Of a stretch of 64,000 nucleotides of DNA, positions 1 through 64,000 are shown piece after piece. Source of the DNA: Cryobacterium sp. BB307 (GTDB lineage: Bacteria; Actinomycetota; Actinomycetes; Actinomycetales; Microbacteriaceae); assembly GCF_012274275.1 (NCBI RefSeq), contig NZ_JAANZA010000001.1:744001-808000 (forward strand), given 5' to 3'. The number at the start of each line of letters is the position of its first letter. The stretch's first letter is position 1. Made by a program: the position numbers and the translations under genes. The notes beneath the pieces were generated by a model that searched no databases, had not been told where the DNA came from, and was given only the letters and a program-made list of their open reading frames with translations.

Positions 1-745
1 CGATGCGTAGCTGCAGCTCGTCGTCGCCGAGTTCGCCGCTCCGGATGCCCGTGCCGCAGCGCAGGCACGGCTCACCACCTCGGCCGTACACCCACAGCGG
101 CTGGCGGAAGTTCCCGGTCGTCACCCGATTCGGCCGGTCCTTGTTGGCCACCAGCATCCGGTGCGCCGTGTCGACCAGCCTTGGCAGGTCGTGCACTTCG
201 CCGACCGCCCGCGTCGGCAGCACACCCCGCACGAAGCACAGTTCGACGCGGTACACGTTGCCGAGGCCGGCCATCACCCGCTGGTCCAGCACGGCCAGTC
301 CGATCGGGCGCTCAGGAGAGGCGCGCAGACGGCGGAGCGCCTCGTCGGCATCCCAATCCGGGCCGAGCAGGTCTGGGCCGAGGTAGCCCACCACCCGCTC
401 CTCGTCGCGGGTCGGCAGCACCTCGAGCACGCCGAGGTCGAAGCCCACCGCGACCCAGTCGGCCGTCTCGAGCACCGCACGGGCCTGATAGGTCGGCCGC
501 TTCCAGGGGGTGCCGTGCCGGTAAACGTGCCACGACCCCTCCATCTTCAGGTGGGAGTGGATGCTGAACTCGCCGACCCTCATCAGCAGGTGCTTGCCGT
601 GGCTGACGACGTCGTGCACGCGCTCGCCGCTGAGGTCGACGGTCGCGAACGTCGGAACCCGGATGTCGCAGCGCGTCAGCACCGCGTCGGCCAGCACCTC
701 GTTCAGCGTGCGCGCCTCCTGGTAGACGGTGTCGCCCTCTGGCAT
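1..745 (-). CDS. nei: Nei/Fpg-family DNA glycosylase (endonuclease VIII-like), 3' end outside window
   Basis: Base-excision repair glycosylase/AP lyase acting on oxidised bases. The reading frame starts at the ATG at 745 with MPEGDT, the family N-terminus: after Met removal Pro is the catalytic nucleophile, followed by Glu. A HGKHL segment near residue 50 supplies the conserved lysine. About 248 codons are visible, and the last part begins the C-terminal zinc finger with its first CxxC pair (CLRC). The second pair lies beyond base 1, so the gene is partial. It starts 2 bases after the lhr stop, so the two are almost certainly co-transcribed. The same lhr-nei pairing is known in mycobacteria, which supports a Nei2-type assignment over Fpg (MutM). 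Confidence 0.9.
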   Translation of the reverse strand, partial: MPEGDTVYQEARTLNEVLADAVLTRCDIRVPTFATVDLSGERVHDVVSHGKHLLMRVGEFSIHSHLKMEGSWHVYRHGTPWKRPTYQARAVLETADWVAVGFDLGVLEVLPTRDEERVVGYLGPDLLGPDWDADEALRRLRASPERPIGLAVLDQRVMAGLGNVYRVELCFVRGVLPTRAVGEVHDLPRLVDTAHRMLVANKDRPNRVTTGNFRQPLWVYGRGGEPCLRCGTGIRSGELGDDELQLRI

Positions 746-747
746 GG

Positions 748-3700
748 CTAGCCGATCAGCCTGAGCCCCTGCGGCGTCACCCCGAACCCCGCATCGGCAA
801 GCGCGTGGCCGAGGGGGGTGCCGATCACGAACTCGCCGTCGACCTTGTCCACCCGCAGTCGCCGCAGTGAGCGGTGCACCGTGGCGGCGAGCGAGCTGGC
901 GGCGGCGGCGAGCGCTTCGTTGTCATCGTCGAAGGTGAGCACCGATTTGCCGCCGCGCTCGACATAGACGGTGAGGCGCCCGTCGACGAGCACGACCAGG
1001 GCGCCAGCCTTCCGGCCCGGCCGGTGTCCGCGCTCGCTGGCCGGCCACTTCAGCGCGGCACCATACGGATTCGCCGGATCGGTGGCGGCGAGCGTAACCG
1101 CGTTGTAGGGCCGCGCGGCATCCGGATCGGCCGAGAAGGAGCGCAGCCTGTCCACGATCGCGCCGGTCGCGAACTGGGCGGCACCGAGTCCCTCGACGAA
1201 GTAGCCGCGGCGAACCCTGCCGGTGTCCTCGAGCGAGCTCAGCACCTTGTACATCGTCGCGAAACCGCCGCGGACGCCCTCATTGGCGACGGCGCCGCGG
1301 GTGACGACCCCGTGCCGCTCCAGCAGCTGCTCCGCGGCGGCGTGGGCGCGCACCGTGACATCCGGTTCCGGCAGCGGAAGCAGCGACCAGCGTCCGGCGA
1401 CCGTCGGCGGACCCGCTTGCTTCGGTGGTGCCAGGTGCCGGATGCCGCGCCGACTGACCGTGCGCGCTCGGGTCGGCCCGCCCAGGTAGGCGCGCACCGG
1501 GGTGAGCGTGTCGTTGGTGACGAGGCCCGCCCAGGCCAGCTCCCACAGCGCCTCGACCAGCTCCTTGTCGTCCATGCTACTCACCGCGGTCGACAGTTGG
1601 CGGAAGAAGAACCCGCCCCCGCCGGCGAGCGTGTCGAGCAGTGCGCCCTGCAGCTCGGTGGTCTCGAGGCCCTCCGGCTCCGGCAGGGTCAACGCCAGGG
1701 TGTCGGCGAGGTGCAGCGCCATCCAGCCGTCGCTGCCGGGGAGGGTGCCGCGTCCGGACCAGATGACCTCACCGGATGCGGTGAGCTCGTCAAGCATTGC
1801 GGGCGAGTAGTCCCTCACCCGGCTGGGCAGAATCAGGCTCTCCCACGCTGACGCAGGCAGGGCGACGCCGGCGAGTTGCTCGATCACCTGCACGACGCCG
1901 TCGATGCCGCGCACCTGGTCGGTGACGTGCTGCCAGGCCGGAACGAAGCGGGCGAGGGTGTCCGGGGTGACCGGTTCGACTTCGTGTCGGAGCGCGGCCA
2001 GCGAGCGGGCGCGCAGGCGACGCAGCACCTCGGTGTCGCACCACTCCGCGCCGGTGCTGTCGGGCCGGAACTCGCCCTCGGCCACCCTCCGCTGTGACTC
2101 CAGCCGGCGTAGCACCTCGGTGGCGACGGCGGTGCCGATGCCGAAGCGCTGCGCGACATCCACCGCGGTGAACGGACCGTGGGTGCGCGCGTGCCTGGCA
2201 ACCAGGTCGCCGAGCGGGTCGGGGACCGGGTCGAGGAAGGCCACCGGAACGCCGAGCGGCACCGGGATGCCGAGGCCGTCACGCAGCCGCGCGGTGTCCT
2301 CGATGATGTGCCAGCGCTCGCCGCCCGCGATCGTCGCGGCGAGCACCCGACGGTCGGCTTGAAGCTCTTCGAGCAGCCCGCGAACCAGCCCTTGTGGGTC
2401 GGTTGCCACCCCGCCACCGGTTCGGCGCGCGTACTCCTCCACATCGAAGCGGTCGGCGACCTCATCCACCGACAGTGGGCCGAGCATCCGGAGCAGGTCG
2501 ACGATGCCCTCGGCGTCGCGCGCCCGCCGGTCCGGTGCGAGCCGTTGCAGTTCGAGCTCGGTCTGGGCGATGACCTCGGCGTCGAGCAGCTCGCGCAGCT
2601 CGGCGCGGCCGAGCAGTTCTGTGAGGAGTTGCGGGTCGAGGCTGAGGGCTGCCGCTCGGCGCTCCGCGAGTGGCGAGTCGCCCTCGTACATGAACGCGGC
2701 GACGTAGCCGAACAGCAGCGACCGCGCGAACGGGCTCGCCTGCTCGGTCTCGGTCTCGACAATCCGGATGCGACGGGCTGCGAGGTCGGCGAGCACGCCG
2801 GTGAGACCGGGCAGGTCGTAGACATCCTGCAGCACCTCACGCACCGTTTCGAGCACGATCGGGAAGCTCGGGTAGCGGCTGGCCACGGACAACAGCTGGC
2901 TGGACCGCTGCCGCTGCTGCCAGAGCGGGGACCGGCGGGACGGATTGTAGTTGGGGAGGAGCAGGGCGCGGGCCGCGTTCTCCCGGAACCGGGACGCGAA
3001 CAGCGCGGAACCACCCACCTCCTCGGTCACCAGGTCGCCGATCTCCTCAGGCTCGAAGAAGAACAGGTCGGCGCCGGGCGGGTCGGCATCCGTATCCGGG
3101 ATTCGCAGGATCACGCCGTCGTCGCTGGCGACGGCGGCACCGTCGATGCCCAACCGTTCACGCAGCCGCGCACCCACTGCGAGTGCCCACGGGGAATGCA
3201 CCGGCAGCCCGAGCGGCGAGTGCAGCACCACCCGCCAGTCGCCCAGTTCGTCCCTGAATCGTTCGACGACGAAGGTCTTGTCGGTGGGAACGTGCCCGGT
3301 GGCTTCCTTCTGCTCGGCGACAAAGGCGACCAGGTTGGCGACCGCGTAGTCGTCCAGCCCGGCCGCGGTCGCCTGGGCGCGGGCGTCGGCCTCGGACGCG
3401 GTCGACAGTTCGTGCGTGAAGGCACCGATCGCGCGGCCCAGCTCCGCCGGGCGGCCCAGGCTGTCACCCTTCCAGAACGGGACCCGCCCCGGCCGGCCGT
3501 AGGCGGGGGACACAAGCACGCGATCGTGCGTGATCTGCTCGATCTGCCAGCTGGTGGCTCCGAGCGAGAACACGTCGCCGACGCGGGATTCGTAGACCAT
3601 CTCCTCGTCCAGCTCACCGACCCGGCCGCCGCCGCCGACCATGAAGACGCCGAACATGCCGCGGTCGGGGATGGTGCCGCCGGAGATCACCGCGAGCCGC

Positions 3701-5262
3701 TGCGCGCCGGGTCGGCCCTTGATCGTGCCGTCGACCCGGTTCCAGATGATGCGCGGGCGCAGTTCGGCGAACTCGTCGGACGGGTACAGGCCGCTCAGCA
3801 AGTCGAGGGTCGCCTCGAACAGGCTGCGCGGGAGGGTCGCGAACGGTGCGCTGCGGCGGACGGTGTCGAACCAGTCGTCGACACTCAGCTCCTCCAGCGC
3901 AACGGCCGCGACGGTCTGCTGGGCGAGGATGTCGAGCGGGTTCTGCGGCACGACCAGTTCCTCGATGAGGCCCGCCGACATCCGCCCGCTCGTCACTGCG
4001 GAATGCAGCAGGTCGGCGCGGTGCTTCGGGTACAGCACACCCTTGGAGATCTCGCCGACCTGGTGCCCGGCGCGACCGACACGCTGCAGCCCGCTGGCGA
4101 CGGATGGCGGCGCCTCCACCTGGATGACCAGGTCGACCGCGCCCATGTCGATGCCCAACTCGAGCGAACTGGTGGCGACGACGCAGCGCAGCCGGCCGGA
4201 CTTCAGGTCGTCTTCGATGAGGGAGCGCTGATCCTTGGAGACCGAACCGTGGTGGGCGCGCGCCAGGATCGGCTCGATCCCGGCGGTGCGCCCGCTCTGC
4301 GCGATCAGGTCGGCTGGGACCTCCTCGGGCGGGAACTCGATGCCCAACCGCTCGGCGTAGAGCTCGTTGAGGCGCGCGGTGAGCCGCTCGGCGAGGCGGC
4401 GGGAGTTGGAGAAAACGATCGTCGACCGGTGCTCCAGGATCTGGTCGACGATGCGCTCCTCGACGTGCGGCCAGATCGAACCCTGCGCGCGAGCGCCGGA
4501 CGTCGCGCCCTCGGTCACGGCGGTCGTGCCCAGTTCGGTCATGTCCTCGATCGGCACGACGACACGCAGGTCGAACCGCTTCGCCGACTCGGGGGCGACG
4601 ACCTGCACCGGCGCGCTGCCAGCCAAGAACCGTGCGACCTCCTCCGGCGGGCGCACCGTCGCCGACAGCCCGATCCGCTGGGCGGGCTTCTCGAGCAGCA
4701 GGTCGAGTCGTTCGAGCGACACCGCGAGGTGCGAGCCCCGCTTCGTCGCCGCTACCGCGTGCACCTCGTCGACGATGACCGTCTCCACGTTGCGCAGGGT
4801 CTCGCGCGCTTGCGATGTGAGCATCAGGTACAGCGACTCGGGCGTGGTGATCAGGATGTCGGGCGGATTCCGCAGCATCCGGGCTCGCTCGCCGGCTGGC
4901 GTGTCGCCCGAGCGGACCGCCACCGAGACATCCGGGGGCACGGCGCCCAATAGTTTGGCGGCCTGGGTGATGCCGACGAGCGGCGCCCGCAGGTTGCGTT
5001 CGACGTCGACCGCCAGCGCCTTGAGCGGCGAGATGTAGAGGACGCGGGTCGTGCGCGGCTCGATCGGGTCGTGCGCAAGCCGGTCGATCGACCACAGGAA
5101 CGCCGCCAGCGTCTTGCCGGAGCCGGTCGGGGCGATGACGAGCGCGTTGGAGCCCTGCGAGATGGCGTCCCACGCGCCGCTTTGAGCCGGCGTCGGCTCG
5201 GGGAACGCCTGGCCGAACCACGCCTGCGTCGCCGGGGAGAAACGCTCGAGCGGGTTCATCAT
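748..5262 (-). CDS. lhr: Lhr-type superfamily 2 ATP-dependent DNA helicase
   Basis: Large DNA helicase of 1504 residues, the normal size for actinobacterial Lhr. Visible motifs: Walker A APTGSGKT at residues 44-51, motif Ib TTPES near 139, DEVH box at 165-168, SAT motif (GLSAT), FSNSRR in the second RecA domain, and motif VI as QRVGRAGH. The long C-terminal part matches the Lhr core and C-terminal domains. Lhr proteins translocate 3'-5' on single-stranded DNA and belong to the DNA-damage response; the adjacent nei gene fits that role. Two ATGs lie in tandem (5262 and 5259) and the start choice between them is uncertain. The Shine-Dalgarno sequence is weak. Confidence 0.95.
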   Translation of the reverse strand: MMNPLERFSPATQAWFGQAFPEPTPAQSGAWDAISQGSNALVIAPTGSGKTLAAFLWSIDRLAHDPIEPRTTRVLYISPLKALAVDVERNLRAPLVGITQAAKLLGAVPPDVSVAVRSGDTPAGERARMLRNPPDILITTPESLYLMLTSQARETLRNVETVIVDEVHAVAATKRGSHLAVSLERLDLLLEKPAQRIGLSATVRPPEEVARFLAGSAPVQVVAPESAKRFDLRVVVPIEDMTELGTTAVTEGATSGARAQGSIWPHVEERIVDQILEHRSTIVFSNSRRLAERLTARLNELYAERLGIEFPPEEVPADLIAQSGRTAGIEPILARAHHGSVSKDQRSLIEDDLKSGRLRCVVATSSLELGIDMGAVDLVIQVEAPPSVASGLQRVGRAGHQVGEISKGVLYPKHRADLLHSAVTSGRMSAGLIEELVVPQNPLDILAQQTVAAVALEELSVDDWFDTVRRSAPFATLPRSLFEATLDLLSGLYPSDEFAELRPRIIWNRVDGTIKGRPGAQRLAVISGGTIPDRGMFGVFMVGGGGRVGELDEEMVYESRVGDVFSLGATSWQIEQITHDRVLVSPAYGRPGRVPFWKGDSLGRPAELGRAIGAFTHELSTASEADARAQATAAGLDDYAVANLVAFVAEQKEATGHVPTDKTFVVERFRDELGDWRVVLHSPLGLPVHSPWALAVGARLRERLGIDGAAVASDDGVILRIPDTDADPPGADLFFFEPEEIGDLVTEEVGGSALFASRFRENAARALLLPNYNPSRRSPLWQQRQRSSQLLSVASRYPSFPIVLETVREVLQDVYDLPGLTGVLADLAARRIRIVETETEQASPFARSLLFGYVAAFMYEGDSPLAERRAAALSLDPQLLTELLGRAELRELLDAEVIAQTELELQRLAPDRRARDAEGIVDLLRMLGPLSVDEVADRFDVEEYARRTGGGVATDPQGLVRGLLEELQADRRVLAATIAGGERWHIIEDTARLRDGLGIPVPLGVPVAFLDPVPDPLGDLVARHARTHGPFTAVDVAQRFGIGTAVATEVLRRLESQRRVAEGEFRPDSTGAEWCDTEVLRRLRARSLAALRHEVEPVTPDTLARFVPAWQHVTDQVRGIDGVVQVIEQLAGVALPASAWESLILPSRVRDYSPAMLDELTASGEVIWSGRGTLPGSDGWMALHLADTLALTLPEPEGLETTELQGALLDTLAGGGGFFFRQLSTAVSSMDDKELVEALWELAWAGLVTNDTLTPVRAYLGGPTRARTVSRRGIRHLAPPKQAGPPTVAGRWSLLPLPEPDVTVRAHAAAEQLLERHGVVTRGAVANEGVRGGFATMYKVLSSLEDTGRVRRGYFVEGLGAAQFATGAIVDRLRSFSADPDAARPYNAVTLAATDPANPYGAALKWPASERGHRPGRKAGALVVLVDGRLTVYVERGGKSVLTFDDDNEALAAAASSLAATVHRSLRRLRVDKVDGEFVIGTPLGHALADAGFGVTPQGLRLIG

Positions 5263-5330
5263 TCGCCCATTCTGCCGCCATCCACTGTCAGGACTCGGTG
5301 CTCGCCGCCGAAGTGGCCGGCTTGTCCCGT

Positions 5331-5398
5331 CGCGCGGGTGTTTCGTGCTCGCGCTGGTGTTGCAACACCCGCGCGAGAAGAAAGCACCCGCGCGAGCG
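5331..5398. repeat. 68-bp palindromic element, copy 1
   Basis: The core at 5348-5377 is a 30-base palindrome centred on TTGCAA, with outer arms CTCGCGC/GCGCGAG and one mismatched pair. A further outer arm pair, CGCGCGGGTG and CACCCGCGCG, encloses it. A second copy in the same orientation lies at 5868-5935 with about four differences. It lies between lhr and the upstream YjbR-like gene. It looks like a REP/BIME-type extragenic palindrome; as RNA it would fold into a strong hairpin without a T tract. Confidence 0.75.
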
Positions 5399-5421
5399 CT
5401 GCTGAGGCCGGGATGCGCAGC

Positions 5422-5811
5422 TCACAGACCGTTGGCGAGAAACTCCTCCACCAGTTTCTTGGGTGCACGCGCCAGCCACGACTCGACAATCACCTCGCGC
5501 AATCGGTCTTCCCCGATGGCATCCAGCCGAACCAGCACGATCGGCCAGCCGTCGAGATGTGGAGTCGCGAAGAACAGCGGCATGCCCTCGTCGAGCAGAG
5601 CCTGCTTCTCGCCCTCGTCGGACACGTACACGCCAAGGTTGGGTCCCTCCGGCGCCTCATCGCCCAGCGACGCCAGATCGCTCTTACGCAGGGGGCGCTC
5701 CCAGGCGAACGATTTCTTTCCCACTTGCCAGGCAAGCCCGTCGTGCGACGGTTTTTCGGCGGCACCCGGCAGACCCAAAGCGATTCGCCTCACGTCAGCC
5801 ACGGTCGCCAT
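5422..5811 (-). CDS. MmcQ/YjbR family protein
   Basis: A 129-residue protein of the MmcQ/YjbR (CyaY-like fold) family, small cytosolic proteins of unclear function, sometimes suggested to bind DNA. Family hallmarks seen are an N-terminal segment with ADVRRIALGLPG and SHDG, a central KSFAWE, and a C-terminal EDRLREVIVESWLARAPKKL region. The frame is open upstream to 5997, but that part has no family similarity and runs through a repeat element, so I place the start at 5811. The gene is flanked on both sides by copies of the same 68-bp palindrome. Confidence 0.8.
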   Translation of the reverse strand: MATVADVRRIALGLPGAAEKPSHDGLAWQVGKKSFAWERPLRKSDLASLGDEAPEGPNLGVYVSDEGEKQALLDEGMPLFFATPHLDGWPIVLVRLDAIGEDRLREVIVESWLARAPKKLVEEFLANGL

Positions 5812-5867
5812 GCCGCCACGGTACGCCTGACCGACGGCGTACGGAATTGCATCCGACCAATCTGCTG

Positions 5868-5935
5868 CGCGCGGGTGTTGCGTGCTCGCGCTGGTGTTGC
5901 AACACCCGCACGAGAAAGAAGCACCCGCGCGAGCG
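5868..5935. repeat. 68-bp palindromic element, copy 2
   Basis: Same element and orientation as the copy at 5331-5398, offset by exactly 537 bases. It differs at about four positions, one of which (A in the right arm) adds a mismatch to the inner stem. It lies between nagB and the YjbR-like gene, so this single gene is bracketed by the pair. Confidence 0.75.
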
Positions 5936-5963
5936 GTCAGCCGCCCGGCGAGCTCAGGAGCGG

Positions 5964-6749
5964 CTAGATGCTCTGCCAGCTCGGTTTGTTGGCCCACGCA
6001 TAGCGGTAGTACTCGGTGTGCGCGAGCCGGCTGGCGGCATCCTCGTCGACGATGACCGTCGCGCGTTGGTGCAGCTGGATGACGGATGCGGGCAGCGCGG
6101 CGCTGACCGGTCCCTCGACCGCGCCCGCGATCGCGCCGGCCTTGCCCTCGCCGAACGCCATCAGCACGAGGTGGCGGGAGCGCAGGATGGTGCCCAGCCC
6201 CTGCGTGATCGCCTGGGTGGGAACTTCGTCCAGCGACCCGAAGAACCGGGCGTTGTCCCGTCGGGTCTGCATCGTCAGCGTCTTGACCCGGGTGAGCGAC
6301 GACAGCGACGAGCCGGGCTCGTTGAAGCCGATGTGCCCGACCGTTCCGATGCCGAGCAACTGCAGGTCGATGCCACCGGCATCCGTGATCGCCTGTTCGA
6401 AGTCATCGCCCGCGGTCTGGATCGTCTCCGGGTCTCCGGATGGCACGTGCACGAGTGACGGGGTCAGGTTCAGCGGCACGGTGACCTCGGTCCTGATCAC
6501 CGACTTGTAGCTCTGCGGGTGACCCTCTGGCAGCCCGACATACTCGTCGAGCGCGAAGCCGCGCACCCGGCTGAGGTCCAGGCCATCGGCCGCGGCGCGA
6601 GAGGCGAGCGTGCGATAGGCCGGCAGCGGGGTCGAGCCGGTGGCGAGACCGAGCACCGCATCGCTCTTGCGCCCCAGCAGGTCGAGGATGGCGCCGGCGA
6701 CCAGGTTGCCCGCCGTTTCCTGGTCGGGGACGATGATCACTTCTGGCAT
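5964..6749 (-). CDS. nagB: Glucosamine-6-phosphate deaminase
   Basis: Converts glucosamine-6-phosphate to fructose-6-phosphate and ammonia in amino-sugar catabolism. The protein is 261 residues from the ATG at 6749 (MPEVII), the normal NagB length; the longer open frame upstream overlaps the preceding gene and is rejected. Conserved features are the phosphate loop LATGSTP near 35-41, LDEY near 67-70 (D68 aligns with E. coli D72), and GHIGFNEP with H139 and E144 (E. coli H143, E148). The residue aligning with E. coli D141 is Val137, encoded GTC, where family members normally have an acidic residue. It starts 4 bases after the stop of the upstream gene, so the two form an operon. Confidence 0.93.
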   Translation of the reverse strand: MPEVIIVPDQETAGNLVAGAILDLLGRKSDAVLGLATGSTPLPAYRTLASRAAADGLDLSRVRGFALDEYVGLPEGHPQSYKSVIRTEVTVPLNLTPSLVHVPSGDPETIQTAGDDFEQAITDAGGIDLQLLGIGTVGHIGFNEPGSSLSSLTRVKTLTMQTRRDNARFFGSLDEVPTQAITQGLGTILRSRHLVLMAFGEGKAGAIAGAVEGPVSAALPASVIQLHQRATVIVDEDAASRLAHTEYYRYAWANKPSWQSI

Positions 6750-6753
6750 CGGG

Positions 6754-7530
6754 TCAGTCCTCACGCCCGTTTGAACCGCGGCGTGCCTTTGCCTTCTCGG
6801 CAACGATCGCGGCGCGTTCGGCGAGGCGGCGCTGGAGCGTTGCCTGCGCATCCTCGATGAACTGCTCGTCGAGCGGCGGGCTGGTGTGCTCGGTTGTGCC
6901 ATGGTGCTTGGCGATGAAGGCGTCGAGTTCGGGTCCGGACTCCCACGACGTGATCAGGCAGTAGCGCGGGGCGCTGCCGCGGTGCCACACCGCGTGCCAG
7001 AAGCGCTGCGTGTCGACGATGACCTGGCTTCCGGCTGACAGCGGGATGCGAACCTCGGTCGACGGGTCCCAGCGGTCCTCGCGCAGGATCAGGTAGGAGT
7101 CGGGGTCGTCGGACAGGTTGAAGAATCCGCGGACGATCCAGCCCGTCTCATCCGGGTTGAGCCGGTTGTTGTCGTCCTGGTGCAGGTTGTAGAGGGCGTC
7201 GACGTACTCGTTCGGCTGCAGCTCGATCACGCGGCAGCGGCCGACGTTGGCGCCCGGCTCCTGCGCTCGGCGCGTGAGATTCGGGGCTTCCTGCACCTGC
7301 GACTCGATCCAGACGCCATCCTTGTCGGTGCGCGGCGGCTCGTGGTGCCAGAACCCGTTGACCTCGATCTCGCCCTTGGCGCTGGCCAGCGGCGCGAAGC
7401 GAGTGTCGCCGGATGACTTCCAGTCGACATACTCGAGGTCGAGCCATTCCTTCGGGTCGGCTTCCTGGTCGTACCTGTCGAGAACGACAAAGCCGCGCTC
7501 GCCGAGCGCGGCCGAGGTGATGTAGCTCAT
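6754..7530 (-). CDS. Hypothetical protein, possible 2-oxoglutarate/Fe(II) oxygenase fold
   Basis: A 258-residue protein I do not recognise by name. A central stretch reads LHQDDNNRLNP, followed about 70 residues on by DTQRFWHAVWHRG and then APRYCLITSW. This HxD...H...R order resembles the metal and 2-oxoglutarate ligands of double-stranded beta-helix oxygenases. That is a fold inference only. The C-terminus is a charged helix rich in Ala, Arg and Lys. It is the first gene of a two-gene operon with nagB (4-base gap) and is transcribed divergently from the gene at 7755. Its link to amino sugars is suggested only by position. Confidence 0.55.
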   Translation of the reverse strand: MSYITSAALGERGFVVLDRYDQEADPKEWLDLEYVDWKSSGDTRFAPLASAKGEIEVNGFWHHEPPRTDKDGVWIESQVQEAPNLTRRAQEPGANVGRCRVIELQPNEYVDALYNLHQDDNNRLNPDETGWIVRGFFNLSDDPDSYLILREDRWDPSTEVRIPLSAGSQVIVDTQRFWHAVWHRGSAPRYCLITSWESGPELDAFIAKHHGTTEHTSPPLDEQFIEDAQATLQRRLAERAAIVAEKAKARRGSNGRED

Positions 7531-7647
7531 GTGGCGCGGGGTGCCCTTTCGAGATGTGAGGGCGAGCGCGTTTTAACTCGCCCAACAAGGCGAGCGTAAC
7601 ACTGTCGATTCGGGCGTTCCCGGCGGCATCCGCCCCTCCGGCAGAGG

Positions 7648-7691
7648 TTTGTGCCATGGGCAAGCGAACGTTCCGTTGCATTTGGCACAAA
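7648..7691. promoter_or_regulatory. Inverted repeat in divergent intergenic region
   Basis: Perfect 9-base arms TTTGTGCCA (7648-7656) and TGGCACAAA (7683-7691) with a 26-base spacer, inside the 224-bp gap between divergent genes starting at 7530 and 7755. The arms are AT-richer than the surroundings. A transcription-factor operator is a reasonable guess; a hairpin in either 5' leader is the alternative. Confidence 0.4.
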
Positions 7692-7754
7692 GCTCTGCGC
7701 CCGCGTGCGGGCGCCGCCACTGGCTAGACTTTCGCCCAGAAGAGCGGGGGCGGC

Positions 7755-8258
7755 ATGAGCGATCGCGACACCAGTGCAGGGCCGAGGTTCGATCCGCGGT
7801 TCCCGCCGGCGTTTCAGCCGGGCTACGACGAGCGGGTGCACCGCGAGGAGCCGCCCCGCGTCCCGCTGCGCGAGGCGCCACGCACCGATCTGGATGACTT
7901 GATCGCGGCGGCCGCGGCCGACGCGCACGAGGAGCGGATCGCATCCGACCCGGCATTCGACCATGGCGACGAGACTCCGGATGCTGCCGAGCCGGCTCCC
8001 GCAGGGCCGTGGTGGAAGCGGATCAACCCGTACCTGGTGGCACTCGGGTTGATCGGCGTCGCGCTGCTGGTCGCCGCGTGGAACCTCGCCGCGTACTCAG
8101 CTCGGGGAGCCTTCTTCGGGCAGCCCAGTTCCCAGTTCGACCCCGTGCAGATGTTCTTCCTGCAGTCGGCGATCTTCACCGTTCCGTTGTTCGGGACTCT
8201 GGGGCTGGCGACCCTGATCTCAATTGTCGTGATCCTCGCGACGCGGTGGCGCCGCTAG
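7755..8258 (+). CDS. Hypothetical membrane protein, two TM segments
   Basis: A 167-residue protein. Residues 1-90 are hydrophilic, charged and Pro/Ala-rich, probably cytosolic and disordered. Two hydrophobic helices follow: one around LVALGLIGVALLVAAW and one around IFTVPLFGTLGLATLISIVV. It ends with a short basic tail (RWRR). I recognise no catalytic motif or named family. It ends 3 bases before the stop of the convergent hydrolase gene. Confidence 0.7.
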   Translation: MSDRDTSAGPRFDPRFPPAFQPGYDERVHREEPPRVPLREAPRTDLDDLIAAAAADAHEERIASDPAFDHGDETPDAAEPAPAGPWWKRINPYLVALGLIGVALLVAAWNLAAYSARGAFFGQPSSQFDPVQMFFLQSAIFTVPLFGTLGLATLISIVVILATRWRR

Positions 8259-8261
8259 CTG

Positions 8262-8891
8262 CTAGTACTGGTCGCGGAGGAAGGCAACGATGTCGCCGAG
8301 TTCCTCCTGCGAAACGCCGTGCCCCATGCCCGGGTAGACCTTCTGGGTCAGCGTCGAATGCTCGGGCAGCCAGCCTTTGGTGAACTCGAGGCGATCCTCG
8401 GTGAAGATCGGGTCGGCCGTGCCGCGACCCCAGAAGACCGGCGGCTTCACCTCGGCCAGTCGTTGATCGCCGTCGCGTTCCTCTGGGATGGCGAAGCCGC
8501 TCAAGGCGACGGCGAAGGCGAACCGCTCGGGGCGGGAGCGCAGCAACTCGAGTGACATCGCGGCGCCCTGCGAGAAGCCGAGCAGGCCCACCGTGGTCGA
8601 CTCTGTGCCGTCGAGCCAGTCGAGGATCGCCTGGGTCGACGCTGCCGCGGACTGCCAGCGCGCAGCATCCGGTGCCTGCTCCGGCATCGGGAACCAACCG
8701 TGCCCCGGCCCGTACGGCAGGGGAGCGCGCAGCGACGCGATGACCGGTTCAAGCGGGAGGTAGCTCGCCATGGAGAACAGGTCGCCCTCGTGCGACCCGA
8801 CCCCGTGGAGCAGCACGAGCAACGGGCGGCTCGCACGCTCACTCTCCGGGGCTGACCACAGCACGGCATCCGAATCGATCGTCACGCTCAT
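8262..8891 (-). CDS. Alpha/beta hydrolase, phospholipase/carboxylesterase family
   Basis: A 209-residue serine hydrolase from the ATG at 8891 (MSVTID). The catalytic triad is visible: Ser107 in GFSQG, Asp in GTADPIF, and His in GMGHGV. LLHGVG forms the oxyanion-hole region. This matches the small carboxylesterase/acyl-protein-thioesterase-like family (PF02230). Substrate cannot be told from sequence. The open frame extends upstream to 8993, but that part runs into the divergent gene's start and shows no family similarity. Confidence 0.85.
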   Translation of the reverse strand: MSVTIDSDAVLWSAPESERASRPLLVLLHGVGSHEGDLFSMASYLPLEPVIASLRAPLPYGPGHGWFPMPEQAPDAARWQSAAASTQAILDWLDGTESTTVGLLGFSQGAAMSLELLRSRPERFAFAVALSGFAIPEERDGDQRLAEVKPPVFWGRGTADPIFTEDRLEFTKGWLPEHSTLTQKVYPGMGHGVSQEELGDIVAFLRDQY

Positions 8892-8991
8892 GCCCCAATC
8901 CTTGCCCATCGAGTCGGGAGAAAAGCGCGCTTTGCGCGGCGGATTGCGGGCAAACCTCCCGACTTGATCGGCTCGTGGGTGAAAATGGGTC

Positions 8992-9531
8992 ATGGCCTCA
9001 GTGGGAACCCCCGACCCGAACTCCGCCTGGCTCTCCGACGACGAGCTGGAATCCGTCCGCCGCCGGCTGCCGCTGATTTACGTCGAGGCGGTGCCGGTCC
9101 GAGTGGATGGCCTCGGCCAGGTCATCGAGGTCGGCGTGCTGTTGCGCGCGTCGGCGGGCGAGATGAGCCGGACCATCGTGTCCGGTCGCGTGATGTACGG
9201 GGAGACCCTCCGGGAGGCGCTGTTCCGCCACCTGGAGAAGGACCTCGGGCCGATGGCGTTCCCGCAGCTGCCGGCGAGCCCGATCCCGTTCCAGGTCGCC
9301 GAGTACTTCCCGCTGCCGGGCATCAGCGCGTTCACCGACTCGAGGCAGCATGCGGTCTCGCTTGCCTACGTGGTTCCGGTGACCGGGACCACCGAGCCAC
9401 GGCAGGACGCGCTCGAGCTGACCTGGCTGACCCCGGAGGCGGCCTGCAGTGACGAGATCAGCCGCGAGATGGAGGGCGGCAGGGGAGCCCTGCTGAAGGC
9501 GGCGCTGGCGTCGGTGGGTCGGCTGGGGTAG
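8992..9531 (+). CDS. NUDIX hydrolase-like DUF4916 family protein
   Basis: A 179-residue protein resembling the actinobacterial DUF4916 group, annotated as NUDIX-like. It starts with the ATG at 8992. The part YGETLREALFRHLEKDLGP sits where the NUDIX box would be, but the canonical GX5EX7REUXEEXGU signature is degenerate, so hydrolase activity is doubtful. It stands alone between a divergent hydrolase gene and a 144-bp gap that carries GC-rich repeats. Confidence 0.7.
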   Translation: MASVGTPDPNSAWLSDDELESVRRRLPLIYVEAVPVRVDGLGQVIEVGVLLRASAGEMSRTIVSGRVMYGETLREALFRHLEKDLGPMAFPQLPASPIPFQVAEYFPLPGISAFTDSRQHAVSLAYVVPVTGTTEPRQDALELTWLTPEAACSDEISREMEGGRGALLKAALASVGRLG

Positions 9532-9568
9532 TCGGCGCGCCGTCCCTATCGCTCAAAGCTGTCGAGAC

Positions 9569-9647
9569 CGCGCCCGTTCCGGCGATCCGCTCGGGTTCCG
9601 GTCATCCGCGCCCGGTGTGCGGGGTGCGGATGTCCGGAGGCGGCGCG
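9569..9647. repeat. GC-rich REP-like element, family B, locus 1
   Basis: The left part at 9569-9591 begins CGCGCCCGTTCCGG and ends TCCGCT. The right part at 9626-9647 reads GCGGATGTCCGGA then GGCGGCGCG. The two halves are roughly inverted copies of one another. They match the longer elements at 44857-44955 and 46840-46992, which share GCGGATGTCCGGAACGGGCG. It lies between the DUF4916 gene and the GNAT gene and contains no gene. Confidence 0.55.
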
Positions 9648-9675
9648 TAACGGTGGTCGAGCTCGTCGAGACCCG

Positions 9676-10176
9676 CTATGCGGTCGCGCCCCGCACCATC
9701 CGGATCTCGTGGATCGACCCGTCGCCAATCGAGAGTTCGTCGCTCGTGCCATCGCGCACGAAGCCGTTTCGCTCATAGAAGGCGATCGCGCGCGGGTTGT
9801 CCTCGGCAACCCAGACCAGGGCGGGTTCGGTCCCGATCGCCGCGTCGAGCAGTCCCTGCCCCGCGCCGCTCCCGTGGTGTGCCGCCAGCAGGTAGATCAC
9901 GTACAACTGCAACGGCACCGGAGGGTCTTCGTCGAGGGGCGTGCCGGCGCCGGCCAGTCCGACAACCACCCCGTCAACTTCGGCAACGACGGGCCCGCCG
10001 ACGCCGCCCCGTCGCTCAATCGCCCGCCGCCACATGTCGGCTCGTTCGGCCGGGTCGAGCGACGCGAGCGTTTCCGCTGGCAGCAGGTGCGCGTAGGTCT
10101 CGTGCCAGGACTGCACGATAACGACACCCATCCGGTCGGCGTCCTCGGCGCGGGCGGGGCGAATGGTGAACGACAT
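9676..10176 (-). CDS. GNAT-family N-acetyltransferase
   Basis: A 166-residue single-domain GNAT protein that transfers an acetyl group from acetyl-CoA to an unknown amine. It begins SFTIRPARAEDA, the usual strand-1/helix-1 pattern. The acetyl-CoA-binding region is LYVIYLLAAHHGSGAGQGLLDAA, close to the family Q/RxxGxG/A loop. The C-terminal NPRAIAFYERNGFV is the typical motif B. The gene follows the DEAD-box helicase on the same strand but is separated by about 200 bp containing a long hairpin, so it is probably a separate unit. Confidence 0.85.
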   Translation of the reverse strand: MSFTIRPARAEDADRMGVVIVQSWHETYAHLLPAETLASLDPAERADMWRRAIERRGGVGGPVVAEVDGVVVGLAGAGTPLDEDPPVPLQLYVIYLLAAHHGSGAGQGLLDAAIGTEPALVWVAEDNPRAIAFYERNGFVRDGTSDELSIGDGSIHEIRMVRGATA

Positions 10177-10217
10177 GCGGCGACCCTATTGCCGTGCAAT
10201 CACCGCCCACAACGCCG

Positions 10218-10272
10218 AGTTGCCCACTTTCGCCCCTGTTTCGGTCGGAAACTGGGGCCAAAGTGGGCAACT
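10218..10272. repeat. 55-bp near-perfect palindrome
   Basis: Outer arms AGTTGCCCACTTT (10218-10230) and AAAGTGGGCAACT (10260-10272) are perfectly complementary. The interior continues the pairing (GCCCC with GGGGC, TGTTTC with GAAACT) with a few mismatches and a small central loop. It lies downstream of the DEAD-box helicase stop at 10374 and upstream of the GNAT start. It may act as a terminator for the helicase, but there is no T tract, so an extragenic palindrome is equally likely. Confidence 0.6.
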
Positions 10273-10373
10273 GGGTGCAGCGAGAGCGGGTGAGGGGTCA
10301 GAAACGGGCCTTCCGGACCTGCGAAGGGCGTTATTGGACCCCTCACGGGGCGCAGGGGTCCGGATGCGGCGCG

Positions 10374-11861
10374 TCAGCCCTGCGCGCGGCGACCGGTGCG
10401 GCGCTCGCCACCGGATGCGACAGGCGTGGACGTGCTGTACGTGCGCGCCGACGAGCGGGTGCGCGGGGCGTGAGCGTTGGAGCGCTCGCCCTGGACCGAC
10501 TGCCCAGTGCGCTTGCGCTGTCCCGAGCGAGCCTGATCCGGGCTGCGCTGGCCGCGCGACTGCTCGCCCCGCGAAACCTGACCAACTTGGCCGCCCTGGC
10601 CTCCGCGGGTCGCGCGCTTCCGGCGCGCGTTGGCGCCCTGCGACGCGCCGCCGCCGCGCTGCTGCTGCACCACGCGCGGCGCGGGCTTCACGAACGCGGC
10701 GACCTCGCCCACGAGCGCGGTCACGGCGCCCGACTCGGCGGTCACCTGCTGCGGTCGCGCGGTGATCGCAGCCTTGCGCAGCAGCGACGCGACATCCGAC
10801 CGCTGGGCCGGCAGCACGATGGTGACAACGTCACCGTCGCTCCCGGCACGCGCGGTGCGGCCGCTGCGGTGCAGGTACGCCTTGTGCTCGGCCGGCGGGT
10901 CGACGTGCACGACGAGCTCGACGTCATCGACGTGCACTCCGCGCGCCGCGACATCCGTCGCCACGAGAACCTTCGCCTCGCCGGAGGCGAACGCGGCCAG
11001 GTTGCGGTCACGCTGCGGCTGCGAGAGGTTGCCGTGCAGGTCGACCGACGGGATCCCCGACTCGGTCAGCTGCTTGGCCAGCTTCTTGGCGTGGTGCTTG
11101 GTGCGCATGAACAGGATGCGACGTCCGGTGCCGGACGCGAGCGTGTTGATCAGGTGCTTCTTCGCGTCGACGTCGGTGACCTCGAACACGTGGTGGGTCA
11201 TCGCGTCGACGTGGCTCGTCGCTTCGTCGACCGAGTGCAGGATCTCGTCGTGCAGGTAACGCTTGACGAGCTTGTCGACGCCGTTGTCCAGGGTGGCGGA
11301 GAACAGCATCCGCTGGCCGCCATCCGGGGTCTTGTTCAGGATGCGCGTGACCACGGGCAGGAAGCCGAGGTCGGCCATGTGGTCGGCCTCGTCGAGCACG
11401 GTGATCTCGATGGCGTCGAGGGTGAGGTGACCCTGTTGCATCAGATCCTCGAGGCGCCCAGGGCAGGCGACAACGATGTCGACGCCGGCCTTGAGCGCGG
11501 CGACCTGGCGCTGCTGCGAGACGCCGCCGAAGATCGTGGTGAGCTTCAGGTCGTACGAGGCGGCCAGGGGCTCCATCGCCGCGGAGATCTGGGTGGCAAG
11601 CTCACGGGTCGGTGCGAGCACGAGGGCATGCGGACGACCGGACTGCCGGCGCCCGCCGTTCGACAGGCGCGCGACGAGCGGGATGGAGAAGGCGAGCGTC
11701 TTGCCGCTGCCGGTCTTGCCGCGTCCAAGCACGTCGCGGCCGCGGAGCGTGTCGGGCAGGGTGTCCTGCTGGATCGGGAAGGGGCTCGTGATGCCGCTCT
11801 TTTCGAGAGCGGCGACGAGCGGTGCGGGCACGCCGAGCGCGCCGAAGCTGGTTTCAGACAT
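10374..11861 (-). CDS. DEAD-box ATP-dependent RNA helicase
   Basis: A 495-residue RNA helicase. Motifs in order: Walker A GKTGSGKT at 48-55, PTRELA near 84-89, DEAD at 157-160, SAT after FSATLDN, and HRSGRTARAG. The last ~110 residues form a basic, low-complexity tail rich in Arg, Gly, Gln and Ser, typical of RhlE-like helicases that remodel RNA in cold stress, ribosome assembly or mRNA decay. The upstream gap to 12070 (209 bp) is a possible long leader; in it I see only AT-richer sequence and a small GCCC/GGGC hairpin. Confidence 0.92.
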   Translation of the reverse strand: MSETSFGALGVPAPLVAALEKSGITSPFPIQQDTLPDTLRGRDVLGRGKTGSGKTLAFSIPLVARLSNGGRRQSGRPHALVLAPTRELATQISAAMEPLAASYDLKLTTIFGGVSQQRQVAALKAGVDIVVACPGRLEDLMQQGHLTLDAIEITVLDEADHMADLGFLPVVTRILNKTPDGGQRMLFSATLDNGVDKLVKRYLHDEILHSVDEATSHVDAMTHHVFEVTDVDAKKHLINTLASGTGRRILFMRTKHHAKKLAKQLTESGIPSVDLHGNLSQPQRDRNLAAFASGEAKVLVATDVAARGVHVDDVELVVHVDPPAEHKAYLHRSGRTARAGSDGDVVTIVLPAQRSDVASLLRKAAITARPQQVTAESGAVTALVGEVAAFVKPAPRVVQQQRGGGASQGANARRKRATRGGQGGQVGQVSRGEQSRGQRSPDQARSGQRKRTGQSVQGERSNAHAPRTRSSARTYSTSTPVASGGERRTGRRAQG

Positions 11862-12070
11862 AGAGGTGTTTCAGTGCTTTCGCATTGGGCGTCAGGGCGT
11901 GCGGTCGCACGCGAATAATAGGCCTGACGGAAGATGGCGAAGATGGCGGATGCCACATTCAATTCGCCGCATGAAATCAATCGCGCCCAACAGGGCGGAG
12001 AAGCGTTCTACGACGCAGGGAGCACCATTCGGCGCTCGCAAGATGACACCAGCGTAGCAGGCGGCCGGGG

Positions 12071-12991
12071 TCAGCCCCTGCGATAGAGCTCGGAAGCGAT
12101 CGACAGGTCCTCCCAGGACATGCCGGTGCTCTTGAAGATCCGCGGGCGCGACCAGTCAACCGGCACCGCCCCGGTGACCAGGTCGCGCATGCCAGTCAAG
12201 GCATCCGGGCTCAGCCGCCCCTCGGCCACCGGGATCATGACGTCGCCGGCCTCGCGCAGCGCAACCGGCACCGATTCGACCACCACCTGTGACCGCGCGA
12301 CGAGGGCGCTGTCGACTTCACGCGCGTCGGCCGCGTGCGCGCCGACGGCCAGAACGCACGCGGTGTCCGGCACCAGCGCGCCGTCGAACAGCGGCTCTGT
12401 CGCGGTGGTCGCGCACACGATCACGTCGGCGTCGCGGATCGCCTCCGCGGTGCCCACGTCGGCGACGATCCCGGATGCGCGCACCGCCGCGGCCGCGCTC
12501 GCCGCCCGCTCCTGGTTGCGCGCCACGATGGTCACGTGCTCCAGCCGCCGGATGCTGCGCATCGCCTCGACGTGCCCGAGCGCCTGCGGACCTGATCCGA
12601 ACACGACCAGCCGTGTCGCGTCATCCGGAACCAGCAGGTCGGCCGCCGCCGCAGACACCGCCGGGGTGCGCAACGTGGTCAGCGCAGCGCCGTCAAGCAG
12701 GGCCACTGGGCTGAGGGTTGCCGCATCCGTGAGCACGTAGACGCCCTGGATGAGAGGCAGCCCGCGAGCCGGGTTCTCGGCCGCCACGGTGAGCACCTTC
12801 ACCCCGGCGAACTCCGACGACTCGCTCGGCATGAGCAGGAATTTCCCCTGGGCCAGGTCGACGGAACCGCGCTCGAAGTCGGCATCCGGGTCGAGTCCGC
12901 TGCGCAGGTCGCGCTGGAGGGTGCGCACCGCGTCGAGGTAGTTCATGCGCTCGAAGATGTCGTCTGCCGTGAGGAAGGGGAGGGTGGTCAT
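12071..12991 (-). CDS. Ornithine cyclodeaminase / mu-crystallin family protein
   Basis: A 306-residue NAD(P)-dependent enzyme of the ornithine cyclodeaminase/mu-crystallin superfamily. Seen are the substrate-side lysine region GVKVLTVAAENPARGLP, the dinucleotide-binding loop VVFGSGPQALGHVEA, and the C-terminal VGAHAADAREVD with the conserved acidic residue. Members act as ornithine cyclodeaminases, alanine dehydrogenases or ketimine reductases; I cannot tell which. It is divergent from the ComB-like gene with only a 59-bp gap, so the two promoters overlap or abut. Ornithine genes are not nearby. Confidence 0.85.
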   Translation of the reverse strand: MTTLPFLTADDIFERMNYLDAVRTLQRDLRSGLDPDADFERGSVDLAQGKFLLMPSESSEFAGVKVLTVAAENPARGLPLIQGVYVLTDAATLSPVALLDGAALTTLRTPAVSAAAADLLVPDDATRLVVFGSGPQALGHVEAMRSIRRLEHVTIVARNQERAASAAAAVRASGIVADVGTAEAIRDADVIVCATTATEPLFDGALVPDTACVLAVGAHAADAREVDSALVARSQVVVESVPVALREAGDVMIPVAEGRLSPDALTGMRDLVTGAVPVDWSRPRIFKSTGMSWEDLSIASELYRRG

Positions 12992-13050
12992 GTTGCGTGA
13001 TGCTACCCGGCCGCCAGGAGCGCGCCTCCCGGTCGATTAGCATTTCGTAG

Positions 13051-13794
13051 GTGTCATTGCCGCTTTCGCAGAACCAGTACCAGGTGCGATTCGACTGGGG
13101 GATCGAGGGCGCCCGCACCGTGGCGGCGGATGTCGATGTGATCGTCGTCGTCGATGTGCTGTCGTTCACAACCATGGTCGGGATCGCGCTCGAGTACGGC
13201 ATCGAGGTGCTGCCGTTCGATGGCACGGATGCGGCACGCTACGCGAGCGAGCACGCGGCAGTCGTCGCGGGGAAACGCGGTTCGCCGCTGAGCCTCTCGC
13301 CGGCGAGCGTCGGACCAGAGCACGCCGGCACACGGGTTGTCGTGCAGTCTCCGAATGGCTCACGGATCAGCGCGGCGCTGCGCGGTGATGTCCCGGTCGT
13401 CGCCGGATCGCTGCGCAACCGGAGTGCAGTCGCGGAATGGGTGCTCGCGAGGCAGGCCGAGAAGGCGAATCGGTTAACGGTGGCGGTGATCGCATCTGGT
13501 GAGGCGCGCGGCGATGGCACCTCGCGCTTCGCGGTCGAGGACATGCTCGGCGCCGGCGCGATCATCGACGCGCTCGCCGAGGTTGGCATCGACTTCTGCT
13601 CGCCGGAGGCAGCTGCCGCGTCTGCCGCATTCACCGGATTGCGCAACGCGATCGGCCATCTGGTGAGCGCATCTGCCAGCGGCAAGGAACTCGAGGAGTG
13701 GGGCTTCCCGCAGGATGTCGAACTGGCGAGCCAGGTCGACTCGTCCACGGTCGTGCCCGTGCTGCGCGGTGACGCGTTCAGCATCACTCGGTGA
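13051..13794 (+). CDS. 2-phosphosulfolactate phosphatase (ComB) family protein
   Basis: A 247-residue protein of the ComB family, which in methanogens dephosphorylates 2-phosphosulfolactate for coenzyme M synthesis. Family signatures seen: VVVDVLSFTT near the N-terminus, QSPNGS in the middle, and GEARGDGTSRFAVEDMLGAG, which contains the conserved Glu, Arg and Asp residues. Actinobacteria make no coenzyme M, so the real substrate here is unknown. The start is a GTG at 13051. A hairpin follows the stop and lies between this gene and the convergent SprT-like gene. Confidence 0.8.
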   Translation: MSLPLSQNQYQVRFDWGIEGARTVAADVDVIVVVDVLSFTTMVGIALEYGIEVLPFDGTDAARYASEHAAVVAGKRGSPLSLSPASVGPEHAGTRVVVQSPNGSRISAALRGDVPVVAGSLRNRSAVAEWVLARQAEKANRLTVAVIASGEARGDGTSRFAVEDMLGAGAIIDALAEVGIDFCSPEAAAASAAFTGLRNAIGHLVSASASGKELEEWGFPQDVELASQVDSSTVVPVLRGDAFSITR

Positions 13795-13842
13795 TCGAGC
13801 CCGCCGAGATCCGTTGACAGGACGCGGCGACCACACCAGCGA

Positions 13843-13904
13843 GCGCCGGCGAAATGTGCGAGTGCACGCGGTCTATCGCACGCGCTCGCACATTCGAGCG
13901 GCGC
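13843..13904. terminator. Bidirectional hairpin between convergent genes
   Basis: Arms 13843-13862 and 13885-13904 pair at 16 of 20 positions, including a perfect AATGTGCGAG/CTCGCACATT block (13853-13862 with 13885-13894) and a GCGCCG/CGGCGC block. It sits between the stops of the convergent genes ending at 13794 and 13913, the expected place for a shared terminator. No T tract is present. Confidence 0.5.
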
Positions 13905-13912
13905 CGGGCCGA

Positions 13913-14404
13913 TCAGCTCGCGGATGCCGCCCGGCGGCGTGTCGCGGCCGAGACGGTCCGCTTCGTCCAGCTGATCAGGTTCGAGCGGTCGAACCGGCGC
14001 GAGCACTTGCCGCACGACATCGCCCGGGTCGGCTTCCGGTAGCGGAAGAACTGGTGACCGGCGGGACACGCCCCGACCCACGGGGCGAGCTCATCGGCGA
14101 CTTCGCCATGATGCAACCGGCCGCCCTCGTACCCGATCTCGCGCGCGAGCTTCTTCCAGCGCGGCCCGTGCCCGGAGCCTTGCCCGGCCATCGCATGCGC
14201 GACCTCGTGCAGCAGCACCTGATGAATCTCGTCATCCTCGTAACGCGCGGCCAGGTAGCGCGAGACGGTGATGCGTTTACGGGTGTAGTTGCACAGCCCG
14301 GCCCGGGTCTTCGCGGTGTCGAAGCCGAAACTCCACTCGGTGGGGTCGAGATGCAGCGCTATCAGGGCCTCCGCCCACCGCCGCACTCGAACCAGATCCG
14401 CCAC
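13913..14404 (-). CDS. SprT-like zinc metalloprotease
   Basis: A 163-residue SprT-like domain protein. The metalloprotease signature HEVAHAM near residue 66 supplies two zinc ligands and the catalytic Glu; a third His follows in GHGPRWKK. A C-terminal zinc ribbon is suggested by GACPAGH and SCGKC. Eukaryotic relatives (Spartan) degrade DNA-protein crosslinks; bacterial members are largely uncharacterised. The 101-bp gap to the TPR gene upstream shows nothing clear. Confidence 0.85.
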   Translation of the reverse strand: MADLVRVRRWAEALIALHLDPTEWSFGFDTAKTRAGLCNYTRKRITVSRYLAARYEDDEIHQVLLHEVAHAMAGQGSGHGPRWKKLAREIGYEGGRLHHGEVADELAPWVGACPAGHQFFRYRKPTRAMSCGKCSRRFDRSNLISWTKRTVSAATRRRAASAS

Positions 14405-14505
14405 GAATCGAGGCTAACCGCTGCCCGCGACGCTCCCCGACCCGGCGCTCCCGAAGGGGCAATCCCCCGCGGCAAACCGACTTGTGAACGAGCAGACGAC
14501 GCGGG

Positions 14506-15012
14506 TCAGAGCCGCGACTCGACGACCTGCGCGGCGAACAGCGAGCTCTGCACCTGATCATCCGGTGCGCCGATCCGCTCCCGCATCGCGGCCGCGGTGC
14601 GGAAATCCTGCAGCGCATTGGCGAAGTCCCCGTGGTCGAACAGCACCTTCCCGCGGTGCTGCAGCGCGAACGCTTCCGTCGCCGCCCAGTCGTGGGTGCG
14701 CGCCTCATCGATGCACGCGGTGAGCTCGCGCCGGGCGTCGTCGAGCTTGCCCTGTTCCTGCTGCACCTGCGCTCGCCGGATGCGAGCCCGGCAGATGGAC
14801 TCCCGATCCCCGGTCATGCGCGCGTTCCGCAGTGCCGCGTTGGCGGCATCCCACGCGTCGTCGATGCGCCCGACCATTCGCAGCAGGGCGACCTTCTCGT
14901 TGATGGACTCGGTGTCGCGGCGGTTCTCGAGCTCCGCGAGCCGATCACCGGCCGCCTGGAGGTCGACCTGTTCACGAAGTGTTGTCGGGTCGTAACCGAG
15001 AATGATGTCCAC
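14506..15012 (-). CDS. TPR-repeat protein
   Basis: A 168-residue all-helical protein with tandem tetratricopeptide-like units, visible as repeated A..A...G/A patterns (DDAWDAANAALRNARMTGD, DDARRELTACIDEA, ANALQDFRTAAAMRERIGA). TPRs are protein-binding scaffolds, and no partner can be inferred. It starts 27 bases after the stop of the PQQ-dehydrogenase-like gene on the same strand and may be co-transcribed with it. Confidence 0.75.
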   Translation of the reverse strand: MDIILGYDPTTLREQVDLQAAGDRLAELENRRDTESINEKVALLRMVGRIDDAWDAANAALRNARMTGDRESICRARIRRAQVQQEQGKLDDARRELTACIDEARTHDWAATEAFALQHRGKVLFDHGDFANALQDFRTAAAMRERIGAPDDQVQSSLFAAQVVESRL

Positions 15013-15039
15013 TGGCCCTCCCGAGGTGTCGAACCAACG

Positions 15040-16161
15040 CTAACCCTCGCGAAGCGGCTCCAGCCGTACCTGCATCAGCTTGTCGTCACCTTCGCGCGGG
15101 TTTCCACGACCGTCGGTGTTGTTGGTGAGCACCCAGAGGCTCCCATCCGGACCCGGGACCGCGTCGCGCAGCCTGCCGAACTCGCCCTCGAACCACGCCA
15201 CCGCTTCCACCCCGCCTGCCGCGAACGGGTAGATCGCCCAGAGTCGCTGGCCGCGCAGTGCGGCCAGGAACAGCGTCTTGTCGACGTAGGCGAGACCGCT
15301 CGGGCTGGCATCGGATGTCGGCCACTGGTAGACCGGGTCGATGAGGCCGGCGACCTGCCCGACGCCCTCGACGATCGGCCAGCCGTAGTTGCCGCCCGGG
15401 GCGATGCGGTTCAGCTCGTCCCAGGTGTTCTGCCCGAACTCGGATGCCCACAACTGGCCGTCCTCGTCCCACGCGAGCCCCTGCGGGTTGCGGTGCCCGA
15501 ACGAGTACACCGGCGAGCCGCTGGTCGGGTTGTCGACCGGCACCGAGCCATCCGGTTCGAGTCGGAGGATCTTGCCGTTCAGCGTGTTCGGGTCCTGCGC
15601 GAGGGAGGCGTCGCCTGCGTCCCCGGCGGTCACGAACAGGTTGCCGTCCGGTCCGAACGCGATGCGCCCGCCATTGTGGTTGCTCGCCTTCCGGATGCCC
15701 GTGATGATCGGTTCGGCGTCGCCCAGGGAGTACGCGCCGGGTCGACCGTTCAGCAGCATCCGGATCACCCGGTTGTCGGATTCGCCGGTGAAGTAGGCGT
15801 ACAGCCAGATGGTGTCACCGAGTTCGAGGGTGGCGATGCCGAGCAGACCGCCCTCACCGGCGGGCACGACCCCGTCGATGGTGCCCACCTCGCGAACCTC
15901 GCCGTCGGTGAGCTCCTTGATGAGGGCGGTGTCGCGTTCGCTGATCAGTGCGGAGCCGTTGGCGAGACGGGCAACCGACCACGGCGAGGTCAGGCCGGTC
16001 GCGAGCACCTCGGGTGTGCCGGCCGGTTGAACCGGGGTGGTCTGCGGCGAACTGGTCGGTGGCGTGAGTGTGCTTCCGCTGGGTGTCGGCCCGGGTGACG
16101 ACGTGCAACCGGCCAGCAGGCCGAGCGCTACCGCTGCCACCAGCATCCGCCTACGCACCAT
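15040..16161 (-). CDS. PQQ-dependent sugar dehydrogenase-like lipoprotein
   Basis: A 373-residue secreted lipoprotein. The N-terminus is a lipoprotein signal: basic MVRRR, a hydrophobic core, and lipobox LLAGC, with Cys19 lipidated. A Ser/Thr/Pro linker follows. The rest is a six-bladed beta-propeller of the glucose/sorbosone dehydrogenase family (PF07995), with GEGGLLGIA, SNHNGGRIAFGPDGNLFV, FGHRNPQGLAWD and GGNYGWP. The His and Arg in these motifs are the family's active-site and PQQ-pocket residues. No PQQ biosynthesis genes are present in the window, so the cofactor source is unknown. Confidence 0.88.
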   Translation of the reverse strand: MVRRRMLVAAVALGLLAGCTSSPGPTPSGSTLTPPTSSPQTTPVQPAGTPEVLATGLTSPWSVARLANGSALISERDTALIKELTDGEVREVGTIDGVVPAGEGGLLGIATLELGDTIWLYAYFTGESDNRVIRMLLNGRPGAYSLGDAEPIITGIRKASNHNGGRIAFGPDGNLFVTAGDAGDASLAQDPNTLNGKILRLEPDGSVPVDNPTSGSPVYSFGHRNPQGLAWDEDGQLWASEFGQNTWDELNRIAPGGNYGWPIVEGVGQVAGLIDPVYQWPTSDASPSGLAYVDKTLFLAALRGQRLWAIYPFAAGGVEAVAWFEGEFGRLRDAVPGPDGSLWVLTNNTDGRGNPREGDDKLMQVRLEPLREG

Positions 16162-16187
16162 GCCCCAATCCTCCCCGCGCGCCTACT

Positions 16188-16267
16188 GAAAATGCAGGAG
16201 ATCCGGCCCGATTCGTGCCGTTCTGTTACCGATCCGGCCCGTCGGCGGCCGAATCTCCTGCATTTTC
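16188..16267. repeat. 80-bp palindromic element, TGCAGGA-type, copy 1
   Basis: Perfect 15-base arms GAAAATGCAGGAGAT (16188-16202) and ATCTCCTGCATTTTC (16253-16267) enclose 50 bases. The interior holds the direct repeat GATCCGGCCCG twice. It fills the 114-bp gap between the spermidine-synthase-like gene and the dehydrogenase lipoprotein gene. A related element with arms ending ATGCAGGACAT lies at 19544-19645. Confidence 0.65.
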
Positions 16268-16275
16268 CGGCGCGG

Positions 16276-17124
16276 TCAGCGCTCGCGGAAGATGCTCGAG
16301 TTGGGAGCGGGGGATGGCATCGCGGTGGCGTCGGTGATGATCGGCGCTCCGGCGATCCAGTCGACAAGCTCCTTGCCGGTGATGACCTTCGCCGGATGCG
16401 GCCCGCCGGCCAGCAGGCGCGGCATCCACTCCATCGGCAATTCGCGCGCCGAACCTGCCAGTACCACGTTGCCGAACCGCCGCCCCTTGAGGATGCTCGG
16501 CTCGGCGAGCGCTGCGACGTTGCCGACCACCTCGCGCAGCGTCGCGGTCTGACCTCGCGCGAAGGCGAGGCCGGGGCCATCCGCGACGTTCACCAGGATC
16601 ACGCCGGCGGGGGCCAGCAGTGCCGCGGCGCTCCGATAGAACTCGACACTCGTCACGTGCGCGGGCGTGCGCGAACCGCTGAAGACATCGACGATCAGCA
16701 GGTCGACGGCCCCGGTCAGCCCGGGCGGCAGTCGCTCCAGCACGTCGCGCGCGTCACCGTAACGCACCCGGATCGACGCCTGACGCGACCACGGCAGGTG
16801 CTCGCGCACCAGGTCCACTAGGTCACTCTCCAGCTCGATCACCTGCTGCCGCGACCCGGGCCGGGTGGCCTCGATGTACCGCGGCAGGGTGAGAGCGCCC
16901 GCGCCGAGGTGCACCGCAGTGATCGGGCCATCCGGCAACTGGTCGATCACGTGTCCCATCCGCTGGACATACTCGAAGAACAGCTGCGACGGGTCGTCGA
17001 GGTTGACGTGCGACTGCGGCGTCCCGTCGACGACGAGAGTGAAGGATCCGGGCACCCACCGGTCCGGTTCGATGACCGCGCGGTGGCCGCTGAGCTTCAA
17101 CACTCGGGAGGGGAACTGCTGCAT
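16276..17124 (-). CDS. Spermidine synthase-like methyltransferase-fold protein
   Basis: A 282-residue Rossmann-fold protein from the ATG at 17124 (MQQFPS); two upstream in-frame ATGs are less likely. Family features are the AVHLGAGALTLPRY glycine loop, QQVIELESDLVDLVREH with the ribose-binding acidic residue, RYGDARD, and LIVDVFSGSRTPAHVTSVEFY. The last matches the aminopropyltransferase active-site strand except that the usual DxxxG spacing is altered. Such stand-alone proteins are common in Actinobacteria and may not make spermidine. It follows the CDGSH gene by 65 bp on the same strand and could belong to that operon. Confidence 0.75.
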   Translation of the reverse strand: MQQFPSRVLKLSGHRAVIEPDRWVPGSFTLVVDGTPQSHVNLDDPSQLFFEYVQRMGHVIDQLPDGPITAVHLGAGALTLPRYIEATRPGSRQQVIELESDLVDLVREHLPWSRQASIRVRYGDARDVLERLPPGLTGAVDLLIVDVFSGSRTPAHVTSVEFYRSAAALLAPAGVILVNVADGPGLAFARGQTATLREVVGNVAALAEPSILKGRRFGNVVLAGSARELPMEWMPRLLAGGPHPAKVITGKELVDWIAGAPIITDATAMPSPAPNSSIFRER

Positions 17125-17189
17125 CCTTAAGATCATTCCGCACCCGGCTGGGTTCACCGCTCACTCGGATGGTCCCGGATGCTGCAGCG

Positions 17190-17390
17190 TCACTCCTCGG
17201 TGCGGAATCCGGATGCCTTGTGCGTACCGTCGCAGAACGGCTTGATCGAGGAGAGTCCGCACCGGCACAGCGCGACAGTCTTCCGGTGCGCGTCGATGGG
17301 CTCGCCGTCCGCGCCCAGAATTTCGAAGTCACCGCGCAACAGGAGTGGCCCATCCGGGCACAGTTCGATCGATCCCTGTCGCTCAAGCAC
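17190..17390 (-). CDS. CDGSH-type iron-sulfur protein
   Basis: A 66-residue protein containing one complete CDGSH [2Fe-2S] motif: CRCGLSSIKPFCDGTH, giving the three Cys plus one His ligand pattern C-x-C-x2-S-x3-P-x-C-D-G-T-x-H. MitoNEET-like clusters can transfer electrons or clusters. The start is inferred as the GTG at 17390, which overlaps the glycosyltransferase stop by 8 bases; the longer open frame upstream is just the glycosyltransferase read in another frame. This short gene is easily missed. It is the third gene of an overlapping operon with the diiron protein and the glycosyltransferase. Confidence 0.85.
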   Translation of the reverse strand: MLERQGSIELCPDGPLLLRGDFEILGADGEPIDAHRKTVALCRCGLSSIKPFCDGTHKASGFRTEE

Positions 17391-18348
17391 GGCTTCGCAC
17401 CCTCGGTCGTCCTGCAAAGCCGCGCGCGCTGGCGGCGCGTTTGATCCTGGTGCCCGAATAGCGCACGCCGCCCGTGGCGCGTTGCGCCAGCGCGACCCAT
17501 GACGTGACAGCTCGTTCGGCAACCCAGAGCGGCGCCCACAATGCCGAGGTCGCCGGGAATACGGTTCTCCCCGCGCGGCGGCGCCGGCCGACCTCGGCGA
17601 CCGCCACCGCGGTGAGCGCGCCGACCAGCAATGGCAGTGGCCTGCCCCTGGTGGCGATGGCTGCGGGCAGCAGCGCCAACTCGACGGCGAGGCGAGCGGG
17701 CTGCGCGAGCGAGTCATAGGCCTGCCGCACGCGTTGATCAGCGAACTGTTCGGGCGTCGGCGGCAGCCGGCGCACATAGAGGTCGAGCGCGTTGGTCTCC
17801 CGCCCGCCGGCCGAGGTGATGGTGCGGATGAGCTCGAGGTTCTCGAACAGCACATCCCCGTCGTAGCCGCCCGTGTTCATCAGGGCGCTGCGTCGGAAGC
17901 CGAGGGTGCCCGGGTAGTCGGCGCCGAAGGCGCGATTGATCAGCATCCGGGCGGTGTCCCAGCGGGCCTGCCAGGGAAGCGGATCGTAGTAGTTCTGCGG
18001 CCGCACCAGGTCGGCGCGCTCGAGCTGCTCGACAAGGGCGCGGAACGTCACCGGCCCATACCGCACGTCGTCGTCCGCGACCACGACGAGTTCGTGCCGC
18101 GCGTGCCGCACACCGGTCATGACGCCCGCGACCTTCCCGTTGCCGCCTGGCCAGAACTCCGGCCGCATGTGTCGAACGTCGCTGGGCAGCACCTGCGCGT
18201 GCTCCTCGAACAACTCGGCCGGCGAGCCGTCGACGACGGTCACGTCCGCGCCGTTCTTCAGGTGGTGGAGGTAGCGCACCAGCTCGGGCAGCCTCGAGTC
18301 GTCCTGCCATTTGAGCGGAAGCACGTACTCGACCGGGAATCTCGGCAT
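17383..18348 (-). CDS. Family 2 glycosyltransferase, membrane-associated
   Basis: A 321-residue GT2-type glycosyltransferase. The nucleotide-sugar region includes VVDGSP, then VVVADDDVRYG with the metal-binding acidic cluster, and the acceptor side FRRSALMNTGGYDGDVLFENLEL. Two hydrophobic stretches near residues 215-260 suggest membrane attachment; the tail is very basic. The start is the ATG at 18348, which shares one base with the upstream stop (TGATG), indicating translational coupling. Donor and acceptor are unknown. It lies between a diiron-oxygenase-like gene and a CDGSH gene, an unusual setting for a GT2. Confidence 0.85.
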   Translation of the reverse strand: MPRFPVEYVLPLKWQDDSRLPELVRYLHHLKNGADVTVVDGSPAELFEEHAQVLPSDVRHMRPEFWPGGNGKVAGVMTGVRHARHELVVVADDDVRYGPVTFRALVEQLERADLVRPQNYYDPLPWQARWDTARMLINRAFGADYPGTLGFRRSALMNTGGYDGDVLFENLELIRTITSAGGRETNALDLYVRRLPPTPEQFADQRVRQAYDSLAQPARLAVELALLPAAIATRGRPLPLLVGALTAVAVAEVGRRRRAGRTVFPATSALWAPLWVAERAVTSWVALAQRATGGVRYSGTRIKRAASARGFAGRPRVRSRA

Positions 18349-19364
18349 CAGGCGGTCACCTGCTGGCGAAGCGACGATTGGCCGGTTGTCCACGCGGCGA
18401 GGATGCGCTCGCCGACGATGCCGTCGATGGTCAGGCAAGCGGATGCGCCAAACAGCACGTCATCGAGCAGTTCCGGTTCCGCCTCGATCAGGCCGCCGGC
18501 GAGGTGGCGCGCCGCGATCTGCTCGTGGACGGCATCCGCTTCGACGTGTTCGTCGAAGTACCAGGTGACGTCCTCGCCGAACCCGTTGCGTCGGAAGCCG
18601 TTGCCGTAGAGCTTGTTCGGGATCGACGAGGTCATCTCGAATGCGGCGAGATGACCGACGATGGCGCCGCGCAGGCGCCGGTGCAGCCCGAACAGCGACA
18701 TCATGTTGGCGGATGCGAGGGTGATTGCCGGTACCTGATCGACGTAGGCGCCGTAGCTGTCGTCGAGTCCGAGACCGCGCATGGTCTGCGCGAAGATGGC
18801 CGCGTGCATCCGTGCCGGGTCGCCGCCGCCGTACTCGTCGGCTTCGATCTCGACCAGGGCGGCCTTGGCCACGCCCTCGAGCCGCGGGATGGCCCACGCG
18901 TGCGGGTCGGCTTCCTTCAGTTGGTAGATCGAGCGTTGGATGAGGAATTCGCGCAGCTGCGACTCGTCGGCCTGGCGGGCGACGAAGCGGGAGAGGCTCG
19001 GACCGCCGGTGTCCGCGGTCAGCTCGAACAGCGCGTCGGCCACCGCCCGTCTGGTTGGCTCCGGTCGAGGTGGGCGCGGTACGACCTCCCGCAGCCTGGC
19101 CTCGAAGGCGGCCTCGATGAGCGCGCGGATAGCAAGGAGCTCCGGATGCCACTCCCACGCGTCCTCGACTCCGTCGATGCCCCGGTAGTGGAGCTCGTAC
19201 AGCACGAACAGCGCCACCTGCAGGTCGTCGTCGGTGAGCACGTCCTCCGCGCCTGCCACCGCCTCGGCGATCGCACCGCCCGAACCTCGTGCGTGCCGCT
19301 CCGACCGCGACAGGAGTGTGAACAGTGCATCGCTTGCATTGCCTCGCGCCTCGGGTAACCGCAT
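18348..19364 (-). CDS. Heme-oxygenase-like diiron (iron-containing redox enzyme) family protein
   Basis: A 338-residue helical protein of the iron-containing redox enzyme group, within the heme-oxygenase-like diiron oxidase superfamily. Candidate metal ligands sit in KEADPHAWAIPRLEG, LVEIEADEYGGGDPARMHAA and YFDEHVEADAVHEQIA, which match the Glu/His-rich helices of this fold. Relatives oxidise or cleave amino acids, fatty acids and N-hydroxylated substrates. The start is the ATG at 19364, preceded by a strong GGGAGGA site 6 bases away; an upstream in-frame ATG at 19403 lacks one. It is the first gene of the operon with the glycosyltransferase and CDGSH genes. Confidence 0.8.
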   Translation of the reverse strand: MRLPEARGNASDALFTLLSRSERHARGSGGAIAEAVAGAEDVLTDDDLQVALFVLYELHYRGIDGVEDAWEWHPELLAIRALIEAAFEARLREVVPRPPRPEPTRRAVADALFELTADTGGPSLSRFVARQADESQLREFLIQRSIYQLKEADPHAWAIPRLEGVAKAALVEIEADEYGGGDPARMHAAIFAQTMRGLGLDDSYGAYVDQVPAITLASANMMSLFGLHRRLRGAIVGHLAAFEMTSSIPNKLYGNGFRRNGFGEDVTWYFDEHVEADAVHEQIAARHLAGGLIEAEPELLDDVLFGASACLTIDGIVGERILAAWTTGQSSLRQQVTA

Positions 19365-19543
19365 CGTTCCTCCCGCCTCGGGACTGCGAGCGTAGCCACT
19401 CAATGGCGGCGATCACTGGGCGTGTTCTGGATGGTTGCTGGACAGCGCCCGTAAGCCGTGGTTGCGCGGCAGCATGGATCGCCGGAGTCCAAGCAGGTGG
19501 GCGAGGCACACGAGGCCACCGGCGTCACCGGCTGACGGCTACC

Positions 19544-19645
19544 CCTGTTATGCAGGACATTCGGTCTCGTTCGGGCCCGGATCCCAATAAAGCCGCCCCA
19601 GAAGGCACTATCTCCTGCACAACAAGGGATGTCCTGCACAACAGG
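19544..19645. repeat. 102-bp palindromic element, TGCAGGA-type, copy 2
   Basis: Arms CCTGTTATGCAGGACAT (19544-19560) and ATGTCCTGCACAACAGG (19629-19645) pair at 16 of 17 positions. The right arm is partly duplicated: TCCTGCACAACA occurs at 19613-19624 and again at 19632-19643. The arm core ATGCAGGA is shared with the element at 16188-16267. It lies upstream of the rpoB promoter and could also shield rpoB from other transcription. Confidence 0.6.
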
Positions 19646-19709
19646 ACGGGGGTGGACGGTCGGCCGGGTTACGTATACCTGAAAACGCGATCTCGGTCAA
19701 GAATTCGGC

Positions 19710-19738
19710 TGGACACGGCGTGCCGCCTCGCCTATGAT
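19710..19738 (+). promoter_or_regulatory. Probable rpoBC promoter
   Basis: The -35 box TGGACA (19710-19715) and -10 box TATGAT (19733-19738) are separated by exactly 17 bases. Five of six positions match the housekeeping sigma consensus in each box. The predicted start near 19745 leaves a leader of about 160 bases before rpoB. Confidence 0.7.
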
Positions 19739-19906
19739 GGTTCTTTGCGCTCCCAGATAATCTGTGCCTTCATATTGCGGTCGGCTGCGCGTGCCCGGAT
19801 GACTCATCCATCGGCATAACCCTATGAGGTTCTGGCGAGCGATCACCCCACACAACACCACCTACAGTAAAGGGCCTTTAGAGCTGGCCCACCGGAGGTT
19901 ATTTCC

Positions 19907-23401
<3,495 letters not shown>

Positions 23402-23448
23402 CCTGCAGCCAACGACGAATTTCCAAGATTTCTACAACAGGAGACAAA

Positions 23449-27333
<3,885 letters not shown>

Positions 27334-27353
27334 TCCCGGCGTTCAATCACGCG

Positions 27354-27387
27354 AAAGGGCCCGTCACTGCAGGTGGCGGGCCTTTTT
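27354..27387 (+). terminator. Rho-independent terminator of rpoBC
   Basis: Stem AAGGGCCCG pairing with CGGGCCTTT around a loop containing a second small CTGCAG palindrome, followed directly by a TTTTT run at 27383-27387. It is the best canonical terminator in the window. Confidence 0.85.
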
Positions 27388-27554
27388 GTGCGCTAGTTTC
27401 GTCACATCCGTCACTCCTGCCACACGCCCCCCATCTGCGGGTATAGCGAAACGCCCTCGATTGCCGGTAGTTTTGGCATTCGACGTAGTATCGCCGTCGG
27501 TCATACCCGACTGGTCAATGGCGGATAGTACGCAGGGGGCTTGGGGGAGTACCA

Positions 27555-29231
27555 GTGGCATCTCTAACGGAGATTCTCATTTTGCGTGGCGTCATGCCCA
27601 TCGAGAGCCTCGACTCGGTTCCGAATGGCTGGGGCGAGGAGGAGCAGTCCGTCCGGATGCTCGTCGAGAAGGGTGTGCTCACCGAGGCGCAGGTCGCGTC
27701 GGCGCGTGCCGCCCAGGCCGGCCTTCCGTTCGTCGAGCTCATCGAATACCCCGTTGACCGCACCGCGGTTTCGATGGTCCCCGCGGCGCTGTGCCGCAGG
27801 CACGAGGTCATCCCGATCGCGCTGGCCGAGGACATCCTGACGCTCGCCATGGTCGACCCGGGCAACGTCTTCGCGGTCGACGATGTGCGCACGGCAACCC
27901 GGATGCGCGTGAGCGTGGTGGTCGCCGAGAAGAGCGACCTGCTCGCGGCGATCGACCGCTACCACCGCGCCGATGGGGAACTCGACGAACTCCGCTCCGC
28001 TCTGGAGGAGGAGAACGAGACCGCAGGGACGGACGTCGCACTCGCGGGCCCGCAGGAGCCGTCGCAGGATGACGCGCCGATCGTGCGCTTCGTCAACCTG
28101 CTGATCAGCCAGGCCATCCAGGACCGCGCATCCGACATCCACATCGAGCCCGCCGAGCGCGAGCTGATCGTGCGCTACCGCATCGACGGCGTTATGCACG
28201 AGATGCAGCGCGCACCGCGCACGATCACGAACGGCGTCATCTCCCGCCTGAAGATCATGAGCGATATCGACATCGCCGAGCGTCGCAAGCCGCAGGACGG
28301 CCGCATGTCGGTCAGCCACGGCGGCCGCAAGATCGACCTTCGTGTCGCGACCCTGCCCACGGTGTGGGGCGAGAAGGTCGTCATGCGTATCCTCGACACC
28401 TCCGGTGCGCAGCGTTCGCTCAGCGACCTGACGATGCTCGATCGCAACATGGCTGCCTACCAGTCATCCTTCACCAAGCCGTACGGCATGATCCTGGTCA
28501 CCGGTCCGACGGGCTCCGGTAAGTCGACGACGCTGTACACCACGCTGCACGCGGTCGCGAAGCCGGAGATCAACGTCATCACGGTTGAGGACCCGGTCGA
28601 GTACCGGATGCCCGGCATCAACCAGGTGCAGGTGAACGTGAAGGCGGGCCTCACGTTCGCGAGTGCACTGCGGTCGATTCTGCGTTCTGACCCGGATGTC
28701 GTGCTCATAGGTGAGATCCGTGACCAGGAGACCGCTCAGATCGCGATCGAGGCCGCGCTCACCGGTCACCTCGTGCTGTCGACGCTGCACACCAACGACG
28801 CTCCGAGCGCCGTGACGCGTCTGACCGAGATGGACATCGAGCCGTTCCTCGTCGGTTCCGCGCTGGATGCTGTCGTCGCGCAACGTCTGGCTCGTCGCCT
28901 GTGCGACCGCTGCCGTGTGCCGTACCAGCCGGACCCGGTCGAGCTGTCGGCCATGCGCTTCGTGATGGACCCGACCCAGCAGATCCCGACGCTGTTCCAC
29001 CCGGGCGGATGCCAGTACTGCTCCGGCACCGGCTACCGCGGCCGTGTTGCGATTCACGAGGTCATGCTCGTCACCGAGGAGATCGAACGGCACGCGGTCG
29101 ACCGGTCGTCCGCTGCCGAGATCGCCCGCACCGCACGTGAGCAGGGGATGCTGACGCTGCGGGAGGACGGTTGGGAGAAGGCCAAGATGGGCCTGACGTC
29201 CGTCGAAGAAATCTTGAGGGTGGTCGCCTGA
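27555..29231 (+). CDS. pilB: Type IV pilus extension ATPase PilB (GspE family)
   Basis: Hexameric ATPase that powers pilus assembly, 558 residues. The N-terminal MshEN-like domain spans about residues 1-140. The ATPase core has Walker A GPTGSGKST near 317-325, the Asp box DPVEYR, Walker B VLIGEIRDQETA and the His box STLHTND. A zinc-binding tetracysteine is present (CDRC and CQYC). The start is a GTG at 27555 after GGGGGAG. A weak promoter candidate lies at 27461-27491 (TTGCCG, 19-base gap, TAGTAT). It is the first gene of the pilus locus, transcribed independently of rpoC. Confidence 0.95.
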   Translation: MASLTEILILRGVMPIESLDSVPNGWGEEEQSVRMLVEKGVLTEAQVASARAAQAGLPFVELIEYPVDRTAVSMVPAALCRRHEVIPIALAEDILTLAMVDPGNVFAVDDVRTATRMRVSVVVAEKSDLLAAIDRYHRADGELDELRSALEEENETAGTDVALAGPQEPSQDDAPIVRFVNLLISQAIQDRASDIHIEPAERELIVRYRIDGVMHEMQRAPRTITNGVISRLKIMSDIDIAERRKPQDGRMSVSHGGRKIDLRVATLPTVWGEKVVMRILDTSGAQRSLSDLTMLDRNMAAYQSSFTKPYGMILVTGPTGSGKSTTLYTTLHAVAKPEINVITVEDPVEYRMPGINQVQVNVKAGLTFASALRSILRSDPDVVLIGEIRDQETAQIAIEAALTGHLVLSTLHTNDAPSAVTRLTEMDIEPFLVGSALDAVVAQRLARRLCDRCRVPYQPDPVELSAMRFVMDPTQQIPTLFHPGGCQYCSGTGYRGRVAIHEVMLVTEEIERHAVDRSSAAEIARTAREQGMLTLREDGWEKAKMGLTSVEEILRVVA

Positions 29232-29269
29232 TCGGGCGAACACACACGTAGTAAACAGGGGGAACCACC

Positions 29270-31054
29270 ATGGACAAGCCGGTACACGAGATTCCGATCG
29301 TGGACGAACCGAGCGACTTGCGTCGCCGCGGGAACGCCATGGGTGGTGGAATCGCGTCGCCCTACGAGACAGCCCCTCCGCCCATGCTGGGGCCGGATGG
29401 CAAGCCCGTTCCGCCTGCGCCGCCTGCTGGCGCGATGCCGCCTCCGCCGTCGGCTGCCGCTCCATTGCCGCCGATGGCGCCGCCGGTGATCCCGCCGGGC
29501 AGCACCCCTGCGGTCGGGTACATGCCGCCGCCTCCACCGCCGATCTCCACCTCGCCGCTCGCGGCCCCGACCTTCTCGACGACAGCTCCTCCGCAGCCGG
29601 CCGCTTCCTACACTCCGCCGGCCTTCCCGCCGCCCGCACCGGCCACGCCCACGCAACCCGCACCTGCGTACAGCGCGCCATCCGTGCCCGTGCCCGTTGC
29701 CGAGCCATCAGCCGCCCCGGCGAGCCCGAGCCCGGTGTACGACCTTCCTGACTATGGTTCGGGAATGGGGGAACCGAGCATGGCCGATACGAAGGTCCAT
29801 GACCTCGCGGCCAACACCGCTGACACGAGGGTCCATGACCTCGCGGCCGACGCCGCTGACTCGACCGACGACTTTCTCCAGAAGGAAGCCGACTTTACGC
29901 CGCTGGACCCGTCGATCCCGTCGCCCGACCAGGCCGACCCGGACCTGATCGCAGCGCTTCGGCTGGTGCTCTCGAGCGGTGCATCCGACCTCCACGTGAG
30001 CTCCAATGCGCCGCCGATGATCCGCATCGATGGTGCGCTGCGTCCGGTCGAAGGTGCGGAGGTGTGGAGTGCCGAGCGTGTCTCGCGCGCCCTGCGCAGC
30101 ATCGTCTCGCCACACCAGAGCAAGGCGTTCGACGAGAACCTCGAACTCGACTTCGCGTACACGGTGTCGGAGCAGGCTCGTTTCCGTGTGAACTTCTATC
30201 AGCAGCGCGCCGCGATCGGCGGGGCGTTCCGTATCATCCCGACCGAGATCAAGCGTCTCGAGCAGCTGGGCGTTCCGGACACCGTCGCGCGTTTCGCCGA
30301 GCTGCCGCGTGGCCTGGTGCTTGTCACCGGACCGACCGGTTCCGGCAAGTCGACGACGCTCGCCGCGCTCATCGACTTGGTGAACCGCACGCGCACCGAC
30401 CACATCGTGACGGTCGAGGACCCGATCGAGTTCATGCACCAGAACAAGAAGGCGCTGGTCAACCAGCGTGAGGTCGGCAGCGACACGCACAGCTTCGCCA
30501 ACGCGCTGAAGCACGTGCTGCGTCAGGACCCGGATGTGATCCTGATCGGTGAGCTCCGTGACCTGGAGACCATCTCGGTCGCCCTCACGGCGGCGGAAAC
30601 CGGTCACCTGGTCTTCGCGACGCTGCACACGCAGGATGCGCCGCAGACCATCGACCGTGTCATCGACGTCTTCCCGCCGCACCAGCAGGGGCAGGTGCGC
30701 GCCCAGCTGGCCGCAACCATTCAGGGTGTGGTCTGTCAGACCCTCGTGAAGTCGGCCAACGGCAAGGGTCGTGTTGTCGCAACCGAGGTCATGGTCGCGA
30801 CGCCTGCCGTCGCCAACCTCATCCGCGAGGGCAAGACCTACCAGATCCACTCGACTATGCAGGCCGGCCGCGAACTCGGCATGTTTACCATGGACCAGCA
30901 CTTGGCCGACCTCGCGAACGAGGGCAAGATCACCATCAAGGCCGCCTACGACAAGTGCCACGATCCTGAGACGCTCAAGCGGCTCATCCGTCGCGATGAC
31001 GCAGCTCCCGGCCAGTTCGGGTTCGGCGACAGCTTCAAGGGCGGTGGAATTTAG
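29270..31054 (+). CDS. pilT: Type IV pilus retraction ATPase PilT with long Pro-rich N-terminus
   Basis: A 594-residue protein, about 220 residues longer than ordinary PilT. Residues ~225-594 are the PilT core: SSGASDLHVS, Walker A GPTGSGKST near 354, VEDPIEFMH, Walker B ILIGELRDLET and ATLHTQDA. Residues ~30-165 are Pro/Ala-rich, with runs of up to five prolines, likely disordered. A short tandem repeat follows, with VHDLAA(N/D) occurring twice, encoded by near-identical DNA at 29794-29863. The start is the ATG at 29270 after GGGGGAA. The presence of PilT implies retractable pili. Confidence 0.93.
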   Translation: MDKPVHEIPIVDEPSDLRRRGNAMGGGIASPYETAPPPMLGPDGKPVPPAPPAGAMPPPPSAAAPLPPMAPPVIPPGSTPAVGYMPPPPPPISTSPLAAPTFSTTAPPQPAASYTPPAFPPPAPATPTQPAPAYSAPSVPVPVAEPSAAPASPSPVYDLPDYGSGMGEPSMADTKVHDLAANTADTRVHDLAADAADSTDDFLQKEADFTPLDPSIPSPDQADPDLIAALRLVLSSGASDLHVSSNAPPMIRIDGALRPVEGAEVWSAERVSRALRSIVSPHQSKAFDENLELDFAYTVSEQARFRVNFYQQRAAIGGAFRIIPTEIKRLEQLGVPDTVARFAELPRGLVLVTGPTGSGKSTTLAALIDLVNRTRTDHIVTVEDPIEFMHQNKKALVNQREVGSDTHSFANALKHVLRQDPDVILIGELRDLETISVALTAAETGHLVFATLHTQDAPQTIDRVIDVFPPHQQGQVRAQLAATIQGVVCQTLVKSANGKGRVVATEVMVATPAVANLIREGKTYQIHSTMQAGRELGMFTMDQHLADLANEGKITIKAAYDKCHDPETLKRLIRRDDAAPGQFGFGDSFKGGGI

Positions 31055-32280
31055 TGGCCGCTGTAATCACCACCTACCAATACAAGGGTCGGGACGCGGC
31101 GGGCAAAGCGGTCAAGGGCAAGATTGACGGAGCGAGCGAGGCCGCGGTCAACTCACGCCTGCGCGGCATGGGCATCACGCCGACCGAGGTCAAGGAAGGC
31201 GGCACGGGTCTCAACCAGGAGATTTCGTTCGGCTCGCTTTTCGAGAAGAAGGTCGATCTCAAGGACCTCGCGGTCATGTCACGTCAGATGGCGACGATGA
31301 TCTCGGCTGGACTGTCGCTCATGCGGACACTCACGATCCTCACCGAGCAAAGCGAGAACCCGAAACTTGCCGCAACCTTGGACAGGATTCGCATCGACGT
31401 AGAGGCGGGTGCGTCGTTGTCCGAGGCGATGGCCCGCCACTCGATTGTGTTCCCACCGCTCATGATCAACATGGTGCGCGCCGGTGAGACAGGCGGCTTC
31501 CTGGAGGGATCGCTGCTCTCACTCGCGGAAAACTACGAATCGGAAGTGAAACTGCGGGGCACCATCAAGTCCGCCATGACGTACCCCGTCGTGGTGTTGA
31601 TCATGGCTCTTCTCGCCGTCGTCGCGATGCTCATCTTCATCGTGCCGGTTTTCGAGGCGATGTTCGAGGGCCTCGGGGGAACGCTTCCCCTCCCGACGAT
31701 GTTCCTCGTGTGGATGTCGGACATCATGGTCTGGCTCGGGCCAGTGCTGCTCGTTGCCATTGTTGTGTTCTCGGTTTGGTGGGGCAAGAACAAGAACACG
31801 GAGAGGGTACGGAAGGTGGTCGACCCCTGGAAGCTCAAGCTTCCGGTGTTCGGCCCGCTGATGACGAAGATCGCCATCGCACGATTCACCCGAAACTTCT
31901 CAACCATGATGAAATCCGGTGTGCCGATCATGCAGTCGCTCACCATCGTCGGCGCAACTTCCGGCAACTGGGTCATCGAGGAGTCCCTCAAGCAAGTACG
32001 AGATTCCGTGCGTCAGGGAAAGACCATCGCAGCGCCGCTCGCTGAACAACCGGTGTTCCCGTCCATGGTCGTGCAGATGATGGCTGTTGGTGAGGATTCC
32101 GGCTCTCTCGAGACCATGCTTGCCAAGATCTCCGACTTCTACGACCAAGAAGTCGAGTCCACAACAGAACAACTCACCGCTTTGATCGAACCGCTCATGA
32201 TCGCGTTCATGGGCGTAGTGCTCGGTGGAATGATCGTTGCCCTGTACCTGCCGGTCTTCAACATCTTCGAACTTGTATGA
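31054..32280 (+). CDS. pilC: Type IV pilus inner-membrane platform protein PilC (GspF family)
   Basis: A 408-residue polytopic membrane protein that couples PilB/PilT to the growing pilus. It has the two GspF domains and strong transmembrane segments, notably YPVVVLIMALLAVVAMLIFIV and one near the C-terminus (MIAFMGVVLGGMIVALYLPVF). The start is a GTG that shares one base with the pilT stop (TAGTG), so translation is coupled. From here to pilO the DNA uses A/T in third positions more than rpoBC or the ribosomal genes do. Confidence 0.95.
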   Translation: MAAVITTYQYKGRDAAGKAVKGKIDGASEAAVNSRLRGMGITPTEVKEGGTGLNQEISFGSLFEKKVDLKDLAVMSRQMATMISAGLSLMRTLTILTEQSENPKLAATLDRIRIDVEAGASLSEAMARHSIVFPPLMINMVRAGETGGFLEGSLLSLAENYESEVKLRGTIKSAMTYPVVVLIMALLAVVAMLIFIVPVFEAMFEGLGGTLPLPTMFLVWMSDIMVWLGPVLLVAIVVFSVWWGKNKNTERVRKVVDPWKLKLPVFGPLMTKIAIARFTRNFSTMMKSGVPIMQSLTIVGATSGNWVIEESLKQVRDSVRQGKTIAAPLAEQPVFPSMVVQMMAVGEDSGSLETMLAKISDFYDQEVESTTEQLTALIEPLMIAFMGVVLGGMIVALYLPVFNIFELV

Positions 32281-32324
32281 CGGAAGCTCTGTCCCGCTTA
32301 TTGGGGGTAGGTCGCACGCCATAA

Positions 32325-32340
32325 AGCCCGATTGCGGGCT
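32325..32340 (+). terminator. Small hairpin between pilC and pilA
   Basis: A perfect 6-base stem AGCCCG/CGGGCT with a 4-base loop, in the 155-bp gap between pilC and pilA. No T run follows. It could be an attenuator or an mRNA processing site that sets the pilin message apart. Confidence 0.35.
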
Positions 32341-32435
32341 AGTAAAGGCTTCACAGCATCTGTCAAGGTTTACGTGGGGGCTAATCCTTTGGGGGCCACC
32401 TGTCCACAGAAGTCACTGAACAGGATTGGAAAATC

Positions 32436-32876
32436 ATGCTGACTGCAATCACTCGCTCGCTTGAGAAGAAGCGCGAACGACTCGAGAACAACGAAAAGGG
32501 CTTCACCCTGATCGAGCTCCTCGTGGTCGTCATCATCATCGGCGTCCTCGCCGCGATCGCCATCCCGGTGTTCCTTGGCCAGCAGGAAGGCGCGCGCGAC
32601 AGCGCCGTCGTCTCCGCAATGAACAACGCCAAGACCGAGCTCGTCGCCGAGATGGTGAAGCAGGATGGCTGGCCGACAGCGCCGGCAGCAGCAGCCGTTG
32701 TTGCCAAGTTCGCCGTCGATGGTGTGAACCTTGTCCTGACCGGCAACGCAGCAGGGTTCTGCATCCAGGGTGACCACGACTCGAACACGACCACCTTCGC
32801 GGTCGATGACAAGGGCGGCGTGAAGGGCAAGACCGGCACTTCGGCAACCTGCGTCGCAAACGTGGCGACTCTGTAA
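32436..32876 (+). CDS. pilA: Major type IV pilin PilA
   Basis: A 146-residue class III prepilin. The peptidase site is NEKG followed by FTLIELLVVVIIIGVLAAIAI, with the invariant Glu at mature position 5. The mature protein would be about 124 residues. Two cysteines near the C-terminus (FCIQG and ATCVAN) could form the D-region disulfide. The leader is long and charged (MLTAITRSLEKKRERLENNEKG). A strong hairpin follows the stop, consistent with this being the abundant subunit. PilD in this locus would process it. Confidence 0.95.
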   Translation: MLTAITRSLEKKRERLENNEKGFTLIELLVVVIIIGVLAAIAIPVFLGQQEGARDSAVVSAMNNAKTELVAEMVKQDGWPTAPAAAAVVAKFAVDGVNLVLTGNAAGFCIQGDHDSNTTTFAVDDKGGVKGKTGTSATCVANVATL

Positions 32877-32887
32877 CACTGCGAGCG

Positions 32888-32921
32888 GCAAGTGGGGCGC
32901 CCTTTCCGGCGCCCCACTTGC
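32888..32921 (+). terminator. Strong hairpin after pilA
   Basis: Perfect 14-base arms GCAAGTGGGGCGCC (32888-32901) and GGCGCCCCACTTGC (32908-32921) around a 6-base loop, 12 bases after the pilin stop. There is no T tract, as is common in high-GC genomes. It probably stops or slows most transcripts, or protects the pilin mRNA 3' end, so the minor pilins downstream would be made at lower levels. Confidence 0.7.
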
Positions 32922-32959
32922 CCGTCTCGTTCCACACTTTCGGAAAGGGGGTCCGAGTA

Positions 32960-33397
32960 GTGAAACTGCACCAACAAACGGATCTTCGATCCGACGAGTT
33001 CGGCTTCGGCCTCATCGAGATCATGGTCTCGATGTTTCTTCTTGCCCTCCTCGCGGTGTTCTTTCTCCCGACGCTGATCCAATCCATGCAGATCACTGTC
33101 ACGAACACGACGACCGCAACCGCGAGCCAACTTGTCGCAGCGCAGCTCGACCAGGTGCGCGCTCTGACGCCGGACTGCGACACAGTGGCGGCGTTCGACG
33201 ACGTGACACCACCCGCGACGACCGACGCCAGAGGCACGATCTATCAACCGCACGTGACCGTAGGCGCCTGCCCGGCCACCTTCCCCGGCGTCGTGCAGGT
33301 CGATGTGTGGGTAACCGAGCAGGGCAAGCCCCTTGACCGTCTCGCCGAAGCGGTCACACTCGTGTACGTCGGCACTCAGGCGGTCGTGACCCCATGA
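32960..33397 (+). CDS. Minor pilin-like protein (PilV-type)
   Basis: A 145-residue prepilin-like protein starting at the GTG at 32960, after a GGGGG site; the open frame runs upstream to 32918, but that part overlaps the hairpin. The cleavage site is DEFG followed by FGLIEIMVSMFLLALLAVFFL, with Glu at mature position 5. One Cys pair (PDCDT and GACPA) may form a disulfide. It overlaps the next gene by 4 bases (ATGA). By gene order it corresponds to the PilV/minor pilin position; its exact role (priming or tip) is inferred. Confidence 0.8.
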   Translation: MKLHQQTDLRSDEFGFGLIEIMVSMFLLALLAVFFLPTLIQSMQITVTNTTTATASQLVAAQLDQVRALTPDCDTVAAFDDVTPPATTDARGTIYQPHVTVGACPATFPGVVQVDVWVTEQGKPLDRLAEAVTLVYVGTQAVVTP

Positions 33398-33954
33398 GAG
33401 ACGAACGCGGCATAACTCTGGTCGAGCTGATCATCTACGCCATGTTGAGCGTCCTGATCCTCTCCATCGTCGGCGGGATGCTCGTGAATTCCTTGACCGC
33501 GGAGCGCATCGTCCGCGATTCGTCCCAGGCCAGCAATACCGGGCAGCTTGTCGCGCAGTCGGTCACACGGGGTGTCCGGATGGCGAGCAAACTCGAGGTC
33601 TCGACGCCGACGCCCGACAGCGTGGTGATGCGAGCGTTGATAGTCGATGACGCTCTGGCATCGCCCGCGACGGCTCATTGCGAGGCGTGGTACTTCGGCA
33701 ACGGCGAGCTTCGTACAACCAGATCCCCGAGCGCTATCCCGATTCCAGGAAGCCATGCGGACGCCGAGGGCTGGACGCTGCTAGCAACGGGCGTCGCCGA
33801 GGTCGGCGCGAGGCCAGCCTTCAGCGTCACTGGACTTTCCGCGAACCTAGCGCTCGAACTTGATACCGGCGACAGTTCGCCGCTACTGATTGAGACCAGT
33901 GCAGTAAGTCGACAGCAGGCACCGCCAACGGAGGTTGCAACACTATGTTTCTGA
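33394..33954 (+). CDS. Minor pilin-like protein (PilW-type)
   Basis: A 186-residue prepilin-like protein with a very short leader: RDERG then ITLVELIIYAMLSVLILSIVG, with Glu at mature position 5. The rest is soluble, with no recognisable domain and one Cys in HCEAWYF plus a C-terminal CF. It overlaps its neighbours at both ends (4 and 10 bases), showing tight coupling. It resembles PilW/PilJ-type minor pilins by position. Confidence 0.8.
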   Translation: MRDERGITLVELIIYAMLSVLILSIVGGMLVNSLTAERIVRDSSQASNTGQLVAQSVTRGVRMASKLEVSTPTPDSVVMRALIVDDALASPATAHCEAWYFGNGELRTTRSPSAIPIPGSHADAEGWTLLATGVAEVGARPAFSVTGLSANLALELDTGDSSPLLIETSAVSRQQAPPTEVATLCF

Positions 33955-35363
33955 ACTCGCTCCTCAAGCGCAGCACGGATGAACGCGGCGCAGCCATGGT
34001 TGCCGTGCTTGGCATGACGGCGGTTACGGCGATCATCGGAATAACGGTGACCGGCTCGACAATCAACGCCCTGGCCACGACGAGCTCGGCGCGAGCCAGT
34101 GTGCAGTCTCTCGCGGCCGCCGAGTCCGGGCTCGACGTCGCCATCGCCGGCATGCAAGCGACCAACGGATGTTCGCTTGCCGGTGGTACCTGGGCCGCTG
34201 CGGCCACGCCGAGCTACTCCGCGCTGGTCGCCCACACCCGTGATGGCGGTGGCTCGTGGACCGACGGATGCCCAACCGACGACGCGACGCACATCCGCAT
34301 CACGTCCACCGGCTTCGCTCAAGATCCAGGTGTAGCCGGGAGCACGAGCGGTGACAGTGTCAGCGTCGAGGCGATCTACAAGTGGGAACCCATCATCGCC
34401 TACGTTCCGATTGCTGGCGCAGCCGTGTACGCGCACGACATCAAGGGTGTGTTCAAGAAGTTCCAGCTGGACACAGTCGACGCCAGTGTCGCCACGTCCG
34501 TGATGATCAAGCACGGCGACCTCACCTGCACCAACGGCGCACGTATTGGTGGCGACCTCATCATGGGTGACGGTAACGCCCACTTGGACATGTGCGACGT
34601 CAGAGGATCAATGCACGTCAACGGCAACGTGTCGATCAACAAGAGCACAATCGGCGGCTCGATTCGCGCGACCGGTTCGCTGAACATCACCAACAGTTCT
34701 TACAACGCCGCGCTCGCAACCTCAGGCGGCAGCGTGCCCGCACCGAACATCCCCGATTGGACGGACATCGGCTGGGACCCCGCCTTCTGGACAGCTCAGG
34801 GCTTCAACATTGTTAACTGGACAGGCTCCTGCTCGATCGCGAAGAACAACTCGCCCTGGGAAAGCATCAGCGGATACACCACTCCCACGGTGATCAATTT
34901 CCTGGACAAATGTCCGACGACTGCGGTCACGACGGCCAACAGCATGAACTCCGTGCAGCTCAATGCAGACATTGTCTTTGTCGCTCACGAGTTCAAGTTC
35001 GACAAGCTCTACTTCACCTCGACAGGTACTCGGAACCTCACTTTCCTGGTGCCCGACTTCGCGCCCGACGGCCTGCCGACCTGCAACCCCCCCGGATCAC
35101 TCACGGGCAACATCACCCTCACGAACGAGGCTAACTTCTCCACAAACATGGCCGCGATGCTCTATACGCCGTGCAAGGTCTACAGCGAACGCGACGGCTT
35201 CCGCGGGCAGATGTACGGGGGCGAAGTAGAGTTCAGGCAACAGGCCTCACTCGTCTATGTGCCGGTTGGGGTGACCGGTATCGACCTGTCGAACGGACTC
35301 ACTAATCCGGTCCAGACCGGGGCGGAGCTGGGCGACTTCGTCAGCATGAGGGAGATCGGATAG
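33945..35363 (+). CDS. PilX-type pilus assembly protein with beta-helix-like region
   Basis: A 472-residue protein. The N-terminus ERGAAMVAVLGMTAVTAIIGITVTG fits the PilX_N membrane helix, which lacks the Glu5 of true pilins. Residues ~190-255 have a short-period pattern (GGDLIMGDG, VRGSMHVNGNVSI, IGGSIRATGSLNI) like right-handed beta-helix or bactofilin-type repeats. At least seven cysteines are spread through the exported part. It could be a tip adhesin or a large minor pilin. The ATG at 33945 follows GGAGG by 10 bases and lies inside the end of the previous gene. I find no close named homologue. Confidence 0.65.
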   Translation: MFLNSLLKRSTDERGAAMVAVLGMTAVTAIIGITVTGSTINALATTSSARASVQSLAAAESGLDVAIAGMQATNGCSLAGGTWAAAATPSYSALVAHTRDGGGSWTDGCPTDDATHIRITSTGFAQDPGVAGSTSGDSVSVEAIYKWEPIIAYVPIAGAAVYAHDIKGVFKKFQLDTVDASVATSVMIKHGDLTCTNGARIGGDLIMGDGNAHLDMCDVRGSMHVNGNVSINKSTIGGSIRATGSLNITNSSYNAALATSGGSVPAPNIPDWTDIGWDPAFWTAQGFNIVNWTGSCSIAKNNSPWESISGYTTPTVINFLDKCPTTAVTTANSMNSVQLNADIVFVAHEFKFDKLYFTSTGTRNLTFLVPDFAPDGLPTCNPPGSLTGNITLTNEANFSTNMAAMLYTPCKVYSERDGFRGQMYGGEVEFRQQASLVYVPVGVTGIDLSNGLTNPVQTGAELGDFVSMREIG

Positions 35364-35364
35364 C

Positions 35365-36180
35365 GTGATCGCCGCGCTGACGGGGTTGCTGGGGGCGGCC
35401 GTTGGATCTTTTCTCAACGTCGTCATCTTCCGCGTGCCCCAACGGCGGTCGGTGATCGCGCCCCGAAGCGCGTGTGGCTCGTGCGGATCCGCTATCCGGC
35501 CTTGGGATAACGTCCCGATCGTCTCCTGGCTCGTGCTGAGGGGGCGTTGCCGAGATTGTTCAGCAGCCATATCGCTCCGCTATCCGCTTGTTGAACTTGG
35601 AACCGCTGTCTTCTTCTGTGGAGTTGCAATCTGGGCGCTGGCGAACTTTGAGCCGGCAACCCTGCACGACTGGCTAGCGACCATTACGGTGCTCGCGGCG
35701 TTCCTTTACCTTGCCGCGGTCAGCATCGCACTGACCGCCATCGACCTCGAGACGAGCCTTCTTCCGAACGTGATCGTGCTGCCGTCGTACGTGGTCGCCG
35801 CGGTCCTATTGACGGCCGCAGCGCTCATCGTCGGCGACCCGGCCAGGCTGCTCACCGCTGCAGCCGGCGGTGCGATTCTGTTCGTTGCCTACCTCCTCAT
35901 GGCGTTGCTGTACCCCGGCGGGATGGGGCTGGGCGACGTCAAACTAGCGGGAGTGCTCGGGATCTATCTCGGTTGGCTTGGCTGGGAAGAACTCGCCGTG
36001 GGTTCGTTCGCTGCCTTCCTTCTCGGCGGGCTGTTCAGTGTCATACTCGTCGTTGTGCGGAGGGCGGGCCGCCGGACCGCCATACCCTTCGGCCCGTGGA
36101 TGCTCGTTGGGGCGTGGGTAGGTATTTTCGCGGGAGCGCCGGTGTTCTCTGGCTATCTCGCGCTGTTCGGACTGCAATAA
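35365..36180 (+). CDS. pilD: Prepilin peptidase / N-methyltransferase PilD
   Basis: A 271-residue membrane aspartyl protease (family A24) that cleaves prepilin leaders and methylates the new N-terminus. The cytosolic domain carries zinc cysteines CGSCG and CRDC. Catalytic aspartates are seen in TAIDLETSLLPN and GMGLGDVKLAG (the GxGD motif). About eight hydrophobic segments are visible. The start is a GTG 1 base after the previous stop. It should process the pilA, PilV-type and PilW-type products of this locus. Confidence 0.95.
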   Translation: MIAALTGLLGAAVGSFLNVVIFRVPQRRSVIAPRSACGSCGSAIRPWDNVPIVSWLVLRGRCRDCSAAISLRYPLVELGTAVFFCGVAIWALANFEPATLHDWLATITVLAAFLYLAAVSIALTAIDLETSLLPNVIVLPSYVVAAVLLTAAALIVGDPARLLTAAAGGAILFVAYLLMALLYPGGMGLGDVKLAGVLGIYLGWLGWEELAVGSFAAFLLGGLFSVILVVVRRAGRRTAIPFGPWMLVGAWVGIFAGAPVFSGYLALFGLQ

Positions 36181-36189
36181 GGGGGATCA

Positions 36190-37230
36190 ATGCCGAAACG
36201 AATCGTTGGCCTGGACATAGGCCAGACCATGCTGAGGGCGGTGGAGCTCGAGGACCCGGACAAGGCACGGCCGAAAGTGGTTCGCTACCGCGAGGTGGCG
36301 ATTCCCGAAGGCGTGGTTGACGCCGGTGAAGTGATCGAGACGAACACCGTGGCGACTCTGCTACGTCGACTCTGGATCGACGCCGGGTTCAAGACCAAAG
36401 AGGTGGCTATCGGCATCGGCAATCAAAAGGTGCTTGCTCGCGACCTGACGATTCCCCGCCAGTCTCGCGCTCTCATCCGGGAGTCTCTGCCGATGCACGT
36501 GCAGGACCTTCTTCCAGTTGCGGTGGATGACGCGCTGATGGACTTCTACCCGATTTCAGAAGGGCAAGGGGAGCACGGGCCGGTACTGACCGGACTCTTG
36601 GTTGCGGCCGTCAAGTCGGGCATCGAAGCGAATATCGCGGCGCTCAAGGAAGCCGGACTTTCGCCCGTTGACGTCGACCTGATTCCGTTCGCAATGCAGC
36701 GCGCTGTCGGAACGACAACACCCGAGACCAGCGCACTGATCGACATCGGGGCGGTGACGACCAACATCGTGCTTGTCACGGGTGGCGTTCCTCAATTCGT
36801 GCGCATCATCCCGATCGGAGGTGACGCAATCACTCGCGGACTCGCGGCGCAACTCGAAGTCGATGTGACAGAAGCCGAGAGCCTGAAGCGGACCATCGGG
36901 ATGGATCCTGCCGGCATCACCGCAGAGCAGCAGCAAATCGCCAGAGCGGTATTCGAACTCTCAGGTGAGTTGCTCTACAGCATCCGCAACACCCTGAACT
37001 ATTTTGCGAACTCTCGACCCAACGTGCAGATCGGCCGAATCACTCTCACAGGAGGCGGAGCGCGCCTCCGCGGGATCATCGCAGTGTTGGCTGAGATGAC
37101 GCGAACTCCCGTCGACTTTGGCAATCCGTTCCAGAAGGTGGGAACTGCCAGGGGTTATCAGGCACCTGAACCGGCCGTCGCGGCGACGATGGCAGTGTCC
37201 GTCGGGCTGGCGTTGGGGAGCGGCTCATGA
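36190..37230 (+). CDS. pilM: Type IV pilus assembly actin-like ATPase PilM
   Basis: A 346-residue cytosolic protein with the actin/FtsA-like fold that binds the N-terminus of PilN. Nucleotide-binding loops: VGLDIGQTMLRAVEL at the N-terminus, ALIDIGAVTTNIVLVTGG in the middle and ITLTGGGARLRG near the C-terminus. It has a good GGGGGAT ribosome site. Its stop overlaps the pilN start by 4 bases. PilM-PilN-PilO form the alignment subcomplex between the cytosol and the cell envelope. Confidence 0.93.
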   Translation: MPKRIVGLDIGQTMLRAVELEDPDKARPKVVRYREVAIPEGVVDAGEVIETNTVATLLRRLWIDAGFKTKEVAIGIGNQKVLARDLTIPRQSRALIRESLPMHVQDLLPVAVDDALMDFYPISEGQGEHGPVLTGLLVAAVKSGIEANIAALKEAGLSPVDVDLIPFAMQRAVGTTTPETSALIDIGAVTTNIVLVTGGVPQFVRIIPIGGDAITRGLAAQLEVDVTEAESLKRTIGMDPAGITAEQQQIARAVFELSGELLYSIRNTLNYFANSRPNVQIGRITLTGGGARLRGIIAVLAEMTRTPVDFGNPFQKVGTARGYQAPEPAVAATMAVSVGLALGSGS

Positions 37231-37922
37231 GCAAGCAGAAGAAGGAACAAGAACTCGTCATAGGCGGAGTCCCACGCGCGGATCTGCTTCCGCGCGAGGT
37301 TCGGCAAGCGGTGCGCGACAGACGCCGCAACCGCTATCTGGTGTACGGCGTGATTGCCGCTATCGGAGTTGCCGCGGTCGGTTCGGTGTACGCATTCGGG
37401 CAATCCCTCGCGAGCCAAACAGCGCTGGTGATCGAGCAGGCACGAACCGACGAACTAGTCAGCGAACAGGCCAAGTACAGTCTCGCTCGCGAGACTGCGG
37501 GCCAGATCGATGACATTGTGAAGGCACAAAGGCAGGGCGCTGCGACAGAGATCGACTGGAAGGCATACTTCGCAGAGATCGAGACGACTCTGCCCGAGGG
37601 AGTCACCGTCGTGTCCGTGGTGATCGACTCGATCTCCCCCGTTGAGGAACTGCCGGTGCAGGACATTCCGCTTCAACAAGGCTGGGTCGCATCGGTGACC
37701 ATCGGTGTCGTCGGCGAAACCGTGCCCGACATCGAGGCCTGGCTCAACCGTCTGGCCGGAGTGACGGCGTATGCCGGGGTTGCACCTCCCGTGGAAGTAT
37801 CAGAGAACGGTGGTGGCTACGCGGTCAGCGTCAAGCTGCTTGTGAACTCCGACGCCTATGCCCTTCGATTCGAAGACGCGAAAGCTCCGGAAAAGTCAAA
37901 GGATGCGGAGGTCGAGGAATGA
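37227..37922 (+). CDS. pilN: Type IV pilus assembly protein PilN
   Basis: A 231-residue single-pass membrane protein. The N-terminal cytosolic part contains VPRADLLPREVR, a variant of the PilM-binding INLLP motif. It is followed by one transmembrane helix (YLVYGVIAAIGVAAVGSVYAF), a short coiled coil and a ferredoxin-like extracellular domain. It overlaps pilM and pilO by 4 bases at each end (ATGA), so the three are made together. Confidence 0.88.
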   Translation: MSKQKKEQELVIGGVPRADLLPREVRQAVRDRRRNRYLVYGVIAAIGVAAVGSVYAFGQSLASQTALVIEQARTDELVSEQAKYSLARETAGQIDDIVKAQRQGAATEIDWKAYFAEIETTLPEGVTVVSVVIDSISPVEELPVQDIPLQQGWVASVTIGVVGETVPDIEAWLNRLAGVTAYAGVAPPVEVSENGGGYAVSVKLLVNSDAYALRFEDAKAPEKSKDAEVEE

Positions 37923-38569
37923 ATCGGTCACGGATTATGACGGTCGCCGCGGTCCTCGTGATCGGTGCGGTGCTCGCATTGGGATGGTTCCTCGGAGTCG
38001 ACCCGCAATTGGCACAGGCGCGAACCGCTGATGCGGATCGCGCGGGTGTAGAGGAAGTGAACCGCGCCTACGAAGCCAAGCTTGTGGAGCTCAAGGAATT
38101 GGACAAGCGCCTTCCCGAACTCGAGACCGAGCTGGCGGCATTGTCACGAAGCATCCCGAGCGACGCCGATATCTCCACGTTGCTTGGCGAGCTCAACGCC
38201 ATTGCCACGAGCAGTGGGGTGCAGATCACGTCAATTCGAGCGGATATCCCCGCCGCGTTTGCTGGCAAGGGAGACGTGATCCCCGCAACCGATCCGGCTG
38301 CTCCGGATGCTCCGGTAACTGAGACGACAACCGCCGCAGAAACGACCACGGTAGGCAGTACCGGGATGGTCTCCATTCCCATCTCCGTCTCCGTGCGAGG
38401 CGAACGTGACGCGACTCTGCTGTTCACCCAAATGGTGCAATCGGGCAACAGGCTCTACTTGGTGACCGACTTGGATGTTGTCATCGCCGGCGAGCAGACG
38501 ACGACAACTCTCGAAGGGCTCGTCTACGTGCTGCCCGACCGCAGGGCCGCCTTGGAAATCAATGAATGA
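37919..38569 (+). CDS. pilO: Type IV pilus assembly protein PilO
   Basis: A 216-residue single-pass membrane protein: N-terminal helix MTVAAVLVIGAVLALGWFLGV, then a coiled coil (residues ~40-75, rich in Leu, Glu and Lys), a Thr-rich insert around 130-145 (ETTTAAETTTVG) and a C-terminal domain with the GLVYVLPD end. It dimerises with PilN. It is the last recognisable pilus gene; no pilP or pilQ follows, in line with the absence of an outer membrane. Confidence 0.85.
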   Translation: MNRSRIMTVAAVLVIGAVLALGWFLGVDPQLAQARTADADRAGVEEVNRAYEAKLVELKELDKRLPELETELAALSRSIPSDADISTLLGELNAIATSSGVQITSIRADIPAAFAGKGDVIPATDPAAPDAPVTETTTAAETTTVGSTGMVSIPISVSVRGERDATLLFTQMVQSGNRLYLVTDLDVVIAGEQTTTTLEGLVYVLPDRRAALEINE

Positions 38570-38635
38570 TCGATTTCCATCGCTCGTTGACCCCTATTGT
38601 TGGGGGTAGGACAACGCGTCGAGAGGGGCTGCCGG

Positions 38636-39640
38636 ATGGCTGGCGAGAAAAACGATCCGCTGCACGACAATGACCAGGCGACGGGCGGGGTCGAGGATAC
38701 CGACACCGCCTACGTCGTCGACGAGGACACCGGAACCGGGTCGCACGTCTACGTGGTCGACGAAGGAGGAGTGGCGTCGGACGACCAAGCTGCCGACGAC
38801 AAATCCTCCGACGATGCCCATGCGGACGCCTACGCTGACGATGCCAGCGCCGATGCGGTCCACGCGGACCACCGCGAGCCGGAACCGCTCGTCGAGCCAG
38901 CCGACTACCGCGACGACAAGGTCAGCACCAGCGCCGACGCGGTCTACGCCGACGACCTGAGCGCAAGCGACGGCTCAGGCACGAGACAGTACGACACCGA
39001 CACGGTCGCCTACGAGCCGGCGGCCGCGCCCGTCCCACCGCCGATCACACCACCGGTCGCGCCGGCGGTGCGCACGGTGTACGTGCAGGCTCCGGTTCCG
39101 CCGCGCGCCCAGGGCAATCGCGGCTTCGGCGTCCTGATCGCCGCACTCGCCACCATCGCGTTCGCGCTGCTCTACGCGGCCCTATCGGCCCTGACCATCC
39201 TCATCGTCAGCGCCGGCGACTTCACCAACCTCTACCGAGACTTCCTGGTGTCGCCGCTGTTCTACATCCCGGTGCTCGTCTTCCTAGTCGCGATGATCCT
39301 CTACGCGCTCATCGCGAACCGCGCCGCCTGGTGGAGCTGGGTGATCGGCTCGTTCCTCGTGGCTGCGGTCGTCTACCTGGGCTCCATCGGCATCCGGATG
39401 CTGCTGGACGGCGCTCTGACCCAGTCCGCCGGCGAGGCGGCGACGGCATTCGCCAGCTCCGCCTCCAGCGCTTTCCTGATCATCGCGGCGATCCTCGCCC
39501 GCGAGGTGGCGATCTGGTCGGGCGCGATCATCAGCTCGCGCGGGCGCAAGGTAAAGGACCGCAACGTGCAAGCGCGCGAAGACTTCGAGCGCGAATCGGC
39601 CGAACGGCAGGCCGAGCTTGAACGACTCAACGCGGCCTGA
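38636..39640 (+). CDS. Hypothetical membrane protein with acidic repetitive N-terminus
   Basis: A 334-residue protein from the ATG at 38636, after GAGAGGGG. Residues 1-125 are acidic and repetitive, with recurring units of Ala-Asp-Ala and Tyr-Val-Val-Asp-Glu, such as AYVVDEDTG, VYVVDEGG and ADAVYADDLSA. A Pro-rich linker follows (PVPPPITPPVAP), then four hydrophobic helices and a charged helical tail (residues ~300-334). I recognise no family. It overlaps the next gene by 23 bases. It is 66 bp downstream of pilO, so it may or may not be read with the pilus genes. Confidence 0.65.
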   Translation: MAGEKNDPLHDNDQATGGVEDTDTAYVVDEDTGTGSHVYVVDEGGVASDDQAADDKSSDDAHADAYADDASADAVHADHREPEPLVEPADYRDDKVSTSADAVYADDLSASDGSGTRQYDTDTVAYEPAAAPVPPPITPPVAPAVRTVYVQAPVPPRAQGNRGFGVLIAALATIAFALLYAALSALTILIVSAGDFTNLYRDFLVSPLFYIPVLVFLVAMILYALIANRAAWWSWVIGSFLVAAVVYLGSIGIRMLLDGALTQSAGEAATAFASSASSAFLIIAAILAREVAIWSGAIISSRGRKVKDRNVQAREDFERESAERQAELERLNAA

Positions 39641-40085
39641 TCCGCAGCCGTTCTCGCGGGGGCTGTCCGTCGCGGTCATGACGACCGTGCTGTACGGGGC
39701 GGTGCTCGTCGCCGCCTACGGCATTATCAGCGTGCTCACCGACCGCGATGTCGTGTCCGAACCGGATGCCGGTCCGCTCGTCGGGATTGCGATGACCGGC
39801 ACGGCGCTGGTCATCATGTTCTTCGCGATGCTGGGCGGACTGCGTCCCGACCGGGCCCGCGGCCTCCCCGTCGCGCGGGCCCTGGTAACCGGGCTCGGGG
39901 TTTACCTGCTCAGCACGCTCGCGGGCGCCGTGATGTACGCGATCGTGACCGGGAGGCTGCCCGCGTTCATCGTGTTCCTCGGCAATTACTTGCTCAGCCC
40001 GTTCGTGATCAGCTCCGGCGTCATCGCGACACTGTTCATCCTGCTGCTGCCCGTGTTCAGGCTGGTGAATTCTCGCGCGCGCTAG
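39618..40085 (+). CDS. Hypothetical membrane protein, four TM segments
   Basis: A 155-residue integral membrane protein starting with TTG at 39618, inside the end of the previous gene. Four hydrophobic segments are clear: AVMTTVLYGAVLVAAYGII, LVGIAMTGTALVIMFFAMLGG, LVTGLGVYLLSTLAGAVMYAI and ISSGVIATLFILLLPVF. It appears to be a small lineage-restricted membrane protein of unknown function; I cannot assign a family name with certainty. It is probably translated together with the preceding membrane protein. Confidence 0.6.
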   Translation: MNDSTRPDPQPFSRGLSVAVMTTVLYGAVLVAAYGIISVLTDRDVVSEPDAGPLVGIAMTGTALVIMFFAMLGGLRPDRARGLPVARALVTGLGVYLLSTLAGAVMYAIVTGRLPAFIVFLGNYLLSPFVISSGVIATLFILLLPVFRLVNSRAR

Positions 40086-40098
40086 CACATGCGGTCAT

Positions 40099-40127
40099 TT
40101 GACCGGCGTAGGCCGACCGGGTATTCT
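40099..40127 (+). promoter_or_regulatory. Probable str operon promoter
   Basis: TTGACC (40099-40104) and TATTCT (40122-40127) separated by 17 bases, a good match to the housekeeping sigma consensus. The predicted start near 40134 leaves a leader of about 230 bases before rpsL, long enough for regulation, though I see no specific structure in it. Confidence 0.65.
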
Positions 40128-40362
40128 TTTCTGGCGTGCGTTTCGTCGTGCGCGAAACTTCTGTGCTGATTCGAGCACACACTGCGAAGCCGGTTTGAGA
40201 GTCGCGCCCAGCGTGCGATGCAAACCCCACAGCATTCCCAACCAGCGGTACTAAGAGTTTCTTGCGTGCAGCCGGTGGGTCGGGTCTCGAGCAAAGAGAA
40301 GCGAACAACGAAGACCCAAACCAAACGAATATCGCGAGAATCTATACCCAAGGAGTCAGTTA

Positions 40363-40737
40363 GTGCCAACCATTCAGCAGTTGGTCCGCAAGGGCAGGAA
40401 CCCCAAGGTCGTCACGACCAAGGCGCCGGCCCTGAAGGCCAACCCCCAGCAGCGCGGCGTGTGCACCCGCGTCTACACGACGACCCCCAAGAAGCCGAAC
40501 TCGGCGCTGCGCAAGGTCGCCCGTGTCAAGCTGAGCAACGGCACCGAGGTCACCGCGTACATCCCCGGTGAAGGCCACAACCTGCAGGAGCACTCGATGG
40601 TGCTCGTGCGCGGCGGTCGTGTGAAGGACCTCCCGGGTGTTCGCTACAAGATCGTTCGCGGCGCACTGGACACCCAGGCCGTCAAGAACCGCAAGCAGGC
40701 TCGCAGCCGTTACGGCGCGAAGATGGAGAAGAAGTAA
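40363..40737 (+). CDS. rpsL: 30S ribosomal protein uS12
   Basis: A 124-residue decoding-centre protein. It starts with GTG at 40363 after AAGGAG. The streptomycin-relevant lysines are both wild type, in [11 protein letters not shown] (position 43 equivalent) and [12 protein letters not shown] (88 equivalent). It is the first gene of the str operon and overlaps rpsG by one base (TAATG), so the two are translationally coupled. Confidence 0.98.
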
Positions 40738-41207
40738 TGCCTCGCAAGGGACCGGCCCCCAAGCGCCCCGTGGTCAGCGACCCGGTATACGGCGCCCCCA
40801 TCGTCAGCCAGCTCGTCAACAAGATCCTGCTCGACGGCAAGAAGGCCCTCGCTGAGCGCATCGTCTACGACGCGCTCGAAGGCGTCTCCACCAAGACCGG
40901 TGCGGATGCTGTCGTCACGCTGAAGAAGGCGCTCGACAACGTGCGCCCCACCATCGAGGTCAAGAGCCGCCGTGTCGGTGGCTCCACCTACCAGGTGCCC
41001 GTCGAGGTCAAGCCGCACCGCGCGAACACGCTCGCGCTGCGCTGGCTCACCACCTACGCCAAGGCCCGCCGCGAGAAGACCATGACCGAGCGTCTCACCA
41101 ACGAGATCCTCGACGCCTCGAACGGTCTCGGCGCAGCAGTCAAGCGCCGTGAGGACACTCACAAGATGGCCGAGTCGAACAAGGCATTCGCGCACTACCG
41201 CTGGTAA
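40737..41207 (+). CDS. rpsG: 30S ribosomal protein uS7
   Basis: A 156-residue primary 16S rRNA-binding protein of the small-subunit head, normal length. It starts [10 protein letters not shown] and ends with the [16 protein letters not shown]-terminus typical of the family. In many bacteria S7 represses its own operon. Two hairpins lie between its stop and fusA. Confidence 0.98.
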
Positions 41208-41226
41208 CAGCGCGCTGGAGCTGAGC

Positions 41227-41281
41227 GGGAGGCCATTTCGTGGCCTCCCCGCCGGCCAGCATGGAGCCCGTCTCGGGCTCC
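41227..41281 (+). terminator. Two tandem hairpins between rpsG and fusA
   Basis: The first stem is GGGAGGCCA (41227-41235) with TGGCCTCCC (41241-41249) and a TTTCG loop. The second is GGAGCCCG (41263-41270) with CGGGCTCC (41274-41281) and a 3-base loop. Neither has a T run. They could be partial terminators, RNase processing sites or the target of S7 control. Confidence 0.5.
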
Positions 41282-41338
41282 GGCAGCGCCCGGCCCCAGC
41301 ATCCGAAGACCCAACCTCAACAGTAAGGAAACCCCCCT

Positions 41339-43453
<2,115 letters not shown>

Positions 43454-43590
43454 CACCTGATTCTTCGCTAAGCTCGGACGGTTAATTACCGCGGGGCGCT
43501 ATCCCGTAACATAAATACACATCCCAGTAGAGTCGCCGGGCACAAACCCGTGTCCGGAGCTTTTACGCGAGAGTCCTGAGGAGGACCACA

Positions 43591-44784
43591 GTGGCTAAGG
43601 CCAAGTTCGAGCGGACTAAGCCGCACGTCAACATCGGAACGATTGGTCACGTTGACCACGGCAAGACGACGCTCACCGCAGCAATCTCGAAGGTGCTCGC
43701 GGACAAGTACCCGTCAAATGTCAACGTTCCGCGTGACTTCGCGACGATCGACTCTGCTCCTGAGGAGCGCCAGCGCGGCATCACGATCAACATCTCGCAC
43801 GTCGAGTACGAGACCCCGAAGCGTCACTACGCACACGTTGACGCCCCTGGTCACGCCGACTACATCAAGAACATGATCACCGGTGCAGCCCAGATGGATG
43901 GCGCGATCCTCGTTGTCGCCGCCACCGACGGCCCGATGGCCCAGACTCGCGAGCACGTTCTGCTCGCGAAGCAGGTCGGCGTTCCGTACCTCATGGTCGC
44001 GCTCAACAAGTCGGACATGGTTGACGACGAGGAGATCCTGGAGCTCGTCGAGCTCGAGGTTCGCGAGCTGCTGTCCAGCCAGGACTTCGACGGTGACAAC
44101 GCACCGGTCATCCGCGTCTCGGGCCTCAAGGCTCTCGAGGGTGACGAGAAGTGGGTCCAGAGCGTGCTCGACCTGATCCAGGCCGCGGATGACAACATCC
44201 CGGACCCGGTTCGTGACCGCGACAAGCCGTTCCTCATGCCGATCGAGGATGTCTTCACGATCACCGGTCGTGGAACCGTCGTCACCGGCCGTGCCGAGCG
44301 TGGCACCCTGGCGATCAACTCGGACGTCGAGATCGTCGGCATCCGCCCGACCCAGAAGACGACCGTCACCGGTATCGAGATGTTCCACAAGCAGCTCGAC
44401 GAGGCCTGGGCCGGCGAGAACTGTGGTCTGCTCCTCCGTGGCACCAAGCGCGAGGACGTCGAGCGCGGCCAGGTCGTCGTGAAGCCGGGTTCGGTCACGC
44501 CGCACACCGTCTTCGAGGGCACCGCGTACATCCTGTCCAAGGACGAGGGTGGCCGTCACAACCCGTTCTACGGCAACTACCGTCCGCAGTTCTACTTCCG
44601 CACCACGGACGTCACCGGCGTCATCACGCTGCCCGAGGGCACCGAGATGGTCATGCCCGGTGACACCACCGAGATGACGGTCGAGCTCATCCAGCCGATC
44701 GCCATGGAAGAGGGCCTCGGCTTCGCGATCCGTGAGGGTGGCCGCACCGTCGGCGCCGGCAAGGTCACGAAGATCGTCAAGTAG
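43591..44784 (+). CDS. tuf: Elongation factor Tu
   Basis: A 397-residue GTPase that delivers aminoacyl-tRNA. Motifs: [36 protein letters not shown] start at 43591 after GAGGAGG. The gap upstream is unusually AT-rich around 43505-43520 and holds a CCGGGCAC/GTGTCCGG hairpin (43536-43557), so tuf may have its own promoter in addition to the str promoter. It is followed by a strong terminator. Confidence 0.98.
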
Positions 44785-44803
44785 TTCTTTCGAACAACGT
44801 CGA

Positions 44804-44833
44804 GAAGGGTCGCACCTGAGGGTGCGGCCCTTC
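44804..44833 (+). terminator. Terminator of the str operon after tuf
   Basis: Arms GAAGGGTCGCACC (44804-44816) and GGTGCGGCCCTTC (44821-44833) pair at 12 of 13 positions with a 4-base loop, then TTGCGTTT. It ends the str operon, so rpsJ must have its own promoter. Confidence 0.8.
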
Positions 44834-44856
44834 TTGCGTTTCCGGATGCTGGGTGG

Positions 44857-44955
44857 CGCGCCCGTTCCGGACATCCGCTACCCGTGCGCCGGGCGCGTCC
44901 GTCCGCAGGTGGCGCGTACCGCCGGAACTGCGCGCCGCCCTCCTCTCCTCCACAC
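44857..44955 (-). repeat. GC-rich REP-like element, family B, locus 2 (left inverted copy)
   Basis: Read on the minus strand, this starts with GTGTGGAGGAG (complement of 44945-44955) and ends with the 22-base GCGGATGTCCGGAACGGGCGCG (complement of 44857-44878). The same two end blocks occur in direct orientation at 46840-46850 and 46917-46938. The middle parts are diverged but share GGCGGCGCGCA. The two copies are therefore inverted and enclose two genes. Confidence 0.7.
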
Positions 44956-45031
44956 CTCGCGTCTTCCTCGCCCCAAGCACGGATGCCGGCCGTCTGACGC
45001 CGATGCGCCGCACCGCCCCGACACTGGGCGG

Positions 45032-45979
45032 ATGGAACTCGACATTCCGCCGGGACTGATCTTCGTCCGGGACCTGGCCAGCCACGGGATCGACGACCGC
45101 GGCCTGCGACGCGCGGCGGAGCGCGGCACCGCGGTGCGCTTGCGCCGCGGCGTGTACTTCAACGGCCCATGGAAGTCGCTGACGGCCGAGGAGCGCTACC
45201 GGCTACGCTGCGAGGCGGTCGCACGTGCCACGGAAGAGCTGCCCTTGTTGTCGCACCAGTCGGCCGCGGCCATCCTCGGACTCCCGTCGCTCGACTCGTG
45301 GATGAGCGATGTGCACATCACGATCGAGCCCGCCGCGGGTGGCCGGTCACGCAACGGCGTTCGGCGGCACGCGGGTGTCGTGCCAGCGGCGTCGCGCATC
45401 GAGGTCGACGGGATGCTCGTGACCAACGTGCCGCGCACAGTGATTGATCTCGCTACCACCGCCTCGTTCAGAAGCGCCGTAGCCGCTGCGGATTTCGCGA
45501 TCCGGGCGCGGGCGCCCCTGACGAGCCGTGACGAGCTGTGGGCGGAGTTCACGGGGATGCGGCCCTTCAGCAACATGCGACGCGCACAACGGGTGCTCGA
45601 GTTCGCCACGGAGCTATCTGACTCGCCGGGGGAGTCGCTGAGTCGCGTCGTCATGCATGAGCTCGGGTTCCCGGAGCCGGAGCTTCAAGCGCACTTCACC
45701 AACCGATCCGGCGGCGATATCTACACGGACTTCTACTGGCCCGAGCATTCGGTCGTTGGGGAGTTCGACGGGCGTGCCAAGTACGAGCGCGAGCAGTACC
45801 TCGGCGGCTTCACGCCCGAGGAGAAGCTGTGGAAGGAGAAGCTTCGCGAGGATGATGTGCGCCGCCATGTCCGCCGCTTCGTGCGCTGGGGCTGGAAGGA
45901 GGCGATGAACCCGATGGAGCTGCGTGCGCTGCTGGACGACGCGGGCCTACCGCGGCTGCGCATCCGACTCCTAACCTGA
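45032..45979 (+). CDS. AbiEi antitoxin-like / DUF559 (PD-(D/E)XK-like) protein
   Basis: A 315-residue protein from the ATG at 45032. The N-terminal ~100 residues resemble the AbiEi-type winged-helix domain (GIDDRGLRRAAERGTAVRLRRGVYF). The C-terminal part, with YTDFYWPEHSVVGEFDG, then KYERE and EKLREDDVRRHVRRFVRWGW, resembles the DUF559/Vsr-like nuclease fold: an Asp, an ExD-like Glu-Phe-Asp and a following Lys. No AbiEii toxin gene is next to it, so a complete type IV toxin-antitoxin pair is absent. It lies in an inverted-repeat-bounded interruption between tuf and rpsJ. The open frame extends upstream through the repeat, which is not credible coding sequence. Confidence 0.65.
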   Translation: MELDIPPGLIFVRDLASHGIDDRGLRRAAERGTAVRLRRGVYFNGPWKSLTAEERYRLRCEAVARATEELPLLSHQSAAAILGLPSLDSWMSDVHITIEPAAGGRSRNGVRRHAGVVPAASRIEVDGMLVTNVPRTVIDLATTASFRSAVAAADFAIRARAPLTSRDELWAEFTGMRPFSNMRRAQRVLEFATELSDSPGESLSRVVMHELGFPEPELQAHFTNRSGGDIYTDFYWPEHSVVGEFDGRAKYEREQYLGGFTPEEKLWKEKLREDDVRRHVRRFVRWGWKEAMNPMELRALLDDAGLPRLRIRLLT

Positions 45980-46018
45980 CCCCATCGCCTCTCTCGACCG
46001 GCAGGGTAGCTTGGCGGG

Positions 46019-46834
46019 GTGACGAAAGCACGCGGGTGGACAAGCGGCAGCGCCTTGAACGTGGCGGTTCTCGGATACGGCGCGATCGGTGCCAGCGTCT
46101 CGAACTCGCTTGCGGCGGGTGCTGTGGAGGGAGCTCGGCTGGCGGGCGTCATCACACGGACGGGCGCCGGCACGCACCCGCATCAGGGTCTGTCCCTGGA
46201 CGACGCGCTGACCGTCAGCGACATCGTCGTCGAGTGCGCGGGCACCGCCGCCGTGACTGAGCACGGTCCGCGCATCATCGCATCCGGTACAGACTTGTTC
46301 GTCGCATCGATCGGAGCGCTTGCGGATGCTGACGTCCGCGCCAGGCTGCTACAGGGCCCGGGGGCCCTGTACTTGACCACGGGGGCGATTGGCGGGCTCG
46401 ACATTCTGAGCGCGGCCGCTTTCGGCGGTGGGTTGGACTCGATCGAACTCACGACCACGAAGAAGGCCCGAACGCTGGTGCAGCCCTGGATGGACGCGGC
46501 ACAGGCGGAAGCGCTCAGGGGGAGCGATGAACCGACTACGGTCTTCAGCGGAGGGGTCGAGGACGCGATTCGTCTGTTCCCGAAGTCATTGAATGTGGCG
46601 GTAGCGCTCGCGGTCGCCACCGGGGAGTGGGAACGGACAAGGGTGACCATGATCGCTGACCCGAATGCGGAGCTGACCACACACGAGATCGCCGCACGGG
46701 GGAGCGCCGGCAGCTATGGGTTCACGGTATCCAACCTGCCGCACGAATCGAACCCGGCGACAAGCAAGGTCGTGCCGGCCGCACTTCTGCGGGGGCTGGC
46801 GAAGCTCGCACGCCCCTCAGGCACGTTCTTGTAA
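46019..46834 (+). CDS. L-aspartate dehydrogenase (NadX-like)
   Basis: A 271-residue NAD(P)-dependent enzyme, likely converting L-aspartate to iminoaspartate for NAD synthesis. Seen are the Rossmann loop VLGYGAIGAS near residues 17-26, the SIGALAD region, TGAIGGLDILSAA, ELTTTKKA, and the active-site His in PHESNPATSK. GTG start at 46019. It follows the AbiEi-like gene by 39 bp. No nad genes are nearby. Confident at family level; whether the true substrate is aspartate needs assay. Confidence 0.82.
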   Translation: MTKARGWTSGSALNVAVLGYGAIGASVSNSLAAGAVEGARLAGVITRTGAGTHPHQGLSLDDALTVSDIVVECAGTAAVTEHGPRIIASGTDLFVASIGALADADVRARLLQGPGALYLTTGAIGGLDILSAAAFGGGLDSIELTTTKKARTLVQPWMDAAQAEALRGSDEPTTVFSGGVEDAIRLFPKSLNVAVALAVATGEWERTRVTMIADPNAELTTHEIAARGSAGSYGFTVSNLPHESNPATSKVVPAALLRGLAKLARPSGTFL

Positions 46835-47415
46835 TGCGGGTGTGGAGGAGGGGTCGGCGGCGCGCAATTGCGGCGGACCGCGGCAGCTCCGGACAGGGGC
46901 GACAGGTGCGCCGGGCGCGGATGTCCGGAACGGGCGCGCTGCGGAGCAGGGAGGCGGCCGTCCGGGCGGGGCGCGGATGTCCGGAACGGGCGTGAATGGG
47001 CACAGTGGGGGCGGAAGTCCGGACCTGGCATGCAGGCGGGAGGGGTACAGTGAGTGAAGCGGAGTCCGCGACACGCCCGGGTTGCAGCAAATGCCGGGTT
47101 GTGGCAAACTCTTCTAGTTCAACATTTCGTTTCACCGCGCAGGTGGGCGGATCACTATCCAGGCAGTGCATAGGACACGTTTCCTAGGCCGCGGGTAGCA
47201 GAACAACAAAACCGACACTCGAAGATCCGTGGTGACACGTGTGTCCAGCGAGGGCGACACGCCCGAGCGCGGGGGTCGGTGAATGACGTTGCGTCCGGTG
47301 GAGATATCGCCGGGCGTGTGACAGAAAAACAGTGGTGCGAAAGCAGAAGTGCTTTCAGCTGCACAGGTTCATCCGGTTCCCGGATGCGCCCGTACAACAG
47401 AGAGAGAGTCAGGCT
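46835..47415. other. 581-bp region upstream of rpsJ: repeats, then S10 leader
   Basis: After the repeats (to 46992) the sequence becomes less GC-biased. A weak promoter candidate is TTGCAG near 47082, a 17-base gap and CAAACT near 47105. The likely leader has two stem-loops: GTGCGAAAGC...GCTTTC...GCAC around 47335-47363 and CATCCGG/CCGGATG at 47370-47386, just upstream of the rpsJ ribosome site. A protein-binding leader (L4 in other bacteria) is an inference. No open frame here looks like a gene. Confidence 0.5.
46840..46992 (+). repeat. GC-rich REP-like element, family B, locus 3 (right copy plus partial duplicate)
   Basis: It begins GTGTGGAGGAG at 46840, has GGCGGCGCGCA near 46856, and ends with GCGGATGTCCGGAACGGGCGCG at 46917-46938. 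A second, partial copy of the end block (20 bases identical) is at 46973-46992. The whole is the inverted partner of 44857-44955. Confidence 0.7.
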
Positions 47416-47724
47416 ATGGCGGGACAGAAGATCCGCATCCGACTGAAGTCGTATGACCACGAGGTCATCGACAGCTCGGCGCGCAAGATCGTCGACACGG
47501 TCACCCGTGCGGGTGCGACGGTTGTCGGCCCAGTGCCGCTTCCGACCGAGAAGAACGTGGTCACTGTGATCCGTTCCCCTCACAAGTACAAGGACAGCCG
47601 AGAGCACTTCGAGAAGCGCACCCACAAGCGCCTGATCGACATCATCGACCCGACTCCGAAGGCCGTCGACTCGCTCATGCGTCTCGACCTGCCCGCTGAC
47701 GTCAACATCGAGATCAAGCTCTGA
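47416..47724 (+). CDS. rpsJ: 30S ribosomal protein uS10
   Basis: A 102-residue protein of the 30S head, also NusE in antitermination complexes. It starts at the ATG at 47416 ([19 protein letters not shown]), normal length; the open frame upstream is leader sequence. SRE-like purine-rich AGAGAGAG lies just upstream. First gene of the S10 operon. Confidence 0.98.
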
Positions 47725-47747
47725 GCTGGATAGGGACTGTAGAGAAC

Positions 47748-48404
47748 ATGGCTACCGCCACTAACAAGACCATCAAGGGTCTGCTCGGCACCAAGCTCGG
47801 CATGACCCAGGTGTGGGATTCCAACAACAAGCTCATCCCGGTCACGGTCATCGAGGTCGCCCCGAACGTCGTGACGCAGCTGCGTACCGAGGATGTCGAC
47901 GGCTACGCGGCCGTGCAGATCGCCTACGGCCAGATCGACCCGCGCAAGGTCAACAAGCCCAGCGCAGGCCACTTCGCCAAGGCGGGCGTGACCCCGCGCC
48001 GCTACCTCACCGAGATTCGCACCGCTGACGCCGCCGAGTACAGCCTCGGCCAGGAGCTCACGGTCGACACCTTCGAGGCCGGCACCAAGGTCGACGTCGT
48101 CGGCACCAGCAAGGGCAAGGGCTTCGCCGGTGCCATGAAGCGCCACAACTTCCAGGGTGTCAGCGCATCGCACGGTGCTCACCGCAACCACCGCAAGCCC
48201 GGCTCGATCGGCGCTTCTGCCACTCCGGGCCGCGTGTTCAAGGGCAAGAAGATGGCCGGCCGCATGGGTGGCGAGCGCGTTGCGGTGCAGGGCCTCGCGG
48301 TTCACGCCGTCGACGCCGAGAAGAACCTCCTGCTGGTCAAGGGTGCCGTTCCCGGCGCTCGCGGCCGCATCGTATTCGTTCGCACTTCAGTGAAGGGGGC
48401 GTAA
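47748..48404 (+). CDS. rplC: 50S ribosomal protein uL3
   Basis: A 218-residue early-assembly 23S rRNA-binding protein. Family signatures are [14 protein letters not shown] at the N-terminus and the central loop [23 protein letters not shown] that reaches toward the peptidyl-transferase centre. The tail [13 protein letters not shown] is normal. It ends 2 bases before rplD. Confidence 0.98.
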
Positions 48405-48406
48405 CC

Positions 48407-49069
48407 ATGGCCGCAGCTCACACGCTTGACGTCGTCGACGCCAAGGGCAAGAAGGCCGGCACGGTCGACCTTCCGGCCGAGGTCTTCGACGTCCAGACCA
48501 ACGTTCCGCTGATCCACCAGGTCGTCGTCGCCCAGCGCGCCGCCGCCCGCCAGGGCACCCACTCTACGCTCCGCCGTGGCGAGGTCTCCGGCTCCGGTGT
48601 TAAGCCGTTCAAGCAGAAGGGCACCGGTCGTGCCCGTCAGGGCTCCGTCCGCATGCCGCAGCACCGCGGCGGTGGCATCGTCCACGGACCGAAGCCCCGC
48701 GACTACGACCAGCGCACCCCCAAGAAGATGATCGCCGCAGCACTGCTCGGAGCACTTTCCGACCGTGCCCGTGGCGAGCGCATCCACGTCATCGAGTCCC
48801 TCGTGGTCGGCGACACCCCGTCGACGAAGGTCGTCTCGGAGCTGCTCGACACGGTCACCTCGAGCCGCAACGTGCTCATCGTGATCGAGCGTGACGACGA
48901 GCTCGGCTACAAGAGCGTGCGCAACATGCCCACCGTTCACGTCCTGCCCGTTGACCAGCTCAACGCGTACGACGTGCTCGTGAGCGACGACATCGTCTTC
49001 ACCAAGGCAGCGTTCGAGTCGTTCGTCGCCGCGAAGACCGCGAACAAGACTGAGGAGGCCAGCGCATGA
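48407..49069 (+). CDS. rplD: 50S ribosomal protein uL4
   Basis: A 220-residue 23S-binding protein with the exit-tunnel loop [24 protein letters not shown] and the [14 protein letters not shown] motif. In E. coli L4 represses the S10 operon; whether it does here is unknown. Its stop overlaps the rplW start by 4 bases (ATGA). Confidence 0.98.
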
Positions 49070-49365
49070 GCGCCACCTATAAGGACCCGCGCGACGTCAT
49101 CCTCGCGCCCGTCGTCTCGGAGAAGAGCTACAGCCTGATCGATGCGGGCAAGTACACCTTCGAGGTGGACCCCCGCTCGAACAAGACCGAGATCAAGCTC
49201 GCGATCGAGAAGATCTTCGGCGTCAAGGTCGAGTCGATCAACACGCTCAACAAGAAGGGCAAGACGCGCCGCACCCGTTTCGGGATCGGCAAGCGCAAGG
49301 ACACCAAGCGCGCGATCGTCACCCTCAAGTCCGGTTCAATCGACATCTTCACGGCTGTCGGCTAG
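49066..49365 (+). CDS. rplW: 50S ribosomal protein uL23
   Basis: A 99-residue protein at the polypeptide exit, a docking point for trigger factor and SRP. Motifs: PVVSEKSY and the basic loop [18 protein letters not shown]. Overlaps rplD by 4 bases, and rplB follows after 18 bases. Confidence 0.98.
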
Positions 49366-49383
49366 GGCTGAAGGAAGAGAAAC

Positions 49384-50223
49384 ATGGCTATTCGCAAGTA
49401 CAAGCCCACGACGCCAGGTCGTCGCGGCTCCTCGGTGGCAGACTTCGCCGAGATCACCCGCTCGACCCCGGAGAAGTCGCTGCTGCGTCCGCTCCCGAAG
49501 ACGGGTGGCCGCAACAGCTCCGGCCGCATCACCACGCGTCACATCGGTGGCGGCCACAAGCGCCAGTACCGCGTCATCGACTTCAAGCGCAATGACAAGG
49601 ATGGCGTCAACGCCAAGGTCGCTCACATCGAGTACGACCCGAACCGCACCGCACGCATCGCGCTGCTGCACTTCGTCGACGGCACCAAGCGGTACATCAT
49701 CGCGCCGGAGAAGCTGAAGCAGGGCGACATCGTCGAGTCGGGTCCGTCGGCTGACATCAAGCCGGGCAACAACCTGCCGCTGAAGAACATCCCGGTCGGT
49801 ACCGTCGTGCACGCGATCGAGCTCAAGCCGGGCGGTGGCGCCAAGCTCGCCCGTTCTGCCGGCTCGTCGGTTCGTCTCGTCGCCAAGGATGGCCCGTACG
49901 CGCAGCTCCGTCTCCCCTCCGGCGAGATCCGCAACGTCGACGCGCGCTGCCGCGCCACCGTCGGCGAGGTCGGCAACGCCGAGCAGTCGAACATCAACTG
50001 GGGCAAGGCTGGCCGGATGCGGTGGAAGGGCGTTCGCCCGACCGTCCGCGGTGTCGCAATGAACCCGGTCGACCACCCGCACGGTGGTGGTGAGGGTAAG
50101 ACCTCCGGTGGTCGCCACCCGGTCACCCCGTGGGGTCAGGCCGAGGGCCGTACCCGCAAGCCAAACCTCGAGAGCGACAAGCTCATCGTCCGTCGTCGCA
50201 CCGTCGGCAAGAAGCGCAAGTAG
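49384..50223 (+). CDS. rplB: 50S ribosomal protein uL2
   Basis: A 279-residue protein required for subunit joining and peptidyl transfer. Signatures are [12 protein letters not shown] and the C-terminal loop [14 protein letters not shown] with the conserved active-centre His. Length is normal. It has a good Shine-Dalgarno sequence (GGAAGAGA) 6-8 bases before the ATG. Confidence 0.98.
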
Positions 50224-50235
50224 GAGTTGTAGAGG

Positions 50236-50517
50236 ATGCCACGCAGTCTCAAGAAGGGCCCCTTCGTTGACGATCACCTGCTTCGCAAGGTCGTTACTCA
50301 GAACGAGGCCAAGAGCAAGAACGTAATCAAGACCTGGTCACGCCGCTCCATGATCGTCCCGGCCATGCTTGGCCACACGATCGCGGTGCACGACGGTCGC
50401 AAGCACATCCCGGTGTTCGTCACCGAGACCATGGTGGGTCACAAGCTCGGAGAGTTCGCCCCCACCCGCACCTTCCGTGGACACGTGAAGGACGACAAGA
50501 AGGGTCGCCGCCGCTAA
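50236..50517 (+). CDS. rpsS: 30S ribosomal protein uS19
   Basis: A 93-residue head protein that pairs with uS13 near the A-site finger. Begins [15 protein letters not shown] and contains [24 protein letters not shown], both family hallmarks. Spaced 12 bases from rplB. Confidence 0.98.
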
Positions 50518-50543
50518 CCGCGGTGGCGCAAGGAGGTAGAGAA

Positions 50544-50939
50544 ATGGTGGAGTCGATCGCACGAGTGCGACACATCCGCGTGACCCCCATGAAGGCTCGC
50601 CGCGTCGTCGACATGATCCGCGGTAAGCAGGCAACAGAGGCACTCGCGATTCTGAAGTTCGCACCGCAGGCAGCGAGCGAGCCCGTGTACAAGCTGGTCG
50701 CATCCGCGGTCGCCAACGCACGGGTCAAGGCAGACAACGAGAACACGTACCTGAACGAGGACGACCTGTTCATCGCCAGCGCGTACGTTGACGAGGGCAC
50801 GACGCTCAAGCGGTTCCAGCCGCGTGCACAGGGCCGCGCGTTCAAGATCCTCAAGCGCACCAGCCACATCACCGTTGTGCTGGCGACGCCAAGCGAGGCC
50901 GACGTGGCACAGGCTGCCAGGAAGGCAGGAAAGAAGTAA
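50544..50939 (+). CDS. rplV: 50S ribosomal protein uL22
   Basis: A 131-residue exit-tunnel protein. The start is the ATG at 50544 ([15 protein letters not shown]), 6 bases after AAGGAGG; an in-frame upstream ATG at 50523 would place the ribosome site inside the gene. The tunnel hairpin is [19 protein letters not shown]. The stop overlaps rpsC by one base. Confidence 0.97.
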
Positions 50940-51700
50940 TGGGACAGAAAGTCAATCCGTACGGCTTCCGCCTCGGAATCACCACCGACCACGTGTCGCG
51001 CTGGTACTCCGACAGCACCAAGCCCGGACAGCGTTACAGCGACTTTGTCGCCGAGGACGTCAGGATCCGTCGCCTGCTGAGCACCTCGCTCGACCGTGCC
51101 GGCGTCGCTCGCATCGAGATCGAGCGCACGCGTGACCGCGTCCGCGTCGACATCCACACCGCGCGCCCCGGCATCGTGATCGGCCGCCGTGGAGCCGAGG
51201 CCGAGCGCATCCGCACCGACCTCGAGAAGCTCACCGGCAAGCAGATCCAGCTGAACATCCTCGAGGTGAAGAACCCCGAGGCCGAGGCCCAGCTCGTCGC
51301 GCAGGGCATCGCCGAGCAGCTCTCCGCACGTGTGGCGTTCCGCCGCGCGATGCGCAAGGGCCTGCAGGGCGCCCAGCGCGCCGGCGCCAAGGGTGTCCGG
51401 ATTCAGGTCTCCGGCCGCCTCGGTGGCGCTGAGATGAGCCGCTCCGAGTTCTACCGCGAGGGTCGCGTTCCGCTGCACACGCTGCGTGCGAACATCGACT
51501 TCGGCTTCTATGAGGCCCGCACCACCTTCGGCCGCATCGGCGTGAAGGTGTGGATCTACAAGGGCGACATCACCAACAAGGAACTCGCGCGCGAGCAGGC
51601 GAACCAGAAGTCGTCGCGTCCCGACCGCCGTGACAGCGACCGCCCGCGTCGTGGCGCACGCGCAGAGGCCGCCCCGGCGGCAGTAGGAGCGGAGGGCTAA
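50939..51700 (+). CDS. rpsC: 30S ribosomal protein uS3
   Basis: A 253-residue mRNA-entry protein with KH domain ([13 protein letters not shown]). The N-terminus [14 protein letters not shown] is canonical. The C-terminus from ~215 is a charged, Arg- and Ala-rich tail ([20 protein letters not shown]) typical of actinobacterial S3. Coupled to rplV by TAATG. Confidence 0.98.
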
Positions 51701-51704
51701 AGAA

Positions 51705-52124
51705 ATGCTGATCCCACGCAGAGTCAAGCACCGCAAGCAGCACCACCCGGGCCGCAGCGGTCAGGCCACCGGCGGCACGAAGGTCACCTTCGGCGAGTTC
51801 GGCATCCAGGCCCTCACCCCCGCATACGTGACCAACCGCCAGATTGAGGCGGCACGTATCGCAATGACCCGTCACATCAAGCGTGGTGGAAAGGTGTGGA
51901 TCAACATCTACCCGGACCGCCCGATCACCAAGAAGCCGGCCGAAACCCGTATGGGTTCCGGTAAGGGTTCGCCCGAGTGGTGGGTCGCCAACGTCAAGCC
52001 GGGTCGCGTGCTCTTCGAGCTCAGCGGCGTCAACGAGACCGTCGCCCGCGAAGCACTCACCCGTGCGATTCACAAGCTGCCCCTCAAGGCACGCATCATC
52101 AAGCGCGAGGAGGGCGACGCATAA
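51705..52124 (+). CDS. rplP: 50S ribosomal protein uL16
   Basis: A 139-residue protein near the A and P sites. Hallmarks: [17 protein letters not shown] and the [20 protein letters not shown] loop. Arg in the GSGKG region is the usual site for hydroxylation or methylation in some species. Its stop overlaps the rpmC ATG (TAATG). Confidence 0.98.
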
Positions 52125-52450
52125 TGGCGATCGGTTCCAAGGAGCTCCGCCCCAGCGAGCTCGACACATTCGAAGACGAGAGACTCGTCGAAGAACTCAA
52201 GAAGGCCAAGGAAGAGCTGTTCAACCTGCGCTTCCAGTCGGCCACCGGCCAGCTCGAGAGCCACGGACGCCTGCGCGCCGTGAAGCGCGATATCGCCCGC
52301 ATCTACACGGTCATCCGTGAGCGTGAGCTCGGCATCCGGGCCACCCCGGCCCCGGTCGAGGTTGCGGCGAAGCCGGCCAAGAAGAGCAAGAAGTCGGACG
52401 AGGCGGCCGAGGCCAAGGCTGAGACCGGCGCGAACGAGGACGGTAACTAA
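52124..52450 (+). CDS. rpmC: 50S ribosomal protein uL29 with C-terminal tail
   Basis: A 108-residue uL29; the core (residues 1-72, with [14 protein letters not shown] and [13 protein letters not shown]) is followed by a ~36-residue Ala/Lys/Glu tail ([20 protein letters not shown]), while most L29 proteins end near 65-75. The start at the ATG at 52124 is fixed by overlap with the rplP stop; an open frame runs far upstream inside rplP. Confidence 0.97.
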
Positions 52451-52746
52451 TGGCAGAGAAGAAGGCCCAGGCCGAGGTCGGGACCGAGAGGCTCGAGCGC
52501 CCGTACCGCAAGATCCGTCGCGGCTACGTCAGCAGCGACAAGATGGACAAGACGATCGTCGTCGAGGTCGAAGACCGCGTGAAGCACCCGCTGTACGGCA
52601 AGGTCCTGCGCCGCACCTCCAAGGTGAAGGTGCACGACGAGACCAACTCAGCCGGCATCGGCGACCTCGTCGTGATCAGCGAGACGCGGCCGTTGAGCGC
52701 CACCAAGCGCTGGCGCCTTGTCGAGATTCTTGAGAAGGCCAAGTAA
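52450..52746 (+). CDS. rpsQ: 30S ribosomal protein uS17
   Basis: A 98-residue 16S-binding OB-fold protein. Signatures: [27 protein letters not shown] and [16 protein letters not shown] ~17-residue charged extension precedes the core. Overlaps rpmC by one base, and a 39-bp gap precedes rplN. Confidence 0.97.
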
Positions 52747-52785
52747 GCGCGAGCTTGCTTCCTAAGGAACTAGAGGAATAGGACA

Positions 52786-53154
52786 ATGCTTCAGCAGGAA
52801 TCCAGGCTCAAGGTCGCCGACAACACCGGCGCCAAGGAGCTGCTCACGATTCGCGTGCTCGGGGGCTCCGGTCGGCGCTACGCCGGACTCGGCGACACCA
52901 TCGTCGCCACGGTCAAGGACGCCATCCCCGGCGGCAACGTGAAGAAGGGCGAGATCGTCAAGGCGGTCATCGTCCGCACCAAGAAGGAGACCCGTCGTCC
53001 CGACGGCTCCTACATCAAGTTCGACGAGAACGCGGCAGTCATCCTGAAGAACGATGGCGACCCCCGCGGCACTCGTATCTTCGGACCGGTCGGTCGCGAA
53101 CTCCGCGACAAGAAGTTCATGAAGATCATCTCGCTGGCACCGGAGGTTATTTAG
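52786..53154 (+). CDS. rplN: 50S ribosomal protein uL14
   Basis: A 122-residue protein contacting 16S helix 14 (bridge B8) and the RsfS silencing factor site. Begins [40 protein letters not shown] is canonical. Good ribosome site TAGAGGAATAGGA upstream. Confidence 0.98.
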
Positions 53155-53156
53155 TC

Positions 53157-53507
53157 ATGGCGAAGATCAAGAAGGGCGACCTCGTTCAGGTCATCTCGGG
53201 TCGCAGCCAGGACCGTGGCGGCGACCGTGGCAAGCAGGGCCGTGTGCTCGAGGTGCTCGTCGAGAAGAACCGTGTCGTGGTTGAAGGCGTGAACTTCGTC
53301 ACCAAGCACGTTCGCGTCGGACAGACCCAGCGCGGCACCAAGACCGGTGGCATCGAGACCCACGAGGCGCCCATCCACATCTCCAACGTGGCTGTGGTCG
53401 ACCCCAAGTCGAAGAAGCCCACCCGCGTCGGCTACCGCGTCGAGAAGAACGCTGAGGGCAAGACCGTCCGCGTTCGTTACGCAAAGAACTCAGGTGAGGA
53501 CCTGTAA
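53157..53507 (+). CDS. rplX: 50S ribosomal protein uL24
   Basis: A 116-residue assembly-initiator protein with the KOW motif region [18 protein letters not shown] and KQGRVLEV. Actinobacterial-length C-terminus. It starts 2 bases after rplN and overlaps rplE by one base. Confidence 0.98.
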
Positions 53508-54100
53508 TGACTGACACCGCAACTGCTGCTGCGGCGCCGCGCATCGCGCCGCGTCTGAAGCAGAAGTACAAGACTGAGATCATCGAGCAGCTGAAGAAGG
53601 ACTTCGGCTTCACGAACGTGCACCAGGTCCCCGGCCTTGTGAAGATCGTCGTGAACACCGGTGTTGGTGACGCTGCCCGCGATGGCAAGCTCATCGACGG
53701 CGCGGTCCGCGACCTCACGCTCATCACTGGCCAGAAGCCGCAGGTCACCGCCGCCCGCAAGTCGATCGCGCAGTTCAAGCTGCGTGAGGGAATGCCCATC
53801 GGCGCCCACGTCACGCTGCGTGGCGACCGCGCCTGGGAGTTCCTGGACCGCCTCCTCACGCTCGCGCTGCCCCGCATCCGGGACTTCCGCGGACTGAGCG
53901 ACCGGCAGTTCGACGGCAACGGCAACTACACGTTCGGCCTCAACGAGCAGTCCATGTTCCACGAGATCGATCAGGACAAGATCGACCGCGTGCGTGGCTT
54001 CGACATCACCGTCGTGACCACCGCCAAGAACGACGACGAGGGTCGCGCGCTGCTCAAGGCGCTCGGCTTCCCGTTCAGAACCGCAGAGAACTCCAACTAA
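53507..54100 (+). CDS. rplE: 50S ribosomal protein uL5
   Basis: A 197-residue 5S rRNA-binding protein. Motifs: [42 protein letters not shown] and [20 protein letters not shown]. In most bacteria rpsN follows; here the next gene is rpsH after a 75-bp gap that cannot encode S14. Confidence 0.98.
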
Positions 54101-54175
54101 GGCACCACCGATCGACCAGGTCGGCTCCCGTGTAACGGGTGACCGAAACCAGACGAGAACAGGAAAACAAACGCA

Positions 54176-54574
54176 ATGACAATGACAGATCCGGTCGCAG
54201 ACTTGCTGACCCGGCTGCGCAACGCCAACTCGGCGTACCACGACTCGGTCTCGCTGCCCAGCAGCAAGCTGAAGACCCACATCGCGGACATCCTCAAGAG
54301 CGAGGGCTACATCGCCGACTGGCGCGTCGAGGACGCACGGGTCGGTTCGACGCTCACGATCGACCTCAAGTACGGTCCCAACCGTGAGCGCACGATCGCC
54401 GGCATCAAGCGCGTCTCGAAGCCCGGTCTGCGCGTTTACGCACGCAGCACCGAGATCCCCCGCGTGTTCGGCGGCCTCGGCGTCGCGATCCTGTCCACCT
54501 CGTCGGGCCTCCTCACGGACCGCCAGGCGACCGAGAAGGGTGTGGGTGGGGAAGTCCTCGCCTACGTTTGGTAA
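54176..54574 (+). CDS. rpsH: 30S ribosomal protein uS8
   Basis: A 132-residue central-domain 16S-binding protein and the known spc-operon repressor in E. coli. Begins [18 protein letters not shown]; ends GGEVLAYVW. Two ATGs (54176, 54182) are possible; AGGAA lies 10 bases before the first, which I prefer. A small CCCGT/ACGGG hairpin is in the gap upstream (54127-54139). Confidence 0.97.
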
Positions 54575-54580
54575 CGCACA

Positions 54581-55117
54581 ATGTCTCGAATCGGAAGACT
54601 TCCCATCGCGATCCCGTCCGGGGTCGACGTCAAGATCGACGGCTCGGCCGTCACGGTCAAGGGCCCGAAGGGTGAGCTGAGCCTCGCCGTCGCCAGCCCG
54701 ATCTCCGTCAGCATCGAGGACGGCCAGGTCCTCGTGACGCGTCCGGATGACGAGCGCGAGTCGCGCTCTCTGCACGGCCTCACCCGCACGCTCATCGCGA
54801 ACCAGATCATCGGTGTCACCGAGGGCTACTCGAAGGCGCTCGAGATCGTCGGCACCGGTTACCGCGTTGCGCAGAAGGGCAACGCGCTCGAGTTCGCACT
54901 CGGCTACTCGCACCCGATCACGTTCGAAGCGCCCCAGGGCATCACGTTCGCGGTCGAGGGCAACACCAAGCTGTCGGTGCACGGCATCGACAAGCAGCAG
55001 GTGGGCGAGGTCGCGGCCAACATTCGTAAGCTGCGCAAGCCGGAACCCTACAAGGGCAAGGGTGTCCGGTACGCCGGCGAGGTAGTCCGCCGCAAGGCCG
55101 GAAAGGCTGGTAAGTAA
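54581..55117 (+). CDS. rplF: 50S ribosomal protein uL6
   Basis: A 178-residue protein by the sarcin-ricin loop. It has the duplicated L6 fold, with [17 protein letters not shown] at the start and [20 protein letters not shown] at the end, the conserved C-terminal signature. It starts 6 bases after rpsH. Confidence 0.98.
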
Positions 55118-55119
55118 CT

Positions 55120-55491
55120 ATGGCTCTCGGAACAAGAGGGAAGAGCAAGTCTGCCGCCAAGGCGCGCAGGCACACACGCCTCCGCAAGAAGATCGTCGGC
55201 AGCGAGCTGCGTCCGCGCCTCGTTGTCACCCGGTCTGCCCGCCACGTCTTCGTGCAGGTCGTCGACGACAGCAAGGGTCACACCCTGGCGTCCGCGTCCA
55301 CCATGGAGTCGGAGCTGCGCGGCATGGACGGCGACAAGACCGCCAAGGCACGCAAGGTCGGCGAGCTCGTCGCTGAGCGTGCGAAGCAGGCAGGCATCGA
55401 AGCAGTGGTGTTCGACCGCGGTGGAAGCCGGTACGCCGGCCGCGTTGCGGCGATCGCCGAGGGAGCTCGAGAGGGTGGTTTGAGCCTGTGA
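55120..55491 (+). CDS. rplR: 50S ribosomal protein uL18
   Basis: A 123-residue 5S rRNA-binding protein with the basic N-terminus typical of L18 and the core [18 protein letters not shown] and [15 protein letters not shown]. Starts 2 bases after rplF. Its stop overlaps the rpsE GTG by 4 bases. Confidence 0.98.
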
Positions 55492-56225
55492 GCACCGAAT
55501 CGAAGAATGAGAAGGAGCAGGACGTGACTGCAGAGGCGACCGAGGGCGCGACCGCGGCAGAGGCTGCGGTCGAGACCGCCGCCGGCACCGCTAGCGCGAC
55601 CGAGCCCCGCGAGCGCGAGGGCCGCCGCGGCGGCCGCGAGCGGAACCCCAACCAGCAGCGCGGAAGCCGTGACTCGGACAAGAGCCAGTTCCTGGAGCGT
55701 GTCGTCACCATCAACCGCGTGTCGAAGGTCGTCAAGGGCGGTCGTCGCTTCAGCTTCACCGCTCTCGTGGTGGTCGGCGACGGCAACGGACTCGTCGGTG
55801 TCGGCTACGGCAAGGCACGCGAGGTTCCCACCGCGATCTCCAAGGGAGTCGAAGAGGCCAAGAAGAACTTCTTCCGCGTTCCGCGCGTCGGCAACAGCAT
55901 CCCGCACCCGGTGACCGGCGAAGCCGCTGCCGGTGTGGTGTTGCTGCGCCCCGCCGCCGCGGGTACCGGTGTTATCGCCGGTGGCCCGGTGCGTGCGGTG
56001 CTCGAGTGCGCCGGAATCCACGATGTGCTGAGCAAGTCGCTCGGCTCGTCCAACACCATCAACATCGTCCACGCGACCGTCGATGCCCTCAAGCAGCTTG
56101 AGGAGCCGACCGCGGTAGCCGCTCGTCGCGGCCTGGACGTCGACCGCGTTGTGCCGGAGCAGATTCTGCGCATCCAGGCCGAGGCCGCCAAGGCGAAGGC
56201 CACGGCAGAGAAGGCAGGTGTCTGA
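55488..56225 (+). CDS. rpsE: 30S ribosomal protein uS5 with N-terminal extension
   Basis: A 245-residue fidelity protein. The S5 core begins near residue 65 ([20 protein letters not shown]) and includes [15 protein letters not shown]. The first ~64 residues are an Ala/Glu/Thr-rich then Arg/Gly-rich extension, longer than in E. coli S5 (167 residues). GTG start at 55488, overlapping the rplR stop (GTGA). Overlaps rpmD by one base. Confidence 0.97.
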
Positions 56226-56407
56226 TGGCTCGCCTGAAGGTGACCCAGATCAAGTCCAAGATCAGTGAGAAGCAGAACCAGCGCGACACGCTGCGCAGCC
56301 TCGGGCTCAAGCGCATCGGCGACGTGGTGGTTCGTGAAGACAACCCGCAGAACCGCGGATACGTCAACACGGTCGCTCACCTGGTGAAAGTCGAGGAGAT
56401 TGACTAA
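56225..56407 (+). CDS. rpmD: 50S ribosomal protein uL30
   Basis: A 60-residue L30 with [29 protein letters not shown]. One-base overlaps with rpsE before it and rplO after it (TAATG each). Confidence 0.97.
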
Positions 56408-57156
56408 TGGCTGACGAGAAGAAGCCAGCTGAAGAGAAGCCGAAGGCCACGGCCGCGGCGAAGAAGCCTGCTGCGACCAAGGCTGCTGCCGATAAGAAGC
56501 CGGCCGCCAAGGCGAGCACGACCAAGGCTGCCGCCGACAAGCCGGCTGCCAAGGCGAGCACCGCCAAGGCGAGCACCGCGAAGGCTGCTGACAAGCCCGC
56601 CGCCAAGGCGAGCGCCAGCAAGACGGCCGCCGCCAAGACGGACACCTCCGCCCAGTCGGAGGCGAAGCCTGCTGCGAAGAAGGCAGCGCCGAAGGCCAAG
56701 TCCAACGACGTCGCGCGCCCGCAGGTGCTGAAGATGCACCACCTGCGTCCCGCGCCCGGCGCCAAGACCGAGCGCACGCGCGTCGGTCGCGGTGAAGCGT
56801 CCAAGGGCAAGACCGCCGGTCGCGGCACCAAGGGCACGAAGGCTCGTTACCAGGTTCGCGCAGGCCTTGAGGGCGGCAACCTGAACTCGATCATGCGTGC
56901 CCCGAAGCTGCGTGGGTTCAAGAACCCGTTCCGCGTCGAGTACCAGGTGGTGAACCTCGAGCGCCTTGCCGAGCTCTACCCCAAGGGTGGCGACGTCACG
57001 GTGACCGACCTGGTAGCAAAGGGTGTCGTTCGCAAGAACGAGAAGGTCAAGGTTCTCGGGACCGGTGACATTGACGTTAAGCTGAATGTCGCGGTCGACA
57101 AGGTCTCCGTCTCTGCCGAGCAGAAGATCGTCGCCGCGGGCGGCTCCGTCAAGTGA
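56407..57156 (+). CDS. rplO: 50S ribosomal protein uL15 with histone-H1-like N-terminal extension
   Basis: A 249-residue L15. The ordinary L15 fold starts near residue 106 ([39 protein letters not shown]) and has normal length. Residues 1-105 are an extension made almost only of Lys, Ala, Pro, Thr, Ser and Asp, with repeating [12 protein letters not shown] units, like histone H1 or mycobacterial HupB tails. The DNA of that part is repetitive. The start is fixed by the overlap with rpmD. The tail would be strongly basic and disordered. A perfect hairpin follows the stop. Confidence 0.95.
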
Positions 57157-57157
57157 G

Positions 57158-57187
57158 TCCAAGCGGATGAGAAGTCATCCGCTTGGA
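57158..57187 (+). terminator. Perfect 13-bp hairpin between rplO and secY
   Basis: Arms 57158-57170 (TCCAAGCGGATGA) and 57175-57187 (TCATCCGCTTGGA) are perfectly complementary with a GAAG tetraloop, 1 base after the rplO stop. No T tract follows. It is an attenuator or processing site between the ribosomal genes and secY. Confidence 0.7.
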
Positions 57188-57262
57188 GCACAACTAGTTC
57201 GTAGCCGTCAGTGTGGCCCGCAAGGGCCACGCCGCCTGCTCAATCACTAACCAGGAGGCCTC

Positions 57263-58588
57263 GTGTTCAGCGCAATCGCGCGGATCTTCCGCACGCCTGA
57301 CCTGCGGCGCAAGATCGGCTTCACGCTGGGCATCATTGCCCTGTTCCGGCTCGGATCGTTCATCCCTGCGCCGTTCATCGACTACCAGAACGTGCAGACC
57401 TGTCTCGCATCCGTCTCCGGAACGCAGAGCCTCTACGACCTGGTCAACCTGTTCAGCGGTGGCGCACTGCTGCAGCTGTCGGTCTTCGCGCTCGGCATCA
57501 TGCCGTACATCACCGCGTCGATCATCGTGCAGCTGCTGCGCGTCGTCATCCCTCACTTCGAGGCGTTGCACAAAGAGGGCCAGGCCGGCCAGAGCAAGCT
57601 GACGCAGTACACGCGTTACCTCACCATCGGCCTCGGCGTGCTGCAGTCGACCACGCTGATCACCGTCGCTCGCACCGGCGCGCTGTTCCCGACGACTGCG
57701 GGCGTGCCGGAGTGCACCCAGCTGATCTCGAACGACGCCTGGTACGCGATCCTGCTCATGGTCATCACCATGACCGCGGGCACCGGCCTCATCATGTGGT
57801 TCGGTGAGCTCATCACCGAGCGTGGCGTCGGCAACGGCATGTCGCTGCTGATCTTCATCTCGATCGCCGCAACTTTCCCGGCCGCGCTGTGGGGCATCGC
57901 CGTCGCGCGCAACTTCGAGACCTTCCTGCTTGTGCTCGCCATCGGCTTGCTGATCATGCTCGCCGTCGTGTTCGTCGAGCAATCGCAACGACGCATCCCC
58001 GTGCAGTACGCGAAGCGGATGGTCGGACGCCGCACCTACGGCGGCAACAACACGTACATCCCGATCAAGGTCAACATGGCCGGTGTCATCCCGGTCATCT
58101 TTGCCTCGAGCCTGCTGTACCTGCCCTCGCTCATCGCCCAGTTCAACCTGCCGCGCGACGGCAGCCTGCCTGCGCCGTGGGTGGAGTGGATCAACAACAA
58201 CCTGAGCTCGGGTGACAACCCGCTCTACATGGCGGTCTACTTCCTGCTCGTCATCGGCTTCACCTACTTCTACGTCGCCATCACCTTCAACCCGGAGGAA
58301 GTGGCCGACAACATGAAGAAGTACGGCGGCTTCATCCCCGGCATCCGCGCCGGCCGACCGACCGCCGAGTACCTCGACTACGTGCTCACGCGCATCACCC
58401 TTCCCGGATCGCTGTACCTCGGCATCGTCGCGCTCATCCCGCTCATCGCCCTGGCCACCGTCGGCGCCAACCAGAACTTCCCGTTCGGCGGCGCGAGCAT
58501 CCTGATCATCGTCGGTGTCGGACTCGAGACCGTGAAGCAGATCGACGCGCAGCTGCAGCAGCGGCACTACGAGGGTCTGCTGCGATGA
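57263..58588 (+). CDS. secY: Preprotein translocase subunit SecY
   Basis: A 441-residue channel protein with ten transmembrane segments. Hallmarks: N-terminal [15 protein letters not shown], a plug-region segment after the first helix, [15 protein letters not shown] in TM2, and [18 protein letters not shown] start at 57263 after AGGAGG. The stop overlaps adk by 4 bases (ATGA). Confidence 0.97.
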
Positions 58589-59208
58589 CCGGCCGGCACG
58601 TGAACGAGACCCGTCCGCGCATGCTGATCGTGGGACCCCCCGGCGCAGGCAAGGGCACGCAGGCTGCGCGGCTGGCCGAGATGCTGGGCATCCCGACCAT
58701 CTCCACCGGCGACATCTTTCGCGACAACATCAAGAACCAGACCCCGCTCGGGGTGCAGGTCAAGGCCATCGTCGACGCCGGCGACTACGTCCCGGATTCA
58801 CTCACCAACGCGCTCGTCACCGACCGCCTCAGCGAGGCGGATGCTGCGGGCGGCTTCCTGCTGGACGGCTACCCGCGCACGAGCGACCAGGTGCGTTACC
58901 TCGACGACCTGCTGTCCTCCCGTGGTCACGAGCTGAACGGCGTGATCCGTCTCGTCGCCGACGAGGACGAGATCGTCGGCCGGCTGCGTCGCCGGGCGAT
59001 CGAGCAGGGACGCGTCGATGACTCCGAGGAGGCCATCCGGCACCGCCAGGAGGTCTACGCGCGTGAGACCGAGCCGCTGATCGCCGCCTTCCGCGACCGG
59101 GGAATCCTGGTCGAGGTTGACGGGCTCGGCGCCGTCGACGACGTGACCGGGCGCATCATGGATGCGCTCGTCTCCCGCGGCATCGTGCCGGAGGGCGCGA
59201 ACGGCTGA
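58585..59208 (+). CDS. adk: Adenylate kinase
   Basis: A 207-residue kinase that interconverts ATP+AMP and 2 ADP. P loop [10 protein letters not shown] near residue 17, AMP site TGDIFRDNI and [10 protein letters not shown]. The LID is the short, non-zinc form ([24 protein letters not shown]). Start at the ATG at 58585 is coupled to secY; a second in-frame ATG at 58621 would give the more usual N-terminus and cannot be excluded. Confidence 0.97.
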
Positions 59209-59211
59209 GAA

Positions 59212-60036
59212 GTGGCCCGCAATATCTACAAGAGCCCGGCTGAACTTCGGCTCATGGTCGAACCGGGTCTGGTCACGGCCGCATCCCTCGACGCGGTCCG
59301 CGCAGCCATCCGGCCCGGGATCACCACAGCGGAGCTCGACGCGATCGCCGAGAAGGTGATTCGGGATGCCGGGGGAGAACCCAACTTCGCGCTGGTACCC
59401 GGCTACCATCACACCGTCTGCGCGTCGGTGAATGACGACGTCGTGCATGGCATCCCCGGCTCACGCGTGCTGAAGGCCGGCGACATCGTCTCGATCGACA
59501 GCGGTGCCCAGGTGAAGGGCTACAACGGCGACTCCGCGATGACGATAGTTCTCGATGACACGGCGCGGCCGGAGGTCGTTGCTGCGCGCCGCGAACTGTC
59601 GGAGGTCACCAGGAAGTCGCTGTGGGTCGGCATCGCCGCGCTCGCGTCGGCTCGCTACCTCGGCGAGGTCGGCGGGGCGATCGAGGACTACGTGCGATCC
59701 AAGGGTGACTACGGCATCCTGGAGGACTACGTCGGCCACGGCATCGGACGTTCCATGCACGAAGAGCCGACCGTGTTCAACTACCGCACGCGTGAGCGCG
59801 GCGCCAAGGTCAAGCCGGGCCTGTGCGTCGCCATCGAGCCGATGATCACCGCCGACGGCCTCGACACGTTCGTGCGGGAGGACGACTGGACGGTGGCCAC
59901 CAGCAACGGCGCCGACGCTGCGCACTGGGAGCACTCGGTCGCCGTGCACCAGGACGGGATCTGGGTGCTCACCGCACCCGACGGTGGCGCATCCGAGCTC
60001 ACCGCCCACGGCGTCGTGCCGGTTCCCATCCCCTGA
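59212..60036 (+). CDS. map: Methionine aminopeptidase, type I
   Basis: A 274-residue metalloprotease that removes N-terminal Met. All metal ligands are present: Asp in SIDSGAQ, Asp in GYNGDSAMTIV, His in GHGIGRSMHEEP, Glu in CVAIEPMI and Glu in HWEHSVAVH. The substrate-side His lies in PGYHHTVCASVND. GTG start at 59212, 3 bases after adk. Confidence 0.95.
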   Translation: MARNIYKSPAELRLMVEPGLVTAASLDAVRAAIRPGITTAELDAIAEKVIRDAGGEPNFALVPGYHHTVCASVNDDVVHGIPGSRVLKAGDIVSIDSGAQVKGYNGDSAMTIVLDDTARPEVVAARRELSEVTRKSLWVGIAALASARYLGEVGGAIEDYVRSKGDYGILEDYVGHGIGRSMHEEPTVFNYRTRERGAKVKPGLCVAIEPMITADGLDTFVREDDWTVATSNGADAAHWEHSVAVHQDGIWVLTAPDGGASELTAHGVVPVPIP

Positions 60037-60061
60037 ACGCGCCGTGCATCATAGCCATGAC

Positions 60062-60091
60062 TTGCAGGTTCGGCGGTATTGCACATAAGAT
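60062..60091 (+). promoter_or_regulatory. Candidate promoter upstream of infA
   Basis: TTGCAG (60062-60067), an 18-base gap, and TAAGAT (60086-60091) in the 153-bp region between map and infA. The region is AT-richer than the genes around it and ends in a TATTTTTT run. It could separate the infA-alpha operon from the spc operon. Confidence 0.4.
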
Positions 60092-60189
60092 TGCTCTTTG
60101 GGTCTGTGGCTGGTACAGCCATGCCTGCAGGACCACAATCCACAATTCCGCACGACCGGCGTTCGGTATTTTTTAGCGACAGTGAGGCT

Positions 60190-60411
60190 ATGGCCAAAAA
60201 AGACGGTGTCATCGAGATCGAAGGCTCGGTGGTTGAGGCTCTTCCCAACGCGATGTTCCGCGTTGAGTTGACGAACGGCCACAAGGTGCTTGCTCACATT
60301 TCGGGCAAGATGCGTCAGCACTACATCCGCATCCTCCCTGAGGACCGCGTGATCGTCGAGCTGAGCCCCTACGATCTGACCCGCGGCCGTATCGTCTATC
60401 GCTATAAGTAA
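60190..60411 (+). CDS. infA: Translation initiation factor IF-1
   Basis: A 73-residue OB-fold factor that occupies the 30S A site. Begins [20 protein letters not shown] and ends [11 protein letters not shown], both canonical. The start is the ATG at 60190; the longer open frame upstream is not family sequence. Confidence 0.98.
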
Positions 60412-60472
60412 CCGCACCGCACGGATAAGTAACGGCCTGCCGTGTGCAGGTACGAGGACAGCGAGAGAAACA

Positions 60473-60586
60473 ATGAAGGTCAACCCCAGCGTCAAGCGCA
60501 TCTGCGACAAGTGCAAGGTCATTCGCCGGCACGGTCGCGTCATGGTCATCTGCGACAACCCCCGCCACAAGCAGCGTCAGGGTTGA
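60473..60586 (+). CDS. rpmJ: 50S ribosomal protein bL36
   Basis: A 37-residue protein of the zinc-binding (C+) form: Cys pair in ICDKCK, a third Cys in MVICDNP and a final His in NPRHKQ. It starts with MKVNPSVKR at 60473. Located between infA and rpsM, the usual place. Confidence 0.95.
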
Positions 60587-60747
60587 TCGACGCGGACGCG
60601 CAAGCGTCCGTGGAATCGCCTCACAGCAATAACTGAATACGAAGAAGGCAGCGCCGGAACCTCTCGCTACGAGGGGGGACACCTCGGGTTGGAGGCCCGA
60701 GCACAGGCTCTGCTGCAGACCTCCACTCACCAACAGGAGAAGCCACA

Positions 60748-61122
60748 ATGGCTCGTCTAGCAGGCGTCGACATTCCCCGCGATAAGCGCGTGGAAGTCGC
60801 ATTGACTTACATCTACGGTGTCGGCCGCACCCGGTCTCTGAAGACCCTCGCCGAAACCGGAATCGACGGGAATGTCCGCGTCAAGGACCTCACCGACGAT
60901 CAGCTCATCGCCCTCCGCGACTACATCGAAGGCAACTTCAAGGTCGAGGGTGATCTCCGCCGTGAGGTCGCAGCGGACATCCGCCGCAAGGTCGAAATCG
61001 GCAGCTACGAGGGCATCCGTCACCGCAAGGGACTGCCCGTGCACGGACAGCGCACCAAGACGAACGCTCGCACCCGCAAGGGCCCGAAGCGCACCGTCGC
61101 AGGCAAGAAGAAGGCCCGCTAG
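60748..61122 (+). CDS. rpsM: 30S ribosomal protein uS13
   Basis: A 124-residue head protein bridging to the 50S and contacting the P-site tRNA. Motifs: [26 protein letters not shown] and [22 protein letters not shown]. The 161-bp gap upstream contains a CTCGGG/CCCGAG hairpin (60683-60701). A good AACAGGAGAAG site precedes the ATG. Confidence 0.98.
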
Positions 61123-61167
61123 TAGCGGCCGACACCTCACAGACTTTCGACAGGAGACAGAACTCAC

Positions 61168-61566
61168 ATGGCTACACCCAAGTCGGCCGCTCGCAAGCCG
61201 CGCCGCAAGGAAAAGAAGAACATCGCTCTGGGCCAGGCCCACATCAAGAGCACGTTCAACAACACGATCGTCTCGATCACCGACCAGAGCGGTGCCGTGA
61301 TCAGCTGGGCATCGTCCGGCGTCGTCGGCTACAAGGGTTCGCGCAAGTCGACCCCGTTCGCCGCGCAGCTCGCCGCCGAGAACGCTGCCCGTCAGGCGCA
61401 GGAGCACGGCATGAAGAAGGTCGACGTTTTCGTCAAGGGACCGGGCTCCGGTCGTGAGACCGCGATCCGCTCGCTGCAGGCAGCAGGTCTCGAGGTGGGT
61501 TCGATCAACGACGTGACGCCGCAGGCGCACAACGGATGCCGCCCGCCGAAGCGTCGTCGGGTCTGA
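61168..61566 (+). CDS. rpsK: 30S ribosomal protein uS11
   Basis: A 132-residue platform protein. Signatures: [21 protein letters not shown] and [18 protein letters not shown] at the end. rpsD, which often follows, is absent: a 200-bp non-coding gap leads directly to rpoA. Confidence 0.98.
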
Positions 61567-61766
61567 CGCCGAGCGTTCAGCCTCGCCCGGTCGAATAGCC
61601 GCGCCCGGGACACCGGCCTCTCGTGTGCCTGCGGGTTTCGACTCGCTCCACCGCCGGTACGCACCACCGGAACACAAGAACTACCACAACTCAATACACG
61701 ACGGGCCAGCCACCCGGTCGCTACCCAAGTGTCATATAGCGGACACTTCGCCGAAAGGAATCAATA

Positions 61767-62756
61767 GTGCTCATTGCACAGCGTCCAACCCTCACCGAAG
61801 AGAACATCTCCGAGTTCCGTTCGCGGTTCGTCATCGAGCCGCTGGAGCCGGGCTTCGGTTACACCCTCGGTAACTCGCTTCGCCGCACGCTGCTCTCCTC
61901 GATTCCGGGAGCTGCGGTAACGAGCATCCGAATCGACGGTGTGCTGCACGAGTTCAGCACCATCCCCGGTGTGAAGGAAGACGTCACCGAGATCATCCTG
62001 AACATCAAGGGCCTCGTCGTATCGAGCGAGCACGACGAGCCGATCACCGCGTACCTGCGCAAGCAAGGTGCCGGCCAGGTCACCGCGGCGGACATCTCCG
62101 CTCCGGCCGGTGTTGAGATCCACAACCCGGAGCTCGTGATCGCGACCCTCAATGACAAGGCGCGCTTCGAGCTCGAACTGACCATCGAGCGCGGCCGCGG
62201 CTACGTGTCGGCGACCCAGAACCGCAGCGAGTTCAGCGAGGCCGGCCAGATCCCGGTCGACTCGATCTACTCGCCCGTGCTGAAGGTCACCTACCGCGTC
62301 GAGGCGACTCGTGCCGGTGAGCGCACCGACTTCGACCGCCTGGTCGTGGACGTCGAGACCAAGAGCGCGATCACCCCGCGTGACGCGATCGCCTCGGCCG
62401 GCAAGACCCTGGTCGAGCTGTTCGGACTCGCCCGCGAGCTGAACGCCGAGGCCGAGGGCATCGAGATCGGCCCCGCGCCGGTCGACGCCGTGCTCTCCAG
62501 CGAGCTGAGCATGCCGATCGAGGACCTCGACCTGTCTGTGCGCAGCTACAACTGCCTCAAGCGCGAGGGAATCAACTCGGTGAGCGAGCTCGTCGCCCTC
62601 TCGGAGACGCAGCTCATGAACATCCGCAACTTCGGCCAAAAGTCGGTGGACGAGGTCAAGGACAAGCTGGTCGAGCTGGGCCTGTCCCTCAAGGACACCG
62701 TGCCTGGCTTCGATGGCGCGCACTTCTACAGCGGCAACGACGACGACTACAGCTGA
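61767..62756 (+). CDS. rpoA: DNA-directed RNA polymerase alpha subunit
   Basis: A 329-residue subunit. The N-terminal domain (to ~235) has [20 protein letters not shown] for dimerisation and assembly. The C-terminal domain, with [24 protein letters not shown] and [14 protein letters not shown], binds UP elements and activators. GTG start at 61767 after GAAAGGA. A short acidic end (NDDDYS) follows. Confidence 0.98.
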
Positions 62757-62796
62757 ACCGCTGAACGACACATTTCGATCCTGGAGATAACAAACA

Positions 62797-63354
62797 ATGC
62801 CTAAGCCATCCAAGGGCCCGCGCCTCGGTGGAGGACCCGCTCACGAACGCCTGCTGCTCGCGAACCTCGCCGCAGCGCTGTTCACGCACAAGAGCATCAA
62901 GACGACCGAGACCAAGGCCAAGCGCCTTCGCCCGGTCGCTGAGCGGCTCATCACATTCGCGAAGCGCGGAGACCTGCACGCTCGTCGTCGCGTGCTCTCC
63001 GTGATCGGCGACAAGGGCGTCGTGCACGAGCTGTTCACGCAGATCGCCCCGCTCGTCGCCGAGCGCGACGGCGGCTACACCCGCATCACCAAGCTCGGCT
63101 ACCGCAAGGGCGACAACGCCCCGATGGTGCAGATCGAGCTCGTGCTCGAGCCGGTGAAGCCGAAGTCCAAGCCCGCGAAGGCGACGGCAGCCAAGGACGA
63201 GGCTCCGGTCGAGGAAGCCCCGGTCGAGGAGACCCCGGCTGACGAGACCGCAGCCGAGGAGACCGTCGAGGAGGCTCCCGTCGAGGAGGCCGCGGCGGAG
63301 GAGACTGCAGAGGCATCGACCGACGAGGCACCCGCCGAGGACGAGCAGAAGTAG
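62797..63354 (+). CDS. rplQ: 50S ribosomal protein bL17 with long acidic tail
   Basis: A 185-residue bL17. The core ends near residue 118 ([16 protein letters not shown]), normal length. A ~67-residue tail follows: a short basic Pro/Lys part, then repeats of APVEE/ETPADE/EEAPVEE, strongly acidic. Its charge is the opposite of the uL15 extension. Last gene of the alpha operon; a strong hairpin follows. Confidence 0.97.
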
Positions 63355-63366
63355 CGAATCGTTATC

Positions 63367-63403
63367 GAGTACGGCTCCACCCATCACGGGTGGGGCCGTA
63401 CTC
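63367..63403 (+). terminator. Terminator of the S10-spc-alpha supercluster
   Basis: A 16-base stem, GAGTACGGCTCCACCC (63367-63382) with GGGTGGGGCCGTACTC (63388-63403), one G-T wobble, 5-base loop, followed by TCGTTAACC. Thirteen bases after the rplQ stop and 9 before the next start. Confidence 0.75.
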
Positions 63404-63412
63404 TCGTTAACC

Positions 63413-64000
63413 GTGACCGAAACCATCCCCCTCAACCAGCGAATCCAGGCTCCGGATGCGCCGATTCCGGCATCCGGCAACGGCATCACCTGGCGACCGG
63501 CCAGCATCGACGACATCGACGCGATCATGGTGTGCGAGCGTGCGATGAACGCCGTCGACCACCCGCACTACGTCACGAACCGCGAAGAGCTGGAAGAAGA
63601 CTTCACGAGCTCGTGGGTCGACATGGCCGCAGACTCAGTGCTCGCGCTCGAGGACTCCGGTGAGGTCGTCGCCTGGGGGTTCGTGACGGTCAGCCAGGGC
63701 CAGGAGACCGCGGTGCGTGTCATCCTGCTGGGCGGCGTCCGACCGGATCGGCGCGGTGAGGGCCTGGGTCGTGCGCTCCTCGACTGGCAGGAGGCGCGAT
63801 CGCGTCAGCTGCTTGCGGCGTCCGACAAGCCCCTCCCCGGTGTGCTTGTGCTCTGGGCCGACGAGCGCGCCGAGTCGACCATCCGACTCAGTCGGCGCTT
63901 CGGCTTCGACATCGCCCGCTACTACCTCGAGTTGCGCCGTGATCTCGCGGAGCCGATCGCCGCCGCCCGCCCGCTCGAGGGATACCAGCTGGTGCAGTTC
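63413..64000 (+). CDS. GNAT-family N-acetyltransferase, 3' end outside window
   Basis: The first 196 codons are visible, starting at the GTG at 63413. The first GNAT domain spans roughly residues 20-175: ITWRPASIDDIDAI, VILLGGVRPDRRGEGLGRALLDW (the acetyl-CoA loop RRGEGLG) and STIRLSRRFGFDIARYY. The frame is still open at base 64000 and a second region begins, so it may be a tandem-GNAT protein like mycothiol synthase-type enzymes. That last point is only a guess from length. Confidence 0.8.
   Translation, partial: MTETIPLNQRIQAPDAPIPASGNGITWRPASIDDIDAIMVCERAMNAVDHPHYVTNREELEEDFTSSWVDMAADSVLALEDSGEVVAWGFVTVSQGQETAVRVILLGGVRPDRRGEGLGRALLDWQEARSRQLLAASDKPLPGVLVLWADERAESTIRLSRRFGFDIARYYLELRRDLAEPIAAARPLEGYQLVQF

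Follow-up and report, generated by a model that had tools for sequence, protein, structure and literature searches.

The question raised by this locus of Cryobacterium sp. BB307 is what a diiron oxidase of the heme-oxygenase-like (HDO) type, a glycosyltransferase (GT) and a small CDGSH iron-sulfur protein might accomplish together when their genes are joined in one operon. Little is known about the natural reductants of HDOs, and a genetic linkage between an HDO and an iron-sulfur carrier bears on that question. The preliminary description of the locus had proposed a small biosynthetic or modification pathway, in which the oxidase works with its own redox partner. We followed this proposal in the window, that is, the whole analysed stretch of 64,000 nucleotides, and in related loci, in which a pair of HDO and CDGSH genes recurs across many Actinobacteria, often close to stress genes.

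Operon structure and flanking genes

The operon and its two flanks contain the following features.

16276..17124, minus strand: spermidine-synthase-like gene, a flank judged to lie outside the module; in 36/40 genomes of the family, beside rpoB in relatives
17190..17390, minus strand: gene of a single-motif CDGSH [2Fe-2S] protein, 66 aa, GTG start; assigned by PF09360, the complete motif and the linkage to HDO
17383..18348, minus strand: gene of a GT2-type glycosyltransferase, 321 aa, with a hydrophobic C-terminal part; assigned by Pfam and D92-D93-D94; an accessory member
18348..19364, minus strand: gene of an HDO-type diiron oxidase, 338 aa; assigned by PF14518, ligand residues, predicted model and fold matches
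19907..23401, plus strand: the other flank, outside the operon; an ORF of 1164 aa which we take, from its sequence, to be rpoB

The overlap of the three genes, as claimed in the preliminary description, was confirmed at both junctions: HDO and GT genes meet at TGATG, and GT and CDGSH genes share the 8-base overlap GTGCTTGA, with GTG as the start of the latter. The spacing of 65 bp between the CDGSH stop and the ATG at 17124 of the spermidine-synthase-like gene was confirmed as well. All three proteins scored over the Pfam cut-offs, the HDO with Haem_oxygenas_2 (PF14518, E 2.1e-60), the GT with three GT2-type families including Glyco_tranf_2_3 (E 2.5e-09), and the CDGSH protein with zf-CDGSH (PF09360, E 2.2e-19); PF14518 and PF09360 have one match each in the genome of the window. 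Fusions of HDO, GT and CDGSH parts did not occur among the loci examined, and no structured RNA reached the gathering score in the 12-28 kb portion of the window. Virus-borne copies were rejected (31 pattern matches in viral contigs, 0 relatives among them), as was a role in anti-phage defence, the three proteins being without any PADLOC match.

An alkyl-transfer step had been suggested for the spermidine-synthase-like gene, but as a fourth member it had to be abandoned: it is a core gene of the family (36/40 genomes) and adjoins rpoB in relatives without the operon. Among 19 loci of relatives covering about 1.5 kb on each side of this gene, the start of rpoB adjoins in nine, and HDO, GT and CDGSH genes are present in none. 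Nor was the gene found in any of the 80 loci (best 80 of at least 586; up to about 21 kb long) collected around HDO genes. The spermidine-synthase-like gene and rpoB, which adjoin each other in relatives, are separated by the operon in the window; an insertion would explain this most simply, and we regard the 65-bp spacing as incidental. Outside the order, one locus (L153) has a spermidine-synthase-like gene about 5 kb from its HDO gene. The flanks of the operon are not stress genes, and no operon with a catalase is present in the window.

Fold and ligand residues of the HDO protein

The structure model of the HDO protein, built from an alignment of 25 homologues, reached a pLDDT of 93.9 and a pTM of 0.92, and the heme-oxygenase-like helical fold of the HDO superfamily is present in this predicted model. 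In structure comparisons that included Foldseek, the nearest solved fold is that of HrmI (Z 34.7, rmsd 2.4, 317 aligned), and further matches were SznF (Z 28.9), RohS (28.5) and FlcD (25.5). Pfam gives PF14518 only, without a cupin domain. In the profile alignment, the residues E151, E177, H187, E243, H273, D277 and H280 correspond at a constant offset of 38 to SznF E189, E215, H225, E281, H311, D315 and H318, so that the protein holds a predicted 3-His/4-carboxylate diiron site. We take SznF E189 to be the extra ligand of the SznF site. In SznF, E215, H225, E281, H311, D315 and H318 are reported to bind metal and to be essential (PMC11705231). Most HDOs are of the 3H/3C type, about a quarter being 3H/4C like SznF; those characterised to date act mostly on fatty-acid or amino-acid substrates, and in many HDOs the diiron cluster is labile (PMC13108848).

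The preliminary description had named a full set of metal ligands as a check on its diiron protein. All seven ligand residues are present in the window protein and kept in 81/81 sequences (window and best 80 of at least 586 places), which upholds the assignment as an HDO-type diiron protein. The residues D153, R161, K167, R229, H238 and R259 are likewise invariant in the same 81/81.

Linkage of the CDGSH protein to the HDO

The 66-aa CDGSH protein has zf-CDGSH as its only Pfam family and no flavin domain. The cluster motif is complete in 78/78 sequences (window and homologues from the best 80 of at least 586 places), and a single motif of the CxC-x2-S/T-x3-P-x-CDGxH type in a small bacterial protein places it among the type 4 CDGSH (CISD) proteins.

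The order sample of 198 genomes comprised 58 genomes with HDO, 65 with CDGSH and 56 with both, meaning that 56/58 HDO genomes also carry CDGSH (Fisher p 4e-37); the distance between the two genes is at most 1133 bp in each of the 56. The profile search detected no CDGSH in two HDO genomes, G032 (HDO contig of 3,089 bases) and G185 (a 76%-complete assembly); CDGSH without HDO was seen in nine genomes of this sample. The proposal that the HDO stands beside its own [2Fe-2S] protein was thus borne out by a co-occurrence far beyond chance, and of the co-occurrence suggested for all three families, the part concerning HDO and CDGSH (56/58) stood, while the GT turned out to be accessory only.

A set of 80 loci gave the gene orders. 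It represents the best 80 of at least 586 confirmed places, is biased to close relatives with a heavy weight of the Arthrobacter group, and carries 33 genus or isolate labels. CDGSH lies within 3 kb of HDO in 77/80 of these best 80 of at least 586; of the other three, L066 has CDGSH about 8 kb away, and L062 and L076 stop inside or just past the GT gene. Together with the window, these best 80 of at least 586 loci showed the orders HDO-CDGSH (47), HDO-GT-CDGSH (23), HDO-GT (3), HDO-CDGSH-GT (3), HDO with divergent CDGSH (2), GT-HDO-CDGSH (2) and HDO-GT with divergent CDGSH (1). Pairwise distances of HDO and CDGSH proteins from the best 80 of at least 586 loci were correlated (r 0.55; maximum of 1000 permutations 0.13), for which shared ancestry alone could be a sufficient cause; the mean net charges in these loci are -18 for HDO and +1.6 for CDGSH.

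Beyond the order, 52 of 58 HDO genomes were included. CDGSH was located within 3 kb of HDO in 36/52; six of the remaining 16 have CDGSH elsewhere and none was found in ten. The distance is about 7 kb in genome G221. The conserved unit is therefore the pair of HDO and CDGSH, not the trio, and the pairing is strongly preferred without being obligatory. Since some distant HDO genomes are without CDGSH, distant HDOs must rely on something other than CDGSH. In Azospirillum, an HDO-cupin gene is overlapped by the gene of a Rieske [2Fe-2S] protein; small [2Fe-2S] proteins of more than one kind can hence adjoin an HDO. Literature linking HDO and CDGSH was not found in open-licence papers.

Glycosyltransferase and methyltransferase genes beside the pair

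GT is present within 3 kb of HDO in 31/80 loci (best 80 of at least 586). On a quick FastTree tree of the HDO proteins from these loci, the presence of GT switches 24 times, compared with a mean of 25.4 and a minimum of 19 after shuffling. With about as many changes as in the shuffled sets, GT presence carries no phylogenetic signal, and we conclude that GT has been gained and lost very often. Every GT genome of the order sample has HDO (12/12, p 1.7e-07), with GT adjacent in nine, but only 14/20 in the phylum sample, where the other six belong to one genus without HDO; a strict dependence of GT on HDO, which holds in the former, was therefore rejected. The DDD motif D92-D93-D94 (DxD-type) is invariant in 18/18 GT sequences, LFENLE, QRxRQAYD and the hydrophobic C-terminal part are further conserved features, and the PDB profile search matched one family-2 transferase only (6yv7 and relatives). 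The earlier suggestion of a glycosylated product or substrate was judged right as a possibility, in that the GT may act on the product of the HDO. A stray GT gene lies beside a Mn catalase gene in genome G060.

A PrmC-like methyltransferase gene is found beside HDO and CDGSH on streptomycete plasmids (L139-L142) and in two families, f21 and f22, to which we gave the putative labels streptomycete-like and mycobacteria-like. It is of the MTS/PrmA-like kind with an NPPY motif, and some records annotate it as HemK2/MTQ2 family. Within 3 kb of HDO, the 52 genomes outside the order have CDGSH with methyltransferase (20), CDGSH with GT (6), CDGSH alone (10), GT alone (3), methyltransferase alone (1) or none of them (12). 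GT or methyltransferase thus adjoins HDO in 30/52 of these genomes, and both together in 0/52; in the 80 loci (best 80 of at least 586), the PrmC-like methyltransferase was not seen (0/80). In our reading, GT and methyltransferase are alternatives to each other, each capping the same product or a related one; clade effects are possible too.

Stress genes and SigF-type promoters around the pair

The families neighbouring the pair were counted raw, without matched genomic control loci, in the best 80 of at least 586 loci. These raw counts were 13/80 for a YbdK-type ligase (6 genera), 13/80 for DUF4383 (6 labels; in 11 on the same strand within 2 kb), 8/80 for Mn catalase (6 genera; four on the same strand within 2 kb), 8/80 for HbpS-like proteins (2 genera only), 7/80 for CsbD (6 labels), 7/80 for DUF3618 and 4/80 for CinA; those of SDR (14/80) and Zn-ADH (12/80) mean little, these families being broad. 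On a Kitasatospora plasmid, the pair lies within 10 kb of a SigB/SigF/SigG-type sigma factor and of PP2C and SpoIIE phosphatases, and the same 10 kb contain STAS, CsbD and YbdK genes and universal stress proteins. A Streptomyces plasmid carries two SigB/SigF/SigG-type sigma factors within about 4 kb of the pair. Such a stress island is absent around the pair on a Curtobacterium plasmid and on the Streptomyces NBC_00984 plasmid. In locus L154, a haem peroxidase gene adjoins HDO according to a rough gene picking.

A promoter motif of the GTTT-N-GGGTA type was sought upstream of the HDO genes. In family f22, its loose SigF-type form precedes 10/14 HDO genes, compared with 0.29 expected from mononucleotide shuffles and 2/14 on the opposite strand, and the strict form was found seven times versus 0.01 expected. 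Eight of the ten motifs are located 61 to 65 bases before the estimated HDO start. The motif was found before 1/12 methyltransferase genes of f22 (opposite strand 3/12), 0/9 HDO genes of f21 (9 of 10 HDO places read) and 4/26 HDO genes of a mixed phylum set (opposite strand 2/26). For the Micrococcales a SigF-type promoter was rejected, with 2/79 loci (from the best 80 of at least 586) and 0/29 order loci. No SigB/F/G-type sigma factor was detected in the genome of the window (TIGR02980 best 130.4 bits versus a cut-off of 234.35); control of the HDO operon must therefore differ there, and a stress role rests on the relatives.

In a sigF mutant of M. smegmatis, MSMEG_1771 (a methylase), MSMEG_1772 and MSMEG_1773 are down by about 4 to 6 log2, and SigF motifs precede MSMEG_1771 and MSMEG_1773 (PMC4694148, PMC5445863); MSMEG_1773 has been mentioned without a function (PMC7390352, PMC5656591). 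This arrangement, a methylase gene followed by a second gene and then by one that has a SigF motif of its own, is the layout of 10/14 f22 loci, in which HDO faces the CDGSH-methyltransferase pair; in contrast to the window operon, it has no GT. By this layout, MSMEG_1771-1773 are probably the counterparts of the HDO-CDGSH-methyltransferase loci of f22. The published M. smegmatis promoter sequence occurred in 0/396 genomes searched, and we can therefore only infer the identity of the MSMEG genes. The pathway originally proposed was thus supported in part; the genes beside the pair and the promoters found in relatives indicate a stress role rather than a classical biosynthetic cluster.

Proposed mechanism and rival explanations

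We see an even balance of probabilities for the reading that HDO and CDGSH form a stress-protective, O2-dependent oxidation module with an optionally capped product. For electron transfer, substrate, product and role of this module, we infer the following course. The CDGSH protein would deliver electrons one by one to give the diferrous HDO, which would react with O2 to a peroxo-diferric species; this species would oxidise a metabolite that is small and polar, with the nitrogen of an amine or a guanidine as the most likely site. Such a substrate is suggested by analogy, because the HDO is near SznF, RohS and HrmI and has invariant polar residues. The product may then receive a cap: in the window and in some other lineages the GT would add it, in streptomycete- and mycobacteria-like genomes the PrmC-like methyltransferase. 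It would be used for survival of oxidative, drying or stationary-phase stress. This role is suggested by the neighbours, the SigF-type promoters and the published data on the probable mycobacterial counterparts. The protection of dried cells by DtpC, an HDO of Acinetobacter (PMC13232832), speaks for it as well, and the Rieske gene at the HDO-cupin gene of Azospirillum and the HDO MboA with its dedicated electron-transfer partner (PMC13185094) favour CDGSH as an electron donor. Against the module count the 16/52 HDO genomes outside the order that have no CDGSH within 3 kb, the nine order genomes with CDGSH but no HDO, the six GT genomes without HDO, the raw nature of the neighbour counts, the window genome with neither a SigB/F/G-type sigma factor over the cut-off nor stress genes at the operon, and the SigF-type motif being rare or absent before HDO in Micrococcales and f21 and no more frequent before f22 methyltransferase genes than on the opposite strand.

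The main rival, which we regard as rather unlikely, is that HDO and CDGSH act as a rubrerythrin-like scavenger that uses electrons of the CDGSH protein to reduce O2 or H2O2 to water, whereas GT and methyltransferase serve unrelated stress products. DtpC, which restricts H2O2 in dried cells and whose gene shares a transcript with that of the catalase KatE (PMC13232832), would fit such a function, as would the Mn catalase in 8/80 loci (best 80 of at least 586), the haem peroxidase gene adjoining HDO in L154 and the stray GT beside Mn catalase in G060. However, DtpC gives no protection against acute peroxide, and its authors, for whom the mechanism is not known, leave small-molecule synthesis possible (PMC13232832). 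The invariance of the non-ligand residues D153, R161, K167, R229, H238 and R259 would be expected for a defined substrate rather than for a scavenger, the 30/52 genomes outside the order in which GT or methyltransferase adjoins HDO argue in the same direction, and the HDOs characterised so far mostly use fatty or amino acids (PMC13108848).

The CDGSH protein could also supply iron or clusters that build or repair a labile HDO diiron site instead of donating electrons. The lability of many HDO diiron clusters (PMC13108848) and the described participation of mitoNEET in Fe-S cluster transfer (PMC8825830) speak for this role, but the Rieske gene overlapping the HDO-cupin gene of Azospirillum and the electron-transfer function of MboB, the dedicated partner of MboA (PMC13185094), render it quite improbable. 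A classical specialised-metabolite operon without a special tie to stress, as originally proposed, would agree with the patchy spread of HDO (58/198 genomes), its kinship to natural-product enzymes and the tailoring enzyme in part of the loci. We consider it very improbable, given that no wider biosynthetic set recurs, that the most frequent other neighbour by a rough gene picking is DUF4383 (11/80, best 80 of at least 586), and that relatives show stress-type neighbours and SigF-type promoters.

Extending the oxidation module to Actinobacteria in general, we tentatively suggest, as a possibility on the doubtful side, that the type-4 mitoNEET-like proteins of this phylum are largely the dedicated reductase of an HDO, and that the pair makes an oxidised, then glycosylated or N-methylated protectant of the general stress response, alongside catalases. 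The HDO-CDGSH operon offers a testable answer to what mitoNEET-like carriers do in bacteria, joins HDO reductants, the role of CDGSH and the mechanism of DtpC into one testable system accessible in harmless laboratory bacteria, and hints that common Actinobacteria of soil and plants may possess a stress metabolite yet to be discovered.

Comparison with known systems

For most of its length, the HDO of the window has the fold of SznF, RohS and HrmI (Z 28 to 35), at 15-22% identity. Like SznF, it has all seven ligand positions; RohS also has Glu at the position of E151, where HrmI has Phe in the profile alignment. Unlike SznF, it has no C-terminal cupin domain.

DtpC protects dried cells, and this protection requires the HDO ligand residues; according to its authors, no other HDO had previously been tied to such stress (PMC13232832). 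By description, the window HDO resembles DtpC in its ligand residues; a possible genetic tie to a catalase is seen in some of the loci with HDO (Mn catalase in 8/80, best 80 of at least 586; four of them on the same strand within 2 kb). In contrast to the window operon, CDGSH goes unmentioned in the DtpC paper (PMC13232832). A structural survey from 2011 assigned a Clavibacter protein to type 4 of the CDGSH proteins, the role of which was described as 'yet to be understood' (PMC3174974). The window protein is likewise bacterial with a single motif, and two Clavibacter loci (L069, L079) carry HDO-CDGSH. The survey text is silent on operon, neighbor and heme oxygenase, and the HDO partner of type 4 CDGSH proteins apparently went unnoticed there (PMC3174974).

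A parallel for the partnership is MboA-MboB of mangotoxin synthesis, an HDO with a dedicated electron-transfer partner that it needs, considered by the authors in 2026 as perhaps the first characterised dedicated HDO pair (PMC13185094). The window HDO is similarly placed in the same gene neighbourhood as a candidate for a dedicated electron carrier. MboB, however, is an NAD(P)H-using protein with flavin and a Fe2S2 cluster, whereas the candidate partner in the window, the CDGSH protein, has only 66 aa and lacks a flavin domain, and MboA is 3H/3C by description, compared with the 3H/4C residues of the window HDO (PMC13185094). While HDOs with a dedicated redox partner are thus already known from MboA-MboB, an HDO with a CDGSH partner, linked to stress by its genomic context, would be new.

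At window positions 19544-19645, an element resembling TCCTGCAnAACA occurs three times, twice in direct and once in inverted orientation, in the stretch that separates rpoB from the operon encoding the haem-oxygenase-like diiron oxidase (HDO), the GT2-type glycosyltransferase (GT) and the small [2Fe-2S] protein CDGSH. These copies may serve as an operator or form a structured leader.

Genes closely related to the GT were identified without HDO at loci L204, L205, L206 and L208 (genus f34/g177), two of the four having SDR-like and DUF4383-like genes within a few kb. The GT match of Paenarthrobacter sp. PH39-S1 (locus L093, 2656-3642) is divided into two pieces, which is perhaps due to a frameshift or to a gene in decay.

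Two HDO copies per genome are present in G273 (loci L159 and L207) and G428 (contig C33). CDGSH and GT adjoin one of the copies in G273, and neither adjoins the second. At locus L154 of genome G561 (7986-11460), a gene for a 735-aa haem peroxidase is located approximately 180 bp from HDO on the same strand, and CDGSH is absent from this locus.

A second case of HDO beside a small iron-sulfur gene is provided by plasmid p5 of Azospirillum argentinense, on which a Rieske [2Fe-2S] gene is overlapped by an HDO-cupin gene (locus L201, 3470-5217). The domain make-up of the latter resembles that of SznF, a known HDO N-oxygenase with a cupin domain.
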